A stretch of 34,345 nt of DNA from SAR92 bacterium BACL16 MAG-120619-bin48 (GTDB lineage Bacteria > Pseudomonadota > Gammaproteobacteria > Pseudomonadales > Porticoccaceae), in assembly GCA_001438605.1 (NCBI GenBank), contig LIDE01000011.1, forward strand, positions 1-34,345, written 5' to 3'. The position numbers and the translations under genes were made by a program. The notes under the pieces are model-generated. The model did not search any database, had not been told where the DNA came from, and saw only the letters and a list, made by a program, of their open reading frames with translations. Shown one piece after another: positions 1-34,345 of this stretch (positions within the stretch are counted from its first letter, which is position 1; every line of letters starts with the position of its first letter).

Positions 1-1503
1 TTTGAAGCGTTAATGGTGAATATTCTGCTCTGCACGTTGTTTTCCATTTTCGGTAGCATGAACCGAGAGGAGAAGCTGTTTGCGCGGCTATGCATGGTCG
101 ATAACATTTACATACCCGCCAGAGTCGAGCTCGCCCAAGCCTCGGTGGCTGAGATGACGGAAAGCCTCCGCCGCGCCCTTGGTACAGAGGCAGATGTCGA
201 AATTGAACACGCGCTATCCGCCCTCGATCTGACCCATAGCGAAACTCGGCCTGCCGCTTTGCGAAAAATTCGCGACCATATCAACTCTTCCCTGAATATG
301 CGGCTCGGTATTTTGGCCACCTATCGGATCATGGAAAAGTGCATTCCCTTGACCACAACCAGCCACCAAGAACCTGACGATATTTATATGATTGAGTCGG
401 TGGTGGCGATCCACAGCGACAGGCTCACCGGTATTGCCAGTGAGTTAAATAAACTGCGCATTCACCACCGTGAAATTCTCGACAATCTTCCGATTGGCCT
501 TATTGCGATTGGACAGAGCGGCGCCATCCTCAAGTGGAACAGCACCATGGCCACCTACACTGGCATCGATGCTGAATCGGCCAGTGGCGTACTAGTGGGC
601 AGCCTGCCTGAACCGTGGGGGTCGCAGCTAAACCAATTTGCCAGTGGCGCAGAGCGCGCAATCGAAAATCTGCGTATTGATATCGACGGCGAGACACGCT
701 GGTTCAACCTGCAAAAGTCCGTCGATCAAGCCACCGATAACGATGCGATTATATTGATTGAGGACAACAGTAAATCGGTTCTGTTGACGCAAAACTACAT
801 CAACAACGAGCGTCTTGCCTCTGTTGGACGCCTAGCCGCTGGCGTAGCCCATGAGATCGGCAATCCAGTCACTGGCATTGCTTGTCTCGCGCAGAATTTG
901 CAGCATGAAACCGACGCCAGTGAAATTGAAAAATCTGCTGAATTGATTTTGTCGCAAACCAATCGCATCAATCTAATTGTGCAGTCACTGATCAATTTCT
1001 CCCGCGGCGACCGCAGCTACGAGAATGCCTTAGAGTTAGTGAATGTGCGGGAGATAGCCGAACAAGCCATTCAATTACTGCAACTGTCCAATCAACACGC
1101 CAGCCAACAATTTGTCTGTCATGTGAGTCCCGAGCTGGAAATTGTCAGCGATCGCCACCAGCTTGTGCAGGTATTTTTAAATCTGCTGAGCAATGCGCGA
1201 GATGCGTCTCCAGAACACAGCGAAGTCACTATCAGCGCAGAGCGCAGCGACAGCAGAATTACCATTATGGTGAGCGATGCCGGCACGGGCATCCCGGACG
1301 ATATCCAAGCGCGAATTTTCGAGCCCTTTGTCACATCGAAAGAGCCCGGGGATGGCACTGGCTTGGGGCTTTGGATTGTTTTTCATCTCGTAAAAGCGCT
1401 CGGTGGTGAAATCAACCTGTCCAGCCCTGCGGTAAACAGTGACCGCGGCACGACGGCGCGACTCCATTTTGCGGTTGTCGATCAGCACACGGCCCATCAG
1501 TGA
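1..1503 (+). CDS. cbrA: CbrA-like sensor histidine kinase, 3' part (5' end outside window)
   Basis: The reading frame is open to the first base of the window, so the ATG at 13 is not the true start; the gene begins further left. The first ~20 residues are hydrophobic and end in a basic/acidic turn, as at the end of the SLC5-type transporter domain that CbrA kinases carry at their N-terminus; this is inference because the rest is missing. Counting from the Met at 13, a PAS domain lies near residues 155-245, the phospho-acceptor His is residue 280 (motif AAGVAHEIGNP), the N-box is around FLNLLSNARDAS, and the ATP-binding boxes read DAGTGIPDD and GTGLGLWIV. CbrA in Pseudomonas senses the carbon/nitrogen state and phosphorylates CbrB. 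The next gene is an NtrC-type regulator and pcnB-folK follow, the known cbrAB context. Confidence 0.85.
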   Translation, partial: FEALMVNILLCTLFSIFGSMNREEKLFARLCMVDNIYIPARVELAQASVAEMTESLRRALGTEADVEIEHALSALDLTHSETRPAALRKIRDHINSSLNMRLGILATYRIMEKCIPLTTTSHQEPDDIYMIESVVAIHSDRLTGIASELNKLRIHHREILDNLPIGLIAIGQSGAILKWNSTMATYTGIDAESASGVLVGSLPEPWGSQLNQFASGAERAIENLRIDIDGETRWFNLQKSVDQATDNDAIILIEDNSKSVLLTQNYINNERLASVGRLAAGVAHEIGNPVTGIACLAQNLQHETDASEIEKSAELILSQTNRINLIVQSLINFSRGDRSYENALELVNVREIAEQAIQLLQLSNQHASQQFVCHVSPELEIVSDRHQLVQVFLNLLSNARDASPEHSEVTISAERSDSRITIMVSDAGTGIPDDIQARIFEPFVTSKEPGDGTGLGLWIVFHLVKALGGEINLSSPAVNSDRGTTARLHFAVVDQHTAHQ

Positions 1504-1585
1504 ACCCGGGAATTCGACGAGTGCCTTGTATCGCAGGGACTTCGGAGTAACAATAGCGTCCGCCTTTACAAATACCGCATATGCT

Positions 1586-2896
1586 ATGAGCAACTCGCCA
1601 ACAACACACCACATACTCATTGTTGAAGACGAAGAAATTATTCGTTCTTCGCTGCGCAAATTGCTTGAGCGCAACGGTTATAGTGTCAGCGATGCGGTGA
1701 GCATTAAAGCTGCCCGCGAGACGTTTGATTTTTCAATATTCTCGCTTGTTATTAGCGACCTGCGCCTACCAGGACAACCAGGGACAGATCTTATTCAGCT
1801 TGCCGAGCCGGTACCCGTGCTGATCATGACTAGCTATGCAAGCTTGCGTTCCGCCGTAGAGACCATGCGCCAAGGGGCCGTCGACTATATTTCAAAACCC
1901 TTTGATCACGACGAAATGCTGGCCGCGGTAGAGCGGATTGTCAGCAGCGATCGATCGTTATTATCAGCATTGCAAACTCAACCACACAATTTAGCGCTTG
2001 CAGGCACGAGCAGTGCGATTACAAAAGTTCAACACCTGATCTCAAAAGTAGCGAGCACAGACGCTGCCGTTATGATTATCGGTGAGACCGGCAGCGGTAA
2101 ATCATCTGTCGCCATGGCCATTCATCACGCCAGCCAGCGCTGCGAACAACCCTTTGTCACCGTCAATTGCGCCTCTCTCAACGAAAGCGAGTTAGCCGTG
2201 CTGGCTGAGCGCTGCAGCGCTGTAGGAACACTCTTTTTGCAGAACATTGGCGAGCTGCCATTACCCTTACAGCCACTGCTGTTGCGCGCGCTGGAAAGCT
2301 GTCAATGCCGCCTGATTAGCTCCGCTGACTCTCAGCTAGAAAAGCTCTTAGCGGCGCAGCTATTCCGCAAAGACCTCTACTACCGACTGACTGTTGTGAC
2401 TATACCCATGCCCTGCCTAGATCAGCGCCGCGAAGACATCCCGCTCCTCGCTGATCTTATTCTGCGCAACTGCAGTAGCAATGCAGGCCTCGATAGCGAT
2501 GCCATTGAGGCATTAAGCCACCACTCATGGCCGGGGAATCTATTGCAGCTGCGCAATACGCTGCAGCAGGCGGCTATTTTGGCAGAGCCAGACACTCCTT
2601 TAAGCGCAGCGCAGATTGGTATTGAAAGTGTCGCTGCATCTAAGGCTTCGATCGGCCCGCACTTTTCGCTTCGACCGAGCAATGAATCATTTGACGATGC
2701 ACCGGCGGGATTATCTCTTGAAGACTACTTCACTCGGTTTGTTCTTGAAAACCAAGAGAATATGAGTGAAACAGACCTCGCCAAAAAGCTCGGCATCAGT
2801 CGCAAAAGCCTGTGGGAACGGCGCAAAAAGCTGGGTATTGGCAGGAAAAAAGGCCACGACACGTCTGATAGAGCGTCGGCTACCGAAAAAAACTAA
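1586..2896 (+). CDS. cbrB: CbrB-like response regulator with degenerate AAA+ domain
   Basis: A 436-residue regulator, started at ATG 1586 because the receiver begins directly after it (HILIVEDEE); the longer open frame upstream overlaps the kinase. Receiver: acidic pair at 14-16, phospho-acceptor D58 (ISDLRLPG), T82 and K104. The central AAA+ domain keeps Walker A (GETGSGKS, 166-173) and the FRKDLYYRL and RREDIPLL blocks, but the Walker B position reads GTLFLQNIG, with Q219-N220 where D-E is usual. The segment between NCASLNESEL and GTLFL is only about ten residues, so the GAFTGA sigma54-contact loop is absent. The C-terminus (about 378-421) is a Fis-type helix-turn-helix (LAKKLGISRKSLWERRKKLG). 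Regulators of this family lacking GAFTGA (HupR, TyrR, Rhodobacter NtrC) act with sigma70, so this one probably does not activate sigma54. The frame is intact, so it is not a frameshifted gene. Symbol rests on synteny. Confidence 0.85.
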   Translation: MSNSPTTHHILIVEDEEIIRSSLRKLLERNGYSVSDAVSIKAARETFDFSIFSLVISDLRLPGQPGTDLIQLAEPVPVLIMTSYASLRSAVETMRQGAVDYISKPFDHDEMLAAVERIVSSDRSLLSALQTQPHNLALAGTSSAITKVQHLISKVASTDAAVMIIGETGSGKSSVAMAIHHASQRCEQPFVTVNCASLNESELAVLAERCSAVGTLFLQNIGELPLPLQPLLLRALESCQCRLISSADSQLEKLLAAQLFRKDLYYRLTVVTIPMPCLDQRREDIPLLADLILRNCSSNAGLDSDAIEALSHHSWPGNLLQLRNTLQQAAILAEPDTPLSAAQIGIESVAASKASIGPHFSLRPSNESFDDAPAGLSLEDYFTRFVLENQENMSETDLAKKLGISRKSLWERRKKLGIGRKKGHDTSDRASATEKN

Positions 2897-2919
2897 TCGT
2901 TATTTCTACGAATTAGCGC

Positions 2920-2947
2920 TTGAACAACCTAATTTTTCCGATACAAT
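2920..2947 (+). promoter_or_regulatory. Predicted sigma70 promoter of the crcZ-position RNA
   Basis: TTGAAC at 2920-2925 and TACAAT at 2942-2947 are separated by 16 nt. The predicted transcription start is near 2954, directly in front of the first hairpin of the RNA candidate. No sigma54 (GG-N10-GC) promoter was recognised in the gap. Confidence 0.55.
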
Positions 2948-2953
2948 CGAGCG

Positions 2954-3110
2954 CAAGAAGCCTTGGAGCTTCTGTAAAAATAATAACGAATAACAATAAT
3001 ATCTGGATGGATACAAGAAGGGTTCTACGTGGCTTAAAACAAGATTATCTTGAATTTAAGTACTCGTCTGGGAACCATTGAGGGGGGTCGTCTTCGGGCG
3101 CCCCTTATTT
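2954..3110 (+). ncRNA. Candidate CrcZ-like small RNA (about 155 nt)
   Basis: The gap between the CbrB-like gene and pcnB is where Pseudomonas encodes CrcZ, the RNA that sequesters Hfq/Crc and relieves catabolite repression. Directly visible elements, in order: a hairpin AGAAGC/GCTTCT at 2956-2973; an A-rich single-stranded stretch with three AANAANAA matches (2979-2986, 2989-2996, 2992-2999), the consensus of Hfq/Crc targets; a nested hairpin 3021-3076 (GGTTC/GAACC, ACG/CGT, CTTAAA/TTTAAG, CAAGA/TCTTG); and a GC-rich hairpin with UUCG loop at 3082-3106. A promoter sits just upstream. It is shorter than Pseudomonas CrcZ (about 400 nt), and no sequence similarity to it can be claimed here. Function is inferred from position and motifs; an unrelated Hfq-binding RNA is the main alternative. 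Confidence 0.55.
3082..3110 (+). terminator. UUCG-capped intrinsic terminator of the RNA candidate
   Basis: The stem runs from 3082 to 3106 with the loop TTCG at 3093-3096. It has about ten pairs, including GGGG/CCCC and CGTC/GGCG with one bulged T at 3088, followed by the weak T-rich run TTATTT. A UUCG loop on a GC stem is typical of RNA terminators. Confidence 0.55.
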
Positions 3111-3331
3111 ACTTTCAGCTTTGCCTTCTGCTTTACTTTCAACTTTGATGTCAGCTCTGCTGGCAGCCAAGACTTTCAACGTTTCACACCCCTTCTGCTG
3201 GTAGTTTCTGCTTCATTTTTTTATAAATAATTTAAACGCGTATAGTTTACTTTTTTATCTTAATTTCGCGTCGCTCTCGATCCTCTGTTAAACTCCGGCC
3301 ACATACAACAACTCTAATTGGCAATCACTTA
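3111..3331. other. Pyrimidine-rich pcnB leader region
   Basis: No gene is seen here. The plus strand is strikingly C/T-rich from about 3111 to 3222, with TTCTGCT-like words recurring near 3125, 3193 and 3206. An AT-rich block follows (3215-3262) containing TATAGT at 3241-3246, a possible -10 for pcnB without a clear -35. No strong Shine-Dalgarno precedes pcnB. Confidence 0.4.
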
Positions 3332-4690
3332 ATGCTGGAGCGCATAAGCAGATTTCTCAAAAAAAATCTCAAGTCTAAACCAGATGCAACGCACTACATC
3401 TTCGGCCCGAGCGAACACTCGCTTACCCCTGCGATGATCAATCGCAATGCCCGCAGTATTGTTGATGTTTTGCAGAAAGCAGGCTTTGAAGCCTATGTGG
3501 TGGGCGGATGCGTGCGCGACCTGCTTCTTGATCTAGAGCCGAAAGACTTCGATGTCGCCACCAGCGCGCGTCCTTGGGAAGTTAAATCGCTGTTTCGACG
3601 CTCGCGCATTATTGGCCGTCGCTTCCAAATCGTGCACGTTCAATTTGGCCGCGAAATTATCGAAGTCACCACGTTTCGCTCAAACGACGAAGAGAGCAGC
3701 AATAAAAACCATCGTCAGCAGACAGATAGCGGCATGTTGACCCGTGACAATGTTTTTGGATCCGTAATCGAAGATGCTTCACGCCGCGATCTCACGGTCA
3801 ATGCGCTTTATTACGACCCCAGCGACAACACCATCCACGATTTCACCCACGGACTGGATGATATAGACGACAGTATTATTCGCATCATTGGCGACCCAGC
3901 GACGCGCTTTCGCGAAGACCCCGTGCGCATGCTGCGCGTTGCGCGCTTTGCCGCCAAGCTCGGCTTTCAAATTGAGTCTGCCACCGCCACACCGATGCGC
4001 CACCGCGCCGCCGATTTGCGCCAGATATCAGCGCCGCGACTGTTCGACGAAACATTGAAATTATTTATGACTGGCAATGCCGTCGCCACTTTTCAACTGC
4101 TTCTTGAGCATAAGCTCTTTGACTATATTGTTCCGCAGCTGGCACCCATGCTGAACGATCAAAACGGCATACCGTTAAAGTTGATTACTCAAGCTTTTAC
4201 CAACACAGATATCCGCATTCAATCGGACCAGCGCGTCGCGCCAGCGTTTATTTATGCAGCCCTGCTCTGGCCGGTCGTGCAAAAACTGGCGAAAACTTAC
4301 GAGAAAAATGGCAACTCACCGCCCTACGCCCTAAGTAAAGCCGCGGGTGAAGTGACCGCCAGACAAATTGAGGTGACCGCAATACCGAAGCGTTTCACGA
4401 TTCCCATGCGAGAAATTTGGGATCTCCAGCAGCACATGCTGCGCCGCGGCGGCAATCGCGTTCAGCGTTTAATGGAACATCCCCGTTTCCGCGCCGCCTA
4501 TGATTTTGTGCTGCTCAGAGAACAGTCTGGTGAAAACCTCGATGGCTTGGGCGCTTGGTGGACAGCCTATCAGAGCGCTGATGAACAGTCTCAAGAGAAG
4601 ATGGCGGAAGAGACGTCGGCAACCAGCGGCAACTACAAGCGCTCGCGACGCCGGCGCAACAGCAAGCGCCAGACCACCGATTCAGAATAG
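3332..4690 (+). CDS. pcnB: Poly(A) polymerase I
   Basis: A 452-residue class II nucleotidyltransferase that adds 3' poly(A) tails to RNA and so promotes decay by exonucleases. The nucleotidyltransferase core shows GGCVRDLLL (58-66) and the metal-binding pair D72/D74 in DFDVAT. RRDLTVNALYYD and the EDPVRMLRVARFAAKLGF block identify the RNA-binding/head region shared with CCA-adding enzymes. The very basic C-terminal tail (KRSRRRRNSKR) is typical of bacterial PcnB and distinguishes it from CCA transferase. folK starts 2 nt after the stop codon, so the two are co-transcribed. The start ATG lacks a convincing ribosome-binding site but fits the family N-terminus. Confidence 0.95.
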   Translation: MLERISRFLKKNLKSKPDATHYIFGPSEHSLTPAMINRNARSIVDVLQKAGFEAYVVGGCVRDLLLDLEPKDFDVATSARPWEVKSLFRRSRIIGRRFQIVHVQFGREIIEVTTFRSNDEESSNKNHRQQTDSGMLTRDNVFGSVIEDASRRDLTVNALYYDPSDNTIHDFTHGLDDIDDSIIRIIGDPATRFREDPVRMLRVARFAAKLGFQIESATATPMRHRAADLRQISAPRLFDETLKLFMTGNAVATFQLLLEHKLFDYIVPQLAPMLNDQNGIPLKLITQAFTNTDIRIQSDQRVAPAFIYAALLWPVVQKLAKTYEKNGNSPPYALSKAAGEVTARQIEVTAIPKRFTIPMREIWDLQQHMLRRGGNRVQRLMEHPRFRAAYDFVLLREQSGENLDGLGAWWTAYQSADEQSQEKMAEETSATSGNYKRSRRRRNSKRQTTDSE

Positions 4691-4692
4691 CC

Positions 4693-5175
4693 ATGGCGAT
4701 CGCCTATATAGCACTCGGCAGTAACCTCGACGATCCGCAGCAACAACTCGACCGCGCACTCGCCAGCCTCGCAAACCATCCGAAAATAGCGCTGCTGGCC
4801 GTCTCCGCTCGCTATCAAACAGCGCCTATCGGCCCACAGCAACCAGATTTTATCAACGCCGCCGCGCAGCTGAGAACAACCTTGGAGCCAGAAGAGTTAC
4901 TCGATACGCTACAGGCCATTGAACAACAGCAAAATCGCATACGCACGGTGCACTGGGGACCGCGAACCTTAGACTTAGATATTCTGCTTTACGACAATCT
5001 GACACTGGATACAGCACGGCTCACGCTCCCACACCCGAGAATGCACGAACGCGCCTTCGTCTTGGTTCCCCTCTCAGATATTGCGGCAGATTTATCACTC
5101 CCAAATGGTCAAACCGTTCGACAACTGTTGGCAAACTGCTCACAGCAAGGTATTGTAAAAACCGATCGCGACTAA
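4693..5175 (+). CDS. folK: 6-hydroxymethyl-dihydropterin pyrophosphokinase
   Basis: 160 residues, the normal family length. It transfers pyrophosphate from ATP to 6-hydroxymethyl-7,8-dihydropterin in folate synthesis in the cytoplasm. IALGSNLDD at 6-14 is the N-terminal signature, and WGPRTLDLDILLYD at 88-101 carries the R and the D-x-D pair that bind ATP and Mg. It follows pcnB by 2 nt and precedes a nucleoside kinase gene by 38 nt, consistent with one transcription unit. Confidence 0.96.
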   Translation: MAIAYIALGSNLDDPQQQLDRALASLANHPKIALLAVSARYQTAPIGPQQPDFINAAAQLRTTLEPEELLDTLQAIEQQQNRIRTVHWGPRTLDLDILLYDNLTLDTARLTLPHPRMHERAFVLVPLSDIAADLSLPNGQTVRQLLANCSQQGIVKTDRD

Positions 5176-5213
5176 CCATTGAATTCCACTCAATTTTACT
5201 CAGGTGATAGCCA

Positions 5214-5918
5214 GTGACAGCGGAGACTACTGTGGGGCAAACTGTTCTAAGCGAATTTAATCTCGATCTGTCGACCGTCTCTATTCCCAAATATATCGCT
5301 ATCGAAGGCCCCATCGGCATTGGTAAAACCACCTTAGCAAAACGACTCGCCAGCTCATTTAATTACGACACCCTGCTCGAAGACGCGGAAGAAAACCCCT
5401 TTCTCGAGCGCTTTTATCAAGACCGGCGCAGCAATGCCCTGCCAACCCAATTGTTCTTTCTGTTTCAGCGCATTCGAAAACTCGAAGCACTGCGCCAAGG
5501 GGATATCTTTCAGCCGGTTCGCGTTTCCGACTTTCTTATTGATAAAGATCCTCTATTTGCCCGAATTACCTTAGATGACAACGAGTTTCGTCTGTATCAG
5601 GCAGTCTACGAGAAAATCATTACCGAGCTGCCAAAACCAGACCTCGTGGTCTACCTGCAGGCGCCGACAGAGACCCTCTATGAGCGAGTGCAAATGCGTG
5701 GTAACGCCATTGAGCGCGGCATCGAACACAGGTACTTGCAACAATTGAACGATGCCTACACCCAGTTTTTTTATTACTACGACGACACTCCGCTGCTTAT
5801 CGTCAACACCGCTGCCATAAACCTCGCCAGCGGCGATCGAGACTACCGCAACCTGGTTGACTATATGCTGCAAATTACCTCGGGACGGCACTACTACAAT
5901 CCGCAACCGATGCAGTAG
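5214..5918 (+). CDS. Deoxynucleoside kinase family protein
   Basis: 234 residues. GTG is taken as start because AGGTG at 5202-5206 lies 7 nt upstream. The P-loop GPIGIGKTT is at 32-40, followed by the family features EENPFLERFY, the DFLIDKDPLFA stretch, and a lid region with repeated Arg (YERVQMRGNAIERG). Members phosphorylate deoxynucleosides (dA, dG or dC) for nucleotide salvage; the substrate cannot be told from the sequence. It sits between folK and panB, where Pseudomonas has no gene, and probably belongs to the same operon. Confidence 0.85.
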   Translation: MTAETTVGQTVLSEFNLDLSTVSIPKYIAIEGPIGIGKTTLAKRLASSFNYDTLLEDAEENPFLERFYQDRRSNALPTQLFFLFQRIRKLEALRQGDIFQPVRVSDFLIDKDPLFARITLDDNEFRLYQAVYEKIITELPKPDLVVYLQAPTETLYERVQMRGNAIERGIEHRYLQQLNDAYTQFFYYYDDTPLLIVNTAAINLASGDRDYRNLVDYMLQITSGRHYYNPQPMQ

Positions 5919-5967
5919 AATAGAACCCTCAGCCCAAATACTCTTCAATTGAGGCGCAAATAAAAAC

Positions 5968-6756
5968 ATGAAACCAATAACAACCAGCAGCCTGATCAAC
6001 ATGAAGGCCAGTGGCGACAAATTCGCCGTTATCACCGCCTACGACTTTACCTTCGCAAAGCTGATTGAGAACGCAGGCATTGAAGTAGTCTTGGTCGGCG
6101 ACTCGCTGGGGAATGTTATTCAGGGGCGCGACAGCACGATTCCAGTCACAGTGGCGGATATGGTTTATCACACAGCCGCGGTCAAACGCGGCAACAGCAA
6201 CGCTCTTTTAATCGCCGATATGCCCTTTATGTCGTACGCAACAGAGACCCAAGCGCTAGAAAATGCCGCATTACTAATGCAAGCAGGCGCGCACATGGTC
6301 AAGCTCGAAGGCGGCGCATGGCTGGCTGAAACAGTCCGCCTACTCTGCGAGCGCGGCATCCCCGTCTGTGGCCATGTGGGCCTAACACCACAGTCGGTGC
6401 ACAAGCTGGGTGGCTACAAAGTTCAAGGGAAAGAGGAGCAAGCGGCCGCTCAGATGATTAGCGAAGCCAAGGCACTGGAGAAGGCCGGGGCGGAACTCAT
6501 CGTCGTCGAGTGCGTTCCCTCATCGCTGGGTCGCGCGCTCTCGCAAGCACTGACTATCCCCGTTATTGGTATTGGGGCTGGCCCTGACACCGACGCGCAA
6601 GTCTTAGTACTGCACGATATGCTCGGTATCTCTCAGCGCCTACCACGATTCTCGAAGAATTTTCTTGAAGACAACACATCCATTCAATCAGCTATTTCTG
6701 CCTACGGAGATGCAGTGCGCGCAGGGACATTCCCCGCGCCAGAGCACTGCTTTTAG
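5968..6756 (+). CDS. panB: 3-methyl-2-oxobutanoate hydroxymethyltransferase
   Basis: 262 residues, full length. It makes ketopantoate from alpha-ketoisovalerate and methylene-tetrahydrofolate, the first committed step to pantothenate and CoA, linking functionally to the folate gene upstream. [10 protein letters not shown] (41-50) contains the Mg-binding Asp; [13 protein letters not shown] and the VVECVPS block with the catalytic Glu are all present. panC, which usually follows panB, is not next to it; the next frame encodes a glutathione peroxidase. Confidence 0.96.
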
Positions 6757-6764
6757 TGATACCT

Positions 6765-7247
6765 ATGTCAACACAGTCCATCTATGACTTTAACTTGCTC
6801 GACAACAAAGGCGATGAGGTCTCTCTCAGCGATTACAAAGGGAAGGTGATTCTGATCGTCAACACCGCCAGCAAATGCGGATTTACCGACCAGTACAGCG
6901 GCATGCAAAGCCTCTATGACGAATTTAAAGAGCGCGGATTAGTTATACTCGCCTTGCCCTGCAACCAATTTGGCGGACAAGAACCCGGCTCCAACGCTGA
7001 AATTCAATCATTTTGCCAGCTCAACTACGGCTTGAGCTTTCCGGTTATGGGCAAGATTGACGTCAATGGTGCCAACCAACACGCCCTCTACAGCTATTTA
7101 AAAAGCCAAGCAGGCGGATTGTTTAACAGCAATATAAAGTGGAATTTCACCAAGTTTCTGGTCGACCGCAACGGCACCGTTGTCAAACGTTATGCCCCGA
7201 TCAAAAAGCCCAAAGATATTGCGGCGGATATTACAAAGTTACTGTAA
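6765..7247 (+). CDS. Glutathione peroxidase, two-Cys thioredoxin-dependent type
   Basis: 160 residues from ATG 6765, chosen over a GTG at 6756 that overlaps the panB stop. The peroxidatic residue is Cys, not selenocysteine: C38 in NTASKCGFTDQY. The Gln (Q68, CNQFGGQ) and the Trp-Asn pair (W126-N127, WNFTKFLVD) complete the catalytic tetrad. C84 in FCQLNYG matches the resolving Cys of yeast Orp1-type enzymes, so thioredoxin is the likely reductant (inference). It reduces peroxides in the cytoplasm. It lies 8 nt after panB in the same direction. Confidence 0.9.
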   Translation: MSTQSIYDFNLLDNKGDEVSLSDYKGKVILIVNTASKCGFTDQYSGMQSLYDEFKERGLVILALPCNQFGGQEPGSNAEIQSFCQLNYGLSFPVMGKIDVNGANQHALYSYLKSQAGGLFNSNIKWNFTKFLVDRNGTVVKRYAPIKKPKDIAADITKLL

Positions 7248-7259
7248 ACCGCCGCTGAC

Positions 7260-8651
7260 TCACTTCTCGTCAGCGCGCAATTGCGCGAAATACACCCGAG
7301 CGGCCTGATTGACCTTGGGTGCCAGCACAAAGGTCGAGAGCATAGTCGGTATTGCCATCGTCGCAAAGGCGCCCAAAATTAGCCCATTTACTGTTTCCAT
7401 CGACACAACAGCACCCACGATAATCAGCCCCAAATAGACTGGCGTGTAATAATATTGGCGCTCAGCACCCAGCAGAAAGCCGGTACACTTCACACCGTAA
7501 AACCACATACTAACCATTGTGGTAAAGCTTAATAAGCCCACCATAATAAGCAGTAAGTAAATACCCACTACCGGGAAAACCTGCTCAATTGCTCGGGCGG
7601 TTAAGGTAACACCCTCAACACCGGGGTGCGTTTGCCAAACACCTGTCAGTAAAATAATCAGCGCCGTGCATGTACAGACAACCAGCGTGTCCACCACCGG
7701 CCCAACCATAGCCACAACACCTTCCCGTATTGGCTCCACTGTTTTAGCCGCGCCATGGGCCATCGATTCCGTACCGAGGCCGGCCTCATTAGAAAACGCT
7801 CCGCGACGGACACCAATCATAATCACCGCACCGACCGAGCCGCCCGCAGCTGCATCACCGGTAAATGCATCTGTCACAATCAGCCACAGCGCAGCCGGAA
7901 TCTCTTGCCAGTAAGACCAGAGAATAGTGATCGTCATACCCATATAGAGCAAAACCATCGCCGGTACGAGACGCACGGTCAAACGGCCAATGCGTTCGAT
8001 ACGCCCCACAATCACCAGTGCAACTAACAGCGCAACAATAGCACTGGCGGCAAGATCAAAAGAAAAGTGGTCGGTGCCGGTAGCAAGCCCGGCGGGAATC
8101 GCAACGCCATCGCGCAACAACTGAATAAACTGATTGGCCTGAAAAATTGGCAGCGCGCCGACCATGCAGGCAACGGCAAACAGCGCCGCCAGTGGGTACC
8201 AGCGCTTACCCATACCCTCCATAATGACGTACATGGGACCGCCGTGAAGCACACCCTGGGAATCATAACCGCGGTACATCACCGACAAGGACGCCGTGTA
8301 AAACTTAGTCGCCACTCCGACAATGGCAGTCACCCACATCCAAAAAATGGCGCCGGGCCCACCGATACTTATCGCAATCGCCACGCCCGCAATATTGCCT
8401 AAGCCAATTGTTCCCGAGAGTGCTGTGGCGAGGGCTTGAGAATGCGGTATATGGCCAGGATCATTGGCATCGCTGTATTTTCCGCGTATCAAATCATAGG
8501 CGTGGCCGAAGTAACGGTATGGCTGCAATCGCGAATAGATCATAAAGAAAAGACCGCCGCCAACCAGCAGTACAACGAGCGGTGTACTCCACATCGCGTC
8601 AGCCCAAGCATTGAAAAAGTGTTCGAATTGTTGCGCGATACCTGTAGTCAT
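7260..8651 (-). CDS. Sodium:alanine/glycine symporter (AGCS family)
   Basis: 463 residues with about eleven hydrophobic segments. The AGCS signatures are clear: SGTIGLGNIAGVAIAI near residue 80, GGPGAIFWMWVTA near 98, and GRRGAFSNEAGLG-type sequence (VRRGAFSNEAGLGTESMAH) near 288. The family imports alanine, glycine or related amino acids with Na+. The segment after the FWMW motif reads ATKFYTASL, lacking the Glu common at TKxxE in the family. It converges with the peroxidase gene with a 12-nt gap; CGCTGAC/GTCAGCG (7253-7275) forms a hairpin over its stop codon. A GAAG-type site precedes the ATG. Confidence 0.92.
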   Translation of the reverse strand: MTTGIAQQFEHFFNAWADAMWSTPLVVLLVGGGLFFMIYSRLQPYRYFGHAYDLIRGKYSDANDPGHIPHSQALATALSGTIGLGNIAGVAIAISIGGPGAIFWMWVTAIVGVATKFYTASLSVMYRGYDSQGVLHGGPMYVIMEGMGKRWYPLAALFAVACMVGALPIFQANQFIQLLRDGVAIPAGLATGTDHFSFDLAASAIVALLVALVIVGRIERIGRLTVRLVPAMVLLYMGMTITILWSYWQEIPAALWLIVTDAFTGDAAAGGSVGAVIMIGVRRGAFSNEAGLGTESMAHGAAKTVEPIREGVVAMVGPVVDTLVVCTCTALIILLTGVWQTHPGVEGVTLTARAIEQVFPVVGIYLLLIMVGLLSFTTMVSMWFYGVKCTGFLLGAERQYYYTPVYLGLIIVGAVVSMETVNGLILGAFATMAIPTMLSTFVLAPKVNQAARVYFAQLRADEK

Positions 8652-8715
8652 TATTTTTATTATTCTTCAACAAGTTATTGTGTGGTCAGAGACCGGAGTG
8701 GAGGATACGTTTTAC

Positions 8716-9123
8716 TTAATCAAGCGGTTTTACATAAAGCACCAAGCTGTGGCCGACCAATTGATAACCATTCTGGCGGGCAATACGCTCTTGGATTTTT
8801 TCAATCTCAGCATCGTGAAACTCAACAACCTTGCCGGTGTCGGTGCAGACCATATGATCGTGATGCTCACCGCGATCTATTTCATAAACCGCCGGACCGC
8901 TGGCAAAATTATGTCTTTCAATCAGACCGGCCGCCTCAAACTGCGTGAGTACACGGTAGACCGTTGCAATACCCACATCGCCATCTGAATCCCGCAGCGA
9001 TTGATAAATATCTTCTGCCGTCATGTGCCGATCATCACAACTTTCAAGAATTTGTAAGATCTTAAGTCGAGGTAATGTCACCTTGAGACCGACTTTTTTT
9101 AGTTCTTGATCTTCTAGAGTCAT
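8716..9123 (-). CDS. fur: Ferric uptake regulator Fur
   Basis: 135 residues. An iron-dependent repressor of iron-acquisition genes. The N-terminal winged helix (about 10-85) contains TLPRLKILQIL and DVGIATVYRVLTQFEAAGL. The dimerisation part has EHHDHMVCTDTGKVVEF. The second Cys of the usual C-x-x-C zinc motif is Thr here, and there is no C-terminal Cys pair, as in the Pseudomonas type. GAAGGG is 6 nt upstream of the ATG. It is divergent from bamE with 70 nt between, the same arrangement as fur-omlA in Pseudomonas. Confidence 0.96.
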   Translation of the reverse strand: MTLEDQELKKVGLKVTLPRLKILQILESCDDRHMTAEDIYQSLRDSDGDVGIATVYRVLTQFEAAGLIERHNFASGPAVYEIDRGEHHDHMVCTDTGKVVEFHDAEIEKIQERIARQNGYQLVGHSLVLYVKPLD

Positions 9124-9193
9124 GGTTAGCCCTTCTCTATGTTAGTCGCTTTGGTTATTATCCCTATTCACGCAACCAACGGGAACCCCACCA

Positions 9194-9547
9194 ATGCGAA
9201 TAGTTCTGATTTGCTTACTGAGTATATCTCTTTTCTCGACCGGCTGTAGCTGGATCAAGTTTCCTGGGGTGCACAAAGTGGATATCCAGCAAGGCAATAT
9301 TGTTGATCAGGAAATGATCGACAAACTACGTCCGGGAATGACCAAATCGCAAGTGAGGTTTGTTTTAGGCACACCGCTGGTCGTCGACACATTCAATCAA
9401 TCGCGCTGGGACTACTTCTATAGCCGCGTGAAATCAAACGGCGAGAAGAGCCAAGAGCAAGTCACTATTTTCTTTGATGCAGACGACAAACTTGAGCGGA
9501 TGACGGGGGATTACTTACCCAGCGCTGCTGTGCCTGAAGCGCGCTGA
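9194..9547 (+). CDS. bamE: Outer membrane assembly lipoprotein BamE (OmlA/SmpA)
   Basis: 117 residues. A signal peptide of 17 residues ends in the lipobox FSTGC with C18 as the lipidated residue. The SmpA/OmlA domain (about 35-105) has QEMIDKLRPGMTKSQVRFVLGTP and RWDYFYSRVK, typical of BamE, the small subunit of the BAM complex that inserts beta-barrel proteins into the outer membrane. It is divergent from fur and converges with rnfH. Confidence 0.95.
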   Translation: MRIVLICLLSISLFSTGCSWIKFPGVHKVDIQQGNIVDQEMIDKLRPGMTKSQVRFVLGTPLVVDTFNQSRWDYFYSRVKSNGEKSQEQVTIFFDADDKLERMTGDYLPSAAVPEAR

Positions 9548-9594
9548 CGCCTATACGACCAGCCTAGCGATTGGCGCGAAGATACCGTGCGGGA

Positions 9595-9921
9595 CTAATC
9601 CTTGCTGTTTTTTGCCTCTTCAGCCCGACGCCGTCGCACCTCTTTGGGATCTGCAATTAGCGGCCGGTAAATCTCCACGCGATCTCTATTTTGCATTTCG
9701 TAAGCGTCGGGCCCAGGAAGACCTTTGGTTCCCAGCACCTGAGAAAAAATACCCATCTTGGCCTCAGCCACATCAATCTCAGGAAAGTCACGCAAGATGC
9801 CGGATTGCTCCACCGCTTGCAGCGCAGTGGTTCCAACTGGCACAGTCAAACTAATTAACTTTTGCTTGGCCGGCAGCGCGTAGGCAACCTCAACCACAAT
9901 AGTTGGCTTTGTATCAGTCAT
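9595..9921 (-). CDS. rnfH: RnfH/UPF0125 ubiquitin-like protein
   Basis: 108 residues, started at the ATG (9921) embedded in ATGACTGA, which overlaps the ratA stop. The beta-grasp fold region shows VEVAYALPAKQKLISLTVP, the GILRDFPEID stretch and DRVEIYRPLIADPKEVRRRRAE, the hallmark ending of the family. The molecular role is not established; the gene pairs with ratA in gammaproteobacteria (also called ratB). The longer upstream frame lies within ratA and is a shadow. Confidence 0.93.
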   Translation of the reverse strand: MTDTKPTIVVEVAYALPAKQKLISLTVPVGTTALQAVEQSGILRDFPEIDVAEAKMGIFSQVLGTKGLPGPDAYEMQNRDRVEIYRPLIADPKEVRRRRAEEAKNSKD

Positions 9922-10357
9922 GTTTTTTTCCATAGACAACATCAGCACGGCGGCACAGCGAATCAACCAAATTATTCGCCATACTGGAAAATAGCTGCGA
10001 CGCAGCAAACCCCATCGCCATATTATTAAACTCAAATTCCAAATCGAGACTCACTTTACAGGCATCCGCAGTTAAGGCCTTAAACGTCCACAACCCTTTA
10101 AGATTTTTAAACGGCCCATCTTCCAGCGCCATTTCGATACTCGAGGGCTGTGTCAGACGATTGCGCGTCATAAAGCTGGTCTTGACGCCCCCTTTTTTTA
10201 AATCAAGGCGCGCCACCATCAAACTGTCAGTTTTCTCAAATACTTCAGTCGCCTGACAGCCATCCATAAACAGCGGGTAATTTGCCACGTCATTGACCAA
10301 GTCAAACATCGACTGGTCGGAATGCATCACCAAAGCGGATCGCTGTACTTTATTCAA
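9914..10357 (-). CDS. ratA: RatA family START-like protein
   Basis: 147 residues forming a START/polyketide-cyclase-like fold: MNKVQRSALVMHSDQSMFDLVNDVANYPLFMDGC at the N-terminus is split across the conserved YPxFxxxC motif. RatA binds 50S subunits and interferes with 70S formation in E. coli; homologues (COQ10) bind ubiquinone, so the physiological role is debated. It overlaps rnfH by 8 nt (translational coupling) and diverges from smpB in Pseudomonas, whereas here a transporter gene intervenes. Confidence 0.93.
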   Translation of the reverse strand: MNKVQRSALVMHSDQSMFDLVNDVANYPLFMDGCQATEVFEKTDSLMVARLDLKKGGVKTSFMTRNRLTQPSSIEMALEDGPFKNLKGLWTFKALTADACKVSLDLEFEFNNMAMGFAASQLFSSMANNLVDSLCRRADVVYGKKHD

Positions 10358-10364
10358 ATCAGCC

Positions 10365-11738
10365 TCAGGAGAAAAACTTATCGTAAATGCCCATCACAAA
10401 CACCGCAATAATGGCTGCCGGCGCAATAAAGCGCAGGGCAAAGCGCCACAGAGTTGCAAATACAGGCGACAGGCCCTGCATCTCTTCATCGACAAACTCT
10501 TTTTTCATCACAAAGCCAACAAATAGGGCTATCAGCAGTCCGCACAGGGGCAGCATGACGTTAGAGGTTAAAAAGTCGAGGAAGTCAAAGAAGGTAAACC
10601 CAGCCACCGTCGAATCAGCCCAAATATTGAAGGAAAATACGCTACCCAAACCGAGCAGCCAAGTACCGCCCGCGACCAGTAAATTCGCCTGAAGCCGACT
10701 CATATTTTTAGACTCAATCAACCAAGCCACCGCAGGCTCGAGCAGTGAGATTGCACTGCTCCACGCGGCAATGGACACCAGCACGAAAAACACAGCCCCA
10801 ACCAGCAAGCCACCGGACATATTGCCGAAGGCCACTGGCAAGCTGATAAACATCAATCCTGGGCCAGCACTGGCCTCAATACCCGGAGTGGCAAAAACAA
10901 TTGGAAAAATAACCAAGCCTGAAACAATCGCCACAAGACTGTCGAAAAAGGCGACGATTAGAATGGTTTTGCCAATATTGGCGTTCTGCGGCATGTAAGC
11001 ACCGTAGGCCATAATCGCACCCATACCAATGCTCAGTGTGAAGAATGCTTGCCCCATCGCCTCAAGCACACCGCGGCCACTAAGCGCAGAAAAATCAACG
11101 CTAAACAGAAAGTTCCAGCCAGCCTCAAAGTCACCCTGGAAATAGCTAAAGCCAAGCAGCACAAAAAGCATAACGAACAGTATCGGCATCAATATTTCGA
11201 CGGCTACACCAAGACCTTTTTTCACACCGCCAACCACTACGCCGACACACAGCACCATAAAAATGCTCTGCCAAAAAATAAGCCGGGAAGGATCAGCAAG
11301 CAATCTGCCAAACACGTCGGCAGCCATCTCACCACTCGCGCCTTGCAGCTGGCCTGAGGTCATCTCAAAAATGTAGGCGAGAGCCCATCCCGCGATGACC
11401 GCATAAAAAGAGATAATGAGCATGCCTGCGATCACGCCAAGCCAGCCAATTTGTCGCCACCACGAACTGGCGCCACTTTCGGTAACCAATTCTCTCATGG
11501 TGTTGATTGGGCTTTGACGACCGCGGCGACCCATGGCCACCTCCGCCATCATAACGGGAACACCAATCATCAAAATACAGACGAGATAGGCGATTACAAA
11601 GGCGCCACCGCCATTGTTACCTGCGATATAGGGAAATTTCCAAATGTTACCTAGACCCACTGCCGAGCCTGTTGCCGCCATGATAAAAGTCCAGCGGCTG
11701 ACCCAAGTCCCATGCATACCCTTTTGTTGTAACGCCAT
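10365..11738 (-). CDS. Sodium-dependent transporter, NSS (neurotransmitter:sodium symporter) family
   Basis: 457 residues with about twelve membrane segments. The first helix carries the LeuT-type Na+/substrate site GSAVGLGNIWKFPY (about 24-37) followed by NNGGGAF. Other typical blocks are AEVAMGRRGRQSP and the AFFTLSIGMGAIMAYGAY helix. Bacterial members import amino acids (Leu, Trp, Tyr and others) with Na+; the substrate is not predictable here. GGAGAG lies ahead of the ATG. It stands 7 nt upstream of ratA on the same strand and separates ratA from smpB. Confidence 0.93.
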   Translation of the reverse strand: MALQQKGMHGTWVSRWTFIMAATGSAVGLGNIWKFPYIAGNNGGGAFVIAYLVCILMIGVPVMMAEVAMGRRGRQSPINTMRELVTESGASSWWRQIGWLGVIAGMLIISFYAVIAGWALAYIFEMTSGQLQGASGEMAADVFGRLLADPSRLIFWQSIFMVLCVGVVVGGVKKGLGVAVEILMPILFVMLFVLLGFSYFQGDFEAGWNFLFSVDFSALSGRGVLEAMGQAFFTLSIGMGAIMAYGAYMPQNANIGKTILIVAFFDSLVAIVSGLVIFPIVFATPGIEASAGPGLMFISLPVAFGNMSGGLLVGAVFFVLVSIAAWSSAISLLEPAVAWLIESKNMSRLQANLLVAGGTWLLGLGSVFSFNIWADSTVAGFTFFDFLDFLTSNVMLPLCGLLIALFVGFVMKKEFVDEEMQGLSPVFATLWRFALRFIAPAAIIAVFVMGIYDKFFS

Positions 11739-11850
11739 AAAGTCTCTCCAACTTTTTTAGAGGCGAATTGTAACGCTATCAATGGGGCGTTCCTAATTAA
11801 AAAAATAGGCCGCGCGCTGCATTTACTTACGCTTGAGCCTCAAGCCAACG

Positions 11851-11856
11851 TATAAT
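11851..11856 (+). promoter_or_regulatory. Perfect -10 box immediately before smpB
   Basis: TATAAT lies 8 nt before the smpB ATG. The predicted start of transcription would fall at about 11863, leaving almost no leader. No clear -35 at 16-18 nt was found. Confidence 0.4.
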
Positions 11857-11864
11857 CAGCGCCT

Positions 11865-12341
11865 ATGACAAAAAAGAAACCAAAACCACAGTCCGGCACC
11901 ATTGCGCTCAACCGCAAGGCGAAACACGATTACTTTCTCGAAGATAAATTTGAGGCCGGTGTTGTGCTGATGGGGTGGGAAATTAAAAGCCTTCGCGCAG
12001 GCAGAATCAATCTGACGGACACTTATGTGCTGCTGCAAAACGGGGAAGCCTGGCTTATTGGTACCAATATTTCGCCACTGCCAACTGCATCCACCCACTT
12101 TGTCACAGAACCGGCGCGAACTCGCAAATTACTGCTCAATCGTCGCGAGCTCGACAAGCTTGAAGCGGGCGTCAACCAGAAAGGCTACACCTGTGTCTGC
12201 ACCGCCCTCTATTGGAAAAACCATTTGGTGAAGTGCGAAATTGCACTCGCCAAAGGCAAGGCAACATTTGATAAGCGCCACGACGAAAAAGAGCGCGACT
12301 GGGATCGTCAGAAGCAGCGGATTATGCGTCACTCGGCATAA
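11865..12341 (+). CDS. smpB: SsrA-binding protein SmpB
   Basis: 158 residues, usual length. It binds tmRNA and delivers it to stalled ribosomes for trans-translation. [22 protein letters not shown] begins the OB-fold (split here as [12 protein letters not shown] and [19 protein letters not shown]), and the C-terminal tail [17 protein letters not shown] is diagnostic. The start agrees with the family N-terminus (MTKKKPK). No Shine-Dalgarno is seen and a TATAAT box is only 8 nt upstream, so the mRNA may be leaderless or nearly so. No tmRNA gene is visible nearby. Confidence 0.97.
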
Positions 12342-12442
12342 TCCACCGCCCGATTTCGACTAATACAAATACTCGCTAATAATGCCGCGCCCTTCATTAA
12401 GCCTCCGCACTGTGCTGGGGGCTGTCTAAACGCTGACTAAGA

Positions 12443-13192
12443 CTACTGATCAGGCTTGGTTAACTTGTCAAAAAACCCTTTTAATTTCCCGGTTTTATCA
12501 TTGACTTGATCTTCCACCTTCCCGCCCAGCTGCTTAACGGCCGCCGATTGGGCCGCCGCTTTCCCCGCGGCATTAACAATTGCACCGACAACCTGACTAG
12601 CCACCTCTGCGGCGGAAGCGCCCGAGGCGTTGCCATCTTGATTGCCGATATTTTTCAGGGATAAATCGGGCAGCGCTAAATCAACCCCCTCCCCGCCGAG
12701 AATTGCATAGTGCAGCACGCCTTGCGTAATGATCAAATCCTGAATTATCAGTTTTTTAGTACTTTTCTCAGTATCCGACCCAGAGGAATCCGGCCCCAGA
12801 TACTCAGCAATATTCGCCTTAATTTGATCGAGATTACTCCGCCCACTGGCGCGCTCGAGCGTCACCTCCGGCGCCACAATCTGCAGCATTTGGATAACAA
12901 TGGTGTCCCCGGCTAAGGAATCTGCCTCCATCACAAAGCTAATCTCACCCAAACTAAAGGCGTAAGGTGAGGCAAACCCTGCTGGATTGGCAACTAGCAG
13001 CCCTTGAAAACTGCCCTTTGCCGAGGTCAATGACAAATCGACACGGCGCAGACTGACCTTCGACTGAGTCATCTCTGAGCCAACTGATTCGACAGCGCCT
13101 TGCACTGTTCGATCTAAGTTGGTCAGCACAAAGATAACCAGCGCGGCGATGATGAAAACAATAATGGCGACAATCTTTACAATCTTGTTCAT
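12443..13192 (-). CDS. AsmA-like single-pass membrane protein
   Basis: 249 residues. One N-terminal membrane helix (about 5-25, IVKIVAIIVFIIAALVIFVL) leaves the rest in the periplasm. The middle resembles AsmA/DUF748-type repeats: SKVSLRRVDLSLTSAKGSFQGL, an LGEISFVMEADSL strand, LQIVAPEVTLERASGRSNL and LIIQDLIITQGVLHY alternate strands with 'theme' phrases seen in AsmA proteins. The C-terminus (about 190-249) is Ala/Lys-rich with a possible amphipathic helix. AsmA-like proteins are linked to outer-membrane lipid homeostasis; a specific role for this one is unknown. Confidence 0.7.
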   Translation of the reverse strand: MNKIVKIVAIIVFIIAALVIFVLTNLDRTVQGAVESVGSEMTQSKVSLRRVDLSLTSAKGSFQGLLVANPAGFASPYAFSLGEISFVMEADSLAGDTIVIQMLQIVAPEVTLERASGRSNLDQIKANIAEYLGPDSSGSDTEKSTKKLIIQDLIITQGVLHYAILGGEGVDLALPDLSLKNIGNQDGNASGASAAEVASQVVGAIVNAAGKAAAQSAAVKQLGGKVEDQVNDKTGKLKGFFDKLTKPDQ

Positions 13193-13307
13193 CTTTCTTC
13201 CCTGAGTTGTTTACAATTAAGCCCGTAGAACAAAGCATAGATGCTATTCTGGAGTATGCCAAAAGCGATCAATATTCCACTTGTGATTTAACGGAGAATC
13301 GCGACGA

Positions 13308-14099
13308 ATGCCTAAGACAATTCCCGCTTACAGCACCCCCGCACTTATACGAGAAGGCTTCGGACTGCTCTGGCACCCCAGCATTCGCTGGCTAGTGCTG
13401 ATTCCAGTACTGATTAATATTGCCATGTTCGCTGCCGCGACGTGGCTTGCGGGCGCTTGGGTGAGCGAGTGGTTAGAGTGGCTGGTGGGCGAAGTGCCCG
13501 AGTGGCTGCAGTGGTTGGTGTGGATTATCTGGCTTTTGTTTGTTCTGCTTGCGCTGGTGATTTATGCATTCACCTTTACTCTGCTGGCCAACTTGGTGGG
13601 ATCGCCTTTCTACGGAATTATTGCGGAGAGAGTGGTAGCAATGGAGCGCGGCAGTGAGAATCATGCGCCGACAACCCTCGCATCAATGCTGCACATCGCT
13701 TGGCGCAGCTTTCGCCGCGAGCTGCAAATCATCGGCTATGTGTTGCCGCGCACACTGGGCGTTGCGCTGATTACATTAATTATCAGCTTTATACCCGTGA
13801 TTAATATTTTGGCGCCTATTATCGCTGGCAGTTGGGCGGCATGGTCGCTGGCGCTGCAATACTTTGATTATCCGGCGGATATTGATGAGGTTAGTTTCAA
13901 AGACGCCAAACAAATGGCGGGAAGCCAGCGCGTTTTGTCACTGAGCTTTGGTCTTGCGGCGCTGGCAGCTGCCGCTATCCCTGTTGCAAATTTGTTACTA
14001 CTTCCCGCTACGGTTATCGGCGGCACGCTTCTGTGGTGCAGGGGGTTCAACCAAGAGATCGTCGTCCGGCATGGTGCAGGACAGCTTCATATCCAATAG
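13308..14099 (+). CDS. cysZ: Sulfate transporter CysZ / EI24 family
   Basis: 263 residues with four to six hydrophobic segments, starting at ATG 13308 with GGAG upstream. The N-terminal [21 protein letters not shown] motif (split: [18 protein letters not shown]) and [15 protein letters not shown] are hallmarks of CysZ, a proton-coupled sulfate importer feeding cysteine synthesis. The C-terminal [20 protein letters not shown] helix and [13 protein letters not shown] also fit. Its last 102 nt overlap the 3' end of the helicase gene on the other strand. Confidence 0.93.
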
Positions 14100-15395
14100 T
14101 TTCTCTATCGGCTCTAATAGGAAAGCGTCATCTTCGCAGGCAAAACTGATGGAGGTGCCTGTCTCGCCAGCTCGGCCCGTTCGACCAATGCGGTGAACAT
14201 AATCTTCCGGCTCTTCTGGCAGGGTGTAGTTAATCACGTGACTCACGCCGTTGACGTGAATGCCGCGTCCCGCAACATCTGTCGCAACCAATACCTTCAC
14301 TGCACCGCTTTTGAAGGATTCTAAGGTTTTCATGCGGCGGTTTTGCGGCACATCGCCAGCAATCAAGCCAACTTTAAAGCCCTTTTTCTGCAAGCGCTCA
14401 AAAAGCGTTCGGCAGATATCGCGTCTATTGGCAAAAACCATCACGCTATCAACGCCATCGCTGCGCAAAATATTTTGCAACAGGGCAAACTTTTCGCTGG
14501 CGGTGGTGATAAATATTTTTTGTTCGACGGAATCTGTCGCCACACGCTCTGGCGCCATTTCAATCATCACTGGCTTGTCGGTCCACTGCTCGGAGAGACG
14601 CAGCACTTCTGGGGTGAATGTCGCAGAGAACAGCAGCGTTTGGCGATCTTCACGGGGCGGCGTTAAACGCACTAAACGGCGCACTTGCGGAATAAAGCCC
14701 ATATCCAGCATGCGGTCAGCTTCGTCAATAACGAGCACTTCAACCTGATCGAGATGGACATCGCCATTGCTGGCAAAATCCATAAGTCGACCTGGGGTTC
14801 CCACCAAAATATCGCAGTATGATTTTTGAATTTTTTGTAGCTGTTTAGCGTAGTCCATACCGCCAACAAGGGTGTGCACCTTTAAATCAGTGTGTTTTAG
14901 CAGCTGCTCAGCATCGGCACCAATCTGAATCGCAAGTTCGCGGGTGGGCGCTAAAATAAGCGCGCGCGCCTCGCCCATGTAACGCTCATCGTCAATAGGG
15001 TGCATCAGTAAGTCATTGATAATACTCACTAAAAATGCAGCGGTCTTGCCCGTACCCGTCTGGGCCTTGCCAACCATATCGTGACCGCGCAGCGTGTGCG
15101 GCAGCGAGGCGCCTTGAATTGGCGTGCAATACTCAAAGCCAGCGCTCTGGATGCCTCGCAGCAGTGGGGGCGCTAAACCAAGATCGTGAAAGCGCACTTT
15201 GCCGGCTTGCGGCTCAACTAAAAACTGATCCGCCGCCCAAGGCACTTTTTTGCCTGAACTGGATTGTTGGGCATTGCCTGCTGGGGCTGCATGAAGTGGA
15301 ATATTGTCGGCTTGGGCTCTGTCGGTTGCAGAGCTGTCAATTGCAGAGCTGTCGATTGGCGTGCTAGATGTAGTTTCAGTCAAGTTTCGGTACAC
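13998..15395 (-). CDS. rhlB: DEAD-box RNA helicase, RhlB type
   Basis: 465 residues. All helicase motifs are present: Q-motif (CTPIQ), [29 protein letters not shown], and [11 protein letters not shown]. The order and the ~80-residue N-terminal extension without the motif pattern match RhlB, a degradosome-associated helicase of gammaproteobacteria. The N-terminus is low-complexity ([10 protein letters not shown]), encoded by a 15-bp imperfect tandem repeat near 15328-15358. The GTG at 15395 has no ribosome-binding site, so the true start may be further in. The 3' end overlaps cysZ by 102 nt. Confidence 0.9.
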
Positions 15396-15423
15396 AGTAT
15401 TAGACGGTGGGTAAAGACCCAGT

Positions 15424-15460
15424 TATGTGCACAGCGACCCTTTGCGAGTAGTATGTGCAC
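15424..15460. repeat. TATGTGCAC direct repeat upstream of the helicase
   Basis: TATGTGCAC occurs at 15424-15432 and 15452-15460, 28 nt apart. Each copy holds the palindrome GTGCAC. Located 29-65 nt upstream of the helicase start, it could be an operator, but nothing else supports this. Confidence 0.3.
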
Positions 15461-15534
15461 CTGTTAGCGCGGCGATTGTAGCAGAATTGTCAACGACCCG
15501 TTCAGTTTAATAAGTTGCTTGCGTCTGCCGATCA

Positions 15535-16182
15535 TTATTCACTCACGACGCGCCGCCTAGACAACCAGTAGTCAAGGCTGACCCAGCGCCCAGCGCCTGT
15601 AAAGAGCAGGCTCAGCAGCATAATAAAATAGGTGGCTGCGAACTCAATGCCGTTATTTAAAATAACAAAACTGCCTTTTTCGGTGAGCCAGCCGTAATCG
15701 CCATTCTCGCGCAGAATTCGCCGTGCTGTGGAAATGCGGGCACCGACTTCTTCGCTGTTTTGCAGACTTCGCTCGGCGGCGGGGATACCTATGGTGGCGA
15801 GCACTTTGGCTGTGCTAGTGTCTGGGTCGCCGGGGGCAATCGCAAACCATCCGTTGTCCCAGTGAGATGTGCCTGCCGCAACCAGCATCGTGAACATCAA
15901 GGGAATTGCCATCAGCCGAGTTGCCAGGCCCAACAGTAAAGCCACGCCGCCCAGCAGCTCCGCGCTCGCGGCCAGCAGCACCATCAGTGCTGGCATAGGT
16001 AAGCCTAGCCCCCAATCCGGATTTCCAAACCACGCGACCATATCATTCCAGTGGGTGAATTTATGCACGCCAACACCGATAAAAATGGGCGCTAAGTAGA
16101 GCCGCAGTGCCAGCGGACCAAGCCAGTCGATCCGTTTCAAAAAGTTTAAAAATCCAGTGTACAGCGACGTCAATGTTTCCAT
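15535..16182 (-). CDS. DoxX-like membrane protein
   Basis: 215 residues from ATG 16182 (METLTSLYTG), preferred over an upstream in-frame Met at 16230 because the family N-terminus begins here. Four hydrophobic segments: LALRLYLAPIFIGVGVHKF, ASAELLGGVALLLGLATR, AIPLMFTMLVAAG and the C-terminal FAATYFIMLLSLLFTGAG. This is the DoxX/DoxD pattern. An ~80-residue periplasmic or cytoplasmic insert with GDPDTSTAKVLATIGIP separates helices three and four. Function is unknown; related proteins occur with redox and stress genes. Confidence 0.8.
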   Translation of the reverse strand: METLTSLYTGFLNFLKRIDWLGPLALRLYLAPIFIGVGVHKFTHWNDMVAWFGNPDWGLGLPMPALMVLLAASAELLGGVALLLGLATRLMAIPLMFTMLVAAGTSHWDNGWFAIAPGDPDTSTAKVLATIGIPAAERSLQNSEEVGARISTARRILRENGDYGWLTEKGSFVILNNGIEFAATYFIMLLSLLFTGAGRWVSLDYWLSRRRVVSE

Positions 16183-16391
16183 GGCTCTCAATCCTGTGAG
16201 TTGGGTCTGACCCATTAGAGCGCACAGCACTCAATAAATTCCGTTGCGCGGTCTGGCAGAGCTCGGCGCCGCAGGACAATAAGAGGACAAGAACCCGATT
16301 TCCACGGAGTATTGCTCAATGAGTATCAGTTTTTCTCGCTTTGCATCAGCCATTGAACGAAGATAAACAGCTCATACAAATTGTCTTCATT

Positions 16392-17771
16392 ATGCTCTTC
16401 AAAAATAGTCACAATTCCAACTTTATGCAAAACGCGGGTGTTCTCGCGCGGCTTGCCGGCCCGCTGATTCTGGGACAGCTCGCCGTGGTTGGCATGACGG
16501 TGACGGATATTTACATGGCGGGGCAGATTGACGCCAACACCCTGGCGGCAGTGCAACTGGGCGGCAGCATCTGGGCAGTCGTCAATCTGATTGTGATTGG
16601 CATTATGATTGGCAACAGCCCCATTATCGGAAACTTCTGGGGCTCCAATCAGCAGCACAAAGTGCGCTACCAATTTCAGCAAGCGCTCTGGCTGGCTCTG
16701 CCCATGGGCGTGGCGGTTGGCGGCGCAATTTTGGGCGGTATTTTTATTCTCAGCCGCTTGGATATCGCCCCTGAAGTCTATGATATTGGTCGCCGCTATC
16801 TTATGCCTTTTCTGATTACGGGCTTTATGTTTCCAGCATTCTTTGCTTTTCGCAGCACCTTTGAAGGCATCGGCGATACGCGGCCTGTGATGGTGTTTAA
16901 TTTGGCAGCTTTCCTGCTCAACATTGTCTTTGACTATGCCTTGGTTTTTGGCAAGTTTGGCTTTCCTGCCCTTGGCGGTGAAGGCGCTGCATGGGCGACG
17001 GCACTGGTGATGACGTTCCTATTAATCTGCATGGCCGTTTATGCACAGCGCTCTCACACTATGCGATCGCTGAAGCTCTACCATGATTTTGCGATGGCCA
17101 ATGCGCGCGCGATTATGTCAATACTGAAGCTGGGCATTCCTATCGCCTTAAATATTGCCGCTGAAATCTGCTTTTTCGCCATTATTCCGCTTCTGGTGGC
17201 GCATCTTGGCGCAGACGTTGTCGGCGCACATGCCATTGCGATTAATATTGATTCGCTGGTGTTTATGATTCCTCTCGGTATGGCTCAAGCGCTGACGATT
17301 AAAGTGGCCCATGCGGAGGGAGCGAACAATCCAAAATTGGCGCGGCAAATCTGCTTGGTTGGCTTTAAATTGGTGTTTCTCTTGGGACTCTCGATGGCTG
17401 TGCTGAAAGTAACCCTGCGCAGTGATTTAGCCAGTGCTTTTAGCTCAGACCCCAACGTGCAGTCGATTGCCATGACGCTGTTTCTTTTTGCCGCAGCACT
17501 GAGCTGTGTCGATTGTCTGCAAATGGCGGCAAGTGGGGCGCTCAGAGGTTATAAAGATGTACGATTCCCGCTGCTGATCCAAGTGGTGGCTTTTTGGGGC
17601 ATTGCCTTTCCGATTGCTTATTCCATCTCACTCACAGATTTTTGGGGCGAGCCTCTGGGAATTTATGGCTTTTGGGCGGGCATGATTGTTGGGGCATTTT
17701 TTGCGGGGTTAGGTCTACTGACGCGCTGGAATATTGTCTCACGCAGTCGAATTCAAGCTGCCACGGTGTAG
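16392..17771 (+). CDS. MATE family multidrug/toxin efflux protein
   Basis: 459 residues with twelve predicted helices in two similar halves. LAGPLILGQLAVVGMTVTD and MAGQIDANTLAAVQLGGS are the N-terminal MATE signature; the second half begins at LKLGIPIALNIAAEICFF. Family members export cationic drugs and metabolites using Na+ or H+. The start is uncertain: a TTG at 16341 and an ATG at 16425 are alternatives, and none has a clear ribosome-binding site. The C-terminus runs 19 nt into prmC on the opposite strand. Confidence 0.92.
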   Translation: MLFKNSHNSNFMQNAGVLARLAGPLILGQLAVVGMTVTDIYMAGQIDANTLAAVQLGGSIWAVVNLIVIGIMIGNSPIIGNFWGSNQQHKVRYQFQQALWLALPMGVAVGGAILGGIFILSRLDIAPEVYDIGRRYLMPFLITGFMFPAFFAFRSTFEGIGDTRPVMVFNLAAFLLNIVFDYALVFGKFGFPALGGEGAAWATALVMTFLLICMAVYAQRSHTMRSLKLYHDFAMANARAIMSILKLGIPIALNIAAEICFFAIIPLLVAHLGADVVGAHAIAINIDSLVFMIPLGMAQALTIKVAHAEGANNPKLARQICLVGFKLVFLLGLSMAVLKVTLRSDLASAFSSDPNVQSIAMTLFLFAAALSCVDCLQMAASGALRGYKDVRFPLLIQVVAFWGIAFPIAYSISLTDFWGEPLGIYGFWAGMIVGAFFAGLGLLTRWNIVSRSRIQAATV

Positions 17772-18592
17772 CAACCCAGCGTTACTCGCTCGCGGCCATT
17801 GAGGTCAGTCAAGGTATCGATGGTCGTAAAACCGGCAGCCTTGAATAGGCTGCGCACCGCGTCTCCTTGCTGAAACCCGTGTTCAACCAGCAGCCAGCCC
17901 TGAGGGGTAAGATAATCAGCGCTGCGCGCAACAATGACTCGTAGATCCTCAAGTCCATCCGGACCTGAGACAAGGGCTGAGGCTGGTTCAAAGCGTACAT
18001 CGCCCTCAAACAGGTGGCGATCGCCTTCTTCGATGTAGGGCGGGTTGCTGACAATCAGGTGGAACTGCTGCGGGGGTATTTGCGCAAACCAGTGACTCTG
18101 AAATACCTGAACATTACTTAGCGCGCACTGCTGACAATTGCCTCGCGCCAGTGCCACTGCGCCGGGCATGCAGTCGACAGCAGAGACAGCCCATTCGGGA
18201 CGTTCAGTCGCTAACGCTAGCGCGATTGCGCCAGAACCAGTCCCCAAATCGAGCACAGACGCGTCTTCGGGTAACGGCAGCTCAAGCGCCTTTTCCACCA
18301 ACAATTCCGTTTCAGGGCGAGGAATGAGTGTCTCTGGGGACACCTTGAGATCAAGGCTCCAGAACCCTTGGCGGCCAATAATAAAGGCAACGGGTTCACC
18401 CTCAAGTCGCCGCTGCAGCAAGCCGTTGAAGTGTTCCTGATCTGCATCGCTGAGGGTGCGGTCGGGCCACGCCTTAAAATAGCTCAGGTCGACGTTTAGC
18501 ACATGGGCGAGCAGGAGTGCCGCATCGAGTGCAGCGGAATCACTACTGGCATTGGCCTGCGTCGCGCTGCGCAGTAGTTCAGCAATGGTCAT
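17753..18592 (-). CDS. prmC: Peptide chain release factor N5-glutamine methyltransferase
   Basis: 279 residues. It methylates the Gln of the GGQ motif in release factors. The N-terminal helical domain is followed by the SAM site DLGTGSG (115-121) and the catalytic NPPY (183-186). Its ATG overlaps the prfA stop (ATGA), so it is co-translated with its own substrate gene. The 3' end overlaps the MATE gene by 19 nt. Confidence 0.97.
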
Positions 18593-19674
18593 AAATCAGA
18601 CAGGTTGGCGAGCTGTTCAGCTTGGAATTCGCTGACTAACGGTTGAATAATGTCATCGAGGCTTCCTTCCATGACTTCATTTAACTTGTAGAGCGTTAGA
18701 TTGATGCGATGGTCTGTCACGCGCCCCTGTGGAAAATTGTAGGTGCGGATGCGCTCTGAGCGGTCGCCACTGCCCACCAGCAGCTTGCGCTGATCGGACT
18801 GTTCCTTGGCCACCGCTTCATCTTGAGCGGCGGTGAGGCGCGCCTGCAGCACAGCCATGGCCTTCGCGCGGTTTTTATGCTGCGAGCGCTCATCTTGGCA
18901 CTCAACCACTAAGCCCGTTGGCAGGTGAGTGAGGCGAATGGCCGAGTCAGTTTTGTTGATATGTTGACCGCCCGCGCCTGACGAGCGGAAGGTGTCGACG
19001 CGTAAATCGTTTTTGTTGATCTCAATGGCGTCCTTCTCATCCGCTTCAGCCATGATCGCCACTGTGCATGCGGATGTGTGAATACGGCCTTGAGATTCGG
19101 TGTCGGGCACTCTCTGCACTCGGTGCGCGCCGGACTCGAATTTGAGTTTGGAAAACACCCCTTGCCCAATAATTCGCGCAATAATTTCTTTATAGCCACC
19201 ATGATCACCCTGGCTCTCGCTGAGAACTTCCACTTTCCAGCGCTGGTTTTCGGCGTATTTGCTATACATGCGAAACAGGTCGCCGGAGAAAATGGCCGCT
19301 TCATCGCCGCCCGTGCCCGCGCGAATCTCCAAAAACACGTTTTTGGCATCTTTCCGATCTTTCGGCAGCAGTAATTTTTGCAAATCGAGCGCCAACAGCT
19401 CTCGCTCTTCTTCGCCACTGCGCATCTCTTCTTGCGCCATGTCGCGCATATCTGGGTCGGCGTCTTTAAGTAGCAATTTAGCCTGCTCTATATTGTCGAG
19501 GGCGATTCGATACTTGGCGTAGTGCTGAACCAGCGGCTCGAGCTCTGCATACTCTTTCGACAGACTGCGGAAGCGATTCTGATCACTAATAATGTCACCA
19601 TCACTGAGCAGAGCGCCCACTTCTTCATAGCGTTCGGCGAGGTGATCTAACTTGGAGAGAATCGATGCTTTCAT
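18589..19674 (-). CDS. prfA: Peptide chain release factor 1
   Basis: 361 residues, full length. It recognises UAA and UAG stop codons and triggers peptide release. The GGQ loop is at 235-237 ([12 protein letters not shown]) and the RF1-type stop-recognition tripeptide P-x-T appears as P190-D191-T192 (RVPDTESQG). It follows hemA by 72 nt and overlaps prmC, the classic hemA-prfA-prmC operon. Confidence 0.98.
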
Positions 19675-19746
19675 GACTTGTCATATCTCATATCAAAGAG
19701 TAGTAGGGTGTGTGCGAACAGTGAAACAGGCTAACAGCGAGAGACG

Positions 19747-21003
19747 CTAACGCTTGGTGTCGAGACCGAAGAGCTCGTGCGTGGCGTGGATGGTTTCGTC
19801 ACTGCCCTCTTCGCCCGCCTGTTTGAGGCGTGTGGTCGGCTTGTGCATCAATTTATTGGTGAGGTTGCGCGCCAAGGTTGCGATAACCGACGCGGAATCT
19901 TGCCCACGCTGCAGTGCAGACAGCGCCTTATCTACCTCTTCATCGCGGATTTTTTCAACACTGTCGCGAAAGGCTCGAATCGTATCGACCACGGCCAGCG
20001 AACGCTTTTGGCGCGTCCACAGATGCGCCTCTTCATCGATGATCTCATGAGCAACATCCGCAGCGCTTTCACGGGCGCGCATATTGTCCTGAATCACCTC
20101 CTGCAGATCGTCCACGGTGTAAAGATAGACATCGTCGAGCTCTTCAACCTCTGGCTCAATATCACGCGGCACGGCGATATCGACCATGAACATGGGCCTG
20201 TGTTTGCGCTTTTTCAACGCCGACTCTACCGCACCTTTTCCGAGAATCGGCAGCTGACTGGCTGTGGAAGAGATAACAATATCCGCCCGCGGCAAGTAAT
20301 CGGGAATCTCGGAGAGCAAAATAGCGTCGGCTGAAAAATCGGTGGCCAATTTCTGCGCGCGACTGAGGGTTCGGTTAGCCACGGTAATGCTGCCAATATT
20401 CTTATCGCGCAGATGCCGTGCGACCAATTCGATAGTCTCACCGGCGCCAATAAGCAGCGCATGGGCGTCTTTGAGGCTACTAAAAATCTGTTCGGCCAAG
20501 CTCACCGAGGCATAGGCCACCGAAACGGGATTCTGGCCTATCGCCGTTTCCGAGCGAACACGTTTCGCCGCCGCAAACGCACTCTGAAAAACATGGTTAA
20601 GATTGCTGGAGACCGTACCCGCCTCTCGCCCGACCGCATAGGCAGACTTAATCTGCCCGAAAATCTGTGGTTCGCCGAGGATAAGGGAATCCAAGCCACT
20701 GGCCACGCACATAATGTGTCGCACCGCTTGCTGATCGCGATGGCAGTAGTAACACTGTTCTAAAAGGGCGACATCGAGCCCTTTGTGCTCAGCCAGCCAA
20801 TTCAGTATCTCTGTGTCGCTTATTTCACCATGCAGATAAATCTCGGTGCGGTTGCATGTCGACAGCAGCGCAACTTCATCGCCTTGTAGCTGAGCAAGCG
20901 CGGTCTGCAAAGACTCAATCACCGTTTCTGGGGCAAACGCAACTCTGCCGCGGAGATCCACGGACGCGGTTGTATGGTTAATACCAAATGCCAGAATGCC
21001 CAT
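19747..21003 (-). CDS. hemA: Glutamyl-tRNA reductase
   Basis: 418 residues. It reduces glutamyl-tRNA(Glu) to glutamate-1-semialdehyde, the first step of C5 heme synthesis. The catalytic Cys is C50 in STCNRTEIY; the NADPH domain contains ALLIGAGETIELVARHL and the C-terminal part is the long dimerisation helix. It leads the hemA-prfA-prmC operon and is divergent from the TPR lipoprotein gene with 221 nt between, as in Pseudomonas. Confidence 0.98.
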   Translation of the reverse strand: MGILAFGINHTTASVDLRGRVAFAPETVIESLQTALAQLQGDEVALLSTCNRTEIYLHGEISDTEILNWLAEHKGLDVALLEQCYYCHRDQQAVRHIMCVASGLDSLILGEPQIFGQIKSAYAVGREAGTVSSNLNHVFQSAFAAAKRVRSETAIGQNPVSVAYASVSLAEQIFSSLKDAHALLIGAGETIELVARHLRDKNIGSITVANRTLSRAQKLATDFSADAILLSEIPDYLPRADIVISSTASQLPILGKGAVESALKKRKHRPMFMVDIAVPRDIEPEVEELDDVYLYTVDDLQEVIQDNMRARESAADVAHEIIDEEAHLWTRQKRSLAVVDTIRAFRDSVEKIRDEEVDKALSALQRGQDSASVIATLARNLTNKLMHKPTTRLKQAGEEGSDETIHATHELFGLDTKR

Positions 21004-21145
21004 TGCTAATTGTCGCTCTGCTACTTGCTAAATCTGCGGTCTATAATCAGAATCAAAGACCTGAGTATTAATGCTTGGATGAATTGGCGGACAATTTTAC
21101 ACGAGTTTCACACCAGTCTGGCCAGCATAATCTGAAATACAGGAA

Positions 21146-21181
21146 AAAAAGGGTATTCTCGAATACTCAACGAACCTTTTT
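21146..21181. repeat. Nested inverted repeat in the hemA/TPR divergent region
   Basis: AAAAAGG (21146-21152) and CCTTTTT (21175-21181) enclose GTATTC/GAATAC (21153-21158, 21161-21166), with an eight-base bulge on the right side. It resembles a terminator-like hairpin or an operator; no function can be assigned. The rest of this 221-nt gap shows nothing clear. Confidence 0.35.
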
Positions 21182-21224
21182 GGGCAATAATTATCTCAGG
21201 CTCCTGTCTCACTAAAAGAATACA

Positions 21225-22976
21225 ATGAAAATTTTCCAGACCACCGCAACGATTTACCAGCTTGGCGCCGCACTGTTGCTGTCTGCGTGCACCGCGCTGC
21301 CACTGCCGCCGGCGCCCGAGAGCACACCGGCGGCCGTTGCAGAGAAATCCCCAGAGGCGGTGGTTAAGCCGTTTTCCGAAGAGTCACTTTACGAGCTATT
21401 AGTGGCAGATATTGCTCTGACCCGAGGTGAGTTTCAGCTGGCCAGCGAAAAGTATCTGCAACAAGCGCAAATAACCCAAGATGCCGGTGTTGTTGAGATG
21501 GCCAACCGCATTGCCCACCATCAGCGGGACGCCGACCTCGTTCTGCAAACTGCCCTTCTCTGGCTCGACGTTGCGCCCAACTCTACTGACGCTCATCGAG
21601 CGGCCTTGCAGGCGTATGCACTTCACAATGACCCCATGGCGGCCTTACCCCATGCCTTCTGGCTGTACACCAACAACGACGATATTGAGACATTTTTAGC
21701 GGTTACCGCGATCAGCGAAGGGAAGAAAAACGCGCTTATTCCAGCGCTAATAGAGGCCTATCGCTCACTGCCCTTGAGCTCCGACAAAAAGCCCGCCGCA
21801 GAGTTGGCCAGTGCGATTCTCTACCGTGAAATGGGCCAATTAGAGCAATCGGTGAGCACAGCAAAACAATTTTTAGCCGTTTGGCCTGACGATCAACGAG
21901 GCTTGCTGCTGCTAGCGCAGACGCTCCACCAACAAAACAATCTAGCGGAAGCCACCCAGGTAGTTGCCGATGCCCTCAAGCGCCAACCAGAGAATAAAAG
22001 TCTGCGCCTGCAATATGCCCGATTTTTAACCCTCACCGACCGCGCCAAAGCGATCAGTGAATTCGAAGTGCTCTATCAAGACGATCCACAAGACCAAGAA
22101 GTCGGGTTTCTCCTGGGCTTGCTCTATCTCAACCAAGGTAACGCTGCGCGCGCGCAACAGCTGTTTCAACAAGCCACCCACAATCCAACCCTGCGTGCAG
22201 ATGCCTACTACCATCTCGGCGCTATTGCCGAAAAAAACGGCGATGTGAGCGGAGCTCTGAGCTACTACCAACAGGTTCGCTTCGGCAGGAACTACCTTAC
22301 TGCCGCAACACGAAGTGCCCTCTTGTTATCTCAACAGCAGGGGCTTGATGAAGCTCGCGGGTATTTGCAGCAATTGCGTTTAGAACATCCCAGCCAGTCC
22401 GCCGCGCTGTTTCAAATTGAAGCCAACCTTCTGCTTAGCGCCAAACAAACTGACGCAGCAATGGCGATCCTATCCAGCGGGCTGGAAGCGCATCCCAACA
22501 ACAGCCAGCTACTCTATGCGCGCTCGATGGTAGCTGAATTGCAAAATAATTTTGCGCTTGCTGAGCAAGATCTGCGCGCGCTGTTAGCCATGGATGCTGA
22601 CAACACCACCGCGCTCAATGCGCTGGGCTACACCATGTTGCTCCATACCGACCGCTATGAAGAAGCGCAGAAATTAATTCAGCGCGCCTATCTGTTAAAT
22701 CCAGGGGATCCCGCCATTATGGACAGCCTTGGCTGGGCTCTTTTTCTGCGTGGCGACGCGCAGCAGGCCCTGCCCCACTTAGAAAAAGCCATGGCCATGA
22801 TGCCTGATCCTGAAATCGCCGCGCACCTTGGTGAAGTTTACTGGTTTCTCGGCAGCCGAGACGACGCTATGAAGGCTTGGCAGCGCGGCCTCGGACAGGT
22901 GCCCAACCACAAGAATATTCTCGAAACCATGCGCCGCCTAAAGGTAGAGCAGCAAAACGAAGAGGTGGGGCAGTGA
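21225..22976 (+). CDS. TPR-repeat lipoprotein
   Basis: 583 residues. A signal peptide ends at the lipobox LLSAC (C22), so it is probably anchored in the outer membrane. The rest is a chain of tetratricopeptide repeats; recognisable ones include PQDQEVGFLLGLLYLNQGN, ADAYYHLGAIAEKNGDVSG, NTTALNALGYTMLLHTDRY and PAIMDSLGWALFLRGDAQQ. It corresponds in position to the TPR protein between hemA and lolB in Pseudomonas; a role in envelope assembly is only suggested by its neighbour. Its stop overlaps the lolB start (GTGA). Confidence 0.88.
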   Translation: MKIFQTTATIYQLGAALLLSACTALPLPPAPESTPAAVAEKSPEAVVKPFSEESLYELLVADIALTRGEFQLASEKYLQQAQITQDAGVVEMANRIAHHQRDADLVLQTALLWLDVAPNSTDAHRAALQAYALHNDPMAALPHAFWLYTNNDDIETFLAVTAISEGKKNALIPALIEAYRSLPLSSDKKPAAELASAILYREMGQLEQSVSTAKQFLAVWPDDQRGLLLLAQTLHQQNNLAEATQVVADALKRQPENKSLRLQYARFLTLTDRAKAISEFEVLYQDDPQDQEVGFLLGLLYLNQGNAARAQQLFQQATHNPTLRADAYYHLGAIAEKNGDVSGALSYYQQVRFGRNYLTAATRSALLLSQQQGLDEARGYLQQLRLEHPSQSAALFQIEANLLLSAKQTDAAMAILSSGLEAHPNNSQLLYARSMVAELQNNFALAEQDLRALLAMDADNTTALNALGYTMLLHTDRYEEAQKLIQRAYLLNPGDPAIMDSLGWALFLRGDAQQALPHLEKAMAMMPDPEIAAHLGEVYWFLGSRDDAMKAWQRGLGQVPNHKNILETMRRLKVEQQNEEVGQ

Positions 22977-23581
22977 TACGTCGAGCAATTATCGCAGCAG
23001 CTCTCTTTGTCAGCGCCTGCAGTGTGCAACCACCCATCAGCTTCCCTGAAGGCCAATGGCAAGAGCATCAGCGCAAAATCGCCACGATCCAGCACTGGCA
23101 ATTATCAGGCAAGTTAGGCTTTCGTGCGCCGGACCAAGGCGGCAGTGCATCAGTCACTTGGACGCAGCACCAGACCAACTATGTTTTACTCTTGAGCGGC
23201 CCTTTTGGCGCCGGCAGTGCCAAAATCTCCGGCGACCAGCACTATGCCGAAATGCTCTATCGCGATGAGCTTTACCGCGACAGTCCAGAGCAACTCGCCC
23301 TGCAGCTCACCCACTTACCGCTCCCCGTTGACGCACTGAGCTGGTGGGCCCGCGGCCTGCCATCGCCGTCACAGGCGCCCGCCACACAACTGAGCACAGG
23401 CGCCGACGGACTTGCCAGCGGCTTTCAACAAAACGGCTGGCAGCTCTCTTTCAGTCGCTATGCTGAGACCAAGGCAGGCATTTTGCCGAGAAAAATCGTC
23501 GGCACGCTTAACGCCGGCGAAAATAGGCTCTATTCCTTTAAGCTGATAATATCCGACTGGATATTTTTTAACCAAGAGTAA
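22973..23581 (+). CDS. lolB: Outer membrane lipoprotein receptor LolB
   Basis: 202 residues from GTG 22973, preceded by AGGTG, and overlapping the previous stop codon. The signal peptide ends at FVSAC with C16. WQLSGKLGFRAPDQGGSASVTW and the RLYSFKLIISDW ending fit LolB, which receives lipoproteins from LolA and inserts them into the outer membrane. The longer open frame upstream lies inside the TPR gene. The lolB-ispE order is typical of the group. Confidence 0.94.
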   Translation: MIRRAIIAAALFVSACSVQPPISFPEGQWQEHQRKIATIQHWQLSGKLGFRAPDQGGSASVTWTQHQTNYVLLLSGPFGAGSAKISGDQHYAEMLYRDELYRDSPEQLALQLTHLPLPVDALSWWARGLPSPSQAPATQLSTGADGLASGFQQNGWQLSFSRYAETKAGILPRKIVGTLNAGENRLYSFKLIISDWIFFNQE

Positions 23582-23587
23582 CGCCCG

Positions 23588-24454
23588 TTGATATCCATCA
23601 CCTTATCGGCACCACCGAAACTCAACCTATTTCTGCACATCACCGGCCGCAGAGACGACGGGTACCATAATTTAGAGACGCTTTTTCAGCTGCTCGACGG
23701 CGGTGATCAACTGACATTTACCCCGAACAAGACCGGCACCATAAGCCTGTCACCCCAAGTAGAAGGTGTGCCCGAAAGTGACAACCTTATTGTTCGCGCC
23801 GCCAAACTCTTACAAACCAAAAGCGGAAGCCAATTAGGCTGCCATATTGAACTCGATAAGCGCTTGCCCATGGGCGCAGGACTCGGCGGCGGCAGCAGCA
23901 ACGCCGCAACCACATTACTCGCCCTCAATGCTCTGTGGCACTGTCACTATTCACTGAAAGAACTCGCTCAATTAGGCGTGCAATTGGGCGCTGATGTCCC
24001 TGTCTTTGTAGAAGGTAAAACTGCCTACGCCGAAGGTATTGGTGAGCAACTTATCCCCACCGAGATCGCCGAATGCTGGTATTTAGTCATTACACCCCCC
24101 TGCAAGGTGCCAACCGGGCAAATTTTTTCACATCCTGAATTGACAAGGCACTCCCCACCGAGCAAAATACGCGCCCTCTCAGAGGAGCAGTACAGGAACG
24201 ACTGCCAAGCCATCGCCGAAAAGCTTTACCCTCAAATAAAAGAGGTAGTGGAGTGGTTGCAGACATACGGCAATCCGATGATGACTGGAACTGGCGCCAG
24301 CGTTTTTTGTCGCTGCGCAACACAAGCTGAAGGGGAACGTATTTTATTCAACGTTCCAAGCCAATGGACTGGGTTTGTGGCAAAAGGAGTGAATCACTCC
24401 GAAGTGCACAAACAGATAGATAACTTTTTTACTGGGGCGTCGCCAAGTGGTTAA
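23588..24454 (+). CDS. ispE: 4-diphosphocytidyl-2-C-methyl-D-erythritol kinase
   Basis: 288 residues of the GHMP kinase family, acting in the MEP isoprenoid pathway. K11 (PPKLNLFLH) and D136 (GADVPVF) are the catalytic residues, and PMGAGLGGGSSNAA (94-107) is the ATP loop. TTG is used as start because no ATG precedes the conserved N-terminus; AAGAG lies about 9 nt upstream. Unusually, the last seven codons and stop run into tRNA-Gln: the TAA (24452-24454) lies in the tRNA D-loop, so the final GASPSG is tRNA sequence. Confidence 0.95.
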   Translation: MISITLSAPPKLNLFLHITGRRDDGYHNLETLFQLLDGGDQLTFTPNKTGTISLSPQVEGVPESDNLIVRAAKLLQTKSGSQLGCHIELDKRLPMGAGLGGGSSNAATTLLALNALWHCHYSLKELAQLGVQLGADVPVFVEGKTAYAEGIGEQLIPTEIAECWYLVITPPCKVPTGQIFSHPELTRHSPPSKIRALSEEQYRNDCQAIAEKLYPQIKEVVEWLQTYGNPMMTGTGASVFCRCATQAEGERILFNVPSQWTGFVAKGVNHSEVHKQIDNFFTGASPSG

Positions 24455-24508
24455 GGCAGCGGGTTTTGATCCCGCCACTCGGAGGTTCGACTCCTCCCGC
24501 CCCAGCCA
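24433..24508 (+). tRNA. tRNA-Gln (anticodon TTG)
   Basis: 76 nt with encoded CCA. The acceptor starts TGGGGCG and pairs with CGCCCCA near the 3' end; the anticodon loop reads TTTTGAT with anticodon TTG; the T-loop is GGTTCGACTCC. It sits between ispE and prs as in Pseudomonas. Its first 22 nt are shared with the 3' end of ispE, so it is likely processed from the operon transcript. Confidence 0.97.
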
Positions 24509-24541
24509 ATTTATAACACTATGAAATCCGGGAAAGCGCAC

Positions 24542-25483
24542 GTGGCTAGATTAATGGTCTTCTCTGGGAATGCTAACCCAGAACTGGCAAATCAAATCGC
24601 TCGGCAGTTAGGTGTTGCGCTGGGCAAAGCGAACGTCTCAATGTTCTCCGATGGCGAGATCAACATTGAAATTCATGACAATGTTCGCGGCAACGACGTC
24701 TTCATCGTCCAACCCACCTGTGCACCAACTAATCGCAATCTAATGGAACTGGTTTTGATGATCGACGCCATGCGTCGGGCGTCTGCCTCGCGGATTACCG
24801 CTGTTGTTCCTTATTTTGGCTATGCCCGTCAAGACCGCCGCGTGCGCTCTGTGCGCGTGCCGATCAGCGCCAAAGTGGTTGCTGACATGCTCTCAAACGC
24901 AGGCGTCGATCGCGTTCTAACCGTCGATCTCCACGCTGAACAAATTCAAGGCTTCTTCAACTGTACCGTAGACAACGTTTACGGCGCACCCGTATTGCTC
25001 GGAGACATTGAACGCCAAAACCATAAAAACCTCATCGTAGTGTCACCTGATATCGGCGGTGTGGTTCGCGCTCGCGCAGTCGCGAAAAAACTCGACTGCG
25101 ATCTGGCCATTATCGACAAGCGTCGCCCATCTGCCAATCAGACTGAAGTGATGAACTTGATCGGTGAAGTAAAAGATCGCACCTGCGTGCTGGTTGATGA
25201 CATTGTTGATACCGCCGGCACGCTGTGTAAAGCCGCAGAAGCCCTGAAAGAAAATGGCGCCAAGAAAGTCGTTGCCTATGCAACGCACGCCGTACTGTCA
25301 GGCAATGCTATCAATAATATTACGAATTCTAAGCTCGATGAACTGGTCGTCACCAACAGTATTCCTCTTCGTGAAGACGCCAAGAAATGTGGAAAAATAC
25401 GCACACTGCAACTCGGCAAACTGCTCGGCGAATCTGTGCGTCGTATTAGCAATGAAGAATCTATTAGTGCGATGTTCGACTGA
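24542..25483 (+). CDS. prs: Ribose-phosphate pyrophosphokinase
   Basis: 313 residues from GTG 24542, the length and N-terminus of Pseudomonas Prs ([15 protein letters not shown]); GGGAAAG is upstream. An ATG at 24521 would add seven residues not found in the family. It makes PRPP from ribose 5-phosphate and ATP for nucleotide, His and Trp synthesis. [13 protein letters not shown] is the catalytic flexible loop, and [13 protein letters not shown] is the PRPP-binding motif. Confidence 0.97.
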
Positions 25484-25532
25484 TCAACAGCCTTAACCCG
25501 CTGCTGAACAAGCCCACCGCACTATAACAACC

Positions 25533-25547
25533 GCCTTATTTTAAGGC
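25533..25547 (+). terminator. Hairpin between prs and rplY
   Basis: GCCTTA-TTT-TAAGGC forms a perfect six-pair hairpin, followed by ATTTAAA. It may be a weak terminator or a structure in the rplY leader. Confidence 0.3.
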
Positions 25548-25605
25548 ATTTAAACTCCTTTACAGGTCTGGTCGCGGTCTGTTTAGGCATTACTTGGAGA
25601 CTATT

Positions 25606-26241
25606 ATGTCTACTGATTTTACGTTATACGCAAAAGGTCGTGAAGATACAGGGAAAGGTGCGAGCCGCCGCCTGCGTCGTCTGTCCGCTGAAATTCCAGG
25701 AATTGTTTACGGAGGAGGCAAGACGCCTGCTCAAGTAAGCCTGTCACAGCGCGAAGTGAACAAAGCTCTGCAAAACGAAGCTTTCTACTCACACGTTATC
25801 GCACTGACCATCGATGGCAAAGCAGAAGATGTGGTATTGAAGGACATGCAGCGTCACCCTTCTAAGCCCATTATCCTGCACATGGACTTCCTGCGAGTGA
25901 ACAAAACAACCGTTCTGCACACCAAAGTGCCGTTACACTTCATCAATGAAGATACCTGTGTTGGTATAAAAGTTGGCGGCGGCATCATTGCCCACAGCAT
26001 GACCGAACTCGACATTCATTGTTTGCCACAAAACCTGCCCGAATATATCGAAGTTGATATGGCAGCAGTAGAAGTTGGCCAGACAGTGCATATTTCTGAC
26101 TTGGTTCTGCCAAAAGGCGTTGAGAGCGTTGCACTGAGCCACGGCCCTGAGCACGATTTGCCAGTTGCGACTGTCAACAAATCTAAGACTGCTGTCGACA
26201 CCGATGACGGTGGCGCAGACTCTGACGAGGAAGCTAGCTGA
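25606..26241 (+). CDS. rplY: Large ribosomal subunit protein bL25 (long CTC form)
   Basis: 211 residues from ATG 25606, with GGAG 6 nt upstream. It binds 5S rRNA. It is the two-domain form: the L25 domain (about 1-95, KGASRRLRRLSAEIPGIVYGG split as GKGASRRLRR and PGIVYGGG) plus a C-terminal TL5/CTC domain (HCLPQNLPEYIEVDMAAVEVG as NLPEYIEVDM). The acidic tail DTDDGGADSDEEAS is common in this form. The prs-rplY-pth-ychF order is conserved. Confidence 0.97.
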   Translation: MSTDFTLYAKGREDTGKGASRRLRRLSAEIPGIVYGGGKTPAQVSLSQREVNKALQNEAFYSHVIALTIDGKAEDVVLKDMQRHPSKPIILHMDFLRVNKTTVLHTKVPLHFINEDTCVGIKVGGGIIAHSMTELDIHCLPQNLPEYIEVDMAAVEVGQTVHISDLVLPKGVESVALSHGPEHDLPVATVNKSKTAVDTDDGGADSDEEAS

Positions 26242-26279
26242 GAGTAATACTCAGCCCGCTAACCTAGCAGGCCCTAGCA

Positions 26280-26870
26280 TTGGATACGCCCGTTGAAATA
26301 ATCGTAGGGCTGGGAAACCCCGGCCCAAACTATGATCGGACGCGTCACAATGTTGGGGCCGACTTCGTTAGGGAGCTCGCAAAATCGTGGCACGCTGATT
26401 TCAAGCACGAAACAAAATTTTACGGTGACAGCGCGAAAGTAGTTATCGACAACCGTGATATTCGACTCTTGATCCCAAGCACTTACATGAATCGCAGTGG
26501 TCAAGCCGTTGCCGCCCTCGCGCGCTTCTACCAAGTTCCTGTCGACGCCATACTGGTCGTGCACGACGAGTTAGATATGCCACCGGGCGTTGCAAAATTT
26601 AAGAAAGGCGGCGGCCATGGCGGACACAACGGTCTCCGCGATATTATTCAGAGCCTTGGAAATAATAAAGACTTCGCGCGACTGAGAATTGGCATTGGTC
26701 ATCCAGGCACTGCCAGCCAAGTTGCCGATTACGTACTCAAGAAAGCAGCGCCGAATGACCAACAACTGATTTCTAACAGCATGGATGATGCGCAGCGCGC
26801 CCTCCCCTTAGCCCTCGCCGGCCAATGGGAAAAAGCTATGACTGCTCTGCATTCGAATTACACCGGCTAG
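26280..26870 (+). CDS. pth: Peptidyl-tRNA hydrolase
   Basis: 196 residues. It frees tRNA from prematurely released peptidyl-tRNA. GLGNPGPNYDRTRHNVG contains N13 and the catalytic H23; VVHDELDMPPG carries the catalytic Asp region and KGGGHGGHNGL the third motif. TTG is the start; no ATG lies in position and only a weak AGG is upstream. Confidence 0.96.
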   Translation: MDTPVEIIVGLGNPGPNYDRTRHNVGADFVRELAKSWHADFKHETKFYGDSAKVVIDNRDIRLLIPSTYMNRSGQAVAALARFYQVPVDAILVVHDELDMPPGVAKFKKGGGHGGHNGLRDIIQSLGNNKDFARLRIGIGHPGTASQVADYVLKKAAPNDQQLISNSMDDAQRALPLALAGQWEKAMTALHSNYTG

Positions 26871-26893
26871 CGAATTAGCACAGGAATTTTACT

Positions 26894-27985
26894 ATGGGTT
26901 TTAATTGCGGAATTGTCGGTCTACCCAATGTTGGCAAATCGACCCTCTTCAACGCCTTGACCAAGGCCGGTATCAGCGCGGAAAATTTTCCATTCTGCAC
27001 CATCGAGCCAAACACTGGCATTGTACCCATTCCCGATCCACGCCAAGACCGCATCGCGCAAATTGTTAAACCCGAGCGAATCGTGCCAACCAGCATGGAA
27101 TTTGTCGATATCGCAGGACTCGTCGCCGGCGCATCCAAAGGCGAAGGGCTCGGCAACAAATTTCTCGCCAATATTCGCGAAACCGACGCCATTGCACACG
27201 TTGTGCGCTGCTTTGACGACGACAACGTCATTCACGTCGATGGCAAAATTAGCCCGCTCGACGACATCGACGTGATCAACACCGAGCTTGCCCTCGCAGA
27301 CCTTGAGAGCGTTGAAAAAGCCCTTCTCCGCGTCGCCAAGGCCGCCAAAGGCAAAGACCAAGATGCCGTAGCCCTGAAGCAAGTGGCTGAAAAAATCCTG
27401 CCGCATCTCAACGAAGCAAAGCCATTGCGCGCCTTCCCGTTGACCGCTGATGAGCTCAAAGTACTCAGACCGTTAAGTCTGCTGACCCTCAAGCCAACCA
27501 TGTACATTGCCAACGTCGACGAAGACGGCTTCGACAATAACCCCTATCTTGACGCAGTTATCGCCATCGCCAAAGAAGACGGATCGATAGTTGTTCCTAT
27601 CTGCAATAAATTAGAAGCAGAAATAGCCGAGTTAGAAGATGACGAAAGAGCCGAGTTTCTACAAGAGATGGGCATGGACGAGCCTGGCCTAAACCGCGTA
27701 ATACGCGCTGGTTATAGCCTACTTGGCTTGCAGACCTACTTCACAGCAGGGGTCAAAGAAGTGCGCGCTTGGACCATTCCAGTGGGCGCCACCGCACCCC
27801 AAAGCGCCGGTAAAATACATACCGACTTTGAAAAAGGGTTTATCCGCGCAGAAATTATTGGTTATGACGACTACATCGCCGGAAATGGCGAGCAGGGAGC
27901 AAAAGACGCTGGGAAATGGCGTCTCGAAGGAAAGGACTATATTGTCAAGGATGGCGACGTAATACACTTCCGCTTCAATGTTTAG
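26894..27985 (+). CDS. ychF: Redox-regulated ATPase YchF (Obg-related)
   Basis: 363 residues, usual length. The P-loop is GLPNVGKST (9-17), with switch region [19 protein letters not shown] and the family's NVDEDG at the nucleotide-specificity site, then a C-terminal TGS-like domain ([21 protein letters not shown], split as [10 protein letters not shown] and [14 protein letters not shown]). It is an ATPase associated with ribosomes and oxidative-stress control. It follows pth by 23 nt. Confidence 0.97.
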
Positions 27986-28003
27986 CCACGTCAGTAATAC
28001 GCC

Positions 28004-28954
28004 TTGAGCGAAATAAGCGGACGCTGGAAACTCGGGTTATTGCTGGCTCTCACCACAGCCATATTGTGGGGCCTACTGCCGATCGCACTAAAAGGCGTGA
28101 TGCAGACCCTCGACCCAATCACCACAACGTTTTTCCGCTTCTTTCTCGCCGCCGTGCTGCTCACCCCATACATCCTACTAAAGCATAAAAACAGCCAAAT
28201 GCCCGAAAAAGGCAGCCGCTTCCGCTCGCCAAAACTGCTTATGCAACTTCTTGCCGCTGGGCTACTTCTCGCTGGCAATTACGCCCTTTATATTCTCGGT
28301 CTTGAAAAGACCACCGCCGAAGCCGCCCAGGTAATGATTCAGGTTGCACCCATGCTATTGCTACTCAGTGGTCTGTGGGTTTTCGGCGAGCATTTCTCCA
28401 GAACACAGTGGCTAGGGTTCCTCAGCTTCGCCTTAGGGCTAGTACTGTTTTTTTACCATCGCCTGCACGACCTGTTTTTCGCCTTTAGCGACTACGGCGT
28501 CGGCATGCTCTTGGTATTTGTCGCCGCCCTACTGTGGACAGGGTACGGCATCCTCCAGAAGTTCCTACTAAAAGCCTTTAGCTCACAGGAAACCATGGTT
28601 ATATTTTACTGGATCGGTGCCGTATCGTTCTTACCCTTCTCCGACTTCAGTAAAATGGCCGAGCTCTCCCAATGGCAATGGGGACTGCTGATTTTCTGCG
28701 GCCTCAACACACTTATAGCCTACGGCAGTTTTGCAGAAGCATTAGCCCACATAGAAGCATCAAAAGTTAGCGCTGTGATCGCACTGCCACCCGTATTCAC
28801 AGTCGCAGCAGTTCATATAATACCGATAGAAGGGATAGTGGTAGAAGCGCTAGGCGTGCTGTCAGTCATCGGCGCAGTCATGGTCGTAGGCGGTTCCATG
28901 GTCACCGCACTCTACAAGCAACAGCCCCAGCCAGACCCAAAAAAGCGCCCCTGA
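28004..28954 (+). CDS. EamA/DMT-superfamily transporter
   Basis: 316 residues with ten hydrophobic segments in two EamA repeats: the first begins LTTAILWGLLPIALKGV, the second FVAALLWTGYGILQKFLL. The family includes exporters of amino acids and metabolites; the substrate is unknown. A TTG at 28004 is taken as start; no ribosome-binding site is evident. It begins 18 nt after ychF and may be read through from it. The Pro/Lys tail PQPDPKKRP is cytoplasmic. Confidence 0.9.
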   Translation: MSEISGRWKLGLLLALTTAILWGLLPIALKGVMQTLDPITTTFFRFFLAAVLLTPYILLKHKNSQMPEKGSRFRSPKLLMQLLAAGLLLAGNYALYILGLEKTTAEAAQVMIQVAPMLLLLSGLWVFGEHFSRTQWLGFLSFALGLVLFFYHRLHDLFFAFSDYGVGMLLVFVAALLWTGYGILQKFLLKAFSSQETMVIFYWIGAVSFLPFSDFSKMAELSQWQWGLLIFCGLNTLIAYGSFAEALAHIEASKVSAVIALPPVFTVAAVHIIPIEGIVVEALGVLSVIGAVMVVGGSMVTALYKQQPQPDPKKRP

Positions 28955-28987
28955 CCGAGAACCCATCGCCACTGCCGCCTGTTAGAA

Positions 28988-29056
28988 GATCAGCATTTAT
29001 GTTGAAACACTGAGACTTCTGGACATCTCGGTTTAACAAAGCAAAAAATGCTGATC
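28988..29056. repeat. 69-nt nested hairpin downstream of the EamA gene
   Basis: GATCAGCATTT (28988-28998) pairs perfectly with AAATGCTGATC (29046-29056). Inside it TGTTGAAAC/GTTTAACA (29000-29008, 29031-29038; one bulged G) and C-GAGA/TCTC-G (29010-29015, 29026-29030; one bulge) continue the stem, so almost the whole segment folds. There is no T-run after it. It could be a small mobile repeat (REP/MITE-like) or a 3'-end RNA structure. Confidence 0.55.
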
Positions 29057-29242
29057 CAGACAATATTGGCAAGCCCCGATCAGAGGCTCCGTCCATTATG
29101 AGAAGATTTTAAATTCAATTTGATGGCCTAGGCAGCATTTTCGAAAAACGTGCTCCAGATCAACTTAAAGTGTGATCTGCATCACCCTCAAAATAGCCGC
29201 AAGTCGAAATCAAACTTTGTGACCACCGCGAACGCTAGACTA

Positions 29243-29271
29243 TTGACAAATTAGCGTTGGATGGCGAAAAT
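29243..29271 (+). promoter_or_regulatory. tRNA-Met promoter with GC-rich discriminator
   Basis: TTGACA (29243-29248) matches the -35 consensus exactly; GAAAAT (29266-29271) follows after 17 nt. The next bases (GCGCGCCCC) are a GC-rich discriminator, as in stringently controlled stable-RNA promoters. Start near 29278. The stretch 29057-29242 shows nothing recognisable. Confidence 0.65.
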
Positions 29272-29305
29272 GCGCGCCCCACCTCGGGGACTGTCTTGTT
29301 TTTAT

Positions 29306-29382
29306 GGCTACGTAGCTCAGTTGGTTAGAGCACAGCATTCATAATGCTGGGGTCGGTGGTTCAAGTCCACCCGTAGCTACCA
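29306..29382 (+). tRNA. tRNA-Met, elongator (anticodon CAT)
   Basis: 77 nt with encoded CCA. Acceptor GGCTACG pairs with CGTAGCT (one G-U at the end); anticodon stem CAGCA/TGCTG encloses TTCATAA with CAT at 29340-29342; T-loop GGTTCAAGTCC. Closely resembles E. coli metT-type elongator tRNA rather than initiator (G-U/Watson-Crick first pair). An integrase gene lies 179 nt downstream. Confidence 0.96.
29361..29382 (+). other. Probable attL core in the 3' end of tRNA-Met
   Basis: P4-family integrases recombine at the 3' end of tRNA genes, and one lies just downstream pointing away. The 3' tRNA segment is therefore the likely core. No second copy of it is present in the window, so the right junction is outside. 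Confidence 0.55.
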
Positions 29383-29409
29383 CATACCAGACCACAGAAG
29401 TCCAACGAA

Positions 29410-29441
29410 GTCCTTAAAGCCCTGTTAATAAGGGACTTTTT
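29410..29441 (+). terminator. Probable terminator after tRNA-Met
   Basis: GTCCTT (29410-29415) can pair with AAGGGAC (29430-29436) with one bulge, followed by TTTTT (29437-29441). It lies 28 nt past the tRNA. Confidence 0.45.
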
Positions 29442-29490
29442 GGTTTTACTGCTCCCTCAAAGTCCGTTAAACTCCTACTGAATCCAAGAT

Positions 29491-29543
29491 TTTTGACGGT
29501 ATTTTTGACGGTATTTCCCGACACCTCGGATTGCATACCGTCA
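29491..29543. repeat. Integrase arm-type repeats / int operator
   Basis: TTTTTGACGGTA is perfectly tandemly repeated (29491-29502, 29503-29514), and its core TGACGGTA recurs inverted as TACCGTCA at 29536-29543, 18 nt before the integrase ATG. This arrangement suits arm-binding sites of the integrase that also overlap its promoter. Confidence 0.6.
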
Positions 29544-29560
29544 TTTAGAGGAAAGCTGAC

Positions 29561-30790
29561 ATGCAAAAACTTACAGCCACGGCGGTAACGCAAGCAAAGC
29601 CGAAACCTAAGCCATACAGTCTAAGCGACGGCGGTGGAATGTACTTGTTGGTAAACGCGACAGGCAAGTATTGGAGGTATGATTATCGATTTGCGGGTAA
29701 AAGAAAAACGCTGGCCCTCGGTGTCTATCCAGCAACCAGTCTCAAGCAAGCCCGTGAAAAACATCAACGAGCAAGAGAGAATCTTGCTAACGATATTGAC
29801 CCTAGCACACATAAGAAAGCCACATCCGCGGCAACGCACGCTGCGCTGGCAAACAGCTTCGAATTACTCGCAATCGAGTGGAGCAAAACGCGTAGCAAAA
29901 AGTCGGATAGCACAGAGAAGAGACAGAATGCTCTGCTGGAGAAGGACTTGCTCCCTCACCTCGGCAAGCGCCCTATCGCTGATATCAAAGCACCCGAACT
30001 ACTGAAGACTCTGCGCAAAATCGAAAGCAGAGGTGCAATAGAAACTGCTCATCGAGCTAAACGACTCGCAGGTCAAATTTTTCGTTACGCGGTGGCAACC
30101 GGCCGCGCCGAACGAGACCCTAGTGTTGATTTGAAAGACGCCCTCACTCAACCCATCAAAACCCACTTCAACTCTATTACTGAACCTGCTGAAGTTGGGC
30201 CTCTTATAGCAGCAATTAACAACTACCAAGCTACACCTGTTGTAATGGCTGCTTTAAAGTTAACCCCTCTTCTTTTTTGCCGCCCGGGCGAGCTCCGTCA
30301 CCTAGAGTGGACCGAAGTGAATTTCGCCGAGACCAGAATCGAGCTACCAGCGTCTAAAATGAAAATGAAAGAGCCACACATCATCCCACTGGCTTCGCAA
30401 GCTATAGCTATTTTAAAAGAGTTACAGCCCATAACTGGTAGAGGTAAATACGTCTTTCCTGGCGCTCGAGGTGCCAGCCGCCCTTTATCTGAGAACGGAG
30501 TACGAACAGCGCTTAGAACACTAGGCTATACGAATGACCAGATTAGCCCGCATGGCTTCAGGGCGACGGCGCGGACAATTCTTGATGAAATTCTTAACTT
30601 CCCAGTCGATTGGATAGAACACCAACTAGCCCATGCAGTTAAAGATGCTAATGGCAGAGCTTATAACCGCACCAAACATTTGCCCCAACGTAAAAAAATG
30701 ATGCAAACATGGGCTGATTATTTGGACGGTTTAGCAAACGGAAATAATAATATTTTGCCTTTACGGAGAATGGCAGATGAGCAAAACTGA
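29561..30790 (+). CDS. int: Tyrosine integrase, P4 type (DUF4102 arm-binding domain)
   Basis: 409 residues, with AGAGGAAAG just upstream. The N-terminal arm-binding domain reads LSDGGGMYLLVNATGKYWR and LGVYPATSLKQAREK. The catalytic residues are R241 (CRPGELRHLEW), H331 and R334 (HGFRATART), a second His in the LAHAV motif and nucleophile Y368 (AYNRTKH). It should recombine the element with the tRNA-Met 3' end. Its last 14 nt overlap the next gene. Confidence 0.95.
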   Translation: MQKLTATAVTQAKPKPKPYSLSDGGGMYLLVNATGKYWRYDYRFAGKRKTLALGVYPATSLKQAREKHQRARENLANDIDPSTHKKATSAATHAALANSFELLAIEWSKTRSKKSDSTEKRQNALLEKDLLPHLGKRPIADIKAPELLKTLRKIESRGAIETAHRAKRLAGQIFRYAVATGRAERDPSVDLKDALTQPIKTHFNSITEPAEVGPLIAAINNYQATPVVMAALKLTPLLFCRPGELRHLEWTEVNFAETRIELPASKMKMKEPHIIPLASQAIAILKELQPITGRGKYVFPGARGASRPLSENGVRTALRTLGYTNDQISPHGFRATARTILDEILNFPVDWIEHQLAHAVKDANGRAYNRTKHLPQRKKMMQTWADYLDGLANGNNNILPLRRMADEQN

Positions 30791-31136
30791 CTCGATATTC
30801 AAACGCCTCGAACGTCTAAAACATATAGGTGAACAACTAGCATTTAAGGAGCTTTCGCTTAGAGACAAAAAATTCTTATCAGACGCCTTAATAAGAATAG
30901 GCGAAGGCGAAGATCCATCAGTTGCCCTCGATATCAAGGGACGAGCCGGTGAGAGTAAAGGAAGCAAGGCGCGTGATGCCGCAGACCGTAAATTACTAGT
31001 TAAAATGACAATCCAAGCTAAACGAGATGCGGGAGAGTTGATAGACGATATAATTTTCGAGCTTGGCGAGAATGGAAAACATATATTTGGCCTTACAGAG
31101 GAGACTCTAAGAACCTATGCCCAAGAAAACAGGTAG
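30777..31136 (+). CDS. Hypothetical protein, 119 aa, coupled to the integrase gene
   Basis: Not recognised. It overlaps the integrase end by 14 nt, with GGAG (30765-30768) upstream, so it is probably translationally coupled. The sequence is charged and mostly helical, with two parts: SLRDKKFLSDALIRIGEGEDPSVALDI (about 27-53) and a Lys/Arg/Glu-rich C-terminal half ending in GLTEETLRTYAQEN. No membrane segment, Cys or catalytic motif is seen. A DNA-binding accessory or directionality factor is possible but unsupported. Confidence 0.65.
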   Translation: MSKTDSIFKRLERLKHIGEQLAFKELSLRDKKFLSDALIRIGEGEDPSVALDIKGRAGESKGSKARDAADRKLLVKMTIQAKRDAGELIDDIIFELGENGKHIFGLTEETLRTYAQENR

Positions 31137-31145
31137 CACCTAGAA

Positions 31146-31179
31146 GGATTGAAATAGCTAATTTCGATCTTTTCAATCC
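31146..31179. repeat. Perfect 9-bp inverted repeat between the orphan gene and alpA
   Basis: GGATTGAAA (31146-31154) and TTTCAATCC (31171-31179) flank 16 nt; an inner GAAAT/ATTTC pair overlaps it. It lies 9 nt after a stop codon and 55 nt before the AlpA gene, so it may be a terminator or an operator for the regulator. Confidence 0.45.
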
Positions 31180-31234
31180 CAAAACTCATTCTGTTCTACT
31201 TCGATACTCAATAGTCATTTGGAGTTTCTTAGTC

Positions 31235-31450
31235 ATGAACATACACCCCGAGACTTCGGTCCGCCCGGACCCCTTACTCTCCCTTCCGGAAGTTCTATCT
31301 ATTGTCGGTGTCGCTCCATCTACGTGGTGGGCAGGAGTCGCATCAGGGAAATTCCCTCGCCCTGTGAAATGCGGCCGACGTTCGTTCTGGCCACAGAGTG
31401 TAATCGCAGAGTTTATTGAAAATCTTAAACGTGCTGGGAGTGATCGATGA
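31235..31450 (+). CDS. AlpA-family regulator / excisionase-like protein
   Basis: 71 residues with a MerR-like winged helix: LLSLPEVLSIVGVAPSTWWAG, then GKFPRPVKCGRRSFWPQSVI (AlpA hallmark: xFPxPxKxGxRxxxW). In P4-like elements such proteins control integrase expression and excision. GGAG lies 10 nt upstream. Its stop codon overlaps the primase start (ATGA). Confidence 0.88.
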   Translation: MNIHPETSVRPDPLLSLPEVLSIVGVAPSTWWAGVASGKFPRPVKCGRRSFWPQSVIAEFIENLKRAGSDR

Positions 31451-32547
31451 ATATTCAACGGGAGCCAATGTGGGAGCTCATCGACGAACATGCTGGCGTG
31501 TTCGAGCTCCGCGGAATAAGACCGGGATTACCGACCAGAACAAAAATAATTAGCTGGCAGCCATATCCTGAGGATGTAAGTCTAGAGCCAATGCTCGATG
31601 ATTTTACTGAGACGGCTCTAAATTGGGATGCAGCCGGTTATAACGTCTATGCTGTCTTCAATAACATCGACGAAGACTTCTCTGGATCGAATGTAACAGA
31701 TAAAGATATAGAGGCCCGCAGATACATATTCATAGACATTGACAGAGCTAAGAAAGCTGACTGCCCTGCAACCGATGCTGAAGTCCAACACGCAATCGAC
31801 TTGTCACATAAAATTCGACGGTTTATGGCTACGCAAGGATGGTTAGAGCCTCTGGTCGTTATGTCTGGTAATGGCGTCCATCTGTATTACTACCTTAGCT
31901 ACATGCCTAATACGCAAGAGCTGACCCAAAAAATACGTGAGTTTCTACAGCTGCTAGGTGAAAAATTCGATAACGCGCATGTGAAGGTTGATAAAGGTGT
32001 ATACAACCCCAGCCGCATCACCAAGGTCATAGGCACAACAGCTAAGAAAGGCATTGAAGCTCCCGGGCGCCCTTACAGGAAAGTCAAAATCCTCAGTTCT
32101 CCAGCGGCGTATGGCTTGTGGATGCCGTGCTTTAGTGCCTTACTCAAACAAACTCTGAGCATATTACGTTTAGGCAAGAAGCCTGTGGCCAGACCTAATA
32201 CGAGCATGGTGTCGAAACCAAAAAGCTTAGCACTAGACGACACTCCGAATAATCTAGCAAAAGTCACTAAGCTTCTCTTTAAAATCTCACCTGACTGTGA
32301 CCGGCACGACTGGTTTCCAATCGTCTGGTCGGTCCTGAGTACTGGTCTCACTGGAGCAGAAGAGTTGGCTCGTGATTGGTCGATTCAGTCTGACCGTTAT
32401 ACGGAAACGGATTTTACTAATTTGATCAGAGATTATGACCCCAGTGTTGAAGGGCAAGGTGGAAAGATTTCGGTCGGCACCCTATACCATTATGCCAAGA
32501 TCGCAGAGAAGACTACTGGGCAGGGTGGCAACGATGAGTGTGAGTAA
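31447..32547 (+). CDS. Archaeo-eukaryotic-type primase with PriCT-2 domain
   Basis: 366 residues. The primase core shows FIDID with D97 and D99, SGNGVHLYY (140-148, the S-G-x-G-x-H motif) and VDKGVYNPSRITKVIGT with D182 (third acid). This is the RepB/AEP primase pattern. The C-terminal part (about 260-345) with CDRHDWFPIVWSVLS and GQGGKISVGTLYHYAK fits a PriCT-2 domain, which passes the strand to the helicase. It probably starts replication of the excised element. It overlaps the alpA-type gene by 4 nt and the helicase gene by 14 nt. Confidence 0.85.
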   Translation: MNIQREPMWELIDEHAGVFELRGIRPGLPTRTKIISWQPYPEDVSLEPMLDDFTETALNWDAAGYNVYAVFNNIDEDFSGSNVTDKDIEARRYIFIDIDRAKKADCPATDAEVQHAIDLSHKIRRFMATQGWLEPLVVMSGNGVHLYYYLSYMPNTQELTQKIREFLQLLGEKFDNAHVKVDKGVYNPSRITKVIGTTAKKGIEAPGRPYRKVKILSSPAAYGLWMPCFSALLKQTLSILRLGKKPVARPNTSMVSKPKSLALDDTPNNLAKVTKLLFKISPDCDRHDWFPIVWSVLSTGLTGAEELARDWSIQSDRYTETDFTNLIRDYDPSVEGQGGKISVGTLYHYAKIAEKTTGQGGNDECE

Positions 32548-33928
32548 TCTAGCTACTATGCCAACTGCTTCGGCACTGAGTCCTTTGCAGGACGTCCAGA
32601 GTAATTTTGCACTACTGGACTTAGCAGGCGTGTTTTACATTCTGAGCAGAGCACAAATTGACCGGCTGCTCCATGGTCAAGGCTATTTCAGTCTGAGCTA
32701 CTACAAGGAGAAGGAAGGCAAGCTTGTGATCCGCAGGCATTTAGAAGCTCAAGCTCATGGGTTGGACGACAAGGAGGTTACTTATTTATTGTCCGACTTT
32801 ATGAAGAGCCCAAACACCCATGTCTATAACGCAGTAGCTTTTGACCCTAGACCCCAACCCCCTGAGGTATTAAACCTGTGGCGGCCTCACGCAGTGATAC
32901 CAGTACCCGGATGCTTCGCACTTATTGAGCAGTTCTTGCTTAAGATCATCTGTGACGGTGATCTGAGTAACTATAACTACCTTGTTCGCTACCTTGCGCA
33001 CATGCTCCAGAAGCCCGAGGAGAAGCCTATGGTCGCTGTTATCCTGTTGGGTGGGCAAGGTATAGGCAAAGGCGCTTTTTACACACTAATAAGGGTTATC
33101 TGGCCTTATACGATGAGGCAGGTGCAGTCCATTGAAGAAGTGACCGGCCGATTTACAGCCGCCGCACTGGAGCAGTCGTTAGGGGTATGGATGGACGAGG
33201 CTCTTTTCAGCGGTGACAAGAAGAGTAGCGATAAGCTAAAGGCGTTGATTACCGAAGATCGAATAACTATCGAAGAGAAGTACCAGCCTGCGAAAACGAT
33301 GCAGTCATTTCATCGGATATTTGGCGCATCAAACCACGAGCACTTCGCACCTACCGACCGAGATGACCGACGCTTTTTCTTTCTTAGGGTTAACGAGGCA
33401 TGGAAGCAGAACGCAGCTAAGTTTGACCCTTTGTTTGCCGCTTTTTCGGACGGGTACACGATTCCGGCATTTGTTCATCACCTATTGAGTCTCGACATCT
33501 CCAAATTCAACCCTGCTGCAGACCGACCGCGAACAACAGAGCATGCGAAGCAGAAAATACTTAGCCTTGGGGGGTTAGATCGGTTTCTGTATGAGATCTT
33601 GCAGGCTGCTGAAATACCAGCTTCAAGCAGTCTATATGGTCAACCCGCCAAAGAGTGGAACAATAAGCTTGAGGTCGCTACAGATGACCTTAGAGATGCC
33701 ATGCGAGCGTTTGACCGAGGCGCAGAAAGATATAAGCCGATTAGTGCTTCGAAGTTGAAGCCAGATTTAATAAAGATATTTCCGACGACGCGTACGATTA
33801 GGTTTCAAGACGGAGATAAGAACCGGCGAGGAATTGAGCTGCCCACCATTCACCAAGCTCGCAGGGACTTTGAGCGGCATGTCGGGTGCGTCATAAGCTG
33901 GGAGCTGGTAGATGGTGAGTTCGAATAG
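32534..33928 (+). CDS. SF3-type replicative helicase (DUF5906 family)
   Basis: 464 residues from ATG 32534, with GGGTGG upstream; a longer in-frame start at 32435 lies deep in the primase gene. Walker A is GGQGIGKG (173-180) and Walker B VWMDEA with D221/E222. Sensor N267 in FGASNHEHF and the DRDDRRFFF arginines complete the pattern of DUF5906/P4-alpha-type SF3 helicases. P4 alpha fuses primase and helicase; here the functions are in two overlapping genes. Confidence 0.88.
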   Translation: MSVSNLATMPTASALSPLQDVQSNFALLDLAGVFYILSRAQIDRLLHGQGYFSLSYYKEKEGKLVIRRHLEAQAHGLDDKEVTYLLSDFMKSPNTHVYNAVAFDPRPQPPEVLNLWRPHAVIPVPGCFALIEQFLLKIICDGDLSNYNYLVRYLAHMLQKPEEKPMVAVILLGGQGIGKGAFYTLIRVIWPYTMRQVQSIEEVTGRFTAAALEQSLGVWMDEALFSGDKKSSDKLKALITEDRITIEEKYQPAKTMQSFHRIFGASNHEHFAPTDRDDRRFFFLRVNEAWKQNAAKFDPLFAAFSDGYTIPAFVHHLLSLDISKFNPAADRPRTTEHAKQKILSLGGLDRFLYEILQAAEIPASSSLYGQPAKEWNNKLEVATDDLRDAMRAFDRGAERYKPISASKLKPDLIKIFPTTRTIRFQDGDKNRRGIELPTIHQARRDFERHVGCVISWELVDGEFE

Positions 33929-33978
33929 TAGGTATCTAGATTCGGCGTCGTCGGCTACTGGGGCTCTGATTGTGAGCA

Positions 33979-34301
33979 TGTCAGGGTATGTCGGGTTGTT
34001 GTCATGCCCCTGACAGCACGAGAGCTAATGAATACATAGGGTGGGAGGCTTCTTGTCAGGTTTGTCATACTTTTCTCCATAAATAGATAATTAAACAGGT
34101 AACTACACTGCGGAGATTTGTGGAAAAACCCGACAAGCCTGACAAAGCCAGTTAGCGCCAGTAAATAAGGGGCCTACAGTCTGTCAGGCTCCTGACATAA
34201 ACCGACAAAAAAGTGACTGCCCATTCATGAGGTCCTGTGCAAAAAAGCCCCTCAAACATCAAGAGCCCCCACTTATGACCATTAAACAGGAATTCATGAC
34301 A
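33979..34301. repeat. Iteron array and AT-rich core: probable element replication origin
   Basis: Twelve heptamers of the type TGTCRGG (or TGTCATG/TGTCATA/CCGACA variants) cluster after the helicase gene. Forward copies start at 33979, 33989, 34000, 34054, 34063 and 34182; reverse copies at 34009, 34129, 34138, 34191, 34201 and 34295. Neighbours are spaced 9-11 bp. TGTCAGGCTCCTGACA at 34182-34197 is a perfect palindrome around two bases. Forward pairs lie left and reverse pairs right of an AT-rich segment (about 34070-34128). P4-like elements have an iteron origin near the primase gene. No gene is seen from 33929 to about 34295. Confidence 0.65.
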
Positions 34302-34345
34302 GTCGCTGGAACTAAAAACCAATGCCGTCGATGCCAAGCCACATC
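34296..34345 (+). CDS. Possible start of a further element gene (truncated)
   Basis: ATG at 34296 follows AGGA with about a 4-nt spacer. The sixteen visible codons read MTVAGTKNQCRRCQAT, a basic start with a C-x-x-C pair, perhaps a zinc-binding protein. The frame stays open to the window end. It overlaps the last iteron. Too short for a function. Confidence 0.35.
   Translation, partial: MTVAGTKNQCRRCQAT

Follow-up and report, generated by a model that had tools for sequence, protein, structure and literature searches.

A compact CrcZ-like RNA gene with a sigma70-type promoter between a degenerate CbrB gene and pcnB in the SAR92 lineage

The window analyzed here, a 34,345-nt stretch of DNA from the genome of a SAR92/Porticoccaceae-type gammaproteobacterium, opens within a gene for a CbrA-type histidine kinase, the 3′ part of which occupies positions 1..1503 of the plus strand and is truncated by the contig start. 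Pfam recognizes PAS, HisKA, and HATPase domains in it (13-1503); no stop interrupts the frame as far as base 1, and the corresponding open frames of seven relatives from the same group have 961-1001 codons. In L032, one of the related loci, Pfam recognized no transporter-like N-terminus in CbrA. Downstream on the same strand (1583..2896) lies a gene for a CbrB-like response regulator of 437 aa, assigned by Pfam and alignments and with an uncertain start codon, in which Pfam distinguishes a receiver, an AAA+ remnant, and a Fis-type helix-turn-helix (HTH). As in a CbrB orthologue, this protein retains the receiver Asp and the HTH, cbrA lies upstream, and pcnB, encoding poly(A) polymerase (3332..4690, plus strand; Pfam), lies downstream. 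A first-pass annotation of this DNA had placed a small RNA between the CbrB-like gene and pcnB, in the position of crcZ in Pseudomonas, and comparison with relatives bears that position out.

The gap between the two genes contains, all on the plus strand, a −35 element TTGAAC (2920..2925), recognized from the sequence and from comparison with relatives, a −10 element TACAAT (2942..2947) separated from it by a 16-nt spacer, both where the first-pass annotation had read them, and an RNA gene of about 155 nt (2954..3110) supported by a match to our covariance model R2 and by folding. The −10 element and the model indicate the probable 5′ end of the RNA and the terminator its 3′ end, with a promoter-to-terminator span of approximately 152-157 nt. 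The RNA is predicted to begin with a hairpin (2956..2973), followed by an A-rich single-stranded segment with two (ARN)4 runs that are candidate Hfq distal-face sites (2976..3000), a conserved core, GGAUGGAU (3005..3012; alignment A1), which is GGAUGGAUUGCGAAAG-like in many relatives, a central nested hairpin (3021..3076), and an intrinsic terminator hairpin (3079..3107). Folding placed the nested hairpin at exactly the coordinates previously proposed for it and also returned the 5′ and terminator hairpins, and the compact size suggested earlier agrees with the R2 match, the fold, and the relatives. Closer to pcnB, the gap sequences point to TGTTAAACT (3287..3295) as the probable −10 region of the pcnB promoter, an element that persists in relatives without the RNA. 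A 14-base stretch at approximately 2904-2917 of the window is also found, identical, upstream of the RNA in L010, although the two species are well diverged.

By comparison of sequences, the cbrB-pcnB gap holds a conserved RNA gene. The window RNA folds with a minimum free energy of −43.7 (z −2.9), a value equalled by 2 of 200 shuffles, and its signal rises above chance mainly through conservation, that is, through the match of a model from which it was held out and through covariation. The same RNA unit occupies the cbrB-pcnB gap of relatives whose CbrB proteins are 45-61% identical. R2, trained on 13 relatives with the window held out, matches positions 2954-3114 with 59.2 bits (E 5e-8, 80 sources searched), a covariance search across related genomes being one of the checks suggested with the first-pass annotation. 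Across the 13 relatives, without the window, 94.2% of the cells of a four-helix structure are paired, versus 40-56% when the partners are slid, and 11 of 25 base pairs have changed on both sides; the 5′ hairpin, the central hairpin, and the terminator of the window correspond to helix 1, which has such two-sided changes, helices 2 and 3, and helix 4, respectively. The covariation score exceeded all 500 shuffles, while 7 of the 500 equalled the count of two-sided changes; these shuffles leave the relatedness of the sequences in place. Helix 2 is weak (80.8% paired), and one particular pair in it is broken in 8 of the 13 relatives. The central hairpin of the window is longer than its counterpart in 13 of the 18 A1 relatives. 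The pattern scanner flagged no terminator here on the plus strand. The T tract of the window terminator is interrupted by an A, as in L002, and at least four consecutive T follow the stem in 17 of the 18 A1 relatives. No Rfam family matched the gap at its gathering score, with only sub-threshold matches (E up to 10).

The A-rich segment is the part of the RNA that suggests a function. Its motifs had been noticed earlier and counted as three; the motifs stand, and their number is four overlapping matches to AANAANAA in two clusters (starting at 2976, 2979, 2989, and 2992). Together they make up the (ARN)4 runs at 2976-2987 and 2989-3000, with eight ARN triplets, a total matched by 0.24% of mono-nucleotide shuffles of the RNA. 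Runs of (ARN)n with n of at least 4 are present in 70 of 72 RNAs, the exceptions being L131 and L146 (160 bases read). Within the runs, the positions that are invariant in A1 are the first two of each ARN triplet, giving a period-three conservation of A, and this is the pattern of a ligand of the Hfq distal face, to which the RNA would presumably bind. In P. aeruginosa, according to the accessible text of PMC4063720, CrcZ titrates Hfq by means of (ARN)n runs, of which it has six. An Hfq gene is present in 107 of 112 genomes of the family, that of the window included, and the five without one are all less than 90% complete. Residues could be read in 19 of 20 Hfq stretches (G008 gave none), and the NGIKLQGQ segment is kept in all 19 proteins. 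The idea that loss of Crc was tied to an altered distal face of Hfq was rejected, as Phe25 is present in 19/19 Hfq proteins from genomes with and without Crc.

The RNA is widespread in the family. R2 matches at E<=0.01 occur in 72 of 112 genomes and 8 of 14 genera, and in the window's genus 37 of the 50 genomes are matched at E<=3e-6; weak-only matches in five further genomes of that genus were all read as terminators and set aside. Outside the family, R2 gave only weak matches (E 0.02 to 2). Twenty further R2 loci were fetched, and pcnB lies downstream in all of them; tblastn at E 1e-4 detected neither cbrA nor cbrB in these stretches, one of which (L175) begins close to the RNA and leaves its upstream side outside the sequence. 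In genus g32, five of seven genomes have two R2 matches in tandem, which in L167-L169 lie upstream of pcnB with no CbrB nearby. Twelve weak R2 places outside the pcnB locus, considered as possible second copies, resemble ordinary terminators and were rejected; by eye, several of them follow genes with an outer-membrane-receptor-like C-terminus. HTCC2207 (which we take to be SAR92), MOLA455, and their kin (L003-L005, L031-L033, L111-L116) gave no R2 match in the locus. The gap of this clade, which is close to the window's branch and retains CbrAB and the pcnB promoter-like element, measures 89 bases (166 in L115 and 124 in L116). In a PcnB tree, which omits L003 and L116 for their short PcnB, the RNA-less L115 branches outside the RNA-bearing L002, so the RNA may have been lost more than once.

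The CbrB protein encoded next to the RNA has changed as well. In alignments, the window CbrB lacks both marks of a sigma54 enhancer-binding protein, the GAFTGA loop and an intact Walker B DE pair, with an 18-column gap at GAFTGA and another gap of 13 columns. All CbrBs of the genus with a readable AAA+ region are without GAFTGA. The Walker B DE is not intact in any of 43 aligned GAFTGA-less CbrBs, a set that includes near-duplicates and two proteins of g29; D is retained in L134 and L135, and RD is found in L021, L025, L029, and L138. The receiver Asp and the HTH are retained in these proteins. Among 36 comparison proteins with a GAFTGA-type loop, DE is kept in 35, and the remaining one (L133) is frame-split. 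In nine loci (L122-L124, L126-L130, and L131) the AAA+ domain is gone altogether, leaving open frames of 184-234 codons with a receiver, which Pfam detects in L122, and an HTH. These receiver-HTH proteins occur at four places of the PcnB tree (L122-L124, L126-L127, g35, and L131). RpoN itself is encoded in 107 of 112 family genomes, and the five without it are all less than 80% complete.

The promoter class of the RNA appears to have changed in step with the decay of CbrB, as far as comparison of the loci indicates. Taken alone, the window pair TTGAAC-16-TACAAT (9/12) is at chance level, with one match found and 1.1 expected in shuffles, and the best sigma54 site of the window gap scores 5/10, short of a −24/−12 element. 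We counted as a sigma54 site any match of at least 8/10 with GG and GC fixed, for which the shuffled rate is 2-8%. Among the matches listed, such a site is present in 89 of 92 gaps with a GAFTGA-type CbrB (Pseudomonas-type, 51/51; other families, 23/26; same family, 15/15) and in 2 of 52 gaps without a GAFTGA-type loop (L009 and L131), counts that are not independent, as many of the loci are close relatives taken from best-match lists. The loci with GAFTGA and no sigma54 site are L022, L030, and L039. The site in L009 looks like chance, while L131 (G117 C20) is a true exception, in which the AAA+ domain is gone, the sigma54 site is kept, and the sister CbrBs have GAFTGA; its AAA+ loss is perhaps recent.

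Sigma70-like pairs follow the opposite distribution. RNA 5′ ends were scored in the 72 loci with an R2 match or an aligned RNA start; the scoring excludes L175, whose upstream side is cut by the contig end, L133 and L145, which gave no R2 match, and the RNA-less loci. Of the 39 loci with a decayed CbrB, L131 apart, 35 have a pair of at least 8/12 at the 5′ end of the RNA, the other four having no good pair; the corresponding numbers are 2 of 13 for an intact CbrB and 14 of 19 where no CbrB is nearby, and in these 19 no sigma54 score exceeds 6/10. In 30 of the 39 decayed-CbrB loci, the elements of the best pair are 16 nt apart. In the PcnB tree, g1, g29, and g35 form one group (100/97) separate from the sigma54 loci. 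The CbrB-less g31 loci (L178-L180) fall among sigma54 lineages, with those of g26, g27, and g32 beside them and the sigma54 loci of other families further out, and the position of these CbrB-less loci suggests that the sigma54 site was probably lost separately there. The earlier description of the RNA as a sigma70-driven counterpart of CrcZ is thus upheld for the promoter type, by comparison among relatives, and finds no counterpart in a match to the CrcZ model of Rfam (RF01675).

In some of these loci CbrB may have kept a hold on the RNA. The forward subsite of CbrB in P. putida is TGTTAC, accompanied by reverse subsites, in the accessible text of PMC6296734. We searched upstream of the RNA for a dyad TGTTAC-N4..6-GTAACA with a score of at least 10/12 and found it in 18 of 31 loci with a GAFTGA-less CbrB, 7 of 13 with an intact CbrB, 1 of 9 with a receiver-HTH protein (L131), and none of 19 without CbrB nearby. 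In 16 loci the dyad lies 53, 62-65, or 73-75 bp from the −35 element, distances that fit one face of the helix (R 0.88, P ~0.011 on five values taken as separate). L136 and L137, with no promoter under the pattern used, are omitted from this phase test, and in L134 and L135 the promoter is 11-13 bases away from the expected place. The window has no CbrB-type dyad within 220 nt upstream (best 7/12), and none was found in L006, L015-L019, L021, L025, L029, or L138-L140. Given its absence from the window, from those loci, and from 8 of 9 receiver-HTH loci, control by CbrB would not be general.

Crc, the protein partner of CrcZ, was sought with a query from a P. graminis genome (L191), whose best PDB matches are 2myi (524 bits, labeled exodeoxyribonuclease III in its entry) and 4jg3 (481 bits), a catabolite repression control protein. 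In g24-g28 and g30-g34, 38 of the 43 genomes gave matches of 157-208 bits, the five without one all belonging to g31. In the window's genus and three others (g1, g23, g29, and g35), Crc was detected in none of 69 genomes, any matches scoring 28-45 bits; in the window genome the query reached only 33 bits, and the sole Exo_endo_phos protein found there is exonuclease III. A PF03372 search of four g1 genomes returned one protein each, which is exonuclease III in the three compared with PDB (G000, G022, and G008). Crc loss does not account for all of the promoter changes, since g26, g27, and g32 retain Crc. A second Crc-like protein (97-128 bits), possibly a paralogue, occurs beside Crc in G108-G114, G061-G066, and G083.

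Taken beyond the first-pass annotation, then, CbrB has lost the sigma54 loop, Crc was not found, and a related RNA follows a sigma54 site in relatives whose CbrB is intact. The explanation that we favor, and hold to be probable, is that the window encodes an Hfq-binding decoy RNA whose ancestor was a CrcZ-like gene under sigma54 control. This explanation is based on sequence comparison, namely on the conservation of the RNA, the type of its promoter, the decay of CbrB, the absence of Crc, and the presence of Hfq; transcription, Hfq binding, decoy action, and CbrB control are steps that we infer. A small-RNA gene in its own right, which by its position descends from a CrcZ-like RNA, would be transcribed from a sigma70-type promoter just 3′ of cbrB into an RNA of about 155 nt, with a 5′ hairpin, eight exposed ARN triplets able to fill the distal face of Hfq, and an intrinsic terminator. 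When abundant, it would occupy Hfq, and mRNAs with A-rich ribosome-binding sites would be freed from Hfq repression. The ancestral RNA would have been under sigma54 and CbrB; in the window's lineage CbrB would have lost sigma54 activation, Crc would have vanished, and the RNA would have shifted to a sigma70 promoter. For some members of the lineage, continued activation of that promoter by CbrB, bound at an upstream TGTTWC-N5-GTAACA dyad, is probable. The accessible text of PMC10274813 describes certain GAFTGA-less NtrC proteins that operate at sigma70 promoters.

The decoy reading is favored by the (ARN)n runs with their invariant first two positions and by the precedent of P. aeruginosa CrcZ, as described in PMC4063720. 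Against it stand the absence of Crc, the partner in CrcZ-regulated repression, the small number of runs, two (ARN)4 versus the six reported for CrcZ in that text, and the nearby HTCC2207/MOLA455 clade, which is without the RNA yet has CbrAB. A pure decoy also leaves the conserved GGAUGGAUUGC core unexplained. That core is the main attraction of a second possibility, the main rival, which we regard as unlikely: a base-pairing, Hfq-dependent sRNA, in which the ARN runs would serve only to load Hfq, and the seed pairing with mRNAs would be the core GGAUGGAUUGCGAAAG together with CAUUGA before the terminator. The core is conserved across genera, lies outside the consensus helices, and is not needed by a decoy. 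However, a search of 50 genomes of the genus found, outside the RNA gene, 6 perfect complements of a 12-nt core, CGCAATCCATCC, compared with 3 for a reversed control, which is no clear enrichment in a test made weak by the short and imperfect nature of real seeds, and the window RNA is itself altered in the UUGCG half of the core.

It is much less probable that the RNA is a pcnB leader or attenuator, that is, the 5′ part of the pcnB mRNA with a regulated terminator. The RNA does lie directly 5′ of pcnB in the loci read, including those without cbrAB, but approximately 220 nt separate its terminator from pcnB, with the distinct −10-like TGTTAAACT that RNA-less relatives retain; the RNA is doubled in tandem in several g32 genomes, and the alignment fold, in itself no test for a competing structure, predicted none. 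That the core encodes a small peptide (AUGGAU...) was rejected as very improbable, since the ATG within the conserved GGATGGAT, where the window frame is open, is missing in L015-L019 and in the L021/L025/L029 groups, and the frame ends after three codons in L120, L131, and L178. Equally hard to credit is a functionless, decaying CrcZ remnant retained by chance, as might be supposed from the loss of Crc and sigma54 control and the lack of the RNA in some close relatives, because compensatory pair changes, period-three conservation of A, and a sigma70-type promoter across diverged genomes are difficult to obtain without selection.

With the Hfq decoy as the preferred reading, a broader history can be sketched, towards which we lean with some reserve. 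CrcZ-like Hfq-decoy RNAs upstream of pcnB would be old and order-wide rather than an invention of Pseudomonas, and that of the SAR92 line would have outlived both Crc and sigma54 control. CbrB, once a sigma54 AAA+ activator, would have become a pseudo-ATPase and later, in some lineages, nothing more than a receiver and an HTH that act through sigma70, with promoter and activator switching class together. CbrAB and the cbrA-cbrB-crcZ order are called exclusive to Pseudomonas and Azotobacter in the accessible parts of a 2022 review (PMC8871633) and a 2018 regulon paper (PMC6296734). In our comparison this arrangement of genes, with ARN-rich RNAs, extends to marine bacteria and to other families of the order. 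In 13 of 14 other-family loci outside the Pseudomonas type, drawn from 19 chosen among sigma54-site loci, (ARN)n runs lie behind the sigma54 site, L028 having none; these RNAs are likened to CrcZ by position and runs, their R2 matches being weak and RF01675 matching none of those given to it. The gaps of L044 and L046, both outside Pseudomonas, have eight ARN runs each downstream of a sigma54 site, often spaced by approximately 37 nt. In the literature searched, with most subscription journals outside its scope, we found no earlier report of CrcZ or a small RNA in SAR92 or of a GAFTGA-less CbrB. The loci thus offer a natural series for how a sigma54-dependent circuit converts to sigma70, with CbrB proteins with and without the AAA+ domain available for direct comparison, and for the role of a CrcZ-type RNA without Crc, which tests if Hfq alone suffices.

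Among known systems, the closest is CrcZ (Rfam RF01675), with CrcY and CrcX, of Pseudomonas and Azotobacter, which has the same cbrA-cbrB-RNA-pcnB order and is resembled also in the (ARN)n runs of n at least 4 and the presence of an Hfq gene in the window genome. CrcZ, however, measures 407 nt, has a sigma54/CbrB promoter, and has Crc as a partner, whereas the window RNA has about 155 nt and a sigma70-type promoter, and Crc was not detected in its genome. RF01675 found four of four Pseudomonas-type loci (140-328 bits) and none of the 16 other loci given to it, and it has no match in the window, in the rest of its genome, or in 14 control genomes. The window RNA is a CrcZ-like positional homologue that falls outside CrcZ proper by its length, its lack of sigma54 control, and the Rfam model. 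The window CbrB resembles the GAFTGA-less NtrC of Rhodobacter capsulatus and Caulobacter, VpsR, HupR, and TyrR, NtrC-type proteins in which the sigma54-contact loop is missing; the missing loop is described in the accessible text of PMC3162934, and action at sigma70 promoters is reported for NtrC proteins and VpsR in that of PMC10274813. In contrast to GAFTGA-less NtrC and VpsR, the loss in CbrB is accompanied by loss of the Walker B pair, extends in several lineages to the entire AAA+ domain, and is paired with a change of promoter type at a linked RNA gene. Finally, the decoy logic, in which repeated short motifs fill a global RNA-binding protein, is common to CsrB and RsmZ, to which CrcZ is likened as a protein-titrating RNA in the accessible text of PMC4063720; CsrB and RsmZ titrate CsrA and RsmA, whereas the window RNA would titrate Hfq.
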